Assembly (NCBI GenBank): GCA_025054955.1 | Contig: JANWZE010000127.1 | Coordinates: 1 to 64,000 of the forward strand | DNA: 64,000 nucleotides | Origin: Blastocatellia bacterium | Lineage (GTDB): Bacteria; Acidobacteriota; Blastocatellia; HR10; J050 | Direction of reading: 5' to 3' | Part shown: positions 1 to 64,000 of the stretch, piece after piece | How the letters are laid out: every line of letters starts with the position of its first letter | Numbering within the stretch: position 1 is the stretch's first letter | Notes under the pieces: model-generated | Told to the model about the DNA's origin: nothing | The model's database searches: none | The model's input: only the letters and a program-made list of their open reading frames with translations | Program-made: the position numbers and the translations under genes

Positions 1-1
1 A

Positions 2-280
2 GCCACGGCGTACATGGCTTTGCAGCAATACGACAACGCTGAGGCCGCTTTGCTGAAGGCCATCGCGCTGGATGATGCTCGCCCATTGCCGCATCTGCGA
101 TTGAGCGAAGTGTACGAAAAGCAAAATCGGTTGGCCGATGCTCTCGTTGCGGCCGAACGCGCGCTCGAACGCGACCCGACAGGCCAAGCCGGCCTCAACG
201 CTGAACAGGTGCGGCAGCGCATCGCACGGCTGCGCCAGCGGCTTGCTTCTTCCAGCGCCAACCAATCGCTTCCGCATTGA
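2..280 (+). CDS. TPR-repeat protein, C-terminal fragment
   Basis: The reading frame is already open at base 2 and ends at 280, so only the last ~92 residues are in the window. The fragment contains tetratricopeptide-type helix pairs: one around YDNAEAALLKAIALD and one around NRLADALVAAERALERDP, with the usual A/L/Y spacing and a D-P helix end. A basic coiled tail (QRIARLRQRLAS) follows. TPR proteins act as scaffolds for protein-protein contacts, and the specific partner cannot be deduced from this piece. It converges on the copper operon, which ends at 904 on the other strand. Confidence 0.75.
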   Translation, partial: ATAYMALQQYDNAEAALLKAIALDDARPLPHLRLSEVYEKQNRLADALVAAERALERDPTGQAGLNAEQVRQRIARLRQRLASSSANQSLPH

Positions 281-680
281 ACAGGCAACGGGAATTGTGT
301 CCGCCTTTGGGGGCGTCGCTGTGTGCACGCCTGCTGACGTGTCGTGTTTTTCTGGTGCAGCGACGCATGTTTGCAGGCGCATTGCTGTGTGGCCTACACG
401 ATAGTAGCCAGACGCACAACGTCTGGGAGCCGCCATCCCCCAATCCCTCGCGCCTTCAACAGGCGCTACCCGTTTCCTCATCGGTTCGTTCATGCTGTGC
501 AATCGCCGGCCACACGCGCGCTGCTCTGGCGCGTCTCCAACGCGCCACGATGGTTCGCTCTGTTGTTCCAGACGTTGCACGTCTGGCAACGTTGCATGCG
601 CCGCTGGCGCGGCTCAGCAGAAACGAGCGTAGCACGGTGAATCCCAAAGGCCATCAGAAAATCGGTGAGTGCCGCCTGCG

Positions 681-745
681 ACATTCTGCTGCTGCGTTCC
701 ATCTGGCTTCATCAAACATGGCCTTGTTCTGGACGATTGGTATTA
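681..745. repeat. Dispersed ~65-bp repeat, copy A
   Basis: The 3' half (713-745) matches 786-818 after a shift of 73 bases, sharing the core CTGGACGAT and GGTATTA. The whole segment is about 80 percent identical to 55277-55340, which lies downstream of aroB. In two locations the element sits just beyond the stop codon of a minus-strand gene (copA here, aroB there). Function unknown. Confidence 0.65.
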
Positions 746-754
746 TGCCGCTGG

Positions 755-818
755 CTCCTTACTCCCTGACTTCCGGCTCCTGCCTCACACACGGCCTTTC
801 TCTGGACGATCGGTATTA
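755..818. repeat. Dispersed ~65-bp repeat, copy B
   Basis: This is a tandem neighbour of copy A, offset by 73 bases. The shared end runs from CACACACGGCC to GGTATTA at 818, with only a few mismatches to copy A, and is closer to the copy at 55308-55340 (both share GGCCTTTCTCTGGAC). Confidence 0.65.
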
Positions 819-903
819 GCTCGTGCCTAAAAATTCAGATGCAGCGCCAGTGGCGTCTAGCACTGCTGCTATAGGCTTGTCTAGGCGATGTCGTTCTCGT
901 CAC

Positions 904-3408
904 TCACAGCGGCAGTTTTCGTAACCGTAGCGCGTTGGTGATGACCGATACAGAACTGAGCGTCATCGCTGCGCTGGCCAGCATCGGATTGAGCAACAAG
1001 CCCACGAGCGGATACAGCAGACCTGCTGCAATCGGCACACCGAGCGCGTTGTACAAGAACGCGAACAACAGATTCTGGCGGATATTCCGCATTGTTGCCT
1101 TGCTCAGCGTGCGTGCCCGCACGATGCCGCCAAGATCACCCTTCACGAGCGTGATGTCTGCGCTCTGGATGGCAATATCAGTTCCCGTGCCCATCGCAAT
1201 GCCGACATCGGCCTGCGCCAGCGCCGGCGCGTCATTAATTCCATCGCCAGCCATGGCGACGCTGCGCCCTTCGGCTTGTAGCCGCTTGACGATGTCTGCT
1301 TTCTGGTTGGGCAGCACTTCGGCGACCACCTCGTCAATACTGAGTTTGCGGGCCACAGCTTCCGCTGTCGCGCGGTTATCGCCGGTCACCATGACGATGC
1401 GTAGGCCATCCCGCTGAAGCGCGATGATTGCGTCCTGCGTTGAAGGTTTGATCGGATCGGAGACGCCTACAACTCCGACGACGTTGCCATCAACGATGAC
1501 GAACATGACCGTTTGGCCGTCCTGTTGAAGCTGCTCTGCGTGGCTCAGCAGGCTCGATGCGTCAACCTGCATCGCTTGCAAAAATGTTTCATTCCCAACC
1601 GCGACCGTTCGTCCTTCAACGATGCCTGTCACGCCCATGCCTGCGTGTGATTGGAACTGGGTCACCTGAGCCAATTGCACCTGTTTTGATCTGGCACCGT
1701 TGATGATGGCAGCCGCCAACGGGTGCTCGCTGGCGCGTTCCAAACTGGCCGCCAAGCGAAGGATTTCACGTTCCTCGTGACCGGGCAGCGCCACAACCGA
1801 CATGAGCTGCGGTTTACCTTCAGTCAACGTGCCGGTTTTGTCCACAACGAGCGTATCAACTTTGCCAAGCGCTTCCAAGGCTTCGGCATTTTTAATCAAC
1901 ACGCCGGCTGTTGCGCCACGCCCGATTCCAACCATCACGGACATGGGCGTAGCCAACCCCAACGCGCAGGGGCAGGCAATCATCAGCACGGCGACGGCAT
2001 TCAACAGGGCGTAGCTCAGGCGCGGTTGCGGACCGAGTGTCGCCCACACGATGAATGTCAGCCCAGCGATGACCACCACAGTCGGCACAAAGTATCCTGC
2101 AACAACATCGGCCACACGCTGAATCGGCGCGCGGCTGCGTTGGGCTTCAGCGACCATGTTGACGATATGGGCCAGCAACGTGTCACGTCCCACTCGCTCA
2201 GCCTGCATGATGAAGCTGCCGGCACCGTTGACCGTTCCACCGATGACCACGCTACCGCTGGTTTTCTCAACCGGCATCGGTTCACCCGTGATCATAGATT
2301 CATCAACGGCGCTATAGCCCTCAATGATTCTGCCATCAACAGGAATCCGCTGTCCGGGGCGCACGCGCAATAGATCGCCAACGTTGACGCGCTCGATTGG
2401 TATGTCTTCTTCAGACCCATCAGGTCGGACAATCCGCGCTGTGTGAGGTGTCAGCGTGAGCAATGCTCTGATGGCGCGACTGGTTTGACGGCGAGCGCGC
2501 AATTCCAGCACCTGACCCAGCAGCACAAGCGTGGTGATCACTGCTGCGGCTTCGAAATAGACGGCCACCTGACCGCTATGACCGCGGAATGCAGCAGGAA
2601 ACATATCGGGAGCTAGTGCGGCAATGACGCTATAGATAAATGCTGTGCCGGTTCCGATGGCGATCAACGTGAACATGTTCAATTGACGAGTGACCAACGA
2701 TGCCCACCCGCGTTGAAAGAACGGCCAGCCTCCCCATACCACGACCGGCGTCGCCAGCACGAGTTGCACCCAGATGGTCAACCGATGCCCCAGCGCGTGA
2801 TGAATCGGTTGGCCAGGAATCATCTCTGACATGGCCAGGAACACGACCGGCAGTGTGAGCGCCAGACACCACCAAAATCGCCATGTCATCTGGACGAGTT
2901 CAGGATTTGGTGGCTCTTCGATGGTCACCATCCGCGGTTCCAGCGCCATGCCACATGCAGGACAGCAGCCTGGTTCATCGCGCACGATGTCTGCGTGCAT
3001 CGGGCAAACATATTCTGTTTTGGTGGTAGGAGCAGTTGCTCTGAGAGGCTCCAACGCCATGCCGCATGCAGGACAGGGGCCTGGCACTGGCTGCCGAACG
3101 TCTGGGTCCATCGGGCATGTATACTCGACACCGCTGGCGGCAACCGGCGCTTGAGGCTTCACGCTGAGCGTAACCATCGCCTGCGTCGCCGCCGTCTCTG
3201 AGAGATATCTTTCGGGTGCGCTGCGAAACTTTTCCAAACAGCCTGGGTGACAGAAGTAGTACGTTGTGCCTGCGTGCTCACAAGAGCCTGCGGCCGTCGT
3301 TGGGTCCACCATCATGCCGCACACCGGGTCTCGTTGGGTTTTATTACTTGCGGCAGGTTGGGTAGGCGGCTTGTTCAACACGGTGAGCTTTTTCCCCGAT
3401 GAGTTCAT
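904..3408 (-). CDS. copA: Copper-translocating P1B-type ATPase CopA
   Basis: An inner-membrane P-type ATPase that exports monovalent copper or silver from the cytoplasm. The 834-residue protein starts with a YHS domain (residues ~27-70, with DPVCGM and FCHPGC). Two heavy-metal-binding repeats (CPMxxD...CPxCGMAL) follow at ~98-121 and ~135-158. Then come the transmembrane ion motif CPC (479-481), the TGE actuator (374-376), the [11 protein letters not shown] phosphorylation site (Asp523), a SEHPLA motif and [10 protein letters not shown]. The C-terminal MTLSS motif with the earlier YN motif is typical of the copper class. I chose ATG 3408 because GAGAGG lies upstream at good spacing; an in-frame upstream extension runs into a duplicated leader. 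It is the last gene of the copper operon. Confidence 0.95.
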
Positions 3409-3508
3409 CGTTTTGTCCCTCTCGCCTTTTGTCATGACGGCATACCACACAGCCAATAGCGGCGTATTGCAAGATTCATCGTTTTGTCCCTCTAGCCTTG
3501 TGTCATGA
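3404..3508. repeat. Duplicated copA translation-start region (34-bp direct repeats, period 71)
   Basis: Bases 3404-3437 and 3475-3508 are near-identical (2-3 mismatches). Each holds, on the minus strand, the GAGGGACAAAACG leader followed by an ATG. The copy nearer copA supplies its ribosome-binding site and start codon. The upstream copy opens a tiny frame of about 15 codons that ends at TGA just where the second copy begins, so it may be a leader peptide or simply a dead duplicate. Confidence 0.8.
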
Positions 3509-3550
3509 GTGATCTGCCATCCATTCGTTTTCTACCGTTTGCTACCGGTC

Positions 3551-3880
3551 TCATCTCCTTGGCCAGTACATCATGATCGTCACGCCTACAAGAGCAATCA
3601 ATGCACCCACGACATCTACTTTATCTGGAATGATCCCGTCCACTTTCCATCCCCACAACAGGGCAAGGACGATGAAGAAGCCACCATAGGCAGCATAGAC
3701 ACGGCCAAAGTGCGCCGGCTGGAACGTCGGCACAACGCCATAGAGAACCAGTGCGACCGCGCCGGCCACTGCGTATCCAATTCCTTTGTTGCCACGCAAC
3801 CATAGCCACACGAGATACCCGCCGCCGATTTCACACAATCCGGCCAGCAGGAAGAAAAAGACTGATTGAGCAATGTTCAC
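3551..3880 (-). CDS. UPF0060 (YnfA-like) small membrane protein
   Basis: A 109-residue protein made almost entirely of four hydrophobic segments, with the family signatures [14 protein letters not shown] near the N terminus and [11 protein letters not shown] in the middle. The length matches YnfA/UPF0060. Members resemble small multidrug transporters, but their substrate is not firmly established. The start is GTG 3880, preceded by AAGGAGG at ideal spacing. It lies inside the copper operon, 116 bases after the preceding gene and 142 bases before copA. A role in metal or cation efflux is inference from position only. Confidence 0.85.
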
Positions 3881-3996
3881 CGCGCCTCCTTCAAACGTTG
3901 TTCGTGGTTGAACATTCTACTGGGCAGCGGACATCCGGCGCAAAGCCGCCGTGGCCGAACCGGTCGGTCGGCGCGGGCAGCCTTGCGCCGAACAAT

Positions 3997-4449
3997 TCAG
4001 GGCACTCGTTCGACTGTCTTCACGTGGATGCCGGTCAATCCGCCCTTGCTGTAGAGCCGGCCTGTCACTTTGACTTTTTCGGCAATGAAATCTTTCAGCT
4101 TGGCGTTGGGATTGGTGTGATCCACCGGCAACGAGATGTAGACCTTCTCTGTTTTCTCTTCCAAGACAGCGAGCGAGATGCCTTGTTTGACACACTGCTC
4201 AGCGCATTGGCGATGTTCTCGGCCTTTGGCGTTGTGAGCCAGGTAGCAGACCGGATCAATCACTTCACCAATGATTGTCACGTCCTTACTCTCACCGGAA
4301 CCATGACGCGAGTGCTGCGCCTGGGCTCCGATGACGCTCACGAGCGCCGCTATCAACAGAAGCAAAGTTCTTTTCCCAATCGAAATCCTTTTCATAAGCG
4401 AAGTTCTTTTCCCAATCGAAGTTCTTTTCATAAGCGAAATTCCTTTCAT
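3997..4449 (-). CDS. Secreted protein of unknown function with repeat-expanded N terminus
   Basis: A 150-residue protein with an unusual leader: before the hydrophobic signal segment (RTLLLLIAALVSVIGAQA) the N terminus repeats a six-residue unit of the form K-R-T/I-S-I/L-G/M. The mature part (~residues 48-150) has a beta-rich look (VTIIGEVIDPVCYL, KVKVTGRLY, GLTGIHVKTVE), which suggests an OB-like fold. Three cysteines in DPVCYL and HRQCAEQCVKQG could bind metal. ATG 4449 has AAGGAGAG upstream and overlaps the stop of the preceding gene as ATGA. Position in the copper operon suggests a periplasmic metal-related role; this is inference. Confidence 0.75.
   Translation of the reverse strand: MKGISLMKRTSIGKRTSLMKRISIGKRTLLLLIAALVSVIGAQAQHSRHGSGESKDVTIIGEVIDPVCYLAHNAKGREHRQCAEQCVKQGISLAVLEEKTEKVYISLPVDHTNPNAKLKDFIAEKVKVTGRLYSKGGLTGIHVKTVERVP
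4365..4448. repeat. 36-bp in-frame tandem repeat in a signal-peptide n-region
   Basis: Units 4365-4400 and 4401-4436 are 36 bases each and differ at few positions; a third partial unit follows. Each is itself two related 18-bp halves (AAGTTCTTTTCCCAATCG and a variant). The repeats multiply the basic n-region and provide three in-frame ATG codons (4449, 4431, 4395). Confidence 0.8.
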
Positions 4450-5174
4450 TGGTGCTCTCCTTTATCAAAGTTGTGTTGTGGATAAAAGTCCGAAGGATGC
4501 AAGCGAATCCAGAGGTAATCATAGACCGCTGCTGGCAGGTCTTGTTTCAGATCGAAGTTGAAGCGTCGCGTCGGTCCGCCCAGCTCGTTTTCATACGAGA
4601 GGATGTCGAGGCGGAAACGAGTTGGGTAGCCGATATGCTGGATGTCAGCGTAGCGCCAATAGCGTGAGTCGCTCGGTCGTGTTGCTGAGCGAAAGGTGAT
4701 GTGGTCAGTAAAGATTTGCAACACGCCATGGCAGCCGCCGAACGTATGCAGATGTTTGACGGGAAGCTCAAATCGGGGGGCATCGTCGGCCTCCGGCAGG
4801 ATGCTTGTGGCGATAGGACGGGTCGCGCGGTTCATCAATAGCGCGCTCACGTCTCGCGTAATGGCGCCTTGCCGCAACTTGAACCTGAAGACCCGATTGC
4901 GACCGAGTTTCAAGCTCTGGTCCTCATAGGTGGTAATTTCGATCAAGGTTGGCGACGGCACGACGATTTGTTCAATCTCATGATACGACCACGTTCTTGA
5001 ATCCTTCCCCTGATCGGATTTGAACGCGATTGTCTCCGGTGTGATGGTTAATGTACCGTGACGATTCTGCAACCATCGCTGTAATTCCACGCGATATTCA
5101 AACGTTTGACCGGCGACGATCGCAGGCCAGCCGAGCACTATACCAGTCAGGATTAGAAGTCTCATACTCTTCAT
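4446..5174 (-). CDS. Secreted protein with two PH/GRAM-like repeats, function unknown
   Basis: A 242-residue protein with a short signal peptide (residues ~1-22, ending in AGQ). The mature part contains two copies of the same ~75-residue unit. Copy 1 (39-112) runs HGTLTITPETIAFKS, then W-S-Y-HEIEQI, then RVFRFKL. Copy 2 (149-226) runs HGVLQIFTDHITFRS, then W-R-Y-ADIQHI, then RRFNFDL. The strand pattern resembles PH- or GRAM-type folds, which in known families bind lipids or peptides; here this is only structural resemblance. It lies 6 bases downstream of the transglycosylase gene and is coupled by ATGA to the next gene. Confidence 0.7.
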   Translation of the reverse strand: MKSMRLLILTGIVLGWPAIVAGQTFEYRVELQRWLQNRHGTLTITPETIAFKSDQGKDSRTWSYHEIEQIVVPSPTLIEITTYEDQSLKLGRNRVFRFKLRQGAITRDVSALLMNRATRPIATSILPEADDAPRFELPVKHLHTFGGCHGVLQIFTDHITFRSATRPSDSRYWRYADIQHIGYPTRFRLDILSYENELGGPTRRFNFDLKQDLPAAVYDYLWIRLHPSDFYPQHNFDKGEHQ

Positions 5175-5180
5175 CGTGGT

Positions 5181-6140
5181 TCATTCCTTGATTCGTTCAC
5201 CGACAGAGGCGCTGGCTGATACCAGCGATGGACGATTTTGACCTACCAGGATCGCTGCCAGCACGCTGGGCACATAGTTGATAGTCTCGCGGGGCAGAAG
5301 CCCGCTGGCGCTCAGTTGCCAGAAATCCTTGGCGCCGGTTTTTCGCAAGGCGCGCAGGATGCGATATTCTCCGGCATTGTAACCAGCCAGCGCCAATGGC
5401 CAATCGCCCAACAATTGGTATAAGTCGCGCAAGTATTGAGCGGCGGCGCGTGTGGATTTCTCTGGATGCTGCCGCTCGTCCTGCTGGGCGGATTGCCTCA
5501 ATCCGTACTTCTTGGCCGTCGCTGGCATGAATTGCCACATGCCGTGAGCGCCGGCCACTGACCGCGCATAAGGATTGTAGGCGCTCTCGACCAATCCGAC
5601 ATAGATCAGCTCTTCTGGCACGCCTTCTTCTCGAAACACGCGCCGCATCATTGTCTCATAGCGAGCGAGTCGGTGCCAGGCAGCCTGCACGAGGCGCTGG
5701 CCTTTGCCTCGATAATGACGGACGAATGCCTGCACCTGCGGATGCGACGCCCAGTGCAATGGACGCTGATTCAACACAGGAAGCATGGTTGCAGCGTGAT
5801 TGCTTGAACGAGTCAGTTCCAAGAAGAGGGCATGCAAGTCGGGTTGATAGAAAACCGCTTCTTCGCTATCCAGTATCAGCTCGCGCGCGTGCGCCCGTTG
5901 GCGAGCGGCTGCCTGATGCTCGCCTTGCCGGTCGAGCGCTTCGGCCTGCTGCCGCAACTCGTGGACGCGAGCCATCAGTTCGGCCATTTTGGCGCGTTGA
6001 TCTATCTTGGCGTGCAGCTCATCGAGCATGGCCTGCGTTTCAGCCGGTAAGCTGCTCGGACGCTGCGCAGCTTGACTCGGCGTCGCCGCGGCCACCAGAG
6101 CGAGCCAGACAATCATCCCGCAACGCCGTGCGTGGATCAT
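5181..6140 (-). CDS. MltD-like membrane-associated lytic transglycosylase
   Basis: Predicted periplasmic peptidoglycan lytic transglycosylase, 319 residues. A signal peptide (1-24) and a helical, Gln/Ala-rich region (35-95) precede the SLT (goose-lysozyme-like) domain at ~165-300. The catalytic glutamate is Glu185 in [14 protein letters not shown], followed by [18 protein letters not shown], the [10 protein letters not shown] motif and [12 protein letters not shown]. No LysM repeats follow, unlike full-length MltD. It overlaps the NosL gene by ATGA. Its place in the copper operon suggests that it opens the cell wall locally for assembly of the trans-envelope efflux pump; that is an inference. 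Confidence 0.88.
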
Positions 6141-6685
6141 TGATTCGCCTCCAGCAACGCTGAAGTGATTTGATTGAACGTGACGAGCTGTCCGCCGTGC
6201 GCTTTCTGAAATGTTTCTGCGTCCGACTTCAATTTGAACGGAATCGCGCCTTCACCCATCGGCGTTTGCTGCTTGCTGCCAAACACATAAAAGGCTGTTT
6301 GCGCGTCAATCGCCGATTTGCTGTTGAAATCGTTCACCGTCATTCGGACGATGTTGGCTTTGTCTTTGTGATAATCGCTCGCTGTGTATTCAGCCGCGTT
6401 CAGGTAAAATTTCAGCATGTGTTGTGGCACATCAAATGAGACGACCGAACCATCTTTATACTCAATCCTGGCCATCCACTGAGGCGAAAAGTCGGCAAAC
6501 ATGTTGCAGACCGGGCAGGTTGGCCGATTGGCTTGTGGAGACGGCGTCACTGCCGCAGTAGGCTCATTGGGTGTGCCAGCCTGTTCTGGCTCAGCCGATC
6601 GTTGACACGCCGTCACTGTGACGACTATCAGCAGGCAAATTCCTAGCATGTTGCGCCAGGGGGATAGGACTCGTTTGATTGGCAT
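6137..6685 (-). CDS. NosL-family copper-binding lipoprotein
   Basis: A 182-residue lipoprotein with lipobox VTAC (lipidated Cys27) and then a Pro/Ala-rich linker. A NosL domain opens with CPVCNM (57-62) and continues with [11 protein letters not shown] and a phenylalanine/methionine-rich segment. NosL proteins bind Cu(I); in nitrous oxide reductase systems they deliver copper, but stand-alone members occur in copper operons. ATG 6685 is chosen because GGAGAG lies six bases upstream; an in-frame longer version would start inside cusA. It follows cusA by 41 bases and is coupled by ATGA to the transglycosylase gene. Confidence 0.85.
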
Positions 6686-6726
6686 AGATTCTCTCCTTTG
6701 TTCGATGATGCTCATGATCTCAGGCT

Positions 6727-9700
6727 TCAAAGTGGAGGCGCGCCCGACCCGTTGGCTTGTTTCTTGACATAGAAATGCCAGCGCCATTCATGATAGATAG
6801 CCGGGTAGACCACCAACTCCATGATGAACGACGTGATGATGCCGCCGATCATGGGAGCCGCGATTCGCTTCATCAGATCAGCGCCTGTGCCCGTCGCCCA
6901 CATGATGGGCAGCAATCCGATGAAATCAACGGCGACTGTCATGAACTTCGGGCGCAGCCGCTTGACCGCCCCTTCGATAATAGCTTCACGCAAGTGTTCT
7001 TTCGTCTTCATCAGACCCATTTGGAGTCGTTTCTTGTAAGACAATTCCAAGTAAAGCAGCATGAAGACGCCTGTTTCCGCATCCACGCCGAGCAACGCGA
7101 TCAATCCAACCCAGACGGCGATGCTCAGGTTGTAATCGAGCGCGTAAAGCAACCAGATAGCGCCGACCGCCGAGAACGGCACGGCCAGAAATACGATCAG
7201 CGTTTGCGCCAGCGATTTGGTGTTGAAATAAACCAGCACGAAGATGATCACCAGCGTGATCGGCACGAGCACCCAGAGGCGTTGCTCAACGCGCTGCATG
7301 TTTTCATACTGGCCGCTCCACCGGAGCGTGTACCCTGGCGGCAATTGAACAGCTTGATTGACCGCCCGTTTGGCGTCTTCCACGTAACGGCCGACATCGC
7401 GCCCAGCGACGTCCACGTAGACGTATCCGCTCAGGCGGCCGTTTTCATTGCGGATCATGCCGGGGCCAGATAACAACTTGATCTCGGCCAGTTGAGCCAT
7501 AGGAATTTGCCCGCCATCCATTGTTGGCACAAGCACGCGGTTGAGCCGGTCAACGGTGCTGCGGTAATCGCGCAAGTACCGAACATTGATCGGATACCGC
7601 TCGCGGCCTTCAATGGTCGTGCTGATATTTTCGCCCCCGATAGCCGACAGCACGGTTGTTTCCGCCTGAGCGATGGTCAATCCATAGCGGGCCAATTCTT
7701 CACGCTTGAACTGAAAGTCGAGGAAGTAGCCGCCGGTTGTGCGTTCAGCAAACGCGCTGGCCGTGCCGGGCACGTGTTTGAGCGTCGCTTCAATTTGCCG
7801 GCCGATCTGTTCAATCGTCTGCAGGTCGGAACCGAGAATCTTAATGCCGACCGGCGTGCGCACGCCGGTCGAAAGCATGTCAATTCGACCCTTGATAGGC
7901 ATCGTCCACGCGTTGACGACGCCGGGAAACTGCATAGCTTCATTCAAGCCGCCTGGACCGTAGATCAGTTCCTGCGTGCTTTTATGGTCCGGCCAAGCTC
8001 GCCGCAGTACGCTTTGCAACCACGCGGGCGCCCACTCGGAGTACCACCGCGGCTGTTTGGGCCATTCCGATTGAGGCTTGAGCAGCACGGTGGTTTCCAT
8101 CATGGAGAACGGCGCCGGATCGGTTGCCGTCTCGGCGCGTCCGGCTTTGCCAAAGACGCGCTCGACTTCGGGAAACGATTTGAGCACACGATCCTGCGCC
8201 TGTAGCAACTTCTGCGCTTCGGTGACCGACAAGCCGGGCATCGTCGTGGGCATGTAAAGCAACACGCCTTCATCGAGCGGCGGCATGAATTCGGCGCCAA
8301 GGCGCCAATACACCGGGATCGTTGCCATAACGATCAATGCGGCTGCGCCAATCGTCATCCATTGATGGCGCATGACGAATTCTACGACGGGTTGATAGAG
8401 GCGCATGAGTCGGCGACTAATCGGATGATGCTCTTCGTCATGAATCTTGCCGACGACAAGAGCATTCACTACTCTGGCCAGCAGCCGCGGGCGAAACGCA
8501 AACGGCTTCATGTGCGTGAACAGCAACCGCACTGCTGGGTCCAGCGTGATGGCCAGCACCGCGGCAATCGCCATCGAGAAGTTTTTGGTATAGGCAAGCG
8601 GCTTGAACAAGCGACCCTCTTGCGCTTCCAACGCGAGCACGGGCACGAACGCCACCGCAATGACCAGCAGGGAATAGAAGCTGGGCGGGCCGACCTCTTT
8701 GACAGCACTAATCACCACCTCTTTGAAGTCTCCAGGACGACCGGCGGCCTCCCAATGCTCCAGCTTCTTGTGCGTTTGTTCAACAACGACAATTGAAGCA
8801 TCCACCATCGCGCCGACAGCAATGATGATGCCGCCAAGCGACATGATGTTGGCGGTGATGTTCATCCCGTACATCGGAATGAATGAAATAATGACGGCAA
8901 TCGGAATGGTGAGAATGGGAATAATCGCGCTGGGAATGTGCCACAGGAAGAGCAAGATGACCAGGCTCACCACCGTCAGCTCTTCGGTCAAGGCAGTGGT
9001 CAGCGTGTCAATCGAGCGCTCGATCAGTTCCGAGCGGTCATAGGTGGTGACGATCTTCACGCCGGGCGGCAGGCTCTTTTCAAGTTCACTGAGTCGCTCC
9101 TTGACGCGCTCGATGACATCCAGGGCGTTTTCGTTATAGCGCATGATGACAATCGCGCCGACCACTTCGCCTTGTCCGTCTAGTTCGGCGATGCCGCGGC
9201 GCAAGTCTGGCCCAAGCGTGATTGTGCCGAGCTGCTTGAGCAGAACCGGCGTGCCGGCGCGCGTATCGGCAGCCACAGCGATGTTCTCCAGATCGCGGAG
9301 TGAACGAATATAGCCGCGCCCTCGAATCATGTACTCGCGGCCTGAAAATTCGAGCAATCGCCCGCCAACGTCATTGTTGCTTTGACGAATTGCCGTCAGC
9401 ACCTTGTCCAGCGGGATGCCATAAGCGGCCAGCGCGTTCGGGTCGAGGTTGACTTGGTATTGCCGAACGAACCCGCCGACCGGCGCCACTTCGGCGACGC
9501 CATCTACAGATTGAAGCTCATAGCGCAGATGCCAATCTTGCAACGAACGTAAGTCGGCCAGGCTGTGCCGGCCTGTAGTGTCAACCAGCGCGTATTGAAA
9601 AATCCAGCCAAGCGCCGTGGCGTCTTTGGCCAACTCCGTCTGCACGCCGTCGGGCAGCTTGGGTAGGATATTGCTTAGGTATTCCGCCGTTCGTGATCGC

Positions 9701-10014
9701 GCCCAATAGATGTCCGTGCCGTCTTCGAAGATCACGTAGACGTAGGAATAGCCGAAATCGGAGAAGCCGCGTATGTCTTTGACCTTGGGCACACCCAGCA
9801 ATGAGCTGACAATCGGATAAGTGACCTGATCTTCCATGATGTCAGGGCTGCGATCCCAGCGTGAAAAGATGATGACCTGCGTATCAGACAGATCAGGAAT
9901 CGCATCCAGCGCGATGTGCCGCATCGCGTGCAGGCCACCGAGCACAGCCAGGCCAACGCAAACGAAGACGAGGAACCGATTGTTAGCGCACAGTTCGATG
10001 ATTCTGTTAATCAT
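6727..10014 (-). CDS. cusA: Heavy-metal RND efflux pump CusA/CzcA
   Basis: Inner-membrane proton-driven transporter, 1095 residues, the normal size for the heavy-metal efflux subfamily of RND pumps. Twelve membrane spans with two large periplasmic loops are evident. The proton-relay aspartate sits in VGAMVDASIVVVEQ (about residue 404) and GVDAETGVFMLLYLELSYK matches the CusA/CzcA signature of the second half. With CusB and CusC it should form a tripartite pump expelling Cu(I)/Ag(I) from periplasm or cytoplasm to the outside. Copper rather than zinc/cobalt is inferred from the operon. GAGGTGA precedes ATG 10014, and the gene begins 6 bases after cusB ends. Confidence 0.95.
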   Translation of the reverse strand: MINRIIELCANNRFLVFVCVGLAVLGGLHAMRHIALDAIPDLSDTQVIIFSRWDRSPDIMEDQVTYPIVSSLLGVPKVKDIRGFSDFGYSYVYVIFEDGTDIYWARSRTAEYLSNILPKLPDGVQTELAKDATALGWIFQYALVDTTGRHSLADLRSLQDWHLRYELQSVDGVAEVAPVGGFVRQYQVNLDPNALAAYGIPLDKVLTAIRQSNNDVGGRLLEFSGREYMIRGRGYIRSLRDLENIAVAADTRAGTPVLLKQLGTITLGPDLRRGIAELDGQGEVVGAIVIMRYNENALDVIERVKERLSELEKSLPPGVKIVTTYDRSELIERSIDTLTTALTEELTVVSLVILLFLWHIPSAIIPILTIPIAVIISFIPMYGMNITANIMSLGGIIIAVGAMVDASIVVVEQTHKKLEHWEAAGRPGDFKEVVISAVKEVGPPSFYSLLVIAVAFVPVLALEAQEGRLFKPLAYTKNFSMAIAAVLAITLDPAVRLLFTHMKPFAFRPRLLARVVNALVVGKIHDEEHHPISRRLMRLYQPVVEFVMRHQWMTIGAAALIVMATIPVYWRLGAEFMPPLDEGVLLYMPTTMPGLSVTEAQKLLQAQDRVLKSFPEVERVFGKAGRAETATDPAPFSMMETTVLLKPQSEWPKQPRWYSEWAPAWLQSVLRRAWPDHKSTQELIYGPGGLNEAMQFPGVVNAWTMPIKGRIDMLSTGVRTPVGIKILGSDLQTIEQIGRQIEATLKHVPGTASAFAERTTGGYFLDFQFKREELARYGLTIAQAETTVLSAIGGENISTTIEGRERYPINVRYLRDYRSTVDRLNRVLVPTMDGGQIPMAQLAEIKLLSGPGMIRNENGRLSGYVYVDVAGRDVGRYVEDAKRAVNQAVQLPPGYTLRWSGQYENMQRVEQRLWVLVPITLVIIFVLVYFNTKSLAQTLIVFLAVPFSAVGAIWLLYALDYNLSIAVWVGLIALLGVDAETGVFMLLYLELSYKKRLQMGLMKTKEHLREAIIEGAVKRLRPKFMTVAVDFIGLLPIMWATGTGADLMKRIAAPMIGGIITSFIMELVVYPAIYHEWRWHFYVKKQANGSGAPPL

Positions 10015-10020
10015 GACTGC

Positions 10021-11451
10021 TCACCTCTGATGCGTGGCATGTCCGGTGGCGCTCAACGCCGACTTCAAGCGGCTCTCAGCGTCAATCAGGAAATTACCGC
10101 TGGTCACGATTTTCTCGCCGAGTTTGAGACCGCTCAAGATGATGTACCGTTCGTTGACGCGCGGCCCCACCTGCACCGTGCGTGGTTCAAAATAGCCGCC
10201 CTCGTGCGCCACGAAGACGATCTGTTGCGTGCCGGAATCGAGCACCGCGTCTTGGGGCACCGAGAGCGGTCGGCCGTAATCAATCCGCAGTTGCACATTA
10301 GCGAACATCTCTGGCTTCAGTTTGAACTGCGGATTGGCAATAGCGATGCGGACCTTCAGCGTGCGGGTCGTCGCGTCCAGTTGTGGGTTGATATAGCTGA
10401 CTCGGCCGTGAAACGTTTCACCGGGAAAATACGACAAGGTGATGGTGGCCGGCTGGCCGACGCGGATTTTCGACGCCTCATATTCATACACATCGGCCAG
10501 TACCCAGATCGTTGATTGGTCAGCAATGGTGTATAGCTCTGTGTCCGGCGTAATGCGCGCGCCGGTCAGCGCGTTGCGCGTCACCACGAATCCGGTGATG
10601 GGCGAATAAAGGGTCAGCGTCTTGGTGGGGGCGCCGCGCTGTTCGATCTCGTTGATTTGCGCGTCGGAGATGTCCCAGAGCCGTAGGCGTTCTCGCACGG
10701 CATCGTACAGCGACAGCGCGTTAGACGAAATCTCGCGCAACGGTGTGTCGCCCAGCAGCCGTTTGGCTTTGGCGGCGATCAACAATTCTTGTTGGGTTGC
10801 GACCAGTTCGGGGCTATACACATCCAGCAAGGGTTGACCTTTCTTGACCAGTTGCCCGACGAAGTCTACATGAACACGCTCGATGTAGCCCTCAAATTTG
10901 GCATAAACGCGCGATAGCTTCGATTCGTCGTAGGTGAGCCGGCCTACGGTGCGCACCAGCTCACTGAGTGGCTCGGCAGTGACTTCTCCATAGGTGACGC
11001 CGATCAGTTGTTGCTTGTAAGGCGTGATCTGAACGCTGCCGGGAGGCATCGGCTGCTCGGCCACGGCGCTCATTTCATGAGATGGAGCTTTCACCAGCGC
11101 CATGTTGCACACAGGGCAATCGCCCGGCCGCTCAGATGTGTAATCCGGGTGCATCGGACAATACCAGACTTCTTGTTGAGCTTGTTCCGTCGTGCGCTGC
11201 TGTGGTTCAGCTTTGACTAACGCCATGTTGCAGACGGGACAATCGCCCGGCTTATCAGTTCGGTAGTCCGGGTGCATGGGACAATACCAGATCTGATTGG
11301 CCGAGCGTGATGGTTGGACGCCGAATAATCGGCCTACTACTGTGTTTCGTAACCAATCCCGTCGAACATATCCGCCGATGGCCAGGCCGGCGATCAGGAT
11401 CAACACGACGAGCCAGACCGTTCGTCTCAGTTTCTTTGTGGCGATCACCAT
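10021..11451 (-). CDS. cusB: RND periplasmic adaptor CusB with two heavy-metal-binding motifs
   Basis: Membrane-fusion subunit, 476 residues. An N-terminal anchor (11-27) is followed by two heavy-metal-binding repeats, each WYCPMHPDY...CPVCNMALVKA, at about residues 55-85 and 96-126. Then come the barrel-sandwich/lipoyl and alpha-hairpin segments (EGYIERVHVDFVGQLVKKGQ; VATQQELLIAAKAKRLLG) and a C-terminal beta domain. The tail ends in His-containing GHATHQR. CusB adaptors bridge CusA and CusC and pass metal to the pump. AGGAGG precedes ATG 11451. Confidence 0.93.
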   Translation of the reverse strand: MVIATKKLRRTVWLVVLILIAGLAIGGYVRRDWLRNTVVGRLFGVQPSRSANQIWYCPMHPDYRTDKPGDCPVCNMALVKAEPQQRTTEQAQQEVWYCPMHPDYTSERPGDCPVCNMALVKAPSHEMSAVAEQPMPPGSVQITPYKQQLIGVTYGEVTAEPLSELVRTVGRLTYDESKLSRVYAKFEGYIERVHVDFVGQLVKKGQPLLDVYSPELVATQQELLIAAKAKRLLGDTPLREISSNALSLYDAVRERLRLWDISDAQINEIEQRGAPTKTLTLYSPITGFVVTRNALTGARITPDTELYTIADQSTIWVLADVYEYEASKIRVGQPATITLSYFPGETFHGRVSYINPQLDATTRTLKVRIAIANPQFKLKPEMFANVQLRIDYGRPLSVPQDAVLDSGTQQIVFVAHEGGYFEPRTVQVGPRVNERYIILSGLKLGEKIVTSGNFLIDAESRLKSALSATGHATHQR

Positions 11452-11464
11452 ACAGAGCCTCCTT

Positions 11465-12745
11465 TCACTTCGTCAGCTCCAGGCCAACGAAAACTTCCAG
11501 TCGAGCTAAGGCCTTCTGATATTCCACCAACGCTTCGTGATATTTCAGTTCGTAGTCAAGCAGCGTCGTCAGGTCGTCAATTAGCGTCAGGAAGTCAACT
11601 TTGCCCACCTGATAGTTGGCCACAGCCGATTCCAGCGATAACGTAGCTTGGGGAATGACGGCATGGCCATAGAGCTGCATGAGTCGTTCTGACGTGGTTG
11701 CAGCCAGGTAGGCGTCTTTCACGCGAAAGTAGAGGAGCGAGAGCAGATTGTCGCGTTGTTTTTGTGCGCCGGCCAGAGTGCTGGCCGCGCTATCCAGTTC
11801 CGGGCGCTGCCTGCGCCAGAAATAGAGCGGAATCTTCGCCTTCACCGATAAGCCGTACATCTCCGGCGTTGCCGCGCGATTGAAGTAGGTGAAGCCGACA
11901 GAAAAATCCGGGTAGAATTGCTTCCTGGCCAATTGCACAGCGTAGTGTTGCCGATCAATCTCTCGTTCTTGCGCCTTCAGTTCGGGAAAATTGCGACAGG
12001 CCAGTTGATAGAGTTCTTCCAGCGTGTAGCGCAACTCGGCTTTGTGCGCATGCGTGGTGACTGCCATGTGCGAGCCGGGCGGCCGGTAAAGCAACGTGTT
12101 CAATCGCGCCTCGGTGATGTCGTGCTGTTGTTTAAGCACGGTGAGCCGGTCAATGAGTTTGGAAATTTCTACCTGAGCTTTCAGCAAGTCTTGTTGATTG
12201 CCCTGACCGACGCGGTAGCGAGCATCGGCGATTTGCAGAAATTTTTGGAGCAGTTCTTTGTTTTTCTCTACGACGTTGATTGATTCCTCAATGTGGTAGA
12301 GGTCGTAGTAAGCGAGTTTGACGTCAGCGATGATCGCTCGGCGCGTTTGTTCGTAGTTCCACCACTCAGCCTCTGCTTCCATCGAAGCCATCCGCCCTTT
12401 CAGTTCGAGTTTGCCGGGGAAGGGAATGTCTTGTTCGATGCTAACGGCGCGCGCTGATGCAGGATCGCCCGATTGCAAGACCGGCGGTAATAGCTCACCC
12501 ATCGTTTGAAACGTAATCGTTGGTTCGGGCAGCGTCTGCGCCGGCGCGATCATTGCCCGCTTGGCATCAACCAGACGTCGCGCTGCCTGAATCGCCGGGT
12601 GGCGCTCCAATGCTTCCTGAACGAGTTCGTCTAAGGTCGCCGGCGACGCCGTGCGCGGTGCATCGCTCGTCGGTGATTGAGCCGGCACAATCGTCCGGCT
12701 GACTGCAATGATAATGAACATCCATACGATTCGCGCTCTAAGCAT
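11465..12745 (-). CDS. cusC: TolC-family outer-membrane efflux channel (CusC/CzcC type)
   Basis: Outer-membrane channel of the tripartite efflux system, 426 residues. A signal peptide (MLRARIVWMFIIIAVS..., cleaved near AQS at ~22-25) is followed by two OEP repeats of long helices, beginning LDELVQEALERHPAIQAARR and, in the second half, EELYQLACRNFPELKAQERE. The ATG at 12745 is supported by GGAGG nine bases upstream; an in-frame upstream extension covers a small tandem repeat and has no signal sequence. It is followed by cusB after 13 bases. Confidence 0.88.
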   Translation of the reverse strand: MLRARIVWMFIIIAVSRTIVPAQSPTSDAPRTASPATLDELVQEALERHPAIQAARRLVDAKRAMIAPAQTLPEPTITFQTMGELLPPVLQSGDPASARAVSIEQDIPFPGKLELKGRMASMEAEAEWWNYEQTRRAIIADVKLAYYDLYHIEESINVVEKNKELLQKFLQIADARYRVGQGNQQDLLKAQVEISKLIDRLTVLKQQHDITEARLNTLLYRPPGSHMAVTTHAHKAELRYTLEELYQLACRNFPELKAQEREIDRQHYAVQLARKQFYPDFSVGFTYFNRAATPEMYGLSVKAKIPLYFWRRQRPELDSAASTLAGAQKQRDNLLSLLYFRVKDAYLAATTSERLMQLYGHAVIPQATLSLESAVANYQVGKVDFLTLIDDLTTLLDYELKYHEALVEYQKALARLEVFVGLELTK

Positions 12746-12936
12746 ATTCCATCCTCCAGTGGGAGTCCCAGTGGGAGTCAGCGATAAGAACTCATGCACA
12801 GGACTCAAGAAGCACCGGCTCAAGCATCAAGATTTGTGTGCCTGCGCTCAACGGCCTGCGCTGAGCGAGCTGCTCCTTGACGCAGGAACACACACGGGTT
12901 CCGACCGGCGTCCTGAGTGTGGCGTTTTTGGGCTTT
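12746..12936. other. Intra-operon spacer with short repeats
   Basis: A gap of 191 bases between the small Cys-rich gene and cusC. It holds two copies of CCAGTGGGAGT (12756-12766 and 12769-12779) and, near 12913-12932, a GTGGCGTTTTTGG segment that matches the arm of the nested-palindrome element described at 45513. No gene is apparent. Confidence 0.5.
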
Positions 12937-13377
12937 TTAGATTCGGAGGATGGCCAGGCGCAAATAGGTTTGCGTCCCATCAGCAGAGGCCACGCCGGCG
13001 TTGAATATAGGTAACAGCCCGCGTGGTGAAAAGTCAGGTTGCTGAGTCACTCGTGCGAGCAGAGGAACTTGATCGGCCGTGTGAATGCACCGCGCAGACA
13101 ACAGCGGTGGAACGTCGCCGGGTAATTTCGGCGATGCAGGTGAAACGATGCAGCAGGTCGCTTGCTTTGACCCGACACGCGAGGGCGTGTGTTCAGGTTG
13201 ACACGCACCGCGCCATAGCGCTTGCATCTTCGGAGAAGGCGTTGGCTTCAGCAGTGTGCAGCAGCACAACATTGCCTGTGTCGGGCAAAGGGAGCGAGCG
13301 CACAGCACCGCTGCGCGTGCGCTGGCGCTGCCGATCAGCAGCAGCACGATCAATCCGATGGTGCGCTTCATCATCAT
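12937..13377 (-). CDS. Small cysteine-rich secreted protein, first gene of copper operon
   Basis: I do not recognise a family. From the first of three consecutive ATG codons the protein has 146 residues: a clear signal peptide (MKRTIGLIVLLLIGSASARA) and then a region with nine cysteines, including C-x4-C, a CCC triplet and a CC pair, within ~70 residues. The C-terminal half is ordinary (YLRLAILRI at the end). A TTGACG/TACACT promoter with 18-bp spacing lies just upstream and there is no Shine-Dalgarno site. Being first in a copper operon with thiol-rich composition suggests a periplasmic Cu(I)-binding or sensing protein; this is inference. A non-coding leader remains possible. Confidence 0.55.
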   Translation of the reverse strand: MMMKRTIGLIVLLLIGSASARAAVLCARSLCPTQAMLCCCTLLKPTPSPKMQALWRGACQPEHTPSRVGSKQATCCIVSPASPKLPGDVPPLLSARCIHTADQVPLLARVTQQPDFSPRGLLPIFNAGVASADGTQTYLRLAILRI

Positions 13378-13391
13378 AATGAGGCAGTTTG

Positions 13392-13421
13392 AGTGTAGCG
13401 GTCGCATGATAATCGCGTCAA
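13392..13421 (-). promoter_or_regulatory. Candidate sigma-70 promoter of the copper operon
   Basis: On the minus strand TTGACG (13421-13416), an 18-base spacer and TACACT (13397-13392) lie 14 bases before ATG 13377. The slightly long spacer would suit a MerR-type activator such as CueR, but I see no clear CueR dyad in it. Confidence 0.5.
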
Positions 13422-13537
13422 GTAAAAGCTAGTAAAAAGGCACGGCCTGATTTGCATTGCGTTGCGCCGGAAGCGCAGCCGTTGAAAGTTGAAACGCTGC
13501 CCTCTGTGCGCGCGTGTGCCGGTGACCGTTCGTTTGC

Positions 13538-13567
13538 TTGACACTGGCAAATCCTGACCGTTATGAT
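13538..13567 (+). promoter_or_regulatory. Candidate sigma-70 promoter of the DUF1015 gene
   Basis: TTGACA (13538-13543), an 18-base spacer, then TATGAT (13562-13567), with the start codon 18 bases further on. It is divergent from the copper-operon promoter about 115 bases away. Confidence 0.6.
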
Positions 13568-13585
13568 GGCCGTCACGGCAGGCGT

Positions 13586-14887
13586 ATGGCAAAAGTATTC
13601 CCGTTTCAAGCGTGGCGATACAACCTGACAAAGGTCGGCGATGCCGCGCAGGTGATGACGCAACCTTACGATAAGATTTCGCCTGAGATGCAAGACCGTT
13701 ACTACGAGCATCCCTACAACCTGGTCAGGATCATTCTGCCGAAAGCTTATCCAGACGATGATCCTCGCTCCAATGTCTATACGCGGTCGCTTCTCACTTA
13801 TCGTCAATGGTTAGCCGAAGGCATCTTCGTTCAAGATGAGCAGCCGGCCTTCTACGTCTACTATCAACACTACCGCAGCCCTGATGGACGTGAGCGCGTG
13901 AGAAAAGGCTTCATCGGATTAGGCCAACTTGAAGATTACAGCGCCGGCATCATCTATCCGCATGAACGCACGATGATGGGGCCCAAGCTGGATCGGCTCA
14001 AACTGCTGCGGCTAACACGCGCTCACTTTGAATCGCTGTTCATGCTTTACCGTGACCCGCAACATCAGATTGAGCGGTTGCTGGATCAGCACATCGAGGA
14101 TAAGCCGGCTCTGGCAGTGACCGATGAATATGGCGTCGTGCACCATCTCTGGGCGGTCACCGAGTCGTCCACACTGGCCCAAATACAGCGCCTGATGGAT
14201 GACAAGTCCCTGATCATCGCCGACGGACATCATCGCTACGAAACGGCGTTGGCCTATCGCAACGAGCGACGCGAGGAAGGCGGGACACTGGGCCGCTGGC
14301 GCAGCTTTCACCGAGCCATGATGACATTCGTCAATGCCGATAGCGATGGCCTGACGATTCTGCCCACGCATCGGGTCATCACCTCAGACGTTGACTTTGA
14401 TCTGCCGCGATTATTGGAATTTGCCAAAGAGCACTTCACGGTGGAGCCGGTCTCCAGCGCCGAGCAGTTGCAGTCAGCGATGCGCAACACATCAGAGCAA
14501 ACCGTGATTGGACTCTATGCAGCCGAGACGAATGCTTTTTATCTGCTGCGCTACCTGGCTCAGCCAGGCTCGCTGGCACTCTTGAGCGACGTAAGCGCCC
14601 GGCAACGTCACCTTGATGTGTCAATTTTACATTCGTTGCTGCTTGAGCATGGCTTGGGCATTGCGCCTGACGACCTGGCGCAACGGCAATTGATTCGCTA
14701 TGTCCGGGAGTTTGACGTGGCGATTGACATGGTCAAGGCGGGGCAGGGACGCGCGTGTTTCTTTTTGCGGCCAACCACGATTGAGCAAGTTTGCGACGTG
14801 GCATTGGCCGGTGAAGTTCTGCCGCAGAAATCAACCGATTTTTATCCAAAGCTGCTGTCGGGTCTCACCATCTACCGAATTGATTGA
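13586..14887 (+). CDS. DUF1015 family protein
   Basis: A 433-residue cytoplasmic protein matching the DUF1015 family: it opens KVFPFQAWRY with a QPYDKIS segment near residue 35, and carries the family hallmark ADGHHRYETAL in the middle (~residues 212-222). Function is not settled; members occur widely in anaerobes and acidobacteria. The start at ATG 13586 is chosen because the longer frame begins inside the promoter. The last ten codons and the stop are duplicated 71 bases downstream. Confidence 0.85.
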   Translation: MAKVFPFQAWRYNLTKVGDAAQVMTQPYDKISPEMQDRYYEHPYNLVRIILPKAYPDDDPRSNVYTRSLLTYRQWLAEGIFVQDEQPAFYVYYQHYRSPDGRERVRKGFIGLGQLEDYSAGIIYPHERTMMGPKLDRLKLLRLTRAHFESLFMLYRDPQHQIERLLDQHIEDKPALAVTDEYGVVHHLWAVTESSTLAQIQRLMDDKSLIIADGHHRYETALAYRNERREEGGTLGRWRSFHRAMMTFVNADSDGLTILPTHRVITSDVDFDLPRLLEFAKEHFTVEPVSSAEQLQSAMRNTSEQTVIGLYAAETNAFYLLRYLAQPGSLALLSDVSARQRHLDVSILHSLLLEHGLGIAPDDLAQRQLIRYVREFDVAIDMVKAGQGRACFFLRPTTIEQVCDVALAGEVLPQKSTDFYPKLLSGLTIYRID

Positions 14888-14959
14888 GTGACAGCGGAAG
14901 CCTTTGGCGCTATTGTCAATGGAGATCATCGGGTCTCACCATCTACCGAATTGATTGAG
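14858..14959. repeat. Perfect 31-bp direct repeat, period 71, at the end of the DUF1015 gene
   Basis: Bases 14858-14888 and 14929-14959 are identical. The first copy encodes the C terminus and stop codon of the DUF1015 protein (ending LTIYRID); the second lies in the intergenic space before the M48 protease gene. Confidence 0.9.
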
Positions 14960-15033
14960 CAACCGACTGGCCGAAAGATTCATCGGAGAGCAGGCATCAA
15001 TAATCAATACCTTTGGGGAAGGAGAACGAAAGC

Positions 15034-16404
15034 ATGGCAAATTGCACCTCACCGTTTGCCCAACGAGTCACAATCAGCTTGATGGTGGTGTTGGTGATGA
15101 CGTCGTCCGTCGCCACACAAACCAAAGTCAAACCCGGTTTCAATTTATTCAGCGTTCAGCAAGACGTTGAGTTTGGCCGAGAGGCAAGCAAGGAAATAGA
15201 GAAGCAAGTCCCGATTCTGGACGATGAGATCGCAACCCGTTACATTAGCCAGTTGGGGATGAATCTGGCCAGAAAGTCCACCATGCCGGATTTACCCTGG
15301 CAGTTCAAGCTGGTCAATTCGTCTGACGTTAACGCCTTTGCCTTGCCTGGTGGGTTCATCTATGTCAATCGCGGATTGATCGAAGCGGCGGAGACAGAAG
15401 GCCAACTGGTCGGCGTGCTGGGTCATGAGCTGGCGCACGTCACGCTTCGTCACGGCACAAATCAACTTTCCAAAGCGGTCTTGGCGCAGGGCGGTCTGGC
15501 CATCTTAGGTGGATCGCTGGGCAGCGGATGGGGCGCTGTGGCCGCTCGGTTGGGCGCTGAATTTGTGGTCGGCACATTGTTCCTCAAATTCGGGCGCACA
15601 GCAGAGACGCAAGCCGACATCATCGGCACGCAGTTGATGGCTGCGGCCGGTTACGATCCCTCCCAAATGGCTAAGATGTTTGAGCTATTGGGTAGACTGC
15701 GTGATAAAGAGCCAGGGCGATTGGAAGAGTTTTTCTCATCTCACCCCAACCCCGGCAATCGCGTCAAGCGCGTCAATGACGAGATCAAGAAGCTCCCGCC
15801 GGTCGTCAATCCGATCGTCACAACCAATGAGTTCATGCAGATTCGCGCTCGACTGAAAGCCATGCCGCCGGCGCCCAAGGTGATGCCGGGAAGCACCGGC
15901 GCAGGCAGGACGCCACCGCCGCCGTCACGCGAGCTGAGCGGCTATCGTCACCCGCACGGTTGGTACGAAATTGCTTATCCGTCCAACTGGAAAGTTGCCG
16001 AGGCCGAGAATAAACAGAGTGTGTTATTCGCTCCAGAAGGTGGCGTTCAACAGGGTGGCATGATTGTGTATGGCGCTGTGGTAGACCTATTCGAGCCGCA
16101 AGGCTCGCCACGCTCGTTGGAAGAAGCGACAGAGCAGTTAATCGCCAATCTGCGCAGGACCGATAGTTACTTACAGGTGGTCAGTGGCTCGCAACGCCGT
16201 CAGCGCATCAATGGCATTGATACATTGCTGGTCGTGCTGGAAGGGCGACCGCCGCAGCAAAATTATCAAGAGCGCGTGACATTGGTGGTGCGATGGCTCG
16301 GTCGTGAACTCATTTTCCTGGCTTGTGTCTCACCGGTCAATGACTATGCCACTTACCAACCCGCTTTTGAACAGATGATCAATCGGTGGCGGTTGAACAA
16401 CTGA
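15034..16404 (+). CDS. M48-family zinc metalloprotease (BepA/LoiP-like), exported
   Basis: A 456-residue protein with an N-terminal hydrophobic signal (VTISLMVVLVMTSSVATQ) and a peptidase M48 domain. The zinc motif HELAH is at 131-135, with a probable third ligand Glu191 in ETQAD. The stretch NAFALPGGFIYVNRGLI is typical of the BepA/YfgC and LoiP group, which degrade misassembled outer-membrane proteins in the periplasm. A separate C-terminal domain (~300-456) contains GWYEIAYPSNWKV and resembles PsbP/MOG1-like folds attached to such proteases. GGAAGGAG lies upstream of ATG 15034. Confidence 0.9.
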   Translation: MANCTSPFAQRVTISLMVVLVMTSSVATQTKVKPGFNLFSVQQDVEFGREASKEIEKQVPILDDEIATRYISQLGMNLARKSTMPDLPWQFKLVNSSDVNAFALPGGFIYVNRGLIEAAETEGQLVGVLGHELAHVTLRHGTNQLSKAVLAQGGLAILGGSLGSGWGAVAARLGAEFVVGTLFLKFGRTAETQADIIGTQLMAAAGYDPSQMAKMFELLGRLRDKEPGRLEEFFSSHPNPGNRVKRVNDEIKKLPPVVNPIVTTNEFMQIRARLKAMPPAPKVMPGSTGAGRTPPPPSRELSGYRHPHGWYEIAYPSNWKVAEAENKQSVLFAPEGGVQQGGMIVYGAVVDLFEPQGSPRSLEEATEQLIANLRRTDSYLQVVSGSQRRQRINGIDTLLVVLEGRPPQQNYQERVTLVVRWLGRELIFLACVSPVNDYATYQPAFEQMINRWRLNN

Positions 16405-16453
16405 GCTGAGCCTGACGGACGACACGCTTGTGTGTGCGGCCGCGATGGTCAGC

Positions 16454-17461
16454 TCATCTGAGGTGTTTTCTGAAGTAGCGGGCGATGAGGAAGCCGTCCA
16501 TGTATTTGAACGGTGTCACGCCTGTTGTGTAATGACCGCAAGGAAGCGTCGCTGTATCAAATGGCACATTCCATCGCCTCAGCTCGTCAAAGAACAGATG
16601 CGTCAGGTACGGAGGAAACGAAAGGTCATAGCGTGCCCAAATCATCAGGCTTTGACGTGTTGTTCCCTGAAGCCGAGGCACAAATGTCTGCGGACTGATG
16701 AGCGACCAATATCGTCGCAACTGCTCAAGGCTGATGTGTTGCTGAAGGCTTTGCCGAACATGTTGAGTGGTCAATCCCTGCCAGACCACATCGGCAAAAA
16801 AGCTAGACGCGTGATTAAAAACGCCGACCTGGAACCGCTCATCGTGAGCGAACGTCAAGAACGCAATGCACGAACCGATACTCGTGCCTATCAAGCCGAG
16901 CGCGCGATACCCCTGTTGTTGCAGCCAGGTGGCGGCCAGTCGCGTTTCTTGCACGGCCTGGCGACAGGCTTGAATGGTACGACCCAGATTCGGCCCAATC
17001 ATATAATCGGCGCGTTCCAGATGCGCAGGTCGGCGATGCTCGTGGTAGGGCATCGTCAATCGCAACGCCGCAATGCCGACATAGTTGAGCAATCGGCAGA
17101 GTCCAACGTGGCTATCAGATTGCGCGTTCCATTGAGGCAAAACGATCACAGCTCGCCTTGTGGAAGCAGCGGGGAAAAATTGGCCGTAAGCCACATTGTT
17201 TTCCGGATACGCTGACTGAATTGGGCTGGGGAAAGTCAATTGGCCGTCACGGTAAATGAAATCGGTCTGGTGGGGTGGTTGATAAAACGCATCGCTGGAA
17301 GCGACCGCCTGATCCACGAAGGCCTGTAATACCTGCTCTGGGGCGTCCTGCTGAGCAGACAGTCCGAGATGTTCAAGGCCCCACTCAAACGGCCAGACAC
17401 GCCGATTCGTATCCCGACGCATGAGCGCGTGTTCCCATGCCGTCATCAATCTCTTCAGCAT
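16454..17461 (-). CDS. Alpha/beta hydrolase, possibly ABHD18-like
   Basis: A 335-residue protein with an alpha/beta-hydrolase core. The nucleophile elbow is G-T-S-I-G-S (LGLIGTSIGSCIAFL), an acidic residue sits in WARYDLSFP and a C-terminal histidine in LPCGHYTTG, together giving a plausible Ser-Asp-His triad. The N terminus has WPFEWGLEHLG and a later PYHEHRRP segment, which remind me of the ABHD18/DUF2048 group; I could not verify this. No signal peptide. ATG 17461 has only a weak ribosome site. It is convergent with the M48 gene. Confidence 0.75.
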   Translation of the reverse strand: MLKRLMTAWEHALMRRDTNRRVWPFEWGLEHLGLSAQQDAPEQVLQAFVDQAVASSDAFYQPPHQTDFIYRDGQLTFPSPIQSAYPENNVAYGQFFPAASTRRAVIVLPQWNAQSDSHVGLCRLLNYVGIAALRLTMPYHEHRRPAHLERADYMIGPNLGRTIQACRQAVQETRLAATWLQQQGYRALGLIGTSIGSCIAFLTFAHDERFQVGVFNHASSFFADVVWQGLTTQHVRQSLQQHISLEQLRRYWSLISPQTFVPRLQGTTRQSLMIWARYDLSFPPYLTHLFFDELRRWNVPFDTATLPCGHYTTGVTPFKYMDGFLIARYFRKHLR

Positions 17462-17628
17462 AGCCACTCTCAAACACGGACGCGCGCGCCGGCCTAGCGC
17501 TGAGTCGCAGGCCCCAATCCGCGCTGTGCGCGACGCGCCGACCCGGTGACTCACCTGAAGGGCGCTGATTGTATGAGGTTGACAGAAAAAATCAAGCAAA
17601 CATCTCGCTCATCGGTGGGACATCTGGC

Positions 17629-17657
17629 TTGACGCTCCTGCCCACCGTTGGTATGGT
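17629..17657 (+). promoter_or_regulatory. Candidate promoter of fabI, close to the start codon
   Basis: TTGACG (17629-17634), 17-base spacer, TATGGT (17652-17657). Only 9 bases separate the -10 box from ATG 17667, so the transcript probably starts at or within a few bases of the ATG. No Shine-Dalgarno sequence fits in that space. Confidence 0.6.
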
Positions 17658-17666
17658 TTCCCGCCT

Positions 17667-18467
17667 ATGATGAACGGAAAAATAGGAATTGTCTTTGGCG
17701 TCGCCAACAAGCGCAGCATTGCTTGGGCAATTGCGCAAGCGCTCGGTCGCGCCGGCGCCCGTTTGGTGATCACATATCAAAACGAACGGTTCGCCGATAA
17801 AGTCAGTGAGTTGGCCAAAGAGCTTGACCAGCCGCTGCTGCTGCCATGCGATGTCACCGAGGATGCCCAACTGGATCACGTCTTCAGCACGGTTGAAGCC
17901 CAATGCGGCGGACTGGATTTCCTCGTCCACTCTATCGCCTATGCCCCCCGTGAGGACCTGGAAGGCGATTTCGTGGATACATCGCGAGAGGGCTTCCGCA
18001 TCGCTCATGACATCAGTGTCTATTCGCTCATTGCGATGAGTCGGCGAGCGGCTCCGTTGATGGAGAAGCGCGGCGGCGGCAGCATCATCACAATGACCTA
18101 TCTGGGCGGCGAGCGCGCTGTTCCCAACTACAACGTCATGGGCGTCGCCAAAGCCGCATTGGAATCCACGGTTCAGTATCTAGCCCTCTACTTAGGTCCG
18201 AAAAATATCCGCGTCAACGCCATCTCCGCTGGACCGATTAAGACGCTGGCAGCATCGGGCGTCTCTGGTTTTTCCCAGATGCTCAATATGGTCGGTCACA
18301 TGACGCCGCTGAAGCGCAATATCGAGCCAGCCGAAGTCGGCGACACCGCCTTGTTCCTCTGTAGCGATTTATCGCGTGGCATCACAGGTGAAGTCATTCA
18401 TGTGGACGCTGGCTATCACATCGTTGGCGTGCCCGACCTGGCGCTGTTCAAGAAAAGCGATGAGTGA
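17667..18467 (+). CDS. fabI: Enoyl-[acyl-carrier-protein] reductase FabI
   Basis: NADH-dependent reduction of trans-2-enoyl-ACP, the last step of each fatty-acid elongation round. The 266-residue short-chain-dehydrogenase fold opens with IVFGVANKRSIAWAIA, the FabI-type nucleotide site. It contains MTYLGGERAVPNYNVMGVAK, with Tyr145, Tyr155 and Lys162 corresponding to the FabI catalytic set, then NAISAGPIKTLAASG for the substrate flap. Size and motifs match the triclosan-target class of FabI. Two adjacent ATG codons (17667, 17670) are possible starts. Confidence 0.96.
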   Translation: MMNGKIGIVFGVANKRSIAWAIAQALGRAGARLVITYQNERFADKVSELAKELDQPLLLPCDVTEDAQLDHVFSTVEAQCGGLDFLVHSIAYAPREDLEGDFVDTSREGFRIAHDISVYSLIAMSRRAAPLMEKRGGGSIITMTYLGGERAVPNYNVMGVAKAALESTVQYLALYLGPKNIRVNAISAGPIKTLAASGVSGFSQMLNMVGHMTPLKRNIEPAEVGDTALFLCSDLSRGITGEVIHVDAGYHIVGVPDLALFKKSDE

Positions 18468-18571
18468 TGGGTTGATCGAGCGATAGAGCCATAGGATGCG
18501 CGAGCAGGTGTGTGTGGTCTGCCCCGTCCTTTGTCAAGAGACCTTGGCTGCGTTCGATTTTATTTATGTCC

Positions 18572-18673
18572 CAACGCATCGTGATATGAGAAAGCTTAGT
18601 GCATCGTGACATAGCAAAGTCTCAACGGATCATGAGATGACAAAGCCTCAATGGATCGTGAGATGACAAGCCT
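18572..18673. repeat. Four imperfect ~26-bp tandem repeats spanning the DUF72 start
   Basis: Units of 25-26 bases share the core GCATCGTGA or GGATCGTGA, then ATGA, then AAAGC or AAGCC. The last unit contains both candidate start codons (18651 and 18663) of the DUF72 gene, so the 5' region has been built by tandem duplication. Confidence 0.75.
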
Positions 18674-19526
18674 ATTGCCTGCCAATCTGCGCGTCGGTAC
18701 GTCAAGCTGGAGCAGCACCGATTGGTATGGCGTATTCTATCCGCCTGAGCTTGCGCCCGGTGAGTTCATCACGTACTACGCTCAACACTTCGACACCGTT
18801 GAGATTGATTCCACGTTCTATCGGCAGCCGAGCGACTCACTGGTACAGAACTGGGCGCGTCGTGTGCCCGCAGGATTCACATTTGCTGCCAAAGTGCCAC
18901 AGGTGATTACTCACGAAAAATACCTGCAGGATTGTCAGGATGAGATCACCCGGTTCGTCACCACGATGTCGGGGCTAGGGCAGAAGTTAGGACCGATGCT
19001 GTTGCAGTTTCCTTACCTTGCCAAGAAGAAGGTTGGACAGGAATATCAAACCGGTGATGACTTTCGTGAGCGATTGGGTCGGTTTTTGGCGGCGCTGCCC
19101 ACCTCAGAGTTTCGATTCGCCGTCGAGGTGCGCAACAGTCATTGGTTGAAGCCTGCGTTGCTTGATGTGTTGCGTGAACATCGAGTCGCGTTGACGCTCT
19201 CGTGTTACTACACGATGCCGGCGTTGCCTGAGTTGATGAAACGGATGGATGTGGTGACGGCTGATTTCACATACATCCGCTTCCTTGGCCATCATCAGCA
19301 CATGAATACGTTGGTTGACAGGCTGATGAAAGAGCAGGGCAAAGAGAAACATTGGAATGAGCTGCTCGAGGATCGAAGCCGCGAGATGGAGTGGTGGATC
19401 GGCGCGATTCGTCAATTGGTTCAAAGGGATATTGACGTGTTTGTTTATTTCAATAATCACTACGCCGGCTATGCGCCCGGCTCGATTGAGTTGTTCAAGA
19501 AGCTCTGGCTGAAGGCCGTTGATTAA
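18663..19526 (+). CDS. DUF72 domain protein
   Basis: A 287-residue DUF72 (YecE-like) protein with a TIM-barrel look. It opens NLRVGTSSWSSTDWYGVFYP and continues with VEIDSTFYRQPS, AAKVPQVITH and FAVEVRNSHWL, and ends with DVFVYFNNHYAGYAPGS, all family hallmarks. Function is unknown; an Fe-S or nucleic-acid role has been proposed for some relatives but nothing here proves it. An ATG at 18651 is also in frame; I prefer 18663 because family members start a few residues before the RVGTSSW motif. The start lies within tandem repeats. Confidence 0.88.
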   Translation: MTSLLPANLRVGTSSWSSTDWYGVFYPPELAPGEFITYYAQHFDTVEIDSTFYRQPSDSLVQNWARRVPAGFTFAAKVPQVITHEKYLQDCQDEITRFVTTMSGLGQKLGPMLLQFPYLAKKKVGQEYQTGDDFRERLGRFLAALPTSEFRFAVEVRNSHWLKPALLDVLREHRVALTLSCYYTMPALPELMKRMDVVTADFTYIRFLGHHQHMNTLVDRLMKEQGKEKHWNELLEDRSREMEWWIGAIRQLVQRDIDVFVYFNNHYAGYAPGSIELFKKLWLKAVD

Positions 19527-19571
19527 GTGGCTTGGGACGGCCAGCCCAGCGCGTCAAGGCAATGCCTGTGC

Positions 19572-19599
19572 TTGACACGTCCAGTCTCATTCGTAACAA
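19572..19599 (+). promoter_or_regulatory. Weak candidate promoter for the beta-barrel gene
   Basis: TTGACA (19572-19577) followed after 16 bases by TAACAA (19594-19599), about 107 bases before ATG 19707. The rest of the 180-base gap from 19527 shows nothing else I can support. Confidence 0.3.
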
Positions 19600-19706
19600 T
19601 TTGACCAGCTTATGGCCGAGGATTTGAGACAACGGATCGCACGCTGTGTGTCAAGTACGCATAGCCAAGAGATCACCGGCGTGAGCCACTGCTGATGGAG
19701 GAGAGT

Positions 19707-21389
19707 ATGAAACGACTAGCCGTTTTGATTGTCATCATCTGCATGATTGGTATGACGCCCGTTGGACAGGCGGCTCCAAAGCCGCGTCCGTTGGGCACAA
19801 TTGCCGGCAAGATTATGGATGAGCACGGGCGTGGTCTGAGTCGCGCGGTGGTTCGATTGCTGAGTTCAATGTCTGCCGCTACGACCAATCGCACCATTCA
19901 CGCTGATGAGCAAGGAAATTTCTATGCACGCAGCATTGTGCCTGGCCCCTACTTGTTGCGTGCCGAAGCCCAAGGATTCGTGTCTCAGGTCAAGGCCGTC
20001 GAAGTTCGCCCTGATGTGGTGTTGAGTCTCAAATTCGAGTTGCAGCGGAGCCAGACATTGCTTGATCAACGTGAGGATCGCCATGCCTATCGCTGGGTGG
20101 TTCGCGGTGTGCCGCGTCCTGTGCTTCGCTGGCAGCAAGGTGAAGGTTCGGCTGTGACTATGGCAAGCGCGGCCGTCTCCAATTTTGAACGGGCACGGCT
20201 GCTGCGTGGCATGGTTCAACTGGTCAGCGGCGCGCCCCTGGGTTCGCCGAGCCTGGCCACGCCGTTTGCTGGAGTGAATCTGGCGTTGGCCGGGCAGGCT
20301 GCGCCCAATGTAGAGTTAGTGTTTGTCGGGCAGGTTTCGTCCCACACGGGCGTGCCCAGTCGTATGGAGGTGATTGCCTCCACGTTCGCCACTGATACGC
20401 ACCAGGTGACGGCTCGGCTCGGATATGCTCGATCAGGCCTCATCGGCAACCGGCTTTCGCCGCGTCAGTTTCAACAGGCCTCGCTGGCGTTGATGGATTC
20501 GTGGCAGGTGGCTGGGCCTGTGGCCGTGACCTACGGCGTGGATGTCACGGGCTACTTCAATGGGGCGCCTCAATGGACGGTGTCGCCTCGGCTCGGTGTC
20601 GGCTATGCGCTTAATAGCACCACGCGAGTGCGAGCTGAGTATTATCCTGTTTCATCCTATGAAGTCAGCAGGCAGGGCGAGTTCAATTATGAAGGCGGTC
20701 AAGTCATTTTCTCTGATCCTTGGCCGCTGGCTTTGGTCGCCGCTCATGGTCAAGCCGAGCGTGCCGAACGGTTCCAGTGCACAATTGAGCGACAACTGGA
20801 CGACGCTTCACACCTGGAAGGCGCGTTGTTCTTCGACCATTACGCCAATCGCGGCGTCGGCCTGTTAGCCGTGCCTGTCGAAGTTGCCGGCGGACTACAG
20901 ACGCAATGGCGCTCACTAGCGCAAGACGGTCAGGCACGCGGCGCGCGCGTGGTCTATCAACGTCAACTGACCCCGTATCTGACCGGCATGGTGGGATATT
21001 CGTTTGGGCAAGGCCAGCGTTGGACGGGCGAACCGCTCCATGAGGCTCACGAGTTGTTCCAGAATGCGCCGTTTCAGGTCATCTCACTACGGTTGGATGC
21101 AACAGTGACGCGGACACGGACGCGCATTTCCTCAATCTATCGTTTGAGCCATTCGGATGCAGCGTTTGCAATTGATCCATTTTATGGTCGGCTGGACGTG
21201 CATGAACCGAATCTGAGTGTGGTGGTCACTCAAGAGATTCCTGACCTGGGATTGTTGCCGGGTCGCTGGCAGGCCAGTGTGGATGCCCGTAATCTGCTGG
21301 ATCAGCAAGAAGGCGCGGCAAGCGAAGGCAAGACGTTGCTAACGCAAGCGTCGCGCAGCATTCGTGGCAGTCTATCCGTGCGATTTTAA
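19707..21389 (+). CDS. Carboxypeptidase-regulatory-domain outer-membrane beta-barrel protein
   Basis: A 560-residue exported protein. The signal peptide (1-~25, ending GQAAP) is followed by a carboxypeptidase-regulatory-like beta-sandwich (GTIAGKIMDEHGRGLSRAVV ... GNFYARSIVPGPYLLRAEAQGF). The remaining ~430 residues show alternating strands (VRAEYYPVSSYE, SIYRLSHSD) and end in SIRGSLSVRF with a terminal Phe, as expected for an outer-membrane barrel. It resembles the Cna-B/CarboxypepD-TonB receptors of acidobacteria, but I do not see a plug domain and it is shorter. GGAGG lies upstream of ATG 19707. It may be cotranscribed with the histidine kinase 32 bases downstream. Confidence 0.75.
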   Translation: MKRLAVLIVIICMIGMTPVGQAAPKPRPLGTIAGKIMDEHGRGLSRAVVRLLSSMSAATTNRTIHADEQGNFYARSIVPGPYLLRAEAQGFVSQVKAVEVRPDVVLSLKFELQRSQTLLDQREDRHAYRWVVRGVPRPVLRWQQGEGSAVTMASAAVSNFERARLLRGMVQLVSGAPLGSPSLATPFAGVNLALAGQAAPNVELVFVGQVSSHTGVPSRMEVIASTFATDTHQVTARLGYARSGLIGNRLSPRQFQQASLALMDSWQVAGPVAVTYGVDVTGYFNGAPQWTVSPRLGVGYALNSTTRVRAEYYPVSSYEVSRQGEFNYEGGQVIFSDPWPLALVAAHGQAERAERFQCTIERQLDDASHLEGALFFDHYANRGVGLLAVPVEVAGGLQTQWRSLAQDGQARGARVVYQRQLTPYLTGMVGYSFGQGQRWTGEPLHEAHELFQNAPFQVISLRLDATVTRTRTRISSIYRLSHSDAAFAIDPFYGRLDVHEPNLSVVVTQEIPDLGLLPGRWQASVDARNLLDQQEGAASEGKTLLTQASRSIRGSLSVRF

Positions 21390-21421
21390 CGTTCATCAGT
21401 GAGGGCTTCACGGACGTCGTC

Positions 21422-24334
21422 ATGAAGATCGCCCCAGGACTGAATAGAGCCGATCTACGAACCGCGTTGTTGCTGTGTCTGACCTGCGTGTTGGTGGTGA
21501 TCGCCATCTTGAATCTGCGCGCGTGGATTGGGCAGCCACAGGTGGCCTGGGATGGCGTCACCTGGGAAGATGCAACGCGGGGCGTCGTGGCGCGCGCCGT
21601 TGAGCTGGGCAGTCCGGCGGAGCGAGCCGGCGTCCGGCGTGGCGACCGACTGACGGGCGTGAGCCTGGATGGCGGCTACCAATTTGAGCCGATCGCTCAC
21701 GCTTCTGATGTGCAGATTTATCTGGAGGCAATTGGTGTTCATAATAAAATTTCCTACCTAATCGAGCGAACCAATCTGGCTGGCTCGGTCTCGCGGTATG
21801 CCGCCGACATTGATCAACTATCAGCCAAGCCGGTCCGATTGTGGCCCTACGGGTATTTCGTGATCGTAGGACTGGCCTATTTGATCATCGGGTTATACGT
21901 CTTGCTGCGTCAGCGACAAGCCCGTCATACGCTCCACTTTTATGCGGTCTGCTTGACCGCGTTCGTGGTTTATGCGTTTCACAATACCGAACGATTTGAC
22001 CGGCTCGATTGGGTCGTCTTTTATGCTGATAACATCGCGCTGATCCTGCTGGGGCCACTGTTTCTGCATTTCTGCGCTGTTTTTCCTGAAAAGCGAAAAA
22101 TTTTGCAACGCCATGGTTGGGCTGCGTCGCTGATTTATGTGCCGGCCGGTGGGTTGTTGCTCGGTGAGCTGAGCCTTCCATTTTTAACCGATCAATTAGG
22201 CGAGCAGGCCCGCATGGTTCGTGTTCAACTGGATTTCCTCACGAGCAATGTTCAGTTCATTGCCTGCTTTGTCGGTGGCGCGGCATTGCTGTTGCAGAGC
22301 TTCATGACGGCGACGACGCCGCTGTTGAAACAACAACTCAAATGGGTTGTCTGGGGCATGCTCGGCGGCGTGCCGTTCACTTTGTACCTATTGTTCGTTC
22401 AGTGGATTCCCACGTTCTTGAAGCCGAGTTTGGAGGCTGTAGCCCTGATTCCTCTGATTTTCATCCCGTTGTCGTTCAGCTATTCCATCGTGCGTTACCG
22501 ATTGATGGACGTTGATGTGATCATGCGGCGCAGTCTGGTGCATCTGACCACCACATTGGTCATGGCCGGTCTGTTTGTGCTGTTGTTGCTGTCGGCGCGC
22601 GATTTTGTGGCAACAGCCTCCGATGTCGTCATCGTGTTGATGGTGATTGGCGCTGTCGTTCTGGCCATGCTGTTTGCCCCGCTGAAAAGTTATTTGCAAG
22701 AGCGCATTGATCGGTTCGTCTACGGCGAACGCTATAGCGCGCGCGCCGGCGTGCGCGAATTCGCGCAAATGCTCTCGACGATGACGACCTTGGAGCCGAT
22801 GTTGCACTCGGTCAGCGAACGCTTGCAGAACATGTTGTTCGTTGAGGAGATCGCTTTGTTCATCCGCGACGCGCACGAGCCATCTGGATTTCAGCTTGCG
22901 CATCGGCGGCATCTGCGTGGTCCGGTGAAGCTGTCGGCTGCCTTCTTTGATCAGTTGCGGCAGAGTGAGCCGCCGTCGGGCATCCTCTGCCTGGATGAAT
23001 CGGCCACTGAAATAAGCGAACATGAACAGTTGAACGGCCTTCGTTATTTTGTCCCATGTCGCGCTCACGATCGGTTGATCGCCGTGATCGGGTTGGGTCG
23101 AACCAAAGACGGAGATTTGTTAACATCAGAAGACCTCGATTTGCTGGCGGCGATTGCCCCCTATGTCGCCGTCGCCGTGGAAAACAGCTTGCTCTACCGT
23201 GAGCAGGCGCAACGCGCTGAAGAATTGGCTCACCTGAAAGATTTCAACGAGAGTATTGTTGAATCTATCAATGTGGGTATTCTGGCTGTTGATCCGGACG
23301 GCACCATCACGACGTGGAATTCGGCGATGGAAGAGCTGCTGGGCATCAACCGCATGGAAGCGATCGGGCGACGGATTCATCGCGTGTTTGATCCTGAATT
23401 GATTCGCGCGTTGCGTGGCGTGATCGGCGGGTCACGGTGGGCCGTGCCCGACGCGCGCCATCTCTATCAATTCAGGACGCAAGGTCACAATGGCCGCGAG
23501 TTGTGCTTGAACCTGTCCATTGCTCCCTTTAAGACGAAACAAGGCGAGCGGGTCGGCTCACTGATCGTTGTGGAAGACATCAGCCAACGCCAACGGCTCG
23601 AACAACAACTGCAACAGAGCGAGAAACTCTCCTCCATCGGCTTGTTGGCCGCCGGCGTCGCTCACGAAGTCAACACGCCGTTGACGGGCATCTCCAGCTA
23701 TACGCAGATGCTGTTGAAGCAACTGCCGCCGACAGACCCGCGGTTCAAACTGCTCGTCAAGATTGAAGAGCAAGCGCGACGTGCCTCGAACATCGTGACC
23801 AACCTGTTGAACTTTTCGCGCACGGGCGCGACCGAATTTGTGCCGTTAGACCTGAACCGTGTTGTCGAAGACACGTTGCAACTGGTCGAGCCGCAACTGC
23901 GCGGCAAAGCAATTCGCTTGGTCAAACAGTTGTCCGACCAGCTTGAGCCTGTGATGGGGAATGCGACCAAGTTGCAGCAGGTGCTCATGAATCTCTTGCT
24001 CAATGCGCGCGATGCGATGCCTGACGGAGGCGTGCTGACGATCAAGACGCGCCTGGACGCCGGCATGGTGCTTGTCGAAGTGGCCGACACGGGCGTCGGC
24101 ATTGCGCAAGAACATATTCGCCGCATCTACGATCCGTTCTTCACGACCAAAGGAATCGGCCAAGGAACCGGCTTAGGATTAGCCTTGAGCTATGGAATCA
24201 TTCAAGAACATGGTGGACGCATTGATGTTGAAAGTCAGGTCGGACAGGGAACGCAGTTCACCATTTACCTGCCCACCTACCAGCCGCAGATGAATCGTCG
24301 TCGCACCGAGCTTCGGCTTGTTTCGGGAGATTGA
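21422..24334 (+). CDS. Multidomain membrane sensor histidine kinase
   Basis: A 970-residue membrane kinase. After one N-terminal helix comes a PDZ-like extracytoplasmic segment (GVVARAVELGSPAERAGVRR ~52-71). A block of about eight membrane helices (~140-420) follows, then a GAF-like region (~440-590), a PAS domain from ~606 (VGILAVDPDGTITTWN), a HisKA dimerisation helix with the phospho-acceptor His748 in AAGVAHEVNTPL, and an HATPase_c domain (NLLLNARDAMPDGG; VADTGVGIA; GQGTGLGLALSYGI). It should sense an envelope or membrane signal and phosphorylate the regulator encoded 39 bases downstream. The signal is unknown. Confidence 0.92.
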   Translation: MKIAPGLNRADLRTALLLCLTCVLVVIAILNLRAWIGQPQVAWDGVTWEDATRGVVARAVELGSPAERAGVRRGDRLTGVSLDGGYQFEPIAHASDVQIYLEAIGVHNKISYLIERTNLAGSVSRYAADIDQLSAKPVRLWPYGYFVIVGLAYLIIGLYVLLRQRQARHTLHFYAVCLTAFVVYAFHNTERFDRLDWVVFYADNIALILLGPLFLHFCAVFPEKRKILQRHGWAASLIYVPAGGLLLGELSLPFLTDQLGEQARMVRVQLDFLTSNVQFIACFVGGAALLLQSFMTATTPLLKQQLKWVVWGMLGGVPFTLYLLFVQWIPTFLKPSLEAVALIPLIFIPLSFSYSIVRYRLMDVDVIMRRSLVHLTTTLVMAGLFVLLLLSARDFVATASDVVIVLMVIGAVVLAMLFAPLKSYLQERIDRFVYGERYSARAGVREFAQMLSTMTTLEPMLHSVSERLQNMLFVEEIALFIRDAHEPSGFQLAHRRHLRGPVKLSAAFFDQLRQSEPPSGILCLDESATEISEHEQLNGLRYFVPCRAHDRLIAVIGLGRTKDGDLLTSEDLDLLAAIAPYVAVAVENSLLYREQAQRAEELAHLKDFNESIVESINVGILAVDPDGTITTWNSAMEELLGINRMEAIGRRIHRVFDPELIRALRGVIGGSRWAVPDARHLYQFRTQGHNGRELCLNLSIAPFKTKQGERVGSLIVVEDISQRQRLEQQLQQSEKLSSIGLLAAGVAHEVNTPLTGISSYTQMLLKQLPPTDPRFKLLVKIEEQARRASNIVTNLLNFSRTGATEFVPLDLNRVVEDTLQLVEPQLRGKAIRLVKQLSDQLEPVMGNATKLQQVLMNLLLNARDAMPDGGVLTIKTRLDAGMVLVEVADTGVGIAQEHIRRIYDPFFTTKGIGQGTGLGLALSYGIIQEHGGRIDVESQVGQGTQFTIYLPTYQPQMNRRRTELRLVSGD

Positions 24335-24373
24335 ACGTCACACATTCCCTGACTCCACCAGGCCACAAAGATC

Positions 24374-25789
24374 ATGAAAAAGGGATCGGTTCTCATCGTT
24401 GATGATGAAGAAATCATGCGCGACGTGCTTGAGAGTCTGCTCTCGAGCGAAGGCTATCGTGTCGAGCTGGCCACGACGGGTGAGGAAGGCTTGGAAAAAT
24501 TTGTCGAGCGGCCGTATGACGTCGTCCTGCTCGATGTGGCCATGCCTGGCATGGGAGGCATTGCTGCGTTGGAACAGATTCTGACGATTGATCCGGAAGC
24601 CGTCGTAGTCATGATCACGGCGTATGCCACATTTGATACGGCGGTGACGGCCTGGCAGAAAGGCGCGTTCAGTTGTATCCGAAAGCCGTTTGAAAACGAA
24701 CAGATTCTTCGTGTCGTTGAAGCCGGATTGCGCCGCCGACGAAAAGACGAAGAGCGACGCAATCTGAGCGTCGCGTTGCGAGCCAGCGCTGATTTGAAGA
24801 AGATTGTCGCCCGCAGTCACAAGATGCGAAAAATTCTCGACCTCATCGGACAGATTGCCCCCACGCGCTCGACAGTGCTGATTCAAGGCGAATCAGGCAC
24901 GGGCAAAGAACTGGTGGCGCGCGCCATTCATTTTTCCAGTCCGCGCGCCGAAACCGGCCAGTTTGTGGCTGTCAACTGTAGCAACGTCTCTGCCGAGTTG
25001 CTGGAGAGCGACCTGTTTGGCCATGTCAAAGGCGCCTTCACCGGAGCCGTCGCCTCCAAGAAGGGACGATTTGAAATTGCCGATGGTGGAACGTTGTTTC
25101 TTGACGAGATCGGCAACATCAGCACAGACATTCAAGCCAAGTTGCTGCGCGTGCTTCAGGAGCGCGAAATTACGCCAGTCGGCGATACATCGGTTCGCAA
25201 AGTGGATGTTCGCATCATTGCCGCCACCAATACAGATTTGAAGAAGGCGATGCTCGAAGGGCGATTTCGTGACGACCTCTATTACCGACTCAATGTGATT
25301 ACCATCTCCATTCCACCGCTGCGCGAGCGCAAGGAAGACATTCTGCCGTTGGTGCAACACTTCATCCGCAAATACAATCAAGAAAGTGGACGAACGCTCT
25401 CGACGGAAATTGAGCCGGAGGTCTTACGGCTGCTGGAGGAGTACCCGTGGCCGGGCAATGTGCGTGAACTGGAAAATTTGATCGAACGCGCCGTCGTCAT
25501 TGCGCGTGGTGACCGCATTGATATGGAGTGCTTGACGGATGAAGTCTTGGACCCGCGCGCTGCTGAAGAGTTTCTGCGCCGCGTCTCTGACAGCAAAATG
25601 GCCGCGCATGAGGTGGAGATCGCCGACGGCTTTTCGTTTTATGATGAAGTGGCCCGCTTTGAGATCAGCTTGATCCGTCAGGCGCTGGAGATCACCGGCG
25701 GCAATCAAAGCCGCGCTGCCCGACTTCTTGGCCTCAATACGACCACACTCAACAACAAGATCAAATCCTACAACATTACGGTCAAGTGA
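24374..25789 (+). CDS. NtrC-family sigma-54-dependent response regulator
   Basis: A 471-residue enhancer-binding regulator. A receiver domain (~1-120, phospho-acceptor Asp54 in [10 protein letters not shown]) is followed by a sigma-54 AAA+ domain (Walker [15 protein letters not shown], the sigma-54 contact loop GAFTGA, Walker [10 protein letters not shown]) and a Fis-type helix-turn-helix at the C terminus ([20 protein letters not shown]). It is paired with the upstream kinase. Activated by phosphorylation, it would drive sigma-54 promoters; I did not find a clear -24/-12 sigma-54 site in the neighbouring intergenic regions. Confidence 0.95.
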
Positions 25790-25823
25790 TTCAGCAGCGG
25801 GTCTGTTACCCAGGCGGTGATGA

Positions 25824-26471
25824 TTACTCCATCTGTTCCGTCTGCTGATTGGCGAGTCGGCCTGTTTCAATCTGCTGATTGGCGAGTCGGCCTGTTTCCA
25901 ATGGATTGGTCTGGTAACTGCGCGCGGCTATCGGCGGCGAGAGCAACGCGCCAAGACGCTGTTGCACGAACTGGTATCGAACGTGTGATACCGGCTGGCC
26001 GCGAATCAGCTCGCTCAGTTGCTCGCATTCTTCGACAGAGATCAGGCCGCGTGCGGCAATCTGTCGTAATGCGCTGATCTCCTCCTCGGTGGACGGTTCC
26101 TCATCACCGGTAAATCCCATGAACGTGTAGGCGTCACTCAGATGACGGTCCTCCTCTTGGAGGACTTGCCGCCACAGGTGTTGCAGTTCAGCATCGGAGA
26201 CAAGTCCTGATTGGCGCAGATTGATCATCTCTTCAATCTCGCGGGCGATGGTCGGTTTCTGGAATGTTGTGCCGCCCATCAATGTGACGATGGTTGTCCG
26301 CCGTGCGCCGCCAACGTCGCCGTGCCATCCGCTTTGTTGTTTCTTCAGCCGGCGAATTCTTTCAGCGACCGTTGGCAACAGGATGTCGGCTCCACCCATG
26401 ATGGTGATGATGAAGTTGGAATCATCTTCCAAACGGAATTCCGAAGCTCCCATCATCGTCAGTCGGAACAT
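25824..26471 (-). CDS. LiaF-like (DUF2154-type) protein with C-terminal decapeptide repeat
   Basis: A 215-residue soluble protein. The N-terminal ~80 residues have repeating short strands with the LMGG/IMGG turns (TIMGGADILLP; TLMGGTTFQKP) seen in the C-terminal domain of LiaF-like cell-wall stress proteins. A helical segment follows (EEMINLRQSGLVSDAELQHL; EEEISALRQIAARGLIS). The tail contains two exact copies of ETGRLANQQ. No membrane helices, unlike LiaF. AGGAG is eight bases before ATG 26471. It is convergent with the sigma-54 regulator and likely has its own promoter. Confidence 0.6.
   Translation of the reverse strand: MFRLTMMGASEFRLEDDSNFIITIMGGADILLPTVAERIRRLKKQQSGWHGDVGGARRTTIVTLMGGTTFQKPTIAREIEEMINLRQSGLVSDAELQHLWRQVLQEEDRHLSDAYTFMGFTGDEEPSTEEEISALRQIAARGLISVEECEQLSELIRGQPVSHVRYQFVQQRLGALLSPPIAARSYQTNPLETGRLANQQIETGRLANQQTEQME
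25841..25900. repeat. 30-bp in-frame tandem repeat
   Basis: Bases 25841-25870 and 25871-25900 differ at one position. The period is ten codons, so the repeat adds a decapeptide (ETGRLANQQI) near the C terminus of the LiaF-like protein without breaking the frame. Confidence 0.92.
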
Positions 26472-26494
26472 GTCAGCCGCTCCTGCGGCTCACG

Positions 26495-26524
26495 ATCATA
26501 GGGATGGCACGCAACACTTGTCAA
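26495..26524 (-). promoter_or_regulatory. Candidate sigma-70 promoter of the LiaF-like gene
   Basis: On the minus strand TTGACA (26524-26519), 18-base spacer, TATGAT (26500-26495). A small perfect hairpin (AGCCGC-TCCT-GCGGCT, 26475-26490) lies between the -10 box and the start codon and could influence translation. Confidence 0.55.
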
Positions 26525-26654
26525 TGAGAAGAAGCAACATGCAACAATCACCAAAATAGCATTGGCTTGACGAAGCTAGGTCGCTATGTTAGTTTTCCAC
26601 CTCGCTTGAACTGGCAAACTTGATGGCCTCATCTTAGAAGAAGAACTAGAAGAA

Positions 26655-27758
26655 ATGGCAAAGCAGACTCCACTTTACGAGGCTCACAAAGCGCTTGGAG
26701 GAAAGATGATTGAATTTGCCGGATGGAGTCTGCCGGTACAATATAGCGGCGCAATTGAAGAACACATGGCCACGCGGGAGGCAGCCGGTTTGTTCGATGT
26801 GAGTCACATGGGGCGACTTGAAGTGGTCGGCCCTGATGCGATCAAAGTTGTTCAGCGGCTGACGACGAACGATGCCGATCGTTTGGCCGACGGACAAATT
26901 CAATATTCGGTCATGACCACGCCGCAAGGCACGGTGATGGATGATCTGACGGTCTATCGTTTCAATCGCCACTTTTTCCTCCTCGTGGTGAATGCCGTTA
27001 ATCTGGAGAAGATTTATCGCTGGATTTGCCAGCATTTGGTCGGCGTTGAAGCCTCGCTTTACGACGTCAGTCGGCGCTATGCGCAGATCGCCATTCAAGG
27101 TCCGGCAGCCGAAGACATTCTGCAAAGTCTAACCGACATTGAACTGGATCACATCCGCTACTATTGGTTTGATGTCGGTGAAGTGGCCGGCATTCCGCGA
27201 ACCATCATCTCCCGCACGGGCTACACCGGTGAAGATGGATTTGAGTTGTATATCCCGATGGACAAGGAGACGAACGCGGAATGGGTGTGGGGACGACTGC
27301 TGGAGCGTGGCCGTCATGAAGGATTGAAGCCGTGCGGCTTGGCCAGTCGTAATACGTTGCGATTGGAGGCAAAAATGCTGCTCTATGGCAATGATATGGA
27401 CGAAACGACCACCGTGCTGGAAGCCGGGTTGGATTGGATCACCAAGTTTGAAAAAGGCGATTTCATCGGACGCGAGGCGCTGCTCCGACAGAAAGAGGCG
27501 GGATTGAAGCGTCGGTTGGTTGGATTTGAGGTGTTAGACCGTGCGCCGGCGCGTGAGCATTATCCCGTCTGGATTGATGACCAGATGGTTGGTCACGTCA
27601 CGTCGGGCAGTCCGGCGCCGTTTCTGAAAAAGAATATCGGACTGGCTTACTTGCCGATTGAGTACACCGGTGTCGGGACTCGTTTTCATGTCCAGATTCG
27701 AGACCGTCGGGTCGAGGCACAAGTCGTGCCGACGCCATTTTATAAGCGCAAGAAATAA
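26655..27758 (+). CDS. gcvT: Glycine cleavage system T protein (aminomethyltransferase)
   Basis: Transfers the methylene carbon of lipoyl-bound aminomethyl to tetrahydrofolate, releasing ammonia. The 367-residue protein has typical length and motifs: TPLYEAHKALGGKMIEFAGW at the start, GLFDVSHMGR (~residues 43-52), the folate-site region YTGEDGFELYIP and LGLAYLPIEYTG-like ending (IGLAYLPIEY). It is first of the four-gene gcv operon. The 183-base upstream gap contains no recognisable glycine riboswitch and only a weak purine-rich leader before the ATG. Confidence 0.97.
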   Translation: MAKQTPLYEAHKALGGKMIEFAGWSLPVQYSGAIEEHMATREAAGLFDVSHMGRLEVVGPDAIKVVQRLTTNDADRLADGQIQYSVMTTPQGTVMDDLTVYRFNRHFFLLVVNAVNLEKIYRWICQHLVGVEASLYDVSRRYAQIAIQGPAAEDILQSLTDIELDHIRYYWFDVGEVAGIPRTIISRTGYTGEDGFELYIPMDKETNAEWVWGRLLERGRHEGLKPCGLASRNTLRLEAKMLLYGNDMDETTTVLEAGLDWITKFEKGDFIGREALLRQKEAGLKRRLVGFEVLDRAPAREHYPVWIDDQMVGHVTSGSPAPFLKKNIGLAYLPIEYTGVGTRFHVQIRDRRVEAQVVPTPFYKRKK

Positions 27759-27775
27759 CAATCGGGAGGAACATC

Positions 27776-28171
27776 ATGGCTGAATATCCAGACGATTGCC
27801 TTTATAGTAAAGACCACGAATGGGTACGAATTGAAGGAACGACAGGCGTGGTTGGCATCACTGATTATGCCCAGCAAAGCTTAGGCGATGTCGTTTACGT
27901 TGAATTGCCTTCGGTCAACCAGACCTTCGATGCCGGTGAAGCGTTCGGCACAGTGGAATCGGTCAAAGCGGTGAGCGAATTGTTCATGCCGGTTGCCGGT
28001 CAAGTGACGGCGGTCAATACCAAACTGGCCGATTCTCCTGAATTAGTTAACCATGATCCCTACGGGGATGGGTGGATGGTGAAAATTGAATTGACTCATC
28101 CTGACGAGACGTCGCACCTGATGTCGGCCTCCGCTTATGAAGCCTATGTGAAGGCCGAAGCCAGCAAATAG
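27776..28171 (+). CDS. gcvH: Glycine cleavage system H protein (lipoyl carrier)
   Basis: The lipoylated shuttle protein of glycine cleavage, 131 residues. The lipoyl-lysine is Lys64 in FGTVESVKAVSELFMP, and HEWVRIEGTTGVVGITDYAQ near the N terminus is diagnostic. It accepts the aminomethyl group from the P protein and presents it to GcvT. TCGGGAGGA precedes the start. It is two bases from gcvPA, indicating translational coupling. Confidence 0.98.
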   Translation: MAEYPDDCLYSKDHEWVRIEGTTGVVGITDYAQQSLGDVVYVELPSVNQTFDAGEAFGTVESVKAVSELFMPVAGQVTAVNTKLADSPELVNHDPYGDGWMVKIELTHPDETSHLMSASAYEAYVKAEASK

Positions 28172-28173
28172 CC

Positions 28174-29514
28174 ATGCGGTATATACCCATTTCACCGGAC
28201 GAACAGGCCGACATGCTGGCCGCAATCGGCCTGCAGACGATTGATCAACTCTTTTCCAGCGTTCCGCCGTCGCTCCGACTCCAAGAACCGTTGAATCTGC
28301 CTCCAGCCCACTCTGAGATCGAGTTGCTGCGCCGGTTAACCATCATGGCCGCGCGCAATGCGACCAGCGAAACATTCTCGATCTTTCTTGGAGCCGGCGC
28401 CTATCATCATTATCGTCCCGCTCACATTGACGCGCTCATCACGCGTTCGGAATTTTTGACCTCCTACACGCCCTATCAGCCGGAGATCAGTCAAGGGACG
28501 CTGCAGGCGATTTTTGAGTATCAAACATTGGTGTGTCAACTGACCGGCATGGAGGTTGCCAATGCATCGCTCTATGATGGCTCCACTGCTGTTACGGAAG
28601 CGATCCTGATGGCTCATCGGTTGACGCGTCGCCGACGTGTGCTGGTGGCAGCCAGCGTGCACCCTGAATATCGTGAAGTGGCTCGAACACTGACGCAAAC
28701 GCTGGGACTGGAGATCGAGCTGATTCCCTACAATCGAACGACCGGACAACTCGACCTCGGCGCTGTGAGGCTAGACGCTTCGGTGGCCGCTGTGGTGGCG
28801 CAGTCGCCCAATTTCTTCGGCGTACTAGAGAATCTTGAAGCGATCAGCCACGCCGCTCATCAGGTCAGCGCATTGATGGTCAGCGCTGTGGCTGAGCCGA
28901 TCAGTTTGGGACTCGTGCGAACGCCCGGCGAACAAGGCGCCGACATTGTAGCCGGGGAAGGCCAGTCGCTCGGCATCCCGCTCAGTTTTGGCGGGCCTTA
29001 CCTGGGCTTGTTCGCCACACGACAAGAATTCATTCGCCAGATGCCCGGACGGCTCGCCGGAGAAGCCTACGATCATCACGGGCGTCGAGGTTTTGTGTTG
29101 ACGCTTTCCACCCGTGAGCAACACATCCGTCGCGAAAAGGCCACATCGAATATCTGCACCAATCAGGGGCTGATGATGCTCATCGCCACAATTTGGATGG
29201 CCAGCCTGGGGCGTCAAGGGATGAAGGAAATTGCTTGGCAAAACGTGCAAAAAGCCAGTTATGCAGCCCAACGCATCGCTGCGCTGGATGGCTATGAGCG
29301 CCGATTCACGGGTCCGCATTTCAATGAATTTGTCGTCAAGACGAGGCGACCTGTTTCAGAGACGCTTGCTCGATTGCAAGAAGATCGCATCATCGGCGGA
29401 TTACCCCTTGGACGGTTCTACCCGGAATTGTCCGACTGCCTGCTGGTGTGCGTGACTGAGATGAATCGGCGTGAGGAAATTGATCAATTGGTCAACTGCT
29501 TTGATCAGATGTAG
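28174..29514 (+). CDS. gcvPA: Glycine dehydrogenase (decarboxylating) subunit 1
   Basis: Alpha half of the split P protein, 446 residues; the heterotetramer with GcvPB decarboxylates glycine. It starts YIPISPDEQADMLAAIG and contains FLGAGAYHHYRPAHIDALI, TPYQPEISQGTLQAIFEYQT and the conserved end segment with SFGGPYLGLFA. The pyridoxal-phosphate lysine is on the partner subunit, as usual for the split form. The gene ends nine bases before gcvPB. Confidence 0.97.
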   Translation: MRYIPISPDEQADMLAAIGLQTIDQLFSSVPPSLRLQEPLNLPPAHSEIELLRRLTIMAARNATSETFSIFLGAGAYHHYRPAHIDALITRSEFLTSYTPYQPEISQGTLQAIFEYQTLVCQLTGMEVANASLYDGSTAVTEAILMAHRLTRRRRVLVAASVHPEYREVARTLTQTLGLEIELIPYNRTTGQLDLGAVRLDASVAAVVAQSPNFFGVLENLEAISHAAHQVSALMVSAVAEPISLGLVRTPGEQGADIVAGEGQSLGIPLSFGGPYLGLFATRQEFIRQMPGRLAGEAYDHHGRRGFVLTLSTREQHIRREKATSNICTNQGLMMLIATIWMASLGRQGMKEIAWQNVQKASYAAQRIAALDGYERRFTGPHFNEFVVKTRRPVSETLARLQEDRIIGGLPLGRFYPELSDCLLVCVTEMNRREEIDQLVNCFDQM

Positions 29515-29523
29515 GGAACAACG

Positions 29524-31053
29524 ATGAGTCACGATCAACAGGCCAAACCAACGGCAACGCACATTGTGCGCGACGAAGCATTGCTATTCGAACGATCTCG
29601 TCCGGGGCGCAAAGGCTATGCGCTGCCGGCGTTGGATGTGCCTCAGCAGCCCATCGCTCAGTTAATCGGCGAGGCCTATCTGCGGACTGATGAGCTTAGC
29701 GGGTTCCCTGAACTGAGTGAGGTGGATGTGGTTCGACACTTCACCCGCTTGTCCAGTTGGAACTACAGCGTTGACATGGGACTTTACCCGCTCGGCTCAT
29801 GTACCATGAAGTACAATCCAAAGATCAACGAGGTGGCCGCGCGGATTCCCGGCTTTGCGTTGCACCATCCTTACACGCCTGAAGAACTCTCTCAAGGCAG
29901 CCTGGAACTGCTCTTTTGGTTGGAACAACTTTTGTGTGAGATCACCGGAATGGGAGCAGCAACGTTGCAGCCGGCAGCCGGCGCGCAAGGCGAGCTGACC
30001 GGCATGCTGGTGATCCGCGCCAGTCTGGCTGCTCGTGGTCATCCACGTCAAACGGTGCTCATTCCCGACTCTGCGCATGGGACAAACCCGGCCAGCGCCG
30101 CCGTGTGCGGTTACCAGGTGAAGACAATTCGATCCAATGAGCGTGGCTTGATTGATTTGCATTCGCTCCGCCAGGCGGCTGATGAAACAGTGGCCGCCCT
30201 GATGCTGACGAATCCCAATACGCTCGGACTCTTTGAAGAAGAGATTCATCAGGTGGCGGAGATCATCCACGGCGTAGGTGGCTACGTCTACATGGATGGC
30301 GCCAACATGAACGCGCTGCTTGGCATCACGCGCCCCGGTGATATGGGCGTTGATGTGATGCATCTGAATACGCACAAAACATTCTCGACGCCACATGGCG
30401 GCGGTGGTCCCGGCGCAGGCCCATTGCTGGTGACAAAAGCGCTGGAGCCGTTCCTTCCGATCCCCCGCGTGGTCAAGAGCGAGGATGGGACCTATCATCT
30501 GGACGTGGATCGGCCCCATTCGATTGGTCGAGTCCGAGCTTTCTATGGCAACTTCGGCGTGCTTGTGCGTGCGCTCGCTTACATCTTATCCAACGGCCCC
30601 GACGGGCTTCGCGCAATTGCTGAAACTGCTGTGCTCAACGCCAACTATGTTGCCCATCAGTTGAAAGATGTTTACGACATCGCGTATGCTGGCGCCTGCA
30701 TGCATGAAGTGGTCTTTTCTGACAAGCACCAACTTCCGTATGGCGTCAAGAATTTGGATATTGCCAAGCGGTTAATTGATTTTGGATTCCATCCGCCGAC
30801 CATGTCTTTCCCCCTGATTGTTCCTGGGGCATTGATGGTGGAGCCAACTGAAGCCTACGGACGTGAAGAACTCGATGCCTTCATTGCGGCGATGAAGACA
30901 ATCGCTCAAGAGGCGAGAGAGCATCCTGAGCAGTTAAGATCGGCGCCACACTTGACGCGCATCGGTCGGTTGGATGAAGTAGCCGCTGCCAGAAAACCGG
31001 TGCTCAGATGGCAGCCACAGAGTGCCTCGGCCAAAACCGATACGAGCGCCTGA
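29524..31053 (+). CDS. gcvPB: Glycine dehydrogenase (decarboxylating) subunit 2
   Basis: Beta half of the split P protein, 509 residues, slightly long because of a Ser/Ala/Lys-rich tail. The pyridoxal-phosphate-binding lysine is Lys285 in HLNTHKTFSTPHGGGGPG. MGLYPLGSCTMKYNPK and LQPAAGAQGELTGMLVIR are diagnostic. Together with gcvT, gcvH and gcvPA it makes the glycine cleavage system complete except for the lipoamide dehydrogenase (L protein), which is not in the window and is commonly shared with 2-oxoacid dehydrogenases. Confidence 0.97.
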   Translation: MSHDQQAKPTATHIVRDEALLFERSRPGRKGYALPALDVPQQPIAQLIGEAYLRTDELSGFPELSEVDVVRHFTRLSSWNYSVDMGLYPLGSCTMKYNPKINEVAARIPGFALHHPYTPEELSQGSLELLFWLEQLLCEITGMGAATLQPAAGAQGELTGMLVIRASLAARGHPRQTVLIPDSAHGTNPASAAVCGYQVKTIRSNERGLIDLHSLRQAADETVAALMLTNPNTLGLFEEEIHQVAEIIHGVGGYVYMDGANMNALLGITRPGDMGVDVMHLNTHKTFSTPHGGGGPGAGPLLVTKALEPFLPIPRVVKSEDGTYHLDVDRPHSIGRVRAFYGNFGVLVRALAYILSNGPDGLRAIAETAVLNANYVAHQLKDVYDIAYAGACMHEVVFSDKHQLPYGVKNLDIAKRLIDFGFHPPTMSFPLIVPGALMVEPTEAYGREELDAFIAAMKTIAQEAREHPEQLRSAPHLTRIGRLDEVAAARKPVLRWQPQSASAKTDTSA

Positions 31054-31127
31054 CCAACGAAGGGCGCATGACCAGCGAAGACGTATACCATCGTGGCTGG
31101 CCACCGGCACAATAAGGAGTGCAAACT

Positions 31128-33056
31128 ATGACAAGCAAGATTCGTCGTGGTTGGCGGTTCGGTCTCTTTTGCCGGTATGGATTCTATGGCGTCACAGTGG
31201 CAATCTTATTGCTTGTTTCACTGGCGCCGATGGTGACGTCTCAAGAGGAACGTGAGAAACGGTTGCTCGATCTGTCGCATCGGCCACGATTGCCAGCTCG
31301 CTTTTCCTATGGTCCTGAGTGGGACAGCCTGCCTGCCCTCCTGATCGTGAAACTGCGGTACGACGACGTATCAGAAGCCGTCACAGTGGTCAGCTACGGC
31401 CTGTCACGTGGCAGAGTCTTACGACCTCGCTACCATTCCCAAGACCCGGTGTGGTACCAAGTGATCTCGCAACAAGGCGACGTCATCACCGAAGGAACCT
31501 TCTGCCCACCTGTGCCGACGAGCTTGGCGTCAGACATGTCGGCTACGCCTGATAACGTGGTGTATATGGGCGAGCACACGTTCCTTTTGCGGATTCCCTA
31601 TCGAGCGGATATTCGGGGATTGAGGTTTTTCAGAAACGAACCATCGCTGAGACAGATCGGCTCGGCCTCGATTTCTGAGAAGGTCGAACCCATCCGGCCG
31701 GCCGTGCCGGTGTCCGCCAGAGATGAAGGTGAGTCCTCATCGGAAAGTTTAACCGCGTATCTTCAGCAGCAGGTTCAGAGCAACTTCCGGCTCAATAACG
31801 AGGAAGAAGAAATTCCACAAAACGAGTGCTACATCGCCATCAATCCGCGTGATCCAAACAATCTCGTGGCCGGCGCCAACGACTATCAATCAGGTGGCAT
31901 CGCCGCGTATACGTCCACTAACGGAGGCCGGAGTTGGAGGAGTCAAATCCTGCGATTGCCGTTCAGTCTTCGTATCGGGTCGGACCCAACCATTGCCTTT
32001 GATTCACGGGGAGACGTCTACTATGGTTTTGTCGCATTCAATGTGAACGCCCGAAACCTTCCCACCGACACCGGCATCTATGTGGCGCGGTCAACCAATC
32101 GCGGGCAATCTTTTGGTGAACCGGTCGCCGTCGTTCAACACGTGCGACAACCGGAGGCCGACACTGAAGACAAACCAATGATTGCCGCCGATCCAAATCC
32201 GATGAGTCCCCATGTTAACAATGTCTATGTCACATGGACCACCTTCGTTGGCAATATAGAGAACATCCAGGCGATTGACATCAAACTTGCGCGTTCCACC
32301 GATGGCGGCCGCCGCTTCTCGTCGCCGTTACTGCTGCGCCGGTCCGACTCAATTCCCCAGCAATGGCCGCAGCCGGTGGTTGGTCCCAACGGCGAGCTCT
32401 ACGTCGTCTGGATGTCGGGGATCAGTTATCGAATCGCCCGCTCGTTGGATGGAGGGCAGACGTTTGAACGGGATCGTCGCGCCGCCGGCTTTTATCTGAT
32501 CGGGACGCTTGATCCGGAGACCGGACGGCAATTCCTCAATGGCGGATTTCGCGTCATCAATTATCCGGTCTTGGCTGTTGATACCAGCACAAGCTCAACA
32601 CGCGGCAACTTGTACCTGGTCTGGTCAGATGGATTCAATGGGGACGCCGATATCTTGTTTACTCGCTCGACCGACGGTGGGGTGAGTTGGCAATTGCCTT
32701 TCATGAGGCTCAACGATGACCCGCTCCGCAACGGACGAGACCAATTTTTCCCCTGGATGACAGTTGATCCAACCAATGGGGATGTCATTGTCATGTTCTA
32801 TGACAGACGCAATGATCGGGGCAATCTGTTGATGGATGTTTACGTCACTCGTTCGACTGACGGTGGGGTGACCTTCAGTCCGAACGTGAAAGTCACGACC
32901 GAACAAATCAATCCGCTCGTTGGCAGCGAACCGTTTCGTGGCATGTTCATTGGCGATTACAACGGACTAGCAGCCTGGGCGCGCGTCGCTTTTCCCGTCT
33001 GGACGGATACGCGCCGTGGCCAGCAGGATATTTATGGCGCGCAGGTTCGCTGGTAA
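31128..33056 (+). CDS. Secreted Asp-box (sialidase-like beta-propeller) protein
   Basis: A 642-residue exported protein. A signal/anchor near the N terminus (GVTVAILLLVSLAPMVTSQ) is followed by a ~180-residue region of unknown fold and then a propeller from ~220 with six Asp-box motifs of the form S-x-D/N-x-G-x-x-W/F: STNGGRSW, STNRGQSF, STDGGRRF, SLDGGQTF, STDGGVSW and STDGGVTF. This is the BNR/sialidase-type propeller, but I see no arginine triad arrangement that would prove sialidase activity. AAGGAG precedes ATG 31128. It follows gcvPB by 74 bases but is functionally unrelated. Confidence 0.82.
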   Translation: MTSKIRRGWRFGLFCRYGFYGVTVAILLLVSLAPMVTSQEEREKRLLDLSHRPRLPARFSYGPEWDSLPALLIVKLRYDDVSEAVTVVSYGLSRGRVLRPRYHSQDPVWYQVISQQGDVITEGTFCPPVPTSLASDMSATPDNVVYMGEHTFLLRIPYRADIRGLRFFRNEPSLRQIGSASISEKVEPIRPAVPVSARDEGESSSESLTAYLQQQVQSNFRLNNEEEEIPQNECYIAINPRDPNNLVAGANDYQSGGIAAYTSTNGGRSWRSQILRLPFSLRIGSDPTIAFDSRGDVYYGFVAFNVNARNLPTDTGIYVARSTNRGQSFGEPVAVVQHVRQPEADTEDKPMIAADPNPMSPHVNNVYVTWTTFVGNIENIQAIDIKLARSTDGGRRFSSPLLLRRSDSIPQQWPQPVVGPNGELYVVWMSGISYRIARSLDGGQTFERDRRAAGFYLIGTLDPETGRQFLNGGFRVINYPVLAVDTSTSSTRGNLYLVWSDGFNGDADILFTRSTDGGVSWQLPFMRLNDDPLRNGRDQFFPWMTVDPTNGDVIVMFYDRRNDRGNLLMDVYVTRSTDGGVTFSPNVKVTTEQINPLVGSEPFRGMFIGDYNGLAAWARVAFPVWTDTRRGQQDIYGAQVRW

Positions 33057-33461
33057 GCGCCATGCGAATGGCGCTGGCGGCGTGTGTAGCAGCGACACAA
33101 GATCGGTAAACCTCAGATTTGTTGGTGAGCGCCGTGTGAGTTGCTCTAGCGCCGTGCGAATGGCTCTGGCGGCGGCAGCCGATGCAGAGCACAACAGCCC
33201 CGTCGTGGCCCTCACAGATGCAGCAGGCGCATCGGCTCGCCAGGCGCTTGAGCGGCGACGATGAATGCTGATCCGAGGCGATGAGCGTCGAAGAAAGCGG
33301 TGTCAGGCTTCTTGACGTGAACAATTGACTGTCGGTAGCATTACATCGTCAGCATGCTGCAAGTGATTTTAGCCCGGTCGCACGGCTGATCATGAGTTGA
33401 ATTTTGTTATGATCCTGACTCGTGAACGATCTATTATCCAAAACACACCTGGAGGAACCGT
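33057..33461. other. Intergenic region with degenerate repeats
   Basis: About 400 bases without a gene. Three degenerate copies of AGCGCCGTGCGAATGGCTCT begin at 33056, 33128 and 33148 (the first two are 72 bases apart). The remainder up to the promoter at 33405 shows nothing I can support. Confidence 0.5.
33405..33413 (+). promoter_or_regulatory. Candidate extended -10 promoter
   Basis: TGTTATGAT (33405-33413) fits an extended -10 element; no good -35 box is present. The start codon lies 48 bases downstream with its own GGAGG. Confidence 0.4.
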
Positions 33462-34091
33462 ATGAAAGCATTCTTTCGTAGCCCACGCTTGCTGACTCCA
33501 AAGAGGGTCGGTATCTGGCTTCCTATTGTGGTCATGCTCGGTATCTCAATTGACCAGCTCGTTGAAAGGACCGGATTGGCTCAAGTCAAACGTGTCACTT
33601 TGTCAGAAATGGTTACTGCGTCCGGCACGGTTGTGTCGGGCCGTGTCGTCCAAGTGCGAGAAGGACGGCATCCTCACTATCGCAACATCGCGGTGACGTT
33701 TGTCACCGTCGAAGTTGAGGAGGTCCTGAAAGGGGCTGCGTCGCATATCACTCGCCATGAGTTCATGCAGTTTGGCGGAACGGGCATCACGCGAATCCAT
33801 GATATACCCTCATATCAGGTCGGCGAAGAAGTGATGCTGTTTCTCTATCCGGAGAGCGAACAAGGCTTCACCAGCCCTGTCGGGGGAGGCCAGGGCAAGT
33901 TTTACCTGAAGCGGGACAGTCAAACCGGCGAGCGATGGGTCAGCCAGGCGTTGCCTAATGCCAGCCTGTTTGACGGCATCAAGATGCAAAAACTCACCAT
34001 GGCCGAGCGAGAGCTCATTGGCCGCGCCGGCAGCGCAATGAATTATCGCGCCTTTTCATCACTGGTGAGAAAGCTGGCCCAACAACAGTAA
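33462..34091 (+). CDS. Secreted protein of unknown function
   Basis: A 209-residue protein with an N-terminal hydrophobic segment (VGIWLPIVVMLGISI) preceded by basic residues. The mature region reads like a beta-barrel or OB-type fold: SGRVVQVREGRH, VTFVTVEVEEVLKGA, YQVGEEVMLFLYPESEQGF, SPVGGGQGKFYLKRD. Similar proteins with this VGEEVLLFL and GGxQGKF pattern are common in acidobacteria next to secreted metalloproteases, as here. I can assign no activity. GGAGG lies seven bases before ATG. The matrixin-like gene follows after 17 bases, so the two probably form one transcription unit. Confidence 0.72.
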   Translation: MKAFFRSPRLLTPKRVGIWLPIVVMLGISIDQLVERTGLAQVKRVTLSEMVTASGTVVSGRVVQVREGRHPHYRNIAVTFVTVEVEEVLKGAASHITRHEFMQFGGTGITRIHDIPSYQVGEEVMLFLYPESEQGFTSPVGGGQGKFYLKRDSQTGERWVSQALPNASLFDGIKMQKLTMAERELIGRAGSAMNYRAFSSLVRKLAQQQ

Positions 34092-34108
34092 CATGCTGGA
34101 GGAGACCT

Positions 34109-35317
34109 ATGCGCCAACAACAACGATTCTTTTACCGGTCTGTTTGGGTGATTTTGTGTGGCCTACTTCTGTTGTTTGTCTCTCAACGCGATCAGGTGAA
34201 TGCTGGGGGACCGTTATTTGTGTCGGAGCTCGGCCGTCCATTCTTTTGGCCAGCAGCGATTGGACGTGGCCTGCCGTGGACGCCGGATCAAGGCCGGCTG
34301 GGCCGACTCTCTAATGCCGATGCGATCCGATTCGTCGCTGATTCGTTTGCCGTTTGGCAGAATGTTCCGCTAACCCGCGCCAGGTTCGTTCAATCGGGTC
34401 AACTTCCTGTAGACGTGACGGCCAGCAATTTCATGTCAGTGTTGGATGGTCTCGTCAATGATTGCCTGGAATCCCGCGGCTGCATCACGCCAATTGTGTT
34501 TGATACGGATGGGCGTATTATTGATGCTGTCTTCGGTCGTGGCGCTTCATCGCAGATTCTGGGCTTTGCCGGCCCGAGTGTGTTTCGTGGGAATCAGATC
34601 CTACAAGGCCGCGCCGTCCTCAACGGCCGATTCGGGACCGCTGATCTGCAGGGAACGATGATTCACGAATTCGGCCACCTGATGGGTCTTGATCACAGTC
34701 AGCTCAATGTGTCGTCTGGGTTGGATGCAACGACACGAAACGACAACGAGGTGCCGACCATGTTTCCATTCATTGTGCAGGACAGCGAGAATCTGCATCT
34801 GGATGACATGGCCTCGATCGGATTCTTGTATCCTTCGCAGTTATTTTTGCAGCGCGGCCAAATTTCCGGCCAAGTGCTTTTGCCGGACGGCAGGGGCTTT
34901 CAAGGTGCCAATGTGATCGCGCGTAACGTTGAAGACCCAAGATTCACGGCTGTCTCCTCTGTCTCTGGGTTTCTTCACCGTGGGACCCGGCGAGGGGAAA
35001 ACTTTGGGTCCACAGACCCGTCCTTGTTGGGCTTCTATCAAATTGTTGGATTGCCCGATGGCCGATACACCGTTGAAGTGGAACCCATCCGTTCTATCTT
35101 CACCGATGGCTCTGCTGTCGGCCCGTTGAACCCACCGGCAGACCTGTTATTCCCGCCGGAATTCTACAGTGGCGATGCTGAATCAGCTTCAGATAATCCC
35201 AACAGCCGCGCTGAAATAGAGGTCACAGGCGGCGCCCGAGTCACCGATATTAACATCATTCTCAATGTGGGTAACCAACCCCAGTGGGCTGCTGTGAAAC
35301 AATACCGTCGTCCTTGA
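34109..35317 (+). CDS. Secreted matrixin-like metalloprotease with carboxypeptidase-regulatory domain
   Basis: A 402-residue exported protein. The signal peptide (SVWVILCGLLLLFVSQ) is followed by a metzincin catalytic domain whose zinc motif HEFGHLMGLDH is at 186-196, with a Met-turn candidate in VPTMFPF ~25 residues later. A C-terminal beta-sandwich (GQISGQVLLPDGRGFQGANV ... GFYQIVGLPDGRYTVEVEPI) resembles carboxypeptidase-regulatory domains that aid surface retention. It likely cleaves extracellular protein. It is coupled to the preceding secreted protein, which might be its inhibitor or chaperone (inference). Confidence 0.85.
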   Translation: MRQQQRFFYRSVWVILCGLLLLFVSQRDQVNAGGPLFVSELGRPFFWPAAIGRGLPWTPDQGRLGRLSNADAIRFVADSFAVWQNVPLTRARFVQSGQLPVDVTASNFMSVLDGLVNDCLESRGCITPIVFDTDGRIIDAVFGRGASSQILGFAGPSVFRGNQILQGRAVLNGRFGTADLQGTMIHEFGHLMGLDHSQLNVSSGLDATTRNDNEVPTMFPFIVQDSENLHLDDMASIGFLYPSQLFLQRGQISGQVLLPDGRGFQGANVIARNVEDPRFTAVSSVSGFLHRGTRRGENFGSTDPSLLGFYQIVGLPDGRYTVEVEPIRSIFTDGSAVGPLNPPADLLFPPEFYSGDAESASDNPNSRAEIEVTGGARVTDINIILNVGNQPQWAAVKQYRRP

Positions 35318-35722
35318 GCTGACCGTCAATCAAGATTACGATCAGGCCGAGGTGAACCGTTTGCTTTTCAGGCTCACCTCGGCCAGAGCTCAGCACGCGG
35401 CTGCTTGCCTCCGATGCGCGTGCCGTTCCATTTCCTCTGTGATTGCGCCAAATACTTCGATCTTCCCTCTCATCATCGCCCGATTGGCCTCTCTTTGCAC
35501 TGGGCGTGAGCGGGGGTCGTTTCGTGTCATGCCAATTGCCTTTGGAAGCGCTGTACTCAGTTGCCCATGGTCGCTTTCAATCTGACCGTTATCTCGATCT
35601 GCGATGCGCAATCCGCAATCGGACTAAGTTATCACCTGACCGCCGAGAGGCTCGCGCGGTCGCCCTCGCCTAGGTCTGCAACGCGACGCTCGTGACCGAT
35701 TCAATGCAACACCGGCCGCCGC
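35318..35722. other. Intergenic region between convergent genes
   Basis: About 400 bases. Apart from the inverted repeat at 35345-35384 I see no gene-like or structured feature; the open frames are rich in Arg, Ser and Cys with no domain. Confidence 0.5.
35345..35384 (+). terminator. Perfect 11-bp inverted repeat, possible transcription terminator
   Basis: GGCCGAGGTGA (35345-35355) pairs exactly with TCACCTCGGCC (35374-35384) across an 18-base loop, 28 bases after the stop of the matrixin-like gene. There is no U-run, so it may be a Rho-assisted or bidirectional stop rather than a classical intrinsic terminator. Confidence 0.5.
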
Positions 35723-36193
35723 TTACGGCACGAATGTGAAGTTGATGGGAATCGGCTTAACGAGCCGTCCATAGTCAGCCCCTTTCATGCGAATGGCGTC
35801 TCGGTGCGTGCCGGCGTTGAAAACGATCTCCTCTTCGTTGGTGAGCGGTTCGGCGACATACACGGGCATATCATACAGGTTGCCAAACGGCGGCATGGCA
35901 CCGACCTCGCAATCGGGAAACAGCATTTTAAGCTCCGCTTCGGTGGCCAGCTCGGCTCGCTGCGCTTGTGTGGCCTGGCGCAACTGTTCAAAGTTGATGT
36001 GATGGTGGGCCGGTAGAACAAGCATCGTGTATCGCCCGTCCAGTTTGACGATCACCACTTTGGCCAGGTCCCGCCCCGGCACGTGCATGACCGCAGCCAG
36101 TTCTTGAGCCGTGTAGGCCAGCGAATGGGTTATAGCTGTGTACTTGATGTTGTGCTGATCCAAATACTCTTTCAACTTGGCCGAAATGGACAT
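35723..36193 (-). CDS. YbaK/EbsC-family aminoacyl-tRNA deacylase
   Basis: A 156-residue stand-alone editing domain. YbaK/ProX-type proteins hydrolyse mischarged tRNAs, typically Cys- or Ala-tRNA(Pro). The family motifs are ITHSLAYTAQELAAVMHVPG, LAKVVIVKLDGRYTMLVLPA with the conserved catalytic-site lysine, and GAMPPFGNLYDMPVYV. The last residues KPIPINFTF are unusual but short. ATG 36193 has GGAGG nine bases upstream. It is divergent from the Ycf45-like ATPase. The exact tRNA substrate cannot be read from sequence. Confidence 0.88.
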   Translation of the reverse strand: MSISAKLKEYLDQHNIKYTAITHSLAYTAQELAAVMHVPGRDLAKVVIVKLDGRYTMLVLPAHHHINFEQLRQATQAQRAELATEAELKMLFPDCEVGAMPPFGNLYDMPVYVAEPLTNEEEIVFNAGTHRDAIRMKGADYGRLVKPIPINFTFVP

Positions 36194-36379
36194 AACTTTC
36201 AACCTCCTTCACCGTATGCTCCCCGGTGGTTGCTGAATGAGTCAACCGGAGACGCGGGCTCAATGATTACTCTACACTGAGAGTGTTAATCGAGCAACCA
36301 CAAGGTGAATAAACTTGGCCATGCAATCATCACGCGTCGTCGCGCATGTCGCGGATGGAAATTTGACATCAGCAAGACG

Positions 36380-36385
36380 TATAAT
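36380..36385 (+). promoter_or_regulatory. Candidate -10 box of the Ycf45-like gene
   Basis: A consensus TATAAT ends 8 bases before GTG 36394. A TTGACA lies only 11 bases upstream, too close to act as its -35. If this -10 is used, the transcript would begin at or near GTG 36394. Confidence 0.4.
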
Positions 36386-36393
36386 CCCCATCT

Positions 36394-37932
36394 GTGAGAG
36401 GACAACGAATTGAAGTGACAGACAATCTGGACCTGCTGCTCGAAGTCTTGCCGCCGCCGATTCGCGCCCGACTCGTTCAGCAAGGCAACGTCGAGAATCT
36501 GATGGAAATCGTGCTTGACTTGGGGCGTGAAGCCGAAGCGCGGTATATGGATCGGACGGTTTATTTGGATGGTTTTTGGGTCACGCGCGACGATATTCAT
36601 CATGTCGTCAGTCGCATTGGCAGTTTCACGGCTGACAATCGCGCGGGTATCGAACGCACGCTGCATCGGATTTCAGCGGTTCGCAATCGTCATGGCGAGA
36701 TCATCGGATTGACTTGCCGGGTTGGCCGGGCGGTGTTTGGAACGGTCGAGATCATTCGAGACGTCATTGAATCGGGTCAAAGTGTTTTGTTACTGGGGCC
36801 GCCGGGCGTGGGCAAGACAACGTTACTGCGCGAAGCCGCGCGCGTCTTGGCCGACGAATTTGATAAACGTGTCATTGTAGTGGATACATCCAATGAGATC
36901 GCCGGCGACGGCGATATTCCCCATCCGGGCATTGGCCGCGCGCGCCGTATGCAAGTGCCTTCGCCGGAGCGCCAGCATGCCGTGATGATCGAAGCGGTCG
37001 AGAACCACATGCCCGAAGTGATTGTGATTGACGAAATCGGCACCGAGGCCGAGGCGTTGGCTGCGCGCACCATTGCTGAGCGCGGCGTTCAACTGATTGC
37101 CACCGCGCACGGTCAGACGCTCGACAACCTTCTGCTGAATCCGACATTAACCGACCTGGTCGGCGGGATTCAGCCGGTGATCTTGAGTGACGAAGAAGCC
37201 CGGCGTCGTGGCACACAAAAAACCGTGCTGGAACGCAAAGCGCCTCCCACGTTTGAGGTGTTGATTGAGATTCAATCCAAGGATCGGCTGGCTATTCATC
37301 GTGACGTGGCCACCGTCGTGGATCGCTATCTGCGCGGCGCGCTGACCTCGCCCGAAATTCGCATCAGAAATGCCGATTACGAAATTGAAATTGTGCCGCC
37401 AGAAGAACCGGCGCAACAGGAACTGATGCACAGTGCGTGGATGGTCAGCCAGTCACAGGCGAGCGAGCCGCTGCGCATTTATCCATACGGCGTGACCCGA
37501 CAACGGCTGGAACGGGCAATTCGAGATGGCCGCGCGGCAGCAGTGGTGGTGGACCGGCTCGATCAAGCAGACGTGATCCTCACCCTTAAAGGTCATGCCA
37601 AAGGGTTGTTCAAACGATTGCGAGATGCTCAGCAGCAGCGGCTGCCGGTTTATGTCATCAAGAGCAACACCTACAAGCAAATGATGGAGTTCCTCCGCGA
37701 GCGGTTCAGCGGCGCTGCGCGCGCAGCAAATCGGCGAGCTGCTGCGTTGCAAGAGGTTGAGGCGGCGGTTGCTCGCGTCATCAGACACAAGCAGCCGGTT
37801 GAATTGTCGCCGACAACTGCCTATTGGCGCCGACAGCAACATGAGCTGGCCGAGCAACTGGGTTTCATCTCTGAGAGCATTGGTCAAGAACCCTACCGTC
37901 GCGTGGTCATCCACCCACGGTTTCCAGAGTGA
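36394..37932 (+). CDS. Ycf45/SpoIIIAA-like AAA ATPase
   Basis: A 512-residue cytoplasmic ATPase conserved in cyanobacteria, plastids (Ycf45) and other bacteria, related to SpoIIIAA. Features: an N-terminal helical domain (DNLDLLLEVLPPPIRARL), Walker A LLLGPPGVGKTTLLREAARV, SNEIAGDGDIPHPGIGRARR, Walker B EVIVIDEIGTEAEALAARTI, then a C-terminal region with RIYPYGVTRQRLERAI and an R3H-like nucleic-acid-binding candidate near the end. Role unknown. The start is uncertain: GTG 36394 lies next to a -10 box, while GTG 36415 has GAGAGGA upstream and gives MTDNLDLLLEVL. Confidence 0.85.
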   Translation: MRGQRIEVTDNLDLLLEVLPPPIRARLVQQGNVENLMEIVLDLGREAEARYMDRTVYLDGFWVTRDDIHHVVSRIGSFTADNRAGIERTLHRISAVRNRHGEIIGLTCRVGRAVFGTVEIIRDVIESGQSVLLLGPPGVGKTTLLREAARVLADEFDKRVIVVDTSNEIAGDGDIPHPGIGRARRMQVPSPERQHAVMIEAVENHMPEVIVIDEIGTEAEALAARTIAERGVQLIATAHGQTLDNLLLNPTLTDLVGGIQPVILSDEEARRRGTQKTVLERKAPPTFEVLIEIQSKDRLAIHRDVATVVDRYLRGALTSPEIRIRNADYEIEIVPPEEPAQQELMHSAWMVSQSQASEPLRIYPYGVTRQRLERAIRDGRAAAVVVDRLDQADVILTLKGHAKGLFKRLRDAQQQRLPVYVIKSNTYKQMMEFLRERFSGAARAANRRAAALQEVEAAVARVIRHKQPVELSPTTAYWRRQQHELAEQLGFISESIGQEPYRRVVIHPRFPE

Positions 37933-38046
37933 ACAGCGCAGGATTTTCGGATTCGTCGCTGATCTGCTTTGAATGGGCTCCGTCAGTGTGATATTGTTAG
38001 AGCCGTCAGGCAGTACGTTTATTACATGAAGGAGGAAGGTACAACA

Positions 38047-38976
38047 ATGCCCAAGCATATTCGTGTAGCGTTTTATCTGATGAGTCTGGTCAGCCTGTTT
38101 TTGCTTGTATGCCCGAATGGAGTTCAGGTGAACGATTCAGTCAGTGCTGCTCAACGTCCCCCGTTGGTCATCAATGAGCTGTTGGCGCGCGTTCCTGCTG
38201 ATGATCCGGCGACACCGGATGTGATTGAAGGCGACGCCAATGGTGATGGCGTCCGAGATGCCAATCTGGATGAGTTTGTTGAGCTGGTCAACACGGGCAT
38301 GGAGCCATTTGACATCAGTGGGTATGAGGTTGATGATAGCAATAGTCCGGGCAGTTTGCGTTTTCCTAACGGCACGATCCTTCCTGCGGGTGAAGCGGTC
38401 GTCATTTTTGGCGGCGGTGATCTGGTGATGTCCAGGTTGGAGTTTGGCAATGCGCGGGCGCTTGGACTGCTGTTCAGCGTGGGGGGCGCCAACGGCTTTG
38501 GCTTTGGGAACGCCGGTGACGCGGTCATTGTCAGGAATCCGCAGGGGCAGGAGGTCGCGCGGCTGGATTATGACAACATGAATCCTGTTCCACAGCCGGT
38601 CTTTCAATCGTTGAATCGCAATCCTGAGCTTACCGGCCCGTTTATCAACCATCGTGATGTGGCCGGAGCCGGGCAACGCGCGTTTTCGCCGGGCACGCGG
38701 GTGGACGGTCGCGCCTTCCGCCGTGTGTTGACCGGGGCTTCGCCTCAAGTCGGGCCGTTGAGTGGTGGCACCCAAGTGACGCTCACCGGCGCCGGATTTG
38801 GCAGTCCGATTGAGTCTGTCTGGTTTGGTTCCCGGGCGGCAACGGATGTGATGAGAATCAACTCGCTCCAGGTGGTGGTGCGCGCCCCAGCCAGCACGAC
38901 TGCCGGGCCTGTTGACGTCAAGGTGATTGATCGGTTTGGCGAAATTGTGGCGCAAGGCCTCTACACCTACCAGTAG
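38047..38976 (+). CDS. Secreted lamin-tail-domain and IPT/TIG protein
   Basis: A 309-residue exported protein. After the signal peptide (VAFYLMSLVSLFLLVCPNG) comes a lamin-tail domain (~residues 40-205: PPLVINELLARV, LDEFVELVNTG, FDISGYEVDD, AGEAVVIFGGG), with a calcium-loop-like DANGDGVRDANLDE insertion. A single IPT/TIG immunoglobulin-like domain at the C terminus follows (SPQVGPLSGGTQVTLTGAGF). LTD domains on bacterial secreted proteins accompany nucleases and surface proteins; no catalytic domain is present here. GGAGG is upstream of ATG 38047. Confidence 0.83.
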   Translation: MPKHIRVAFYLMSLVSLFLLVCPNGVQVNDSVSAAQRPPLVINELLARVPADDPATPDVIEGDANGDGVRDANLDEFVELVNTGMEPFDISGYEVDDSNSPGSLRFPNGTILPAGEAVVIFGGGDLVMSRLEFGNARALGLLFSVGGANGFGFGNAGDAVIVRNPQGQEVARLDYDNMNPVPQPVFQSLNRNPELTGPFINHRDVAGAGQRAFSPGTRVDGRAFRRVLTGASPQVGPLSGGTQVTLTGAGFGSPIESVWFGSRAATDVMRINSLQVVVRAPASTTAGPVDVKVIDRFGEIVAQGLYTYQ

Positions 38977-38996
38977 GCGCGCGCCGAGTGTCGGTT

Positions 38997-40559
38997 ATGA
39001 ATAAGCTGGTTGAATGCGTGCCGAACTTCAGTGAAGGTCGCCGCGCGGACGTGGTTGCTCAAATCGTCGCGGCCATCGAATCGGTCAAAGGGGTTGCCGT
39101 CATTGATCAGGAGCGAGACCCGGATCATAACCGCTGTGTGATTACGTTTGTGGCTGAACCTGACGCTGCCGTTGAGGCCGTTGTGCGAGGCGCGGCGAAA
39201 GCCTGTGAGTTGATTGATCTGAATCAGCATCAGGGCGAGCATCCACGTCTTGGCGCCACCGATGTCGTGCCGTTTGTCCCGATTCGCAATGTGACCATGG
39301 AAGAGTGCGTGGCGTTGGCCCGACGGGCTGGTCAACGAATCGCCGAAGAATTGCACATCCCTGTCTACCTCTACGAGTACGCGGCGACACGGCCTGATCG
39401 GCAGGATTTAGCCAACATTCGCAAAGGAGAATTTGAAGGGCTTCGGCAAACGATCGGCACTGATCCCAATCGCAAGCCCGATTTTGGCGAACCTAGAATC
39501 CATCCGACGGCCGGTGCCACAGTGGTCGGCGCGCGCGCGCCGTTGATCGCCTACAACGTCAATCTCAATACCAACAACCTCGATATTGCCAAGAAAATTG
39601 CCAAGGCAATTCGTGGACGAGATGGCGGATTGAGTTACGTCAAAGCGCTTGGCTTTGAGCTAAAAGATCGAGGCATCGTGCAGGTCTCGATGAATCTGGT
39701 CAATTACGAGAAGACGCCGATTTTTCGCGCGTTTGAGTTCGTCAAACAGGAAGCTGAGTACTATGGCGTCGCTGTGTTGGAAAGCGAGATTGTTGGCCTC
39801 GTGCCGCAACGTGCCCTGGATGCTTGCGCTGAGCGAGCTTTGCATTTGACGGGGTTCAGTCCTGATCAAGTGCTTGAAAATCGCCTTCAAGCGGTGCTCG
39901 GTCAATCGGCAGCGCCCAGCGGTGACTTGTCCAGCTCAATCGGCCACTTTGCCGACCTGGTTTCAGCGGGAACACCCACGCCCGGCGGCGGGAGCGTGGC
40001 AGCTTATGCCGGCGTGCTGGCGGCTGCGTTGGGTCAGATGATGTGTCACATGACCATCGGCAAAAAAAAGTTCGCCGATGTCGAAGCCGATGTGCGGGAC
40101 ATTCTGGCTCAACTGGGAGAGCTGCGACATAGCCTGACGCAAGCTATTGCCGCCGATGCCGAAAGTTTTGATCAAGTCATGGCAGCCTATCAATTGCCCC
40201 AGCAGACCGACGAGCAACGTCAAGCCCGGCAGCAAGCCATCCAGGCGGCTAGCAGACGAGCGACGGAAGTCCCACTGACCACTGCGCAGCGCGTGCTTCG
40301 TGTTTTGACATTGCTGGCCTCGTTGGCCAAGCTGGGCAATCCAAATTTATTGACCGATGTGGCGACTGGGGCGCAACTAGCCGTGGCCGCCATCACCGGC
40401 GCTTATTACAATGTGATTGTCAACCTAAGCTCCATTGACGATCAGCACTACGTCGCTGCCTGTCGCCAGCAAATTGGGGAGATCGTCGAGCAAGGGTGCG
40501 TGTTGGCGGCCGAAGTCGAACATATCACGTTGAGCAAGATATCGTCGTCAGCAACTTGA
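38997..40559 (+). CDS. ftcD: Bifunctional glutamate formimidoyltransferase / formimidoyl-THF cyclodeaminase
   Basis: Histidine-catabolism and folate enzyme, 520 residues. Residues ~1-300 form the formimidoyltransferase: it opens NKLVECVPNFSEGRR and has catalytic His82 in EHPRLGATDVVPF, then RKPDFGEPRIHPTAGATVVG. Residues ~310-520 form the cyclodeaminase (GHFADLVSAGTPTPGGGSVA; NPNLLTDVATGAQLAVAAI). It moves the formimino group of formiminoglutamate to tetrahydrofolate and then releases ammonia. The fused form is the one known in animals and some bacteria. No other hut genes are present. Tandem 30-bp repeats begin inside its stop region. Confidence 0.95.
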   Translation: MNKLVECVPNFSEGRRADVVAQIVAAIESVKGVAVIDQERDPDHNRCVITFVAEPDAAVEAVVRGAAKACELIDLNQHQGEHPRLGATDVVPFVPIRNVTMEECVALARRAGQRIAEELHIPVYLYEYAATRPDRQDLANIRKGEFEGLRQTIGTDPNRKPDFGEPRIHPTAGATVVGARAPLIAYNVNLNTNNLDIAKKIAKAIRGRDGGLSYVKALGFELKDRGIVQVSMNLVNYEKTPIFRAFEFVKQEAEYYGVAVLESEIVGLVPQRALDACAERALHLTGFSPDQVLENRLQAVLGQSAAPSGDLSSSIGHFADLVSAGTPTPGGGSVAAYAGVLAAALGQMMCHMTIGKKKFADVEADVRDILAQLGELRHSLTQAIAADAESFDQVMAAYQLPQQTDEQRQARQQAIQAASRRATEVPLTTAQRVLRVLTLLASLAKLGNPNLLTDVATGAQLAVAAITGAYYNVIVNLSSIDDQHYVAACRQQIGEIVEQGCVLAAEVEHITLSKISSSAT

Positions 40560-40629
40560 CGGAGCCCATCATGCTGATGCAGCAACCTGACGGAGTCGCC
40601 ACGCTGGTGCAGCAACCCGCTTGAGGCGG
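40549..40629. repeat. ~30-bp tandem repeat across the ftcD stop codon
   Basis: Units begin CAGCAACTTGACGGAG (40549), CAGCAACCTGACGGAG (40580) and CAGCAACCCGCTTGAG (40610). A more diverged relative (CAGCAGCTTGATGAAG) appears near 40653. The first unit includes the last codons and TGA of ftcD. Confidence 0.75.
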
Positions 40630-40838
40630 AACGTGTGTAAAACGGCTTCGTCAGCAGCTTGATGAAGCCGTGCCTACAACTGATGCGGTTGACCTGCGAC
40701 GACCGCGTGATAGATCGTGTGCGTTCATTTGCCATCACGCGATATGAAGAGGCCGCTGACACGGTTTGCCGGCGCGTGGTGGTTTGGCTCATGAGCCGGC
40801 GGTTCCTTAACAACCAGTTGTTTTTGTGGATCACCGGG

Positions 40839-41909
40839 TCATCTTGCCCGCTTGGACTCGGTCAATGGATTCGCATAATAACCCGACCGTGTGCGAACTG
40901 ATGCTTTGTGGGTCTTCTCTGATGGTTTGAGTTCAACTCGAACAGTGCGCCACTTGCCGTCTCGTTCGGCGTTGGTGGGGTAATAGCCGATAACATACTG
41001 CGCGCGTAGCTCTCGAGCGATGCTCTGAGCAATTCCGTCCAGCTCACTCAATGACTCAGGGTAGAAGACGCGCCCGCCAGTGGCCTGGGCGATGTGTTCC
41101 AAGTAGCGCCGTGCGCGTTTTTCCTGTCGGCTGATCTTTCGTTTTCCGGTGCCCTTGAAAATGTTGTATTGGTCAGCGCCAATGCCGGCGGTGAACCCGA
41201 TGACGTAGACTTGCACGTCAGAGGCGCGAAGCGCTTCCAGCACCTGTGATTCCGTGTAGTAGCTATCGCGTTCCTCCCCGTCGCTAATGAGGACAATCGC
41301 TTTTCGCCGATGCTTGGCCTGCTTTTGTGCATGTTGAACAGACAGGTAGATGGCATCGAGCAGCGCCGTTTGACCGTGCGCCACCAGATCACCGAGGGCT
41401 TCTTCAATGTCTTCTATCTTCTTGGTGAAATCTTGCACCAACTCGGCTTGGGCTTTGAATTCAACCAAGAAAAATTCGTCTTCGGGATGACTTTCCCGAA
41501 TCAGGCGCAGCGCCGCAGCGATCACATTGTTCAGCTTCGGGGCCATGCTCCGACTGGTATCCACCACCAGACCGATACTGGTGGGCACTTCCTCCTGACT
41601 AAAGAAGGCCACCTGTTGTTTGACATTATCTTCAAAGAGGATAAAGTCGGTTTGCGTCAAACCGGTGACGAAGCGATTCTGTGAATCCAGAACGGACACA
41701 TCCAATGTGACAAGCTCCGACAGCAGCTTGATCGTGTCAGTCGGCTCTTGTTGCGGCGAAGTAGCAGGTTTTGGGTTTTGTTGTGGCTGAGCGTTAGCCC
41801 ATCCAATTTGATGCGTGCCTGTCAGGGATACACACAAGCCAATGGCGATGATGAAGTCGAGGAGGGAAGAGAGAGCTTGGCGGCGTGCATTACGGTTTTC
41901 GTGGCGCAT
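40839..41909 (-). CDS. VWFA-related acidobacterial-type protein (1)
   Basis: A 356-residue exported protein with a signal segment (LLDFIIAIGLCVSLTG) and then an N-terminal strand region (VTLDVSVLDSQNRFVTGLTQ, with TDFILFEDNVKQQVAFF) and a von Willebrand factor A domain. The MIDAS metal motif is DTSRS (in IGLVVDTSRSMAP) and a later LISDGEERD. The C-terminal end YVIGYYPTNAERDGKWRTVR is the other hallmark of the acidobacterial VWFA-related family. Likely binds a protein ligand through a divalent cation; partner unknown. It is preceded by GAGAGGG and overlaps the next VWA gene by 20 bases. Confidence 0.9.
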   Translation of the reverse strand: MRHENRNARRQALSSLLDFIIAIGLCVSLTGTHQIGWANAQPQQNPKPATSPQQEPTDTIKLLSELVTLDVSVLDSQNRFVTGLTQTDFILFEDNVKQQVAFFSQEEVPTSIGLVVDTSRSMAPKLNNVIAAALRLIRESHPEDEFFLVEFKAQAELVQDFTKKIEDIEEALGDLVAHGQTALLDAIYLSVQHAQKQAKHRRKAIVLISDGEERDSYYTESQVLEALRASDVQVYVIGFTAGIGADQYNIFKGTGKRKISRQEKRARRYLEHIAQATGGRVFYPESLSELDGIAQSIARELRAQYVIGYYPTNAERDGKWRTVRVELKPSEKTHKASVRTRSGYYANPLTESKRAR

Positions 41910-42870
41910 AATAGCCCTCTCGACCGCGAACCCGCAGGCGCGGCAAGCCCCGTTGAGGAGTCACTTTGACGCGCAGCTTTCGCCACTCTCCATTGGCGGC
42001 TACATTGGTCGGGTAAAAGCCGAGGCTGTATTGATGCCGCAGCTCCAGCGCGATGCGTGTGATTACGTCATCCAGTTCAGGCACCGTGTTGGGGAAGAAT
42101 GCCCGTCCGCCTGTGAGCGAGGTGATCTCCTCAAGGATCGCTCGGCCCATCGGCTCCTCCTGTGAGTAGCCGCCAAAGGTGCTAAAGACGCCGATGGCGT
42201 ATATCTGCACGCCGGTTTCTTTGATCTGTTCGCGCAGTTGCCGGTAGGTGTAACGTGATGAATTGTCCATGCCGTCGCTAATAATGAGGATTGCGCGACG
42301 TCGTTGCTGACCCTGCGCCACCTTCTCGATCGCCAGATAAGCGGCATCATACAGCGCCGTCCGTCCTGATGGTTCGCGTAGCATGAGCCGTGATGTCAGT
42401 TGTTGTCCGCTCGTGGTGAAATCTTGTAGCAATTCCGGTCGTTCATTAAAGCCGATGAGGAAAAACTCGTCATCAGGATGGGAAGCGTCAATGAACCGGC
42501 TCAAAGCTAATCTGGCTCGTTGAATCTTTTCCTTCATGCTGCCAGAGAGATCGAAGACAATTCCAATGGTGATCGGAGCGTCTTCTTCAGCAAAGAAGAC
42601 GACCTCTTGCTTGATCTTCTCATCGTAGATTTCAAAGTGTTCCTTGCGCAGGCCGGTCACAAAGCGATCGTATGGGTCCAAGACCGTGACCGGCACGGTG
42701 ACTAAGTCAACGTCCAAACGTACTGTGGCCGCTGTCTCCGGTTGTGTCGGCGAAGGCGTTCGCTGTTGAGCGCGAAGGTTGAGCACGGCGATGAGGGCTA
42801 CGACAACAACCGCCAATGGAGCGGCCCTCTTGATGATTCTTTTGACTGACTGGCTCGTCGAATTCATCAT
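41890..42870 (-). CDS. VWFA-related acidobacterial-type protein (2)
   Basis: A 326-residue paralogue of the downstream gene, sharing its order: membrane/signal helix (APLAVVVVALIAVLNLRA), VTVPVTVLDPYDRFVTGLRK, HFEIYDEKIKQEVVFF, VWA domain with MIDAS DLSGS, IISDGMDNS, GGRAFFPNTVPELDDVI and the closing QYSLGFYPTNVAANGEWRKL. ATG 42870 has AAGGAG eight bases upstream (a GTG at 42879 is also in frame). The two genes clearly arose by tandem duplication and should be exported together. Confidence 0.9.
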   Translation of the reverse strand: MMNSTSQSVKRIIKRAAPLAVVVVALIAVLNLRAQQRTPSPTQPETAATVRLDVDLVTVPVTVLDPYDRFVTGLRKEHFEIYDEKIKQEVVFFAEEDAPITIGIVFDLSGSMKEKIQRARLALSRFIDASHPDDEFFLIGFNERPELLQDFTTSGQQLTSRLMLREPSGRTALYDAAYLAIEKVAQGQQRRRAILIISDGMDNSSRYTYRQLREQIKETGVQIYAIGVFSTFGGYSQEEPMGRAILEEITSLTGGRAFFPNTVPELDDVITRIALELRHQYSLGFYPTNVAANGEWRKLRVKVTPQRGLPRLRVRGREGYYAPRKP

Positions 42871-42901
42871 GGCCGTCACTCCTTGTGTAGTCTCACAGGG
42901 G

Positions 42902-42930
42902 ATTATCCATATCCTGTGATCGGCTGTAAA
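42902..42930 (-). promoter_or_regulatory. Candidate sigma-70 promoter of the VWA pair
   Basis: Minus strand TTTACA (42930-42925), 17-base spacer, GATAAT (42907-42902), 31 bases before ATG 42870. Unlike many promoters here it leaves room for a normal leader with a Shine-Dalgarno site. Confidence 0.5.
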
Positions 42931-42985
42931 GACCGTTCATGATGAATTGAGAAATGGCGTCGGCTCGCCGTTTCATGAGCATTCC

Positions 42986-43933
42986 TCAGGGTCTCTTGAC
43001 AAATTTGGGGAATGTTTGACGAGTGATGATCACCGGTTGATCGGGGGTGATCGTAGGCGGCAATTGAATTTCGCGCCCATTGATTGTGACCAGCAGTTGA
43101 GAGGCATCGCCATTGTAGATAACGATACGGTTCGTGGCCTGGAAGACGCGCCGGTCGCCTGCTTGAAGCGTTTCGCCACGCGCCATGTCAGTGTCAGCTT
43201 GGACCACCACATAGCTGGAGCCAACCGCTCGGATGCTGAGGTCAAGGCGAGTTGGAATCGGAATATCTGCAAGGGGCGGCGGCGAGGTGGATGGTTCTGG
43301 CTCGGGCTGTGTCTCAGCCGATGTGTCCAGTGGTTCTGTCTCAGCGGCGGCGCGGGGTTGTTGGGCTGGAGGCTGCTCCGTGGCCGGCGCTGTGACAACT
43401 GCTGGCGGCTCCTGCAGTTGTTCTGCTGGCGGAGTCGGTAAGGAGGGCGCCGGTGGTGTTGGTGTTGGCATCGCCAGCGTGGGCACGTCGGTCGAAACAG
43501 GCGTGGTTGCGTACGTTCGCTTCCAATAATGCCAACCGGCCAGCCCACCCAGGGCTAGGACAACGAGGATCGCGCAGGTGATGACCACATTCGCCCACCG
43601 TGGCGACCCCGACTTGCTTGCCAGCGCGCTCGGCGCCAAGTGAGGCGGGGTCGGTTCCGGCTCTCCAGACTGTTGATAGTACAGTTTCAGCGCATGAGTT
43701 TCATCCATGCCGACAGCGCGAGCAAATGAGCGAATGAAGGAGCGGGTGAACAAGCCGCCCGGCAGCGCGCTGAAGTCGTTCTCTTCAATGGCGCGAAGGA
43801 ATCGCACGCTGATGCAGGTGGATTGCGCAATATCGTTCAGGCTTATTCCCAGCCGCTCGCGCCGTCTTCTTAGCTCCTCGCCGAGAGTGGCAGCTTGCGC
43901 CTCTACCACAACTGACTCTACCTGCGTCTCCAT
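42986..43933 (-). CDS. rodZ: RodZ-like helix-turn-helix membrane protein
   Basis: A 315-residue bitopic protein. The cytoplasmic HTH_25 domain (~15-85: LGEELRRRRERLGISLNDIA, FLRAIEENDFSALPGGLFTR) is of the type that binds MreB. One membrane helix follows (~115-137), then a Pro/Thr/Glu-rich periplasmic linker (~140-225) and a DUF4115 domain at the C terminus (RAVGSSYVVVQADTDMARGE; NRIVIYNGDASQLLVTING). This architecture is that of RodZ, which links the MreB skeleton to the cell-wall elongation machinery. No mre genes are near. Confidence 0.85.
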   Translation of the reverse strand: METQVESVVVEAQAATLGEELRRRRERLGISLNDIAQSTCISVRFLRAIEENDFSALPGGLFTRSFIRSFARAVGMDETHALKLYYQQSGEPEPTPPHLAPSALASKSGSPRWANVVITCAILVVLALGGLAGWHYWKRTYATTPVSTDVPTLAMPTPTPPAPSLPTPPAEQLQEPPAVVTAPATEQPPAQQPRAAAETEPLDTSAETQPEPEPSTSPPPLADIPIPTRLDLSIRAVGSSYVVVQADTDMARGETLQAGDRRVFQATNRIVIYNGDASQLLVTINGREIQLPPTITPDQPVIITRQTFPKFVKRP

Positions 43934-43949
43934 ACATCACCAGTAGGTC

Positions 43950-43980
43950 ATAATATGGTTACAACCAACAGTACTGTCAA
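43950..43980 (-). promoter_or_regulatory. Candidate promoter and palindrome upstream of rodZ
   Basis: Minus strand TTGACA (43980-43975) and TATTAT (43955-43950) are 19 bases apart, 16 bases before ATG 43933. A perfect 10-bp palindrome ACAGTACTGT (43968-43977) overlaps the -35 box and the ybgC stop codon and could be an operator half-turn. Confidence 0.45.
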
Positions 43981-44387
43981 GCCTGCATTTGGGCGATCAA
44001 TTCTGGCGGCATCGCGGTGGGACGCCGCTGCCGATTGAGAAAAATATGCACCGTCTCTCCTTCCGCTAACAGCGTTCCATCGGTTGCGCGAATCGCTTTA
44101 TATGCAAACGTCAGCGAGCGGCTCCGCAATCGTGTCAGTTGCGTCGAGATTATGATCTGGTCGTCATAATACGCCGGATGGCGATACCGACACCGAGCCT
44201 CAGCAACGGCCATGAATAACCCGTGTTGTTGTTCCAGGTCACGATAGTTGATGCCGCGTTGGCGACACCATTCAACGCGGGCGACTTCAAACCAGATCAG
44301 GTAATTGGCATGGTAGACAACGCCCATTTGATCCGTTTCGGCATATCGAACGCGCAGGTGTGTGATCGTTGTTTTGGATGCGTTCAT
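43977..44387 (-). CDS. ybgC: YbgC/4-hydroxybenzoyl-CoA-thioesterase-family acyl-CoA thioesterase
   Basis: A 136-residue hot-dog-fold thioesterase. The active-site aspartate is Asp19 in RYAETDQMGVVYHANYL, the signature of the YbgC/4HBT group, followed by WFEVARVEWCRQRG. It hydrolyses acyl-CoA thioesters; YbgC of E. coli is tied to the Tol-Pal region, but no tol genes are seen here. The C-terminal segment FLNRQRRPTAMP is normal for the family. Confidence 0.92.
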   Translation of the reverse strand: MNASKTTITHLRVRYAETDQMGVVYHANYLIWFEVARVEWCRQRGINYRDLEQQHGLFMAVAEARCRYRHPAYYDDQIIISTQLTRLRSRSLTFAYKAIRATDGTLLAEGETVHIFLNRQRRPTAMPPELIAQMQA

Positions 44388-44426
44388 GAAGTTGATCAGC
44401 CGCTCTGTCGTTTGTCAGCAGGTTTG

Positions 44427-45386
44427 TTACTCAATCTGTTTGACCATGAACGGAAATTCTCCAACAGGACTGAGCCTCGTCCCGCTTTTTCCGTAGACGC
44501 GAATCGTGTATCGCTGCTTTGGCAATAGCTCTCGATGAATAGTCAGATTAAATGTCTCCAACCGATTTCTCTGGAGTTCATCCGTTTGCCAGACAATCTG
44601 TCCTTCGTCGTCAACAATCTCTGCGCGATAGAGTTCAAACCGCGACCGGGATTCCGGATTGAGAATGAGATGAAATCCCGTCGCCGTCTTGGGCAATTCG
44701 ATTTGATTAACAGCGCGAGGCCCGCCACTTTGTCTGAGAAAGGTGGAGGAAAACAAGTCAAACACCGGCCAATTCACCCACGGTCCTGAGTACTGCTTCA
44801 GCTTTTCATTCAGTTGGTTGATCTCCTGAGATTTCGTCTGTTGCATCACTTGGTTCTGTTGTTCCAGCTCTTGAACCTGAGTCCAGAGCCGGGCGATGCG
44901 TTGTTCCGCTTGAGCCTGCACGTGCTCGACCTTTCTTTTCATCCACCACTGATAACCGACCAGAGCGAGCAGCAGGCCCAGTAGCAGTGAGAATACAATG
45001 AGCGTGCGTCGGTATCGCTGCTGCGTCACAAAGCCTCGCGGCGCGCGCCGTCTGCTGCTCAACCCAGGTTGATGAAGCGCGGCGGCATCAGCGCCGGCTT
45101 GTTGATCTAACGGCAAGCGACGTCGGTTCTGCTCCCATTGTTGAATGATTTCGTGAGGCAGCATGCCTGTTGTGAAATGATCGAGCAGTTGGCTGATCTC
45201 ATGCGCCGTTGAGTTGCAGAGGTGACACTGGAGCAGGTGTTGTTCGATACTCTCTTGTTCTTCAGGAGCAAGATTGCTACCACGGAATGCCACCAGTCGC
45301 TCCAGGCTTGGATGCTCCGTCACAGCCGAATTAGCATTCAGAAGCGAGAACGAGAATGAGTTTTGGCCCCTTCGTTTGTTTGGCAT
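44427..45386 (-). CDS. Membrane protein with N-terminal anti-sigma-type zinc finger
   Basis: A 319-residue single-pass protein. The N terminus has an HxxxCxxC zinc-finger arrangement (IEQHLLQCHLCNSTAHEI, ~residues 47-64) typical of anti-sigma factors. A basic linker and one membrane helix (~128-148, TLIVFSLLLGLLLALVGYQW) are followed by a periplasmic coiled coil (HVQAQAEQRIARLWTQVQEL). A beta-rich C-terminal domain (FHLILNPESRSRFELYRAEI; LPKQRYTIRVYGKSGTRLS) resembles the stalk/sensor domains of such regulators. No sigma factor gene is adjacent, so the partner is unknown. Confidence 0.72.
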   Translation of the reverse strand: MPNKRRGQNSFSFSLLNANSAVTEHPSLERLVAFRGSNLAPEEQESIEQHLLQCHLCNSTAHEISQLLDHFTTGMLPHEIIQQWEQNRRRLPLDQQAGADAAALHQPGLSSRRRAPRGFVTQQRYRRTLIVFSLLLGLLLALVGYQWWMKRKVEHVQAQAEQRIARLWTQVQELEQQNQVMQQTKSQEINQLNEKLKQYSGPWVNWPVFDLFSSTFLRQSGGPRAVNQIELPKTATGFHLILNPESRSRFELYRAEIVDDEGQIVWQTDELQRNRLETFNLTIHRELLPKQRYTIRVYGKSGTRLSPVGEFPFMVKQIE

Positions 45387-45853
45387 ACAAATTCCAACTG
45401 TTTGTTTCGGGCGTAATCATATCATAGACCAGGGCAATGAGCGACAACCGTCAAGACGCCAATCGCAGGCTGCGCCGGCCATACGAGCGGAATGTAACCG
45501 GGGGTGCGGCCTCTAAGTAGGTGGACAAGCGTTCTGGGACATTTTGGGGTGACAGGACGTTTTAGCGTGCGGTGACGTGTCACCGCTTTCCGGCCAAAGC
45601 TGCGACATGTCGCAGCACTCCAAAAACGCCACGAACTCTTGTCACGTTACTTAGGCAGCGGCCGACTACCACAGGCGTGGTGAAGCTGCGCGACCTCTGG
45701 TCGTGTTGCCGTAGGCGCGCCAATGGAGGCTGCAACGCTCTGATGGTGAGTTCTCTCAAGACCGGGGCTGCAGGCTCGTTGCAGGCGTGCGCCAGACGTT
45801 CCCACCGTCATGGGTTGAATGATCGCGTGCCGATGCTGATCCTTCGCCGCGAA
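45387..45853. other. Intergenic region holding a nested-palindrome element
   Basis: About 470 bases between two minus-strand genes. The element at 45513-45654 is described separately; the flanks (45387-45512 and 45655-45853) show no supported gene. A translated frame through the element resembles one at 58309-58563 only because both read the same repeat. Confidence 0.55.
45513..45654. repeat. Nested-palindrome repeat element, full copy
   Basis: A 142-bp element whose two ends form imperfect ~38-bp inverted repeats, both starting CTAAGTA when read inward. The core has two perfect hairpins: GCGGTGAC/GTCACCGC at 45569-45586 and GCTGCGAC/GTCGCAGC at 45599-45616. The core and right arm recur in opposite orientation at 58424-58520. 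The structure suits a MITE or REP/BIME-like element. Confidence 0.78.
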
Positions 45854-46780
45854 TTATTCTGACCGCCCAGATGGCTCCGACATCAGCAGTCCCAACGCAA
45901 TGGAGAAGAGTTTGGCCTCTGCTGTGTCAGACCGTGAGGGAATCAGGATCGGCGCGCGCGCGCCAACAACGACATGCGCAAGCCGAAACCCAGCGAAATA
46001 GGTCGTGCTCTTGGCCAATATATTGGCCGCTTCCATATCCGGCGCAACGAGGATGTCTGCATGACCCGCGACTGGCGACTCAATCTGTTTGACGCGGGCT
46101 GCATCGGCACAGACAGCCGCGTCCAGCGCCAGCGGGCCGTCTACCACACAGCCTGGTATTTGCCCGCGACGGTTCATCTGAGTGATGATGGCCGCGTCGA
46201 GCGTCGAAGGAATAGACGCCGAAACTTTTTCAGTGGCCGACAACAACGCGACTTTTGGCTCTGCGTAGCCGAGCGCGTGAGCCACCTGTACGGCGTTCAG
46301 GATGATCTGGACTTTTTGCTGGCGATCCGGATGAGGAACCACTCCGCCATCGGTGATCAGTATCAGCTTGGTCTCATTCGGTTGCCGGACTTCACACACG
46401 AACACGTCGCTCAACAAATGCCCGATGCGCAATCCATCGGCTGGGTCCAGCACTGCTTTCATCATGGTCGCTGTGTCCACAGCGCCTTTTAACAAGATCG
46501 AAGCGTCGCCCGCATGCACCAACTGAACAGCGCGACGGGCGGCCGTTTCGTCATCCGCGCAATCCAGCACCGATTCGGGGAAAACCTCTGCGGCGGCAAC
46601 ATCTGACCACGCCTGCTTGATCTCATTCGCGGGTCCAAGCAGTATAATCCGAACAAGGCCGAGTCGTTCAGCTTCGATAGCTGCCGTCAGCGCTGTGCGG
46701 TTCTGTGCGCCGATGACGGCAGTGGTTCGTCGCCCTACACGCTGCGCATAAGTCAGAAGTTCATCAAGGTTGTGAATCAT
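45854..46780 (-). CDS. ptb: Phosphate butyryltransferase (phosphotransacylase family)
   Basis: A 308-residue member of the phosphate acetyl/butyryltransferase family; with Buk it would convert butyryl-CoA (or a branched acyl-CoA) to acyl-phosphate and then acid with ATP formation. Motifs: LLKGAVDTATMMKAVLD, ITDGGVVPHPDRQQKVQIIL, KVALLSATEKVSASIPSTLDA and AGHADILVAPDMEAANILAK, all characteristic of Ptb. The start at 46780 has GAGG at five bases; an in-frame ATG 46795 overlaps the buk stop codon and is also possible. Confidence 0.92.
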   Translation of the reverse strand: MIHNLDELLTYAQRVGRRTTAVIGAQNRTALTAAIEAERLGLVRIILLGPANEIKQAWSDVAAAEVFPESVLDCADDETAARRAVQLVHAGDASILLKGAVDTATMMKAVLDPADGLRIGHLLSDVFVCEVRQPNETKLILITDGGVVPHPDRQQKVQIILNAVQVAHALGYAEPKVALLSATEKVSASIPSTLDAAIITQMNRRGQIPGCVVDGPLALDAAVCADAARVKQIESPVAGHADILVAPDMEAANILAKSTTYFAGFRLAHVVVGARAPILIPSRSDTAEAKLFSIALGLLMSEPSGRSE

Positions 46781-46787
46781 CGCTGCC

Positions 46788-47852
46788 TCACTCATACTCG
46801 CGAGCTGATTCCTCGCCCCGCAGCACGCGCAGGGCGCCCAGCGCCAATGCTTCCATTTCAAATTCGCCAGGCATGACCATCACCGGGGCAATGAACAAAA
46901 CCCGCGCGATAATCCAGCTCGTCAACATGCGAGAATGTGCAAGCCCGCCGGTCAGGATGATGGCATCCACTCGTCCGGCCAATACTGTCGCCATCGCGCC
47001 GATCTCTTTAGCGATCTGGTAAGCCATTGCTTGATATACTTCATGAGCCAATCTATCGCCCTGAGCAATGCGTTGCTCCACTTCAGTGGCGTCATTGGTG
47101 CCAAGGTAGGCCATCAGCCCGCCTTCCCCCATCACCATGCGTCGCACTTGCGATTCGGTGTACCGGCCAGAGAAACAGAGCGTGATGAAATCCTGAAGCG
47201 GAAGACCGCCGGTTCGTTCCGGAGAAAACGGGCCGCTGCTGGCGGCGTCATTGGCGTCAATGATGCGGCCGCCCCGAACCGGGCAAACAGAAATGCCGCC
47301 GCCCAAATGGGCAACGACCCAGTGCGAGTGCTCATAGGATTTTCCTAATAACTGAGCTGCGCGTCGCGCCACAGCATGGATATTCAGCGCATGAGAGAGG
47401 CTCCGGCGTGCAATGGCCGGATGCCCAGAGTAGCGCGCCAATGGCTCAAACTCGTCAACCGAGACGGGGTCCACCACGAATCTGGCTGTCTGCTCTGGTT
47501 CTCCTATGTCAGCGGCCAGCGCCGCGCCCAAGTTCGATACATGCTGACCTTGCACCCCACGCCGTGCATCCTCCAACATGCGCTCGGTGATGCGATACAC
47601 GCCGCCAGGCACCGGCTTGAGCAAACCGCCCCGCGCGACGACGACGTCAAAATCGGCTTCCGTATAACCCCAGCGACTGAGAGCTGTTCTGATCGCCTGC
47701 CGTCGAAATTCAAACTGGTCCCACACCGTAGGAAATTGCTTCAACACAGCCGCCTCATGCGCGAGCGACTCGCTGATGATCATCCGCTCGTCTTCAAAGA
47801 CAGCGACTTTGGTTGATGTCGCGCCTGGATTGATAACCAGAATCCGGTACAT
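46788..47852 (-). CDS. buk: Butyrate kinase
   Basis: A 354-residue acetokinase-family enzyme that transfers phosphate between butyryl-phosphate and ADP. It opens ILVINPGATSTKVAVFEDER, the nucleotide-binding start of the family, and contains ARGGLLKPVPGGVY, HLGGGISVCPVRGGRIID (catalytic region) and DAIILTGGLAHS. GGAGGAGC directly precedes the ATG. It forms an operon with ptb. Whether the natural substrate is butyrate or a branched short-chain acid from amino-acid degradation cannot be told. Confidence 0.94.
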   Translation of the reverse strand: MYRILVINPGATSTKVAVFEDERMIISESLAHEAAVLKQFPTVWDQFEFRRQAIRTALSRWGYTEADFDVVVARGGLLKPVPGGVYRITERMLEDARRGVQGQHVSNLGAALAADIGEPEQTARFVVDPVSVDEFEPLARYSGHPAIARRSLSHALNIHAVARRAAQLLGKSYEHSHWVVAHLGGGISVCPVRGGRIIDANDAASSGPFSPERTGGLPLQDFITLCFSGRYTESQVRRMVMGEGGLMAYLGTNDATEVEQRIAQGDRLAHEVYQAMAYQIAKEIGAMATVLAGRVDAIILTGGLAHSRMLTSWIIARVLFIAPVMVMPGEFEMEALALGALRVLRGEESAREYE

Positions 47853-48041
47853 GCTCCTCCACTTATCGAGAACGTCGTTGGTCGGGCAGCGTGTTCACCT
47901 GCTTCTGCTGAGGCCTGCCCGAAGCGCCCTGTGCGCGCGCTCGTAGTGTATCCTTGTTTGCGCGGTTCGCGCGCTCGCGTCGCACATGAACAACTTGGAG
48001 CGGGTCTTGGGCGTGTGGCGTTGCGTTTGAGCACATAAACA
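47853..48041. other. Short intergenic region, nothing recognised
   Basis: 189 bases between buk and the membrane aminopropyltransferase-like gene, with many GCGCGC runs. No promoter, hairpin or repeat that I can support. Confidence 0.4.
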
Positions 48042-50441
48042 TCATTTCTTCCGCAAATGATAGAAGAGGCCGCCGGCCAACGCATAGCATCCCGTTGCGA
48101 TCAGTGTCATTCGCGAGAACCCGATGCTCATGGCCAACAGCGGTGCGCTGACCGTGGCGACGACCGACGCAAATCCATTGACTGCCCACGCCCATGGAAT
48201 CAGCGCCGGCGCTGCTTCTGCGGTGCGTCGCAGTCCCATCGGAAAAAGGTGACCCAGCGCGAAGGCCAATGGCGCCATCGTGAATGCGGCGTTTGCCATC
48301 CGCCATCCCAGCGGCCAGGATTGAGTCAACGCCAACCACTTATCGAGCCAGGAGAGGTAGCTCAGTGAGAGCGCAACGATCACTGCGGCCGCCGCCGTGA
48401 CCACATGCTGCGGCGTCGCTCGCCATCGTCCGCTCCACTGACTGCCCAGGCCGCCAAACACCAGAAATGTGGCGATCACTGCTGCTGCTGAATAAATCGG
48501 ATGTGAGAGGTAGAGAATCAACTTCTGCAGAAATCCTATCTCCAGCAGCATGAACCCAACTCCCAGCATGCTGAAATAGGCCAGCGTGATCGTTCTTCTG
48601 CTGACTCCCCGCAACGCAGGCAAGCCCGGCAGCAGTGGCGCCAGGATCATGATCGAGGCAAGCGCCGCAACTTGGATGAGTGCCACCAGCAGCAACAATG
48701 AGCCAAGTTCCAAAAAGGCTGGCAGCGTCCCCTTCAGTTGCTCGCGCATATCGGGCAAGGCGCGCCACCGGACAAACTGATTGAAATAGGGTCGGTCATC
48801 CGTCGGCGCTTCAATGGCGAAAAGGTATTGACGTAGAAACTCGGATCGGCTCGGTCCGAGCAATGCCTGGAAGGCTTCCACCTCATAGGTTTGATCTATG
48901 ACGTGGAATTGATTGGTTTCGGAAGGATGCAGGTCAGGCAAATAACAGAGATCAAACCCGCGATCCTGGCTGAATGAACGGATACGTTGCAAGGCTTGCG
49001 GCGTCCACGGCTGTGTTGCAAGCAGCAGGGTCGCTGTCTCCCAACTGCGAATCATCGCGAGATGCGCAGCCGGCTCCAGATTGCGGCGGCGCAACGTCTG
49101 CGCGGCCAGATCAAAGATGCGCAGGTGGTCGCGCGGTGGATGTTTGGTGTAGACAGTCACAGAGAGCAGGCCTCGCTCAGTCAGGTGATCAACGAGCATA
49201 TCAAATGCCTGAACCGTGTACAGGTAAGATTCCATCGCTGCCCGCAAGCTGCCGCCGGTTGTGCCGGAGGGATCAAAGAGCGGTAGTTGAATCAGATCAA
49301 ATCGTCGGCTCGCAGCGGCCAAGAAGCCTCGCGCATCCTGCTCGTGCAGTTCGACAGTCGGCGCCCGATAGATTGAGCCGCCCAGATCGGCCAACGGGCC
49401 GAGCATCGTTTCGATGATCTGTCGGTTGTTTTGCAACGCTACGACCTGCTGGCTTCGATGAAATAGCGCCAGCCCGATAGCCGCGCCGCCGCCCGCTCCG
49501 ATGACCAGCGTGCGCGGTTGCTCAACGAGCTGATACGCCAATGCGCCTGTCGTGTAGTCAAGAAATGCCCATGCCTGTGGATGCTCGACATCATAGATGA
49601 TGTTCGTCTCATCTCCGTCCACAAGCAACAGAACACGCGAGGGAATCGGATGCGGATTGAGCAGGCTCATCCCCGGCGGGGCATCGTGAACGGCTGGCCC
49701 TCGGACAACATCAATGCGCCCCAGCGGCCCGAACTGCGTATGAATGATCTCGGTTCCCGGCTTGGCCAGCTCTAGCGAGAGCTTTTTGTATGGCGACAGA
49801 ATCACGGTGGGAGGAAACAACCAGCCTGTCAGAAATAATCCCACGCCGACGAGCGTCATCACGCCGATTGCTTTGGCGCGCGGCCACGGCACCAGCATCA
49901 CAGCCGCCAGATACGCGAGCGCGGCCAGCGCCATCAGCACGCCTTCCAACGGCAGCAGCTCCATCAGCACAATCGCGCCGAGCGCGCCCGCGCCCGACCC
50001 CATCATGTTGGCCGCATAGTGTCCGTGAATATGCTCAGGCCGGTCCATCAGCGCCAAGCCGATCAATCCTCCAGCCAGAAGAAATGGCGCAAGCATCGCG
50101 CATTCCAGACCGAAGATATGAAGCCACTGACGCGGTAAATTCCAGGCCAGATAGTGCTCGTCGAGAGGAATTTTTTGACTTACCCAGACCGACAATGGAA
50201 GGCTATAGGCAAACGTCACAGCCAATCCCCAGAGCCATGCTGCTCGGCGTTGAAGAATAGGTTTTTGCCAGAGCGTGAGCGCCGTGCCGCTTGCGCCGAA
50301 GCCGAGCAAGGCAACGCTGATAACCATTGAGGCAAAGTAATACCAGTAGCGCAGCGAGAGCACTCGCATGAGCGCCAGTTCCAATCCGATCACGGCCAGT
50401 GACATCAGGAAGATGGCCAGCCGCAGACGCCACACACTCAT
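48042..50441 (-). CDS. Polytopic membrane protein with spermidine-synthase-like domain
   Basis: A 799-residue protein. About seven membrane helices form the N-terminal part (~1-225). A cytosolic Rossmann domain (~235-560) resembles the polyamine aminopropyltransferase fold, with the nucleotide loop TLVIGAGGGAAIGLALFH and an acidic VELHEQDARGFLAAASRRFDLIQL segment like the Dxx...D substrate site. A second membrane block (~590-799) has FMLLEIGFLQKLILYLSHP. Such MFS-like fused aminopropyltransferases are widespread in bacteria, but their substrate is unproven; the key spermidine-synthase Asp pairs are only partly preserved. It is coupled by ATGA to pcm. Confidence 0.82.
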   Translation of the reverse strand: MSVWRLRLAIFLMSLAVIGLELALMRVLSLRYWYYFASMVISVALLGFGASGTALTLWQKPILQRRAAWLWGLAVTFAYSLPLSVWVSQKIPLDEHYLAWNLPRQWLHIFGLECAMLAPFLLAGGLIGLALMDRPEHIHGHYAANMMGSGAGALGAIVLMELLPLEGVLMALAALAYLAAVMLVPWPRAKAIGVMTLVGVGLFLTGWLFPPTVILSPYKKLSLELAKPGTEIIHTQFGPLGRIDVVRGPAVHDAPPGMSLLNPHPIPSRVLLLVDGDETNIIYDVEHPQAWAFLDYTTGALAYQLVEQPRTLVIGAGGGAAIGLALFHRSQQVVALQNNRQIIETMLGPLADLGGSIYRAPTVELHEQDARGFLAAASRRFDLIQLPLFDPSGTTGGSLRAAMESYLYTVQAFDMLVDHLTERGLLSVTVYTKHPPRDHLRIFDLAAQTLRRRNLEPAAHLAMIRSWETATLLLATQPWTPQALQRIRSFSQDRGFDLCYLPDLHPSETNQFHVIDQTYEVEAFQALLGPSRSEFLRQYLFAIEAPTDDRPYFNQFVRWRALPDMREQLKGTLPAFLELGSLLLLVALIQVAALASIMILAPLLPGLPALRGVSRRTITLAYFSMLGVGFMLLEIGFLQKLILYLSHPIYSAAAVIATFLVFGGLGSQWSGRWRATPQHVVTAAAAVIVALSLSYLSWLDKWLALTQSWPLGWRMANAAFTMAPLAFALGHLFPMGLRRTAEAAPALIPWAWAVNGFASVVATVSAPLLAMSIGFSRMTLIATGCYALAGGLFYHLRKK

Positions 50442-51223
50442 CCTTTGCCTCGAACGAGCGGGACAAACCGTACTGGCATCAGATTTCGCGTTCGGATTTT
50501 CCCGTCAGCATTTTTCTCCACCAGCATCAACGATTGCGTGCCCAGCGGCGGGCCGACGGGGATCACCATGCGTCCGCCTTTCTTTAACTGGGCGATCAGT
50601 GGCGGCGGAATTTCGCCGGCGGCAGCCGTCACGATGATCGCATCAAACGGCGCTTCTTCCGGCCAGCCGTAGTAACCATCACCGTGCCGCACTTTCACCA
50701 CCGTATAACCCAATTTGTGAAGTCGCGCCTGCGCCTGTCGCATCAGTTCGCCGATGATTTCGATGGTGAAGACATGAGGCGTGAATTCCGTCAGCACAGC
50801 CGCTTGATAGCCCGACCCGGTGCCGATTTCCAGCACACGAGAGTCCGGCTGCAAACGGAGCAAGCGGGTCATCTCCGCTACGATGAACGGTTGGGATATG
50901 GTCTGCCCGTAGCCAATCGGAAGCGGCGAATCCCTGTAAGCTTCTGCGGCGAGCCGTTCAGGAACGAATTCGTGTCGCGGCACGCGCGACATCGCTTGTA
51001 ACACAGCTTGATCGCTCAACCCATACTCCTGAATGCGTCTGACCATGGCGTTGCGCTCGGCTTGACGAGCCTCAAATCGCGGCGGTGACCATGTCTGTTT
51101 TTGTGTGGTCGGCTGACCGGCCATGGGCGCTCCGTAGGCTAGTGAGACCGCAATCGCGCCGACGAGAAATCGGATCGAAACCGTAGTGAGTTTATCCTGT
51201 TGAATCCGTTTCAGTCGCATCAT
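50438..51223 (-). CDS. pcm: Protein-L-isoaspartate O-methyltransferase, probably exported
   Basis: Repairs isoaspartyl damage by methyl transfer from S-adenosylmethionine. The 261-residue protein has the Pcm core (MVRRIQEYGLSDQAVLQAMS, YRDSPLPIGYGQTISQPFIV, VLEIGTGSGYQAAVLTEF, LKKGGRMVIPVGPPLGTQ). It differs from cytosolic Pcm by an extra ~45-residue N terminus with a hydrophobic segment (TVSIRFLVGAIAVSLAYGAPM) that looks like a signal peptide or anchor, so the enzyme may act in the periplasm. Two adjacent ATG codons mark the start. Its stop overlaps the start of the membrane gene. Confidence 0.9.
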   Translation of the reverse strand: MMRLKRIQQDKLTTVSIRFLVGAIAVSLAYGAPMAGQPTTQKQTWSPPRFEARQAERNAMVRRIQEYGLSDQAVLQAMSRVPRHEFVPERLAAEAYRDSPLPIGYGQTISQPFIVAEMTRLLRLQPDSRVLEIGTGSGYQAAVLTEFTPHVFTIEIIGELMRQAQARLHKLGYTVVKVRHGDGYYGWPEEAPFDAIIVTAAAGEIPPPLIAQLKKGGRMVIPVGPPLGTQSLMLVEKNADGKIRTRNLMPVRFVPLVRGKG

Positions 51224-51466
51224 CCATCAACCAGTTGCTCTGAATGTGCTCGATTATTCTACACCGTTTTCATTCGAGGGGAAACATCGCGGCCATCTGA
51301 GGAGTTGCTCATGTCGCCGGTCGCGACAGCCCGAAACGATGAGCATGGAGCACCGGCTGGAACGCCTGTGCCACACGGCTCAGGAAGTGACGCGCCGTGG
51401 TCGGTTCAAAGCGGCGACGTTGCCTAGCGGGATGGCCGATCGCTCGAATATCCTGTCGCTGGCCGG
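51224..51466. other. Divergent intergenic region between pcm and thiO
   Basis: About 240 bases, with a TAGAAT box near 51253-51258 (minus strand) as the best hint of a pcm promoter. I looked for a TPP riboswitch because of thiO and found none. Confidence 0.4.
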
Positions 51467-51496
51467 TTGCATTGCATGAGAGCGAGAATGTATAAC
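51467..51496 (+). promoter_or_regulatory. Candidate promoter of thiO, almost at the start codon
   Basis: TTGCAT (51467-51472), 18-base spacer, TATAAC (51491-51496). Only six bases separate the -10 box from ATG 51503, which implies a leaderless message. The alternative ATG 51488 would lie upstream of the -10 box and not be transcribed from this promoter. Confidence 0.5.
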
Positions 51497-51502
51497 ATCA
51501 CC

Positions 51503-52642
51503 ATGAAGTGCACCAGCGATGTCATCATCATTGGCGGCGGCATCATCGGCTGCTCGATTGCGTATCGTTTAGCTCAAGCCGGACTGCGCGTCATCGTGGT
51601 CGAACGCGGACAGCCTGGCTGTGAAGCCTCGACCGCAGCCGCCGGAATGCTGGCTCCGCAATCAGAAGCTGCTCATGGCGTGTTGGGCGCATTCTCTGAG
51701 TTATGTTACGCCAGTTGGCAGTTGTATCCTGACTTTGTTCAGCACCTGCAAGAGGACGCCTCGTTCACGGTTGATTACCGTCGTGATGGGAGTCTCTTTG
51801 TCGCTTTCGATTACGTAGAGGCAGAGGCGTTAGCCGGCCTGGTCGAGCGTCAACAAGCGGCGGGTCGTCCGGTTGAAGAATTGTCACCCGCGCAATTGCG
51901 AGAGCTGGAGCCGCTTCTCTCTGAGCACGCGCAGGTAGGCGTCTGGTTGCCTGACGATCATCATGTGGATACGCGCCTTTTGATGAATGCCTTGACGGTG
52001 GCGTGTTTGCGGCGTGGCGTTCAGTTCATCACCGAGACGCCGGTGATTGGTCTGGCATCTGAAGGTGCTCGCGTCATTGGCGTGCGTGTTCCCGGCAGCC
52101 TGCTCTCAAGCGCATTCGTCGTCAATGCCGCTGGCAGTTGGGCGGGATTGGTTGATCCTTCCATGATGCAATTTCCTATTCGGCCGATTCGCGGTCAGAT
52201 GGTCCAGCTCAACATCCAACCACAGCCGGTTCGGCATCTGCTCCATTCGACAGGCTGCTACATCGTGCCGTGGCCAGATGGACGATTGCTGATTGGCGCG
52301 ACTGTGGAAAATGTCGGATTCAACAAATCAGTGACGGCTCAAGGCGTTCATCAATTGCTCAGCGCGGCGTTGAAGATGTTGCCAGCTCTGCATGGGGCGA
52401 CCGTTCAAGGAACATGGGCTGGATTGCGACCTGATACGGAGGATAATCTCCCTATTCTCGGCCCTGCTCAATGGCAGAACGTGATCATGGCGACAGGCCA
52501 TTTTCGCAATGGTATCTTGCTCGCGCCAGTGACAGCGCAGTTGCTCACGGAGCTCATCACCACGGGGGAAGCGTCGCGTTCGTTAGCGCCTTACAGTCCG
52601 CAGCGATTTCTCAAGGAGTCAACGGAGAGCGCTTCAAGTTGA
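51503..52642 (+). CDS. thiO: Glycine oxidase ThiO (FAD-dependent DAO family)
   Basis: A 379-residue flavoprotein oxidase that makes iminoglycine (dehydroglycine) for thiazole synthesis in thiamine biosynthesis. The FAD site is DVIIIGGGIIGCSIAYRLAQ, then CEASTAAAGMLAPQSEA typical of ThiO, VVNAAGSWAGLV, YIVPWPDGRLLIGATVENVGF and TGHFRNGILLAPVTA at the end. No other thi genes are in the window. The stop region overlaps the end of the convergent BMC-P gene by nine bases. The start is taken as ATG 51503 because of the promoter; ATG 51488 is in frame. Confidence 0.92.
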   Translation: MKCTSDVIIIGGGIIGCSIAYRLAQAGLRVIVVERGQPGCEASTAAAGMLAPQSEAAHGVLGAFSELCYASWQLYPDFVQHLQEDASFTVDYRRDGSLFVAFDYVEAEALAGLVERQQAAGRPVEELSPAQLRELEPLLSEHAQVGVWLPDDHHVDTRLLMNALTVACLRRGVQFITETPVIGLASEGARVIGVRVPGSLLSSAFVVNAAGSWAGLVDPSMMQFPIRPIRGQMVQLNIQPQPVRHLLHSTGCYIVPWPDGRLLIGATVENVGFNKSVTAQGVHQLLSAALKMLPALHGATVQGTWAGLRPDTEDNLPILGPAQWQNVIMATGHFRNGILLAPVTAQLLTELITTGEASRSLAPYSPQRFLKESTESASS

Positions 52643-52906
52643 AGCGATTTGAACCGTATCCACGATGCCTACGATGGCCGCGTCAATGGGACGATCCTTA
52701 CAATCGGTGGCCATGCGAGCCGAGCTGCCCGACACCACGATGACCGTTTCGCGGTATCCCGCGCCAACGGTATCAACCGCCACCAGGTAGCCGGATTCGT
52801 CGTGCCCTTCAGGGCTGACTGGACGCACCAGCAGGAGTTTTTTCCCTTGTAGCCGTTCGTCCTTTCGCGTGGCCACCACTGTGCCGAGAATGCGTGCCAG
52901 GATCAT
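52634..52906 (-). CDS. Bacterial microcompartment vertex protein (BMC-P, EutN/CcmL)
   Basis: A 90-residue EutN/CcmL-family protein that forms pentamers at the vertices of microcompartment shells. The family pattern is clear: [72 protein letters not shown]. It is the last gene of a three-gene operon and overlaps the BMC-H gene by ATGA. Confidence 0.95.
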
Positions 52907-53199
52907 GATGATTTCTTGGTGCGGGCTTTGGGGCTGACGGGCAACGCCTCGTCCACCGCTTGATGCGGACGAGGGATGACGTGAACGCTGACCAGCTCTC
53001 CAACCCGTCGTGCCGCGGCCGCGCCGGCGTCGGTGGCCGCTTTCACCGCAGCCACTTCGCCACGCACAATGGCCGTGACGAAGCCGGCACCGATCTTTTC
53101 GTAGCCGATCAAGGTGACATTCGCCGCTTTCACCATGGCGTCGGCAGCTTCGATCATGGCTACCAGACCCTTGGTCTCGATCATTCCCAATGCATCCAT
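52903..53199 (-). CDS. Bacterial microcompartment hexameric shell protein (BMC-H)
   Basis: A 98-residue single BMC-domain (Pfam BMC) protein forming hexameric shell tiles. It begins [20 protein letters not shown], continues with [20 protein letters not shown] (the pore-lining loop is KIGAG) and [19 protein letters not shown], and ends in a short basic tail ([10 protein letters not shown]). GGAGG precedes ATG 53199. One BMC-H plus one BMC-P is the smallest plausible set for a closed shell; no trimeric BMC-T gene is seen here. Confidence 0.96.
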
Positions 53200-53267
53200 C
53201 GTGCTATCCTCCGATTCATGTTGCCGCGCATATCATAGAAAGCTCTCGGATCAGACGCAAGGAGCGT

Positions 53268-54074
53268 TCACCGTCCACGTTGCTCGGCGAGCGCGCGCAG
53301 CAAGAGCTCCACTGACTCAGCGATCAGGTCAATCAATTGCTGCCGGCTTAATGTGATCGCCTCATCAGACGCCGCCTGGCGATGAGCCGTCGTCATAGGC
53401 ATTTGCGCGCGGCACAGTTCCGGCGTCGGCGACGACATGCCGGCCTTCTGACGAATTTCAAACAGCTTGCTGACCGCCTCCGGCGTCAACGGCTTTTCTT
53501 CACCCACCAATCGCGCGACCAATGCAATGCGAGCAAAATGTTCCAACGTTTCCATCCGGTAATAGGCTTGCTCAACTGTAGCGCCGCAGGTCAGAGCGCC
53601 ATGATTGGCCAGCAACAACGCATCGTAATGAGCAATGTATGGTTTGATTGCGTCGGCCAGTTCAGGCGTTGTGGGTGTGCCATACTCAGCCAGCGGAATG
53701 CAGCCGAGCGTCAGCACCACTTCTGAGATCAACGGCGTCGTCAACGGGATGCCCGCTGCGGCAAAGCCTGTGCCAACGGGCGGGTGAGCATGGACGACCG
53801 CCTGCACATCAGGGCGTTGATGATAGATCGTCAGATGCATGACAAGCTCCGACGACGGCTCAAGATGTCCCTGCAGTTTCCGCCCCTGCTCGTCCACGAC
53901 AACGAGCATATCGGGCGTCAAAAAACCTTTGCAGACGCCGGTCGGTGTAGCCAGAATCCGTCCCTTGTCAGGAAGTCGGGCGCTAATGTTTCCGTCGCCA
54001 GCGGCAATATAGCCTCGCTGGTACAAGCGCTGACCCGCTTCGATGATTGCGTGACGAATCGCCTGTTGATCCAT
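53268..54074 (-). CDS. Class II aldolase (fuculose/rhamnulose-phosphate type) with C-terminal tail
   Basis: A 268-residue class II (zinc) aldolase: catalytic Glu in PSSELVMHLTIYH, zinc histidines in VVHAHPPVGTGFAA and ANHGALTCG. Related enzymes split L-fuculose-1-phosphate or rhamnulose-1-phosphate to DHAP and L-lactaldehyde. It is ~50 residues longer than FucA. After the core (~225) follows a linker and an amphipathic helix (SRQQLIDLIAESVELLLRAL) resembling microcompartment encapsulation peptides. The start is ATG 54074 (promoter nine bases upstream; a longer in-frame version reads through direct repeats). It leads the operon with the two shell genes. Confidence 0.92.
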   Translation of the reverse strand: MDQQAIRHAIIEAGQRLYQRGYIAAGDGNISARLPDKGRILATPTGVCKGFLTPDMLVVVDEQGRKLQGHLEPSSELVMHLTIYHQRPDVQAVVHAHPPVGTGFAAAGIPLTTPLISEVVLTLGCIPLAEYGTPTTPELADAIKPYIAHYDALLLANHGALTCGATVEQAYYRMETLEHFARIALVARLVGEEKPLTPEAVSKLFEIRQKAGMSSPTPELCRAQMPMTTAHRQAASDEAITLSRQQLIDLIAESVELLLRALAEQRGR

Positions 54075-54083
54075 GCGCGGTGC

Positions 54084-54112
54084 AAAATAGCTTGGCCAGC
54101 TTGATCCGTCAA
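54084..54112 (-). promoter_or_regulatory. Candidate promoter of the aldolase/BMC operon
   Basis: Minus strand TTGACG (54112-54107), 17-base spacer, TATTTT (54089-54084); nine bases remain before ATG 54074. The -35 box lies inside a direct repeat whose second copy (54178-54211) carries another TTGACG without a -10 partner. Confidence 0.55.
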
Positions 54113-54211
54113 GAGGCTGGTTTTTCGCCGACTGTCGTGAATATGCAAATCGGCTCGGGGCGAGAATGCAACGTAGTCCGTCAAGGGACTGATTTTCGCC
54201 GATTGTCGTAG
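54106..54211. repeat. Direct repeat (34-35 bp, period 72) upstream of the aldolase/BMC operon
   Basis: 54106-54140 and 54178-54211 share CCGTCAAG, then TTTTCGCCGA and TGTCGT, with about five differences. The repeat contains the -35 region of the operon promoter. Confidence 0.8.
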
Positions 54212-54241
54212 GCACTGCGCCAGCAGTAGCTCTTGTCGGTC

Positions 54242-54272
54242 TTGTCTCTGCTGCGCGGACAGGCCAGAATAT
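54242..54272 (+). promoter_or_regulatory. Candidate promoter of ruvA
   Basis: TTGTCT (54242-54247) and GAATAT (54267-54272) with a 19-base spacer, ending eight bases before ATG 54281; another case of a promoter abutting the start codon. Confidence 0.35.
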
Positions 54273-54280
54273 CCGCCCGT

Positions 54281-54895
54281 ATGATCGCAAGCTTAACCGG
54301 CATTCTCAGTCACAAGCAGCCGACCAGCATCATCGTGGATGTTCATGGCGTTGGCTATGAGGTGAAGATTCCGCTTTCAACATACTATGAATTGAACGAC
54401 GTCGGCTCGCCCGTCTCGTTGCTGATTTACACCTACGTGCGCGAGGACACGTTGCAACTGTTTGGCTTTCGCACGCAGCAGGAGAAGGAGCTTTTCTTAC
54501 ACCTGATCAATGTCAGCGGCGTTGGGCCGAAGCTGGCCGTTACGATCCTCTCCGGCTTGAGCGTGGATGAGCTGGTCATGGCGATACGCACCAATGCCGT
54601 CGCGCGGCTCTCCTCAGTGCCGGGGATTGGTAAGAAAACAGCGGAACGATTGGTTGTTGAACTGCGCGATAAGCTGGCCGGCATGACCACTGCCGAAGCT
54701 GAAGCGGCGTTTGCTCACGCGACGGCAGCAGATGCAACCGGCGAAGCTGTCAAGCAAGACGTCATCTCAGCGCTCATCAATCTCGGCTATAGCCGATCAG
54801 CAGCAGAACAAACGGTCACCGCCGTCATGGCCACAGAATCAAACCACGCGATGGAATGGATTTTGAAGCGGTCGCTCCAGCGGCTGTTTCGCTGA
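54281..54895 (+). CDS. ruvA: Holliday junction DNA helicase subunit RuvA
   Basis: A 204-residue RuvA, tetrameric junction-binding partner of the RuvB motor. Domain I opens IASLTGILSHKQPTSIIVDV. The helix-hairpin-helix region has ISGVGP-like VSGVGPKLAVTILSGL and SVPGIGKKTAERLVVELRDK. Domain III ends with SALINLGYSRSAAEQTVTAV and the RuvB-contact helix. The start at ATG 54281 gives the standard length. ruvB and ruvC are not adjacent, which is common outside proteobacteria. Confidence 0.96.
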   Translation: MIASLTGILSHKQPTSIIVDVHGVGYEVKIPLSTYYELNDVGSPVSLLIYTYVREDTLQLFGFRTQQEKELFLHLINVSGVGPKLAVTILSGLSVDELVMAIRTNAVARLSSVPGIGKKTAERLVVELRDKLAGMTTAEAEAAFAHATAADATGEAVKQDVISALINLGYSRSAAEQTVTAVMATESNHAMEWILKRSLQRLFR

Positions 54896-54905
54896 ACGCG
54901 AGAGA

Positions 54906-55009
54906 CTAGAGCGGTTTGCCAATCACTCTACCCTGGGGCGCGCACTTGCAGCGTGCATGAGCCCGCAGACGGGCGCTCCCCGGGTAAAGGCAATGGAAGA
55001 TCGCTCTAA
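54906..55009. repeat. ~105-bp structured repeat, copy 1
   Basis: Ends CTAGAGCG and CGCTCTAA are inverted repeats. Inside, TTTGCC/GGCAA and TACCCTGGGG/CCCCGGGTA pair further, capped by two apical hairpins (GCAC...GTGC and GCCCG-CAGA-CGGGC). The whole can fold into a Y-shaped structure. It follows ruvA by ten bases. Confidence 0.8.
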
Positions 55010-55024
55010 GTGAACAAGCTGATG

Positions 55025-55102
55025 GAACGCGGATGACACGGATTGGGCTGATCAACGCGGATCAATCCGTGAAAATCCGCCGCATCCGCTTCATCCGCGT
55101 TC
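55025..55102. repeat. Inverted repeat element (GAACGCGGATGA type)
   Basis: GAACGCGGATGA at 55025-55036 is the reverse complement of TCATCCGCGTTC at 55091-55102. The interior repeats the GCGGAT/ATCCG theme several times (CACGGAT, CGCGGATCAATCCGTG). It lies exactly between the two copies of the 105-bp element. Confidence 0.78.
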
Positions 55103-55120
55103 TATCGAAACTCCACTAGC

Positions 55121-55225
55121 TTAGAGCGGTTTGTGAATGAGTTTACCCTGGGAACGCACGGTTCCAGCATGCATTAGTCCGCAAGATGTGAGGCCTCAGC
55201 TAAACGCAACTGAGGATCGCTCTAG
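55121..55225. repeat. ~105-bp structured repeat, copy 2
   Basis: Same orientation as copy 1. Ends TTAGAGCG and CGCTCTAG; shared internal text includes TACCCTGGG, GCATGCAT/GTGCATGA and GTCCGCA/GCCCGCAGA. A 28-base piece (55123-55150) recurs with one mismatch, inverted, at 58716-58743. Confidence 0.8.
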
Positions 55226-55276
55226 GTGCTGCGGGGATCATGGAAGAAAGTTGAGCAACGTGTCACGCTGCGCCTG

Positions 55277-55340
55277 CTTCCTGCTCCTGCTTTCCATGTC
55301 GCTTTATCACACATGGCCTTTCTCTGGACTATCGGTATCA
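55277..55340. repeat. Dispersed ~65-bp repeat, copy C
   Basis: About 82 percent identical to 681-745 in its left part; its right part shares GGCCTTTCTCTGGAC and ATCGGTAT with copy B. It sits 36 bases beyond the aroB stop codon. Confidence 0.65.
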
Positions 55341-55376
55341 TCATGTCAATTTCACTTCATTGTCGCCCAGAGCAGG

Positions 55377-56516
55377 CTATTTCTGTTTGGCCGAGTGGAT
55401 GAACTGATGGAGCACCTGTTGAATCAGGCGCTCCGGTACATCATGGACGATGGTTGCTTCACCAATGCGCACCGGCGCGATGAACGTCAGGCGCCGATGG
55501 CGAGCTTTCTTGTCATGGCGCATCGCTGCCAACCAGGCATGTGCATCGAGGTCGGCCACTGTCGGTAAACGACCGATGGCATACACGGCGGTTTCAATCC
55601 GATCAACGTCAGATTGTGGCAGCAGAGCCAACTGGCGGGCCAATCGGGCCGCGAGGATCAATCCGTACCCCACTGCCTCGCCATGGAGAAATCGGCGATA
55701 GCCTGTGATCGCTTCCAGCGCGTGGCCGAACGTATGACCGAGATTGAGCAGTTGCCGTCGGCCTGCTTCGCGTTCGTCGCTGGCGACGATATCAGCTTTA
55801 ATGCGGCAACAGCGAGCAATCACGTCAATCAGTTGTGCTCGTGTATGAATCCCCTGACTGATTTGCTCGAATAAAGCGGGATCAGCCAGCAGGCCGTATT
55901 TGAGCGCTTCGTATAGACCTGCGCGAAACTGACGTGGCGGAAGCGAATCCAGCAGGGCGACGTCGGTGATGACCAATTTTGGTTGATGGAATGCGCCGAC
56001 GAGATTTTTGCCTTCAGGCAGATTGACGCCGGTTTTGCCGCCGATCGAGCTGTCAATAGCCGCAAGCAAGGTTGTTGGAATGTGGATCAACGCGATGCCG
56101 CGCATGAAAGTGGCAGCAACGAATCCGGCCACATCGCCGACCACGCCGCCGCCGAGCGCCACGATGGCCGCATGCCGATCCAGATGCTGCTGGGCCAGTG
56201 CCCGATGAAGGCGGGCCACCGTGTTCAATGTTTTGTAACGTTCGCCATCGCCCATTAGCGCGGTCACCGTGTGAAATCCCGCTGCGGTTAAACTGCTGGT
56301 CAGTGTCTGGCCATACAGGGCAAGTACGCTCGGATTCGATATGATGGCGAGCGAATGCGATGAGCGACCGAGCGCCGAGCGGATCAAGGAACCGGCGTTC
56401 GGCAACAGGTGAGCGCCAATACGAATGTCATAGCTGCGTTCGCCAAGCTCAACGGAGATCAGCCGTGCGCGGCTGGCGCCTCGTTGTTGTGTGATGTGAG
56501 AGGTCAGGTCGGTCAT
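55377..56516 (-). CDS. aroB: 3-dehydroquinate synthase
   Basis: Second step of the shikimate pathway: cyclises DAHP to 3-dehydroquinate using NAD and a divalent metal. The 379-residue protein has GDGERYKTLNTV, ALGGGVVGDVAGFVAATFMR, IPTTLLAAIDSSIGGKTGVN, the metal-ligand segment EALKYGLLADP and LNLGHTFGHALEAITGYRR with its zinc histidines. ATG 56516 is preferred because it overlaps the upstream gene as ATGA, the usual coupling in this genome; ATG 56540 is also in frame. No other aro genes are nearby. Confidence 0.95.
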   Translation of the reverse strand: MTDLTSHITQQRGASRARLISVELGERSYDIRIGAHLLPNAGSLIRSALGRSSHSLAIISNPSVLALYGQTLTSSLTAAGFHTVTALMGDGERYKTLNTVARLHRALAQQHLDRHAAIVALGGGVVGDVAGFVAATFMRGIALIHIPTTLLAAIDSSIGGKTGVNLPEGKNLVGAFHQPKLVITDVALLDSLPPRQFRAGLYEALKYGLLADPALFEQISQGIHTRAQLIDVIARCCRIKADIVASDEREAGRRQLLNLGHTFGHALEAITGYRRFLHGEAVGYGLILAARLARQLALLPQSDVDRIETAVYAIGRLPTVADLDAHAWLAAMRHDKKARHRRLTFIAPVRIGEATIVHDVPERLIQQVLHQFIHSAKQK

Positions 56517-58006
56517 GTTCGTTTGAGGGAGCGGGTGCATTCACTGATCACCTGATCGAACGAGAGTGTGCCCAAGTCGGCCAACGAGGCCAGTTCTTCT
56601 GCTGTATACTCGCCGCCACTGCTCCACAGATCAATCAACATATCTGCCGCTTTCTTGGATGTCCACCATTTCGTGCCGTAGCGTGTTTTCAGGCGCTCCC
56701 GCAATGCAGCCTCGAATAGCCAGCCGCGCAACCGATCAATGGCTGAGTCATCATCGTGGAGCACGTCAACGCAAGCGTCACCATCATGGCGAAATCCTGT
56801 GGCGTCTGTCAGGCATTGCGCGTATTGCTCAGTAGTGGCAGACCAGTCGCCGGCGGTGTGAAGCGTCTGCTCCACAGGTACGGTCGCCGCCGCTTGGCGG
56901 ATGAGAAGCAATTTTTGCAGCCAGCCGAGCGTAATCAGCGTGCTTGATTTGACAATATGTAACATTTGCTCGAGCCAGACTCGATCGAGCGTCAAATATT
57001 CAAATAAGAATCCGAATCCATGAAGAAGGGCCGGGTCGCCGCAGACACGGAATTCAATGAGCAACGTCGGCGACATCCAGGCGTAGCGTTGTGCGCGTCC
57101 AGCTTCGTGGAGCAGGCATTGGTAGTGACGCAGTCCGCTGCCGACGGAGACGGATAAATGAATTTCATCAGGGATACGCGCCGGAAAGGTTCGCGTCCAA
57201 GGTCGCTTGCCGACTCGTTCGTGGGCGTCAATACGGATGTTGGTTGCTTTGTCTCGATCAATTCCGAGGTCATGCTGAATTTCACGATAGACTGCCAGCA
57301 AGCCATCTTCGGGGAACTGTGGGGCAAACGAGGGCAGATGCAGGAAGTAAGGAAGGTCGGCTTGCGTCGCCTGCCCGCGTGGTAAGCCGAGCAGATTTGG
57401 CAGCGCGTGGTCGAGTTGATCGAAATAGACGCTCTCGGTCTCTTGCAGAAGACGCGATGCCGCGCGGAGGTACTCTGATCGGTCAATCGGAGTGTGGCTC
57501 GCTCGCATTGATTCGTAGTCAGCGTATCCCAGCGATTGAGCGGCCGCGTGTCGTTCGTGCCATTGCTGTTGTCGCAGCTCGTTGGTCCGCGCCAACCAGT
57601 CAAGATATTGTTGGTGCAAGTGGCGACGGTGGCGCGCGTCTGCTTCCGTTGCCAAGGCCTTCACCGCGGCATAGAGCGACACCAACTCACGCCCGTCATG
57701 CAGCATGGCTTGTTTCTCTGCTTTGGCCAATTGCTCCGTCAGTTGGTATGTGCGTTTGTTGATGTAGTGCGTTTGCGCGTAGCCAATCAGCAAGCGAATT
57801 CCTTTTCGTTGACGAGTGAAATAGTCTGGGATGGAAGTAAGACGGTGATCCAGTTCGCCGATTGCATCCGGGGTGAACAAGTCGGCGAAGCGATCATAAA
57901 TCGGGTACAGTTCCAGTTGGTTTTTTTGACCTGAGTGGTAAAGGAATTGTTCTGTCAGCAGTCGTGTGTGAAACTGGCTGATGGCCTCTCTGTACTGCTC
58001 CAGCAT
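56513..58006 (-). CDS. M3-like peptidase homologue with altered zinc motif
   Basis: A 497-residue largely helical protein resembling M3/oligoendopeptidase-like proteins. The place of the HExxH zinc motif is taken by HEAGR (His300-Arg304) in LLHEAGRAQRYAW: the first His and the Glu remain but the second His is Arg. Downstream IEFRVCGDPALLHGFGFLFE supplies a Glu in the right region. The loss of one zinc ligand suggests weak or no protease activity, or a different metal geometry. It shares an operon with aroB (ATGA overlap) for no evident reason. A sigma-70-like promoter is upstream. Confidence 0.7.
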   Translation of the reverse strand: MLEQYREAISQFHTRLLTEQFLYHSGQKNQLELYPIYDRFADLFTPDAIGELDHRLTSIPDYFTRQRKGIRLLIGYAQTHYINKRTYQLTEQLAKAEKQAMLHDGRELVSLYAAVKALATEADARHRRHLHQQYLDWLARTNELRQQQWHERHAAAQSLGYADYESMRASHTPIDRSEYLRAASRLLQETESVYFDQLDHALPNLLGLPRGQATQADLPYFLHLPSFAPQFPEDGLLAVYREIQHDLGIDRDKATNIRIDAHERVGKRPWTRTFPARIPDEIHLSVSVGSGLRHYQCLLHEAGRAQRYAWMSPTLLIEFRVCGDPALLHGFGFLFEYLTLDRVWLEQMLHIVKSSTLITLGWLQKLLLIRQAAATVPVEQTLHTAGDWSATTEQYAQCLTDATGFRHDGDACVDVLHDDDSAIDRLRGWLFEAALRERLKTRYGTKWWTSKKAADMLIDLWSSGGEYTAEELASLADLGTLSFDQVISECTRSLKRT

Positions 58007-58029
58007 AGCATGACTCTCAGTTCCGGTAG

Positions 58030-58059
58030 ATTAAAGAGACCGCCGAGGTGATTTGTCAA
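58030..58059 (-). promoter_or_regulatory. Candidate sigma-70 promoter of the M3-like/aroB operon
   Basis: Minus strand TTGACA (58059-58054), 18-base spacer, TTTAAT (58035-58030), 23 bases before ATG 58006. Confidence 0.55.
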
Positions 58060-58423
58060 TATGAGCAGATTCTTGGGAAACGCGATGATTCATGCTCACC
58101 TTGAGCGCGCGATGAGAGAGATGGTGGGCCGTTAGCCCAGTCAGCAGCGCACCTGAGCTTTTGACGCCTTCATAGGTTTTCGCCGGTCGTGGGTTGAGTT
58201 ATACCAATTACGGAGCGAAATACCACGTTGATGGGGTCAAAAAGCATGCCGAGAGATGAACCGACCGAGCGGCAATTTGGGAGCTTCACTCGCCGTTTGG
58301 TACGACGCTCAGTCGGAGCGGTGCTGCTGAGGACGCCCACGTTCCTCTCCGGCCGCACCGCTGTTTGAAACGGGTTGATACACACGGATGTTTTGTGTTG
58401 CCGCCCCGCGAAGCAGGATGCTT

Positions 58424-58520
58424 CTAAGTAACGTGACAAAAGTCCGGCGCGTTTTTGGAGTGCGCCGACGTGGCGCAGCTTTGGTCGGAAAGCGGTGACG
58501 TGTCGCCGCACTCCAAAAAC
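58424..58520. repeat. Nested-palindrome repeat element, second copy (inverted)
   Basis: Reverse complement of the core and right arm of 45513-45654. Here a perfect 13-bp inverted repeat GTTTTTGGAGTGC (58451-58463) / GCACTCCAAAAAC (58508-58520) encloses two hairpins. Stem bases differ from the other copy on both sides of the stem in several places, so pairing is kept. The outer CTAAGTA arm is present only on one side. Confidence 0.78.
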
Positions 58521-58715
58521 CGTGCTCATTCAATGCTCTTGGCTTTGAAAAGTCCCGGCTCAACTCACTAGCCGCTGACGCGGCCGGCTACACATTGGCG
58601 TATGGTGCGGTAGCGGCGCTCGGTTGTCGGGGCGTCTCTTGGCGTATGCTCCCGTTGACAATTCAATAGCGACTGACGGGGCTAGAGATGTATAGATGCC
58701 AATGGCATGTGCTTG

Positions 58716-58743
58716 CAGGGTAAACTCATTCACAAGCCGCTCT
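58716..58743. repeat. Fragment of the 105-bp repeat at the 3' end of the FAD-subunit gene
   Basis: Reverse complement matches 55123-55150 at 27 of 28 positions. It encodes the last codons (I-R-A-A-C-E) and the TGA stop of the overlapping molybdenum-hydroxylase FAD subunit gene. Confidence 0.8.
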
Positions 58744-59604
58744 GATGGCTTGACCATCGAGACACTGTTGAAGGAATCGCACGAGCAACGTGGCGGTGAC
58801 ATGCCGCCGATACGATTCGGTCGAGCGAAAATCAGTGATCGGGTGAATGTCACGTTGAATGACCTCTTTGGCCTGTTGGATGAGCTGCGGTGATAAGATT
58901 TTGTTTGTCAGGAAGGCTTCTGTCTGCCGCGCGCGCACCACTGTTGGGGCCACGCTCCCTAATCCGATCTGAATGGAGTTGAGCAATCCATCGGCTTGGA
59001 CGCGCGCTTTGGCAGCAATGACCACTTTGGAAATTGCTTGCGCTTGTCGCGTTCCGACTTTATAGAAGAAGGTTCGTTCATCAGGTTGTTGTTTTGGGAT
59101 GCGGACTGCTAACAGCAGTTCATCAGGCTGGCGAATCGTTTGCCGATAGCCCGTGTAGAACTCATTGATCGAAACTCGGCGTGTGCCGCGCGCGCTGCCC
59201 AGTTCCAGTTCTGCATCGAACACGGCCAAAACCGGCAGCGTGTCGCCCGCCGGCGAAGCGTTGACGATATTGCCGCCAATGGTTCCGCGATTTTGCGTCT
59301 GAACAGCGCCGATGGTCTTGGCAGCTTCCACCAGAATCGAGCAGTGGCGTTGGACAAGTGGCGAGTGAATGATCTCGGTATAGGTCGTGAGTGCGCCCAG
59401 CCGTAGCGTGGTTTCCTCTTCGTGGATGCCGCGCAGCTCACGCAATGACCAGATATTCAGAACCTCGTGGGGGGCCAGCAGCCGCAGGTTGATCGAGACC
59501 ATCAGGTCAGTACCACCGGCTAACACGTGAAGCTGAGCGCCACGCTCGCGCAAGATGGCGTAGGCTTCTTCCAAGGTTGTCGGCGAGTAGACGCGAATCG
59601 TCAT
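58726..59604 (-). CDS. Molybdenum hydroxylase FAD-binding subunit (CoxM/XdhB type)
   Basis: The medium, FAD-carrying subunit (292 residues) of a xanthine dehydrogenase/CO dehydrogenase-family enzyme. The FAD loop is VLAGGTDLMV and the second FAD motif is QNRGTIGGNIVNASPAGDTL; YKVGTRQAQAISKVVIAAKA follows. It passes electrons from the 2Fe-2S clusters to its acceptor. The start is ATG 59604 (an upstream in-frame extension overlaps the zinc-ribbon gene and lacks family sequence). Its last codons come from a repeat element. Confidence 0.92.
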   Translation of the reverse strand: MTIRVYSPTTLEEAYAILRERGAQLHVLAGGTDLMVSINLRLLAPHEVLNIWSLRELRGIHEEETTLRLGALTTYTEIIHSPLVQRHCSILVEAAKTIGAVQTQNRGTIGGNIVNASPAGDTLPVLAVFDAELELGSARGTRRVSINEFYTGYRQTIRQPDELLLAVRIPKQQPDERTFFYKVGTRQAQAISKVVIAAKARVQADGLLNSIQIGLGSVAPTVVRARQTEAFLTNKILSPQLIQQAKEVIQRDIHPITDFRSTESYRRHVTATLLVRFLQQCLDGQAIRAACE

Positions 59605-59617
59605 CGTGGCTCGTGAT

Positions 59618-60289
59618 TCAATTTCTGAGGGTCGAACGGCTACCGGGCGGTCGGCTCGGTTCACTCCCTTCAGCTTGCTCCAAGTGCCGCGTTGTTTGTT
59701 CGGTGACGCTGCCGACGGGTTCTTGATAGAGCGGATCACCCAACGAAGACGCCTGATCAAGCAAGCCGCTTGAGACTGGCTCAATCGTCTTTGGCGCCGC
59801 GCCGGCCGCTCCTGATGTCCTGGCGTAGAACAACCCGTAGCCCCACAGCGCCAACCCGATCATCAGCGGGATGAGGCCATTGGCCCATAGCACGTTAAAC
59901 ACCGGCACCACCTCCTCAGGAATGACGCCTCCGCTGACGAGGCCGCTGGCCAGTAAGTAAAAGAACAAACTGACGCCCACGCCCACACCGGTCGTAATCA
60001 TGCCATGGCGAATGTATTTTTGCCGCTGCTCTTCTGGTGTCCGCGTTAACTCTTCAAGCTGCTTCACCAACTTGGGCAGCAGCGCTTCTCCCCAGATGCT
60101 ATGGGCATTGGGGTCTGTCTCTTCGATCTTGCGCATGAGCGTCTGCGCCAGTCGCGCTCGGCTCACTTGATCTTCGGAGCGTTCAGCGCCTCGTTGCAAT
60201 CGGCCAAAGAGCGCACTCAGATTCGTACCGCAACGGCGACAGAATTTCACGTTTGATTGATTCTCAGTTCCACACGCTGGACAATACAT
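59618..60289 (-). CDS. Zinc-ribbon membrane protein inside the molybdenum hydroxylase operon
   Basis: A 223-residue protein. An N-terminal zinc ribbon (YCPACGTENQSNVKFCRRCG, four cysteines) is followed by an acidic/basic helical part (~35-105) and two membrane helices (~108-130 GVGVGVSLFFYLLASGL; ~140-162). The C-terminal tail is Ser/Pro/Glu-rich and probably disordered. Zinc-ribbon plus two-helix proteins are common and uncharacterised. GGAGG is six bases from the start, and the start codon overlaps the stop of the 2Fe-2S subunit gene. It may act in assembly or membrane attachment of the enzyme (inference). Confidence 0.78.
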   Translation of the reverse strand: MYCPACGTENQSNVKFCRRCGTNLSALFGRLQRGAERSEDQVSRARLAQTLMRKIEETDPNAHSIWGEALLPKLVKQLEELTRTPEEQRQKYIRHGMITTGVGVGVSLFFYLLASGLVSGGVIPEEVVPVFNVLWANGLIPLMIGLALWGYGLFYARTSGAAGAAPKTIEPVSSGLLDQASSLGDPLYQEPVGSVTEQTTRHLEQAEGSEPSRPPGSRSTLRN

Positions 60290-60801
60290 CACCCACCTCC
60301 ATGCCCTGCTTTGGTGTTGCTGGTCTCCGGTCTGCCATCGCCTAACCGCGCAGCCCACTCAATAGCCTCAACAATTTTGGTGTAGCCGGTGCAGCGACAC
60401 AGATTTCCCGCGATGAACTGCTTGATCTGATCATGGCTCGGATGTGGCTCTTGATCTAACAGTGCCTTGGCGGCCAGCAGCATACCGGGCGTGCAGATGC
60501 CACACTGCGTAGCGCCGGCTTGCCAAAACGCTTGCTGCAATGGATGAAGCTGATCGTGCTGGGCCAATCCTTCGACAGTCAGGATGACGGCGCCATCGAA
60601 CTGGCAAATCGGCGCCAGGCAGGAATTGATCAACTGACCATCGGCAATCACCGAGCAGGCGCCGCACTCGCCTTCGCCGCAGCCTTCTTTTGTGCCCGTC
60701 AGATGCAGGTCCTGACGCAGCACATCGAGCAACCGTTTCATCGGCGGCGCTTCAATGGTATAGGATTTTCCATTGACGGTCAGTGAAATACTGATGCTCA
60801 T
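60289..60801 (-). CDS. Molybdenum hydroxylase 2Fe-2S subunit (CoxS/XdhC type)
   Basis: The small electron-transfer subunit, 170 residues. The plant-ferredoxin-like cluster is bound by GCGEGECGACSV with a later C in INSCLAP; the second cluster by QCGICTPGML and NLCRCTGYTKIVEAI. It links the molybdenum centre to the FAD subunit. It starts by ATGA overlap with the large subunit gene and carries a short Gly/His tail (TKAGHGGG). Confidence 0.95.
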   Translation of the reverse strand: MSISISLTVNGKSYTIEAPPMKRLLDVLRQDLHLTGTKEGCGEGECGACSVIADGQLINSCLAPICQFDGAVILTVEGLAQHDQLHPLQQAFWQAGATQCGICTPGMLLAAKALLDQEPHPSHDQIKQFIAGNLCRCTGYTKIVEAIEWAARLGDGRPETSNTKAGHGGG

Positions 60802-63113
60802 TTGAACTCCTGATTTGGTCTCTGTCCCGCCGCTTGACAGGCCGCCTGGTGTAAACGTTCAGGGGTGATAGGCAGTTCGGTTACTCTTAGGCCGGTGGCT
60901 TGATAAATGGCCGAGGCAATGGCCGGCGCGCCGCCATCCATCGGCAATTCGCCGATGCCCTTAGCGCCAAACGGCCCGAACGGATATGGAGACTCAACCA
61001 GGATGGCGTGGATCTCTGGCGCATCAACCGCCGTTGGGATCAGATAGTTAGTCAGGCGGTTGTTGATCATGCGTCCTTGCTGCATGACGACTTCTTCCAT
61101 CACCGCATAGCCAACGGCTTGTAGCGTCCCGCCTTCGATTTGACCTTCGGCTAAGATCGGATGGATGGCTCGTCCGACATCGGCTGCACTGATGACACGC
61201 AACACCTTGACCTCGAATGTTTCCAAATCCACTTCGACTTCGGCCACATCGGCGCCGAATGCGTAAGCCGCATAGGCGTCGCCACGGTACTCGCGCTCAT
61301 CCCACTGCATACCGGGCGGCGGATCATATCGTTGAAAGACGCGCAGCGGACCATAGCGCTCGACATACGTGGTGACGGCATCGGCCAACGTCATAACCGG
61401 CGCATCAATGCAGAGCACATGCTCGTTTTCGATTTTGATCGCCTCGACTGAAACGCCGATCGCCTCAGCAGCCGTCGCGACTAATTTCTGTTTCAACTCG
61501 CTGGCGCACCGTTGAAGCACGCCGCCAATGATCATACAGGTACGCGAGGCAACAGTTGGGCCGCTGTCGGGCACGCGCGATGTGTCAGGATTTTCGATGA
61601 AGACCCGCTCATAGGGCAAGCCTAATTCTTCGGCGACAATTTGACAGAAAATCGTGCGCGTCCCCTGGCCGATTTCCGTTGTGCCGGTGTAGATGCTGGC
61701 CGTGCCATCCACCCGCAATTCCACAGCGGCTCCCGACCTCATATTTAATTCGCCGCTACCGGTAAATCCTGCGCCATGGTAGAAGAAGGAGAGTCCAACA
61801 CCACGGCGTTTCGTTCCCGTCTGCCGGCTGTAGCGACGAACGAGTTGGTGATAATTGGCGCGAGCGACGGCAGCGTGGAGAACCTGATCGGAGCCGACGC
61901 TGTAATGAAGCCGCTGGCCGGTGGCCGTCCGATCGCCTTGGCGGAGCATGTTAATCTGTCGTAGCGTCAACGGGTCCATGCCAAGTGACTCGGCGATTTG
62001 GTCCATGTGCTGCTCAATGGCAAAGCAGACCTGTGGCACACCGAAGCCGCGAAATGCGCCATAGGGCGGATGATTCGTGGCGACCACTTTGGCTTCAATA
62101 CGCAGGTTGTCGCAGTTGTAAGGGCCGGCGGCATGAATTGCGCCGCGCGAGAGCACGACCGGACTGAGCGTACAATACGCGCCGCCGTCCATCACGATGT
62201 CAATCAACATACTCATCAACCGCCCATCGCGTGTCACACCGGTTCGATGATGGATGCGAGCCGGATGCCGCTTGGTCGTTGCCGAAAGGTCTTCGACCCG
62301 GTCGTAGACCATTTTGACAGGCCGGCCTGTTTTGCGCGCCAGCACGGCCGCATGACCGGCGAGCATGTCAGGATATTCTTCTTTCCCGCCGAAGCCGCCG
62401 CCGGTGACTGTTTGCCGAACGATCACCTTCTCATCAGGTAGATCAAGAATGTGCTTCACCGCCCGATGGACATAGTGGGGGCATTGTGTTGACCCTTCAA
62501 TGATCATCGCGCCGTCTTCACCGGGAATCGCGATCATGCCTTGCGGCTCGATGTAGAGTTGTTCCTGCGGTCCAACGCGGTATGTGCCTTCAATAATCCG
62601 ATCGCTCTTGGAGAGGCCGCGTAGCACGTCGCCTTTGGTGATACAAATGCGTTTGAAAATGTTGTCCTGCTTAAAGAGCAGCTGTTTTCTGGCCAGCGCG
62701 TCATCCATGGAAAAAACGGCCGGCAGCGGCTCATACTCGATCTGAATGTGTTGGGCCGCTTCCTCCAGCACCTCCCGATCTTCGGCAGCCAACAACAAGA
62801 TAGGTTCCTCAACATGTTTGACCTTACTCTCGGCCAGCAGCGGCTGATCATCCTCTATCAAGACGACAACGTTGCGCCCCGGAATATCGCGATAGTCAGC
62901 AATGACGACGCGGCTCCAATCAAACATTGGATCAAAATTGATGTACTTGATCAGCGCATGTGCCACCGTGCTGCGGATGGTCTTGCCATAGAGCATGCCA
63001 GGATACGTGATGTCGTCAACATATTTGGCTTCGCCGGTCAGTTTTTCGCGGCCTTCCTGACGCAGGACATTTTGACCAACGCTCATCGTATGAGCCTGTT
63101 GTTCGTGTCGCAT
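60798..63113 (-). CDS. Molybdopterin-binding large subunit, xanthine dehydrogenase family
   Basis: The catalytic subunit, 771 residues, binding molybdopterin cytosine dinucleotide. Motifs: YVDDITYPGMLYGKTIRST at the start of the first domain, QTVTGGGFGGKEEYPDMLAG, AFRGFGVPQVCFAIEQHMD, TEIGQGTRTIFCQIVAEELG and the C-terminal GAKGIGELPM with the base-catalyst Glu. The CO-dehydrogenase-specific active-site loop (VAYRCSF) is not seen, so a purine, aldehyde or other heterocycle hydroxylase is more likely; the exact substrate is unknown. ATG 63113 is nine bases after a -10 box. Confidence 0.93.
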   Translation of the reverse strand: MRHEQQAHTMSVGQNVLRQEGREKLTGEAKYVDDITYPGMLYGKTIRSTVAHALIKYINFDPMFDWSRVVIADYRDIPGRNVVVLIEDDQPLLAESKVKHVEEPILLLAAEDREVLEEAAQHIQIEYEPLPAVFSMDDALARKQLLFKQDNIFKRICITKGDVLRGLSKSDRIIEGTYRVGPQEQLYIEPQGMIAIPGEDGAMIIEGSTQCPHYVHRAVKHILDLPDEKVIVRQTVTGGGFGGKEEYPDMLAGHAAVLARKTGRPVKMVYDRVEDLSATTKRHPARIHHRTGVTRDGRLMSMLIDIVMDGGAYCTLSPVVLSRGAIHAAGPYNCDNLRIEAKVVATNHPPYGAFRGFGVPQVCFAIEQHMDQIAESLGMDPLTLRQINMLRQGDRTATGQRLHYSVGSDQVLHAAVARANYHQLVRRYSRQTGTKRRGVGLSFFYHGAGFTGSGELNMRSGAAVELRVDGTASIYTGTTEIGQGTRTIFCQIVAEELGLPYERVFIENPDTSRVPDSGPTVASRTCMIIGGVLQRCASELKQKLVATAAEAIGVSVEAIKIENEHVLCIDAPVMTLADAVTTYVERYGPLRVFQRYDPPPGMQWDEREYRGDAYAAYAFGADVAEVEVDLETFEVKVLRVISAADVGRAIHPILAEGQIEGGTLQAVGYAVMEEVVMQQGRMINNRLTNYLIPTAVDAPEIHAILVESPYPFGPFGAKGIGELPMDGGAPAIASAIYQATGLRVTELPITPERLHQAACQAAGQRPNQEFK

Positions 63114-63122
63114 CGGCGGAGA

Positions 63123-63151
63123 ATCATAAGTGCTCTCGTGAGACTCGTCAA
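63123..63151 (-). promoter_or_regulatory. Candidate promoter of the molybdenum hydroxylase operon
   Basis: Minus strand TTGACG (63151-63146), 17-base spacer, TATGAT (63128-63123); nine bases to ATG 63113, so the message is probably leaderless. Confidence 0.6.
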
Positions 63152-63171
63152 CGAGCAGCCTGACAACAGGC

Positions 63172-63200
63172 TTGACAGCCGGCGGCCAACCACATACAAC
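63172..63200 (+). promoter_or_regulatory. Candidate promoter of the queuosine-salvage gene
   Basis: TTGACA (63172-63177), 17-base spacer, TACAAC (63195-63200); ten bases to ATG 63211. It is divergent from the hydroxylase promoter about 20 bases away. Confidence 0.55.
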
Positions 63201-63210
63201 CTCACACCTA

Positions 63211-64000
63211 ATGCGTACACATCCAGTCATGCAGAGCATTCAGCCCGTGATCGAACGCTCCCGGTTCGTCCGAACCGACGAGAAGAAGATGGCTCAACAC
63301 GCAGCCTATCTCGCTTACGAAGAATTGCCCATCTGGGAGTGGCGCGCGCCCTACATGATTGCCGAAGATAGCCCAAGAACAATTGACTTTTTCTTGCTTC
63401 TGAACACGATCAATTTTGCTTTCACGGATTTTCAGCGCCATGTGCCGTTCCAGACCGAATACCGCGGCATGGTCTGGTCTGACGCCGAAGCCATGATCGC
63501 CTGCTTGCGACGAGCCTTGGAAAGGAGAGTCCCGATCCTGGAGGGCGCGTACCTGGCTGAGGTGACGCGGCCAGAGCTACAAAAAATTTTTCGCGGCAAC
63601 ATCGAAATGCCTCTGCTCGATGAGCGCGTCAAAATCCTTAACGAGGTCGGGCAAGTGCTTGTGCAACGCTACCGGGGTCACTTCTACAATTTCATCGAAG
63701 ACTGCCCACCGAGAGCTTTTGATCGAGGCCGCGGCATCGTCGAGCGACTTGTCAAAGAATTTCCTTCGTTCAATGACCGGAGTCCTTATCAAGGACACAC
63801 GGTCAAATTTTACAAGCGGGCGCAACTGGCCGCCTGGATGCTCTACGGACGATTGAGAAAGACCGGATTGTTCCGACTGAACGACCCGGATCAATTGACG
63901 GCGTTTGCTGACTACATCCTGCCAGCCGCGTTACGTCTGAAGGGCATTTTGCGGTATCACAAAAAGCTCGAAACGGCCATCGTCAACCGTCGCCTCATCC
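63211..64000 (+). CDS. Queuosine-salvage (DUF2419/QNG1-like) protein, 3' end outside window
   Basis: The frame stays open from ATG 63211 (ATG 63229 also in frame) to the window end, giving ~263 residues of a probably ~300-residue protein. It matches the queuosine 5'-monophosphate N-glycosylase family (QNG1, DUF2419): TINFAFTDFQRH for the substrate pocket, GMVWSDAEAMIACLRRAL, FRGNIEMPLLDERVKILNEV, FPSFNDRSPYQGHTVKFYKR and LTAFADYILPAALRLKGIL. The family releases queuine from the nucleotide for tRNA modification and is best known in eukaryotes, with scattered bacterial members. Confidence 0.88.
   Translation, partial: MRTHPVMQSIQPVIERSRFVRTDEKKMAQHAAYLAYEELPIWEWRAPYMIAEDSPRTIDFFLLLNTINFAFTDFQRHVPFQTEYRGMVWSDAEAMIACLRRALERRVPILEGAYLAEVTRPELQKIFRGNIEMPLLDERVKILNEVGQVLVQRYRGHFYNFIEDCPPRAFDRGRGIVERLVKEFPSFNDRSPYQGHTVKFYKRAQLAAWMLYGRLRKTGLFRLNDPDQLTAFADYILPAALRLKGILRYHKKLETAIVNRRLI

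Follow-up and report, generated by a model that had tools for sequence, protein, structure and literature searches.

The aldolase and shell protein unit

The window analyzed here, i.e., the whole stretch of 64,000 nucleotides from contig JANWZE010000127.1 of Blastocatellia bacterium (assembly GCA_025054955.1), carries a unit of three genes on its minus strand: a class II aldolase of 268 aa (53268..54074; PF00596, 1.5e-50), which is the putative signature enzyme and cargo; a hexameric shell protein, BMC-H, of 98 aa (52903..53199; PF00936, 105 bits, 1.6e-30); and a pentameric shell protein, BMC-P, of 90 aa (52634..52906; PF03319, 106 bits, 1.2e-30). The two shell genes overlap by 4 nt. The unit is flanked on the aldolase side by the divergent ruvA (TIGR00084) and on the other side by the convergent thiO (TIGR02352), which the 3′ end of the BMC-P gene overlaps by 9 nt. 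Profile matches and coordinates confirm this arrangement, already described in the initial annotation. The aldolase starts at the ATG at 54074 and not with the longer TTG ORF. Its order with BMC-H and BMC-P is kept in relatives, whose aldolase-adjacent BMC-H is 81–92% identical to that of the window, and the closest named homologues belong to Acidobacteriota.

A sigma-70-like promoter, TTGACG-17-TATTTT (54084..54112, minus strand), matches the consensus at 9 of 12 positions and stops 9 nt short of the aldolase ATG. Given this sequence and its CTTGAC block, unchanged in eight genomes, the unit is most likely transcribed from a promoter of its own, as first proposed, with a very short leader. 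An Rfam search near the unit returned no RNA element. No further BMC partner adjoins the three genes, in agreement with the earlier statement that aldehyde dehydrogenase, PduL, and other shell genes are missing from the locus. About 5 kb downstream of the unit lies a phosphate butyryltransferase-like and butyrate kinase (Ptb-Buk) pair (window 45854-47852, minus strand), which might yield ATP from acyl-CoA in the cytosol; we rejected it as a conserved BMC partner because this adjacency is not kept in relatives.

Fold, active site, and C-terminal tail of the aldolase

The AlphaFold2 (AF2) model of the aldolase has a pLDDT of 91, and its nearest solved folds are YgbL, DrdA, and FucA; in sequence score, DrdA (about 30% identity) beats E. 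coli FucA. Residues E76, H95, H97, and H158 do not vary among 19 class members and 33 wider homologues, and from their motif position we take them to be the counterparts of the catalytic Glu and metal-binding His of FucA.

Beyond this fold, the AF2 model predicts a disordered linker (residues 227-238, pLDDT <50) and then a C-terminal helix (residues 244-267, in blocks with a mean pLDDT of 88–96). This linker-plus-helix architecture is that described for encapsulation peptides (PMC8217296), and the tail motif is conserved among Acidobacteriota homologues. In a hydrophobic-moment test, the helix was marginally more amphipathic than shuffled versions (p about 0.09), which is weak on its own. Considering the model, the conserved motif, and the rate comparison given below, we regard the tail (residues 236-268; 53271..53369, minus strand) as a putative encapsulation peptide.

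Partner genes elsewhere in the genome

We then have to consider the rest of the genome (4.69 Mb, 99.5% complete), whose BMC inventory is limited to two BMC-H and three BMC-P genes, located at three sites. Besides the window unit (BMC-H1 and BMC-P1), the genome-wide shell-domain search and the BMC-P tree identified a BMC-P2 and BMC-P3 pair on contig 130 (L006:9543-10120); the third site, on contig 148, holds BMC-H2 followed by a 568-aa aldehyde dehydrogenase (AldDh; L007:7879-9585). The latter scores 599 bits against TIGR02518, just below the curated cut-off of 620, and matches PDB 5j78 at 1.9e-146; by these matches, it is closest to acetylating acetaldehyde dehydrogenase and would be of the CoA-acylating type. 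A candidate encapsulation helix within the AldDh linker was rejected, as it is not amphipathic.

PduL (PF06130) is absent from the whole genome, and transacylases of the Pta and Ptb types are present. There are also five strong matches to 2-hydroxyacid dehydrogenase (PF02826), none of them beside a BMC gene. Comparison of upstream regions revealed no evident promoter shared by the second and third sites with the first. Two other class II aldolases, about 30% identical, have no shell gene on their contigs, and no complete BMC locus with its own aldolase exists elsewhere in the genome. The initial annotation had hesitated between a satellite locus and a stripped-down compartment: the further shell genes and the acylating AldDh it proposed to look for are indeed found, in line with the first option, and the second is not supported.

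A split BMC-P triplet of the ACI type

ACI is a microcompartment type of Acidobacteria catalogued by Sutter et al. in 2021, featuring a pfam00596 aldolase with a C-terminal encapsulation peptide, a BMC-P triplet, a BMC-H, a satellite AldDh placed phylogenetically near MIC3, and a hydroxyacid dehydrogenase; its authors suggested a role in carbohydrate degradation (PMC8217296). We surveyed 80 named loci retrieved by an aldolase profile search, among which the common Acidobacteriota layout joins all five genes (aldolase-H-P1-P2-P3). The BMC-P tree places the window protein with the position-1 sequences (support 99/97) and the two contig-130 proteins with those of positions 2 (91/96) and 3 (97/96). 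Given these positions and the match to the ACI layout, the window unit is, on sequence grounds, part of an ACI-type microcompartment whose triplet is split and whose genes are distributed over three sites.

This splitting varies among relatives of the same class: the triplet is together in family f5, split 1+2 in most genomes of f1, f4, and f8, and fully scattered in f3 and f6. The P2-P3 pair has different neighbours in f1 and f4, suggesting that it moved more than once. The joined triplet of f5 is itself nested among split-triplet lineages (families f1-f9), pointing to repeated splitting or to rejoining of genes.

Several other features of ACI loci were noticed. A 2-hydroxyacid dehydrogenase was detected in seven of the surveyed loci, at least one labelled Vicinamibacterales, and not detected in the surveyed loci labelled Pyrinomonadaceae. 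A Rex-like redox repressor gene lies directly upstream of the aldolase in 11 named loci (L108, L118, L119, L146, and seven others) and is also found upstream of it in L051:8549-9388. In several Pyrinomonadaceae-type loci, the triplet is followed by a small protein ending in KPCDHCAMC..RGF (L051:11506-12024, L063:9957-10418, L118, and others); the one tested had no Pfam match. Next to the AldDh of an f5 satellite (L061:7302-9864, with similar genes in L065) lie, among others, a DUF711 protein and an ACT-domain protein whose N-terminus carries an additional helix-like extension, both possible unrecognised BMC cargo. Finally, ACI-type aldolase-H-P loci in an Acidimicrobiia MAG (L160) and a Bacillota MAG (L097) are nested among Acidobacteriota in the trees, owing to either transfer or misbinning.

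Natural loss of the shell in a sister genus

Genomes of the sister genus g4 form a series. The shell is intact in G004; in G005, BMC-H1 and BMC-P1 are broken (pseudogenes) and BMC-P2 has diverged; in G008 and G009, there is no shell-domain match anywhere in the assemblies (87% and 73% complete, respectively), and the sequence beside the aldolase, seen directly, holds no shell gene. Between a TPR gene and rnj, G004 has 2.5 kb with the BMC-H2-AldDh pair, whereas G005 has about 440 nt and G008 about 490 nt, an empty site without the pair seen in these two genomes. On whether G005 lost its shell in one event with G008 and G009 or separately, the protein tree and the synonymous distances give different answers. 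G007 was rejected as a case of AldDh loss: the rnj flank is also missing there, so that an assembly gap is probable. Outside g4, the aldolase orthologue, the shell, and AldDh are all absent from G020, G024, and G028, which belong to a genus with two-contig 3.7-Mb genomes.

The aldolase is intact in G005, G008, and G009, with a core dN/dS of about 0.04–0.13 in these shell-loss genomes (dN of about 0.03 at a dS of 0.2–0.8). Since it survives the loss of the shell, it is also of use outside of one. Relative to the core, dN of the terminal helix is 9–10 times higher in three shell-loss comparisons and 1.5–5 times higher in six shell-bearing pairs; one has to keep in mind that these rates rest on about 26–35 codons from three related genomes and that the difference lies partly at the last residues. 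An encapsulation tag with no shell left to serve would be expected to change faster in this way.

Substrate and alternative readings

The initial annotation leaned on the fucose/rhamnose microcompartments, and a metabolosome of this kind (PVM- or GRM5-like), splitting L-fuculose-1-phosphate or L-rhamnulose-1-phosphate into DHAP and lactaldehyde, would suit the FucA-like fold and active-site motif of the aldolase, the related aldolases found in BMC loci of Latescibacterota, Eiseniibacteriota, and Bacillota, and the carbohydrate degradation envisaged by the ACI authors (PMC8217296). Against it, the only two FGGY kinases of the genome are glycerol kinase (GlpK) and a xylulokinase (XylB)-like protein, and, despite 99.5% completeness, none of its kinases is scored as FucK or RhaB, so that fucose and rhamnose routes of the E. 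coli type lack their kinase; the AldDh is, moreover, closest to acetaldehyde-type enzymes. With neither PduL nor a recognised fuculokinase or rhamnulokinase, these substrates are not supported, and the closest known type is ACI rather than the Planctomycete PVM. We, thus, hold a fucose/rhamnose metabolosome to be unlikely.

A 5-deoxypentose is another candidate, since DrdA, which cleaves 5-deoxyribulose-1-phosphate into DHAP and acetaldehyde (PMC6079011), is among the nearest solved relatives (6btd/6btg) and the AldDh is acetaldehyde-like. A DHAP-shunt-like metabolosome would split 5-deoxyribulose-1-phosphate or a similar 1-phosphate and convert the acetaldehyde to acetyl-CoA within the shell; such pathways rely on MtnK-/MtnP-like and MtnA-like enzymes in place of an FGGY kinase, and this genome has no FGGY kinase for deoxyhexoses. 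However, no MtnA, MtnP, or MtnK genes were recognised beside the unit, the substrate cannot be read from an identity of this level to DrdA, and YgbL (OtnC-type) is equally near; the literature we searched gave no link between microcompartments and 5-deoxyribose. We consider this reading rather unlikely, and the same holds for its extended form, in which ACI compartments would capture, as acetyl-CoA, the acetaldehyde from 5-deoxypentoses (radical-SAM by-products) or similar compounds, and genus g4 would represent a natural organelle loss with a cytosolic enzyme still in use and an encapsulation tag in decay.

The events in g4, where loss is real, could also indicate that the window unit is a decaying remnant whose shell genes no longer function; this is highly improbable, as all genes are intact in the window genome, the promoter is conserved, and dN/dS is about 0.06 for BMC-H1 and about 0.07 for BMC-P1 relative to G004 and G007. 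As for a self-sufficient minimal compartment built from the window aldolase, BMC-H, and BMC-P alone, it is hardly tenable: only these genes are present locally, and one hexamer and one pentamer suffice in principle to close a shell, but the orthologous partners P2, P3, H2, and AldDh are retained in the genome, and relatives that lose shell genes lose AldDh with them.

A probable dispersed metabolosome

Our preferred reading, to which we assign a probability of roughly 0.78, is that the window unit supplies the signature enzyme of an ACI-type metabolosome whose genes lie at three or more chromosomal sites. The products of the aldolase, H1, and P1 genes of the first site would assemble with P2 and P3 from the second and with H2 and AldDh from the third, the hexamers H1 and H2 and the pentamers P1-P3 forming a closed shell into which the C-terminal helix would draw the aldolase. 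There, the enzyme would split a ketose-1-phosphate-like substrate into DHAP and a short aldehyde, which the co-encapsulated AldDh would turn, with NAD+ and CoA, into acyl-CoA; without PduL, the acyl-CoA would leave the shell or go to the cytosolic Pta or Ptb-Buk. As far as genome sequences can tell, the dispersed metabolosome is supported by gene content, orthology of the triplet, the linker-plus-helix tail, the conserved promoter, the joint loss of shell and AldDh, and an aldolase that persists where the shell is gone. Several points run counter to it: the three sites share no operon, and the second and third show no evident promoter in common with the first; the hydroxyacid dehydrogenase of the ACI description is near no BMC gene here; and the aldolase outlives the shell, with a helix that is weakly amphipathic by the moment test.

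The split, scattered triplet would be a new architectural variant of a known compartment that is itself functionally uncharacterised, and it indicates that ACI parts can be scattered over a genome yet stay under selection. Since the cargo enzyme outlasts its organelle in the loss series (shell intact in G004, decaying in G005, gone in G008 and G009), one can test whether a signature enzyme depends on a BMC shell and whether encapsulation is the sole reason for keeping the C-terminal helix. For the substrate, the search is narrowed by the lack of deoxyhexose kinases and by an AldDh of the acetaldehyde type.

Comparison with known systems

Among the catalogued types, ACI shares with our system the aldolase with a C-terminal linker and helix, the BMC-H, three BMC-P paralogues, an AldDh on a separate locus, and its occurrence in Acidobacteriota relatives; it differs in that its main locus holds the BMC-P triplet, whereas P1 is here with the aldolase and P2-P3 are elsewhere, and in that its locus has a 2-hydroxyacid dehydrogenase (PMC8217296). 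The PVM and PVM-like fucose-rhamnose types also have shell proteins, an acylating AldDh, and a class II aldolase in the role of signature enzyme, but PVM genes form one locus (PMC8217296), while ours are scattered, without PduL or a recognised fuculo- or rhamnulokinase. FRAG, from the same catalogue (PMC8217296), has shell genes at several genomic sites and a BMC-P triplet, as here; its genes are mostly remote from known enzymes, whereas the aldolase and AldDh adjoin shell genes in our genome. Outside microcompartments, DrdA of B. thuringiensis (6btd) has the same fold and metal-site motif as the window aldolase; with a shorter chain of 222 aa, it is without the C-terminal linker and helix, and its gene, unlike that of the window aldolase, sits with its kinase and isomerase genes (PMC6079011).
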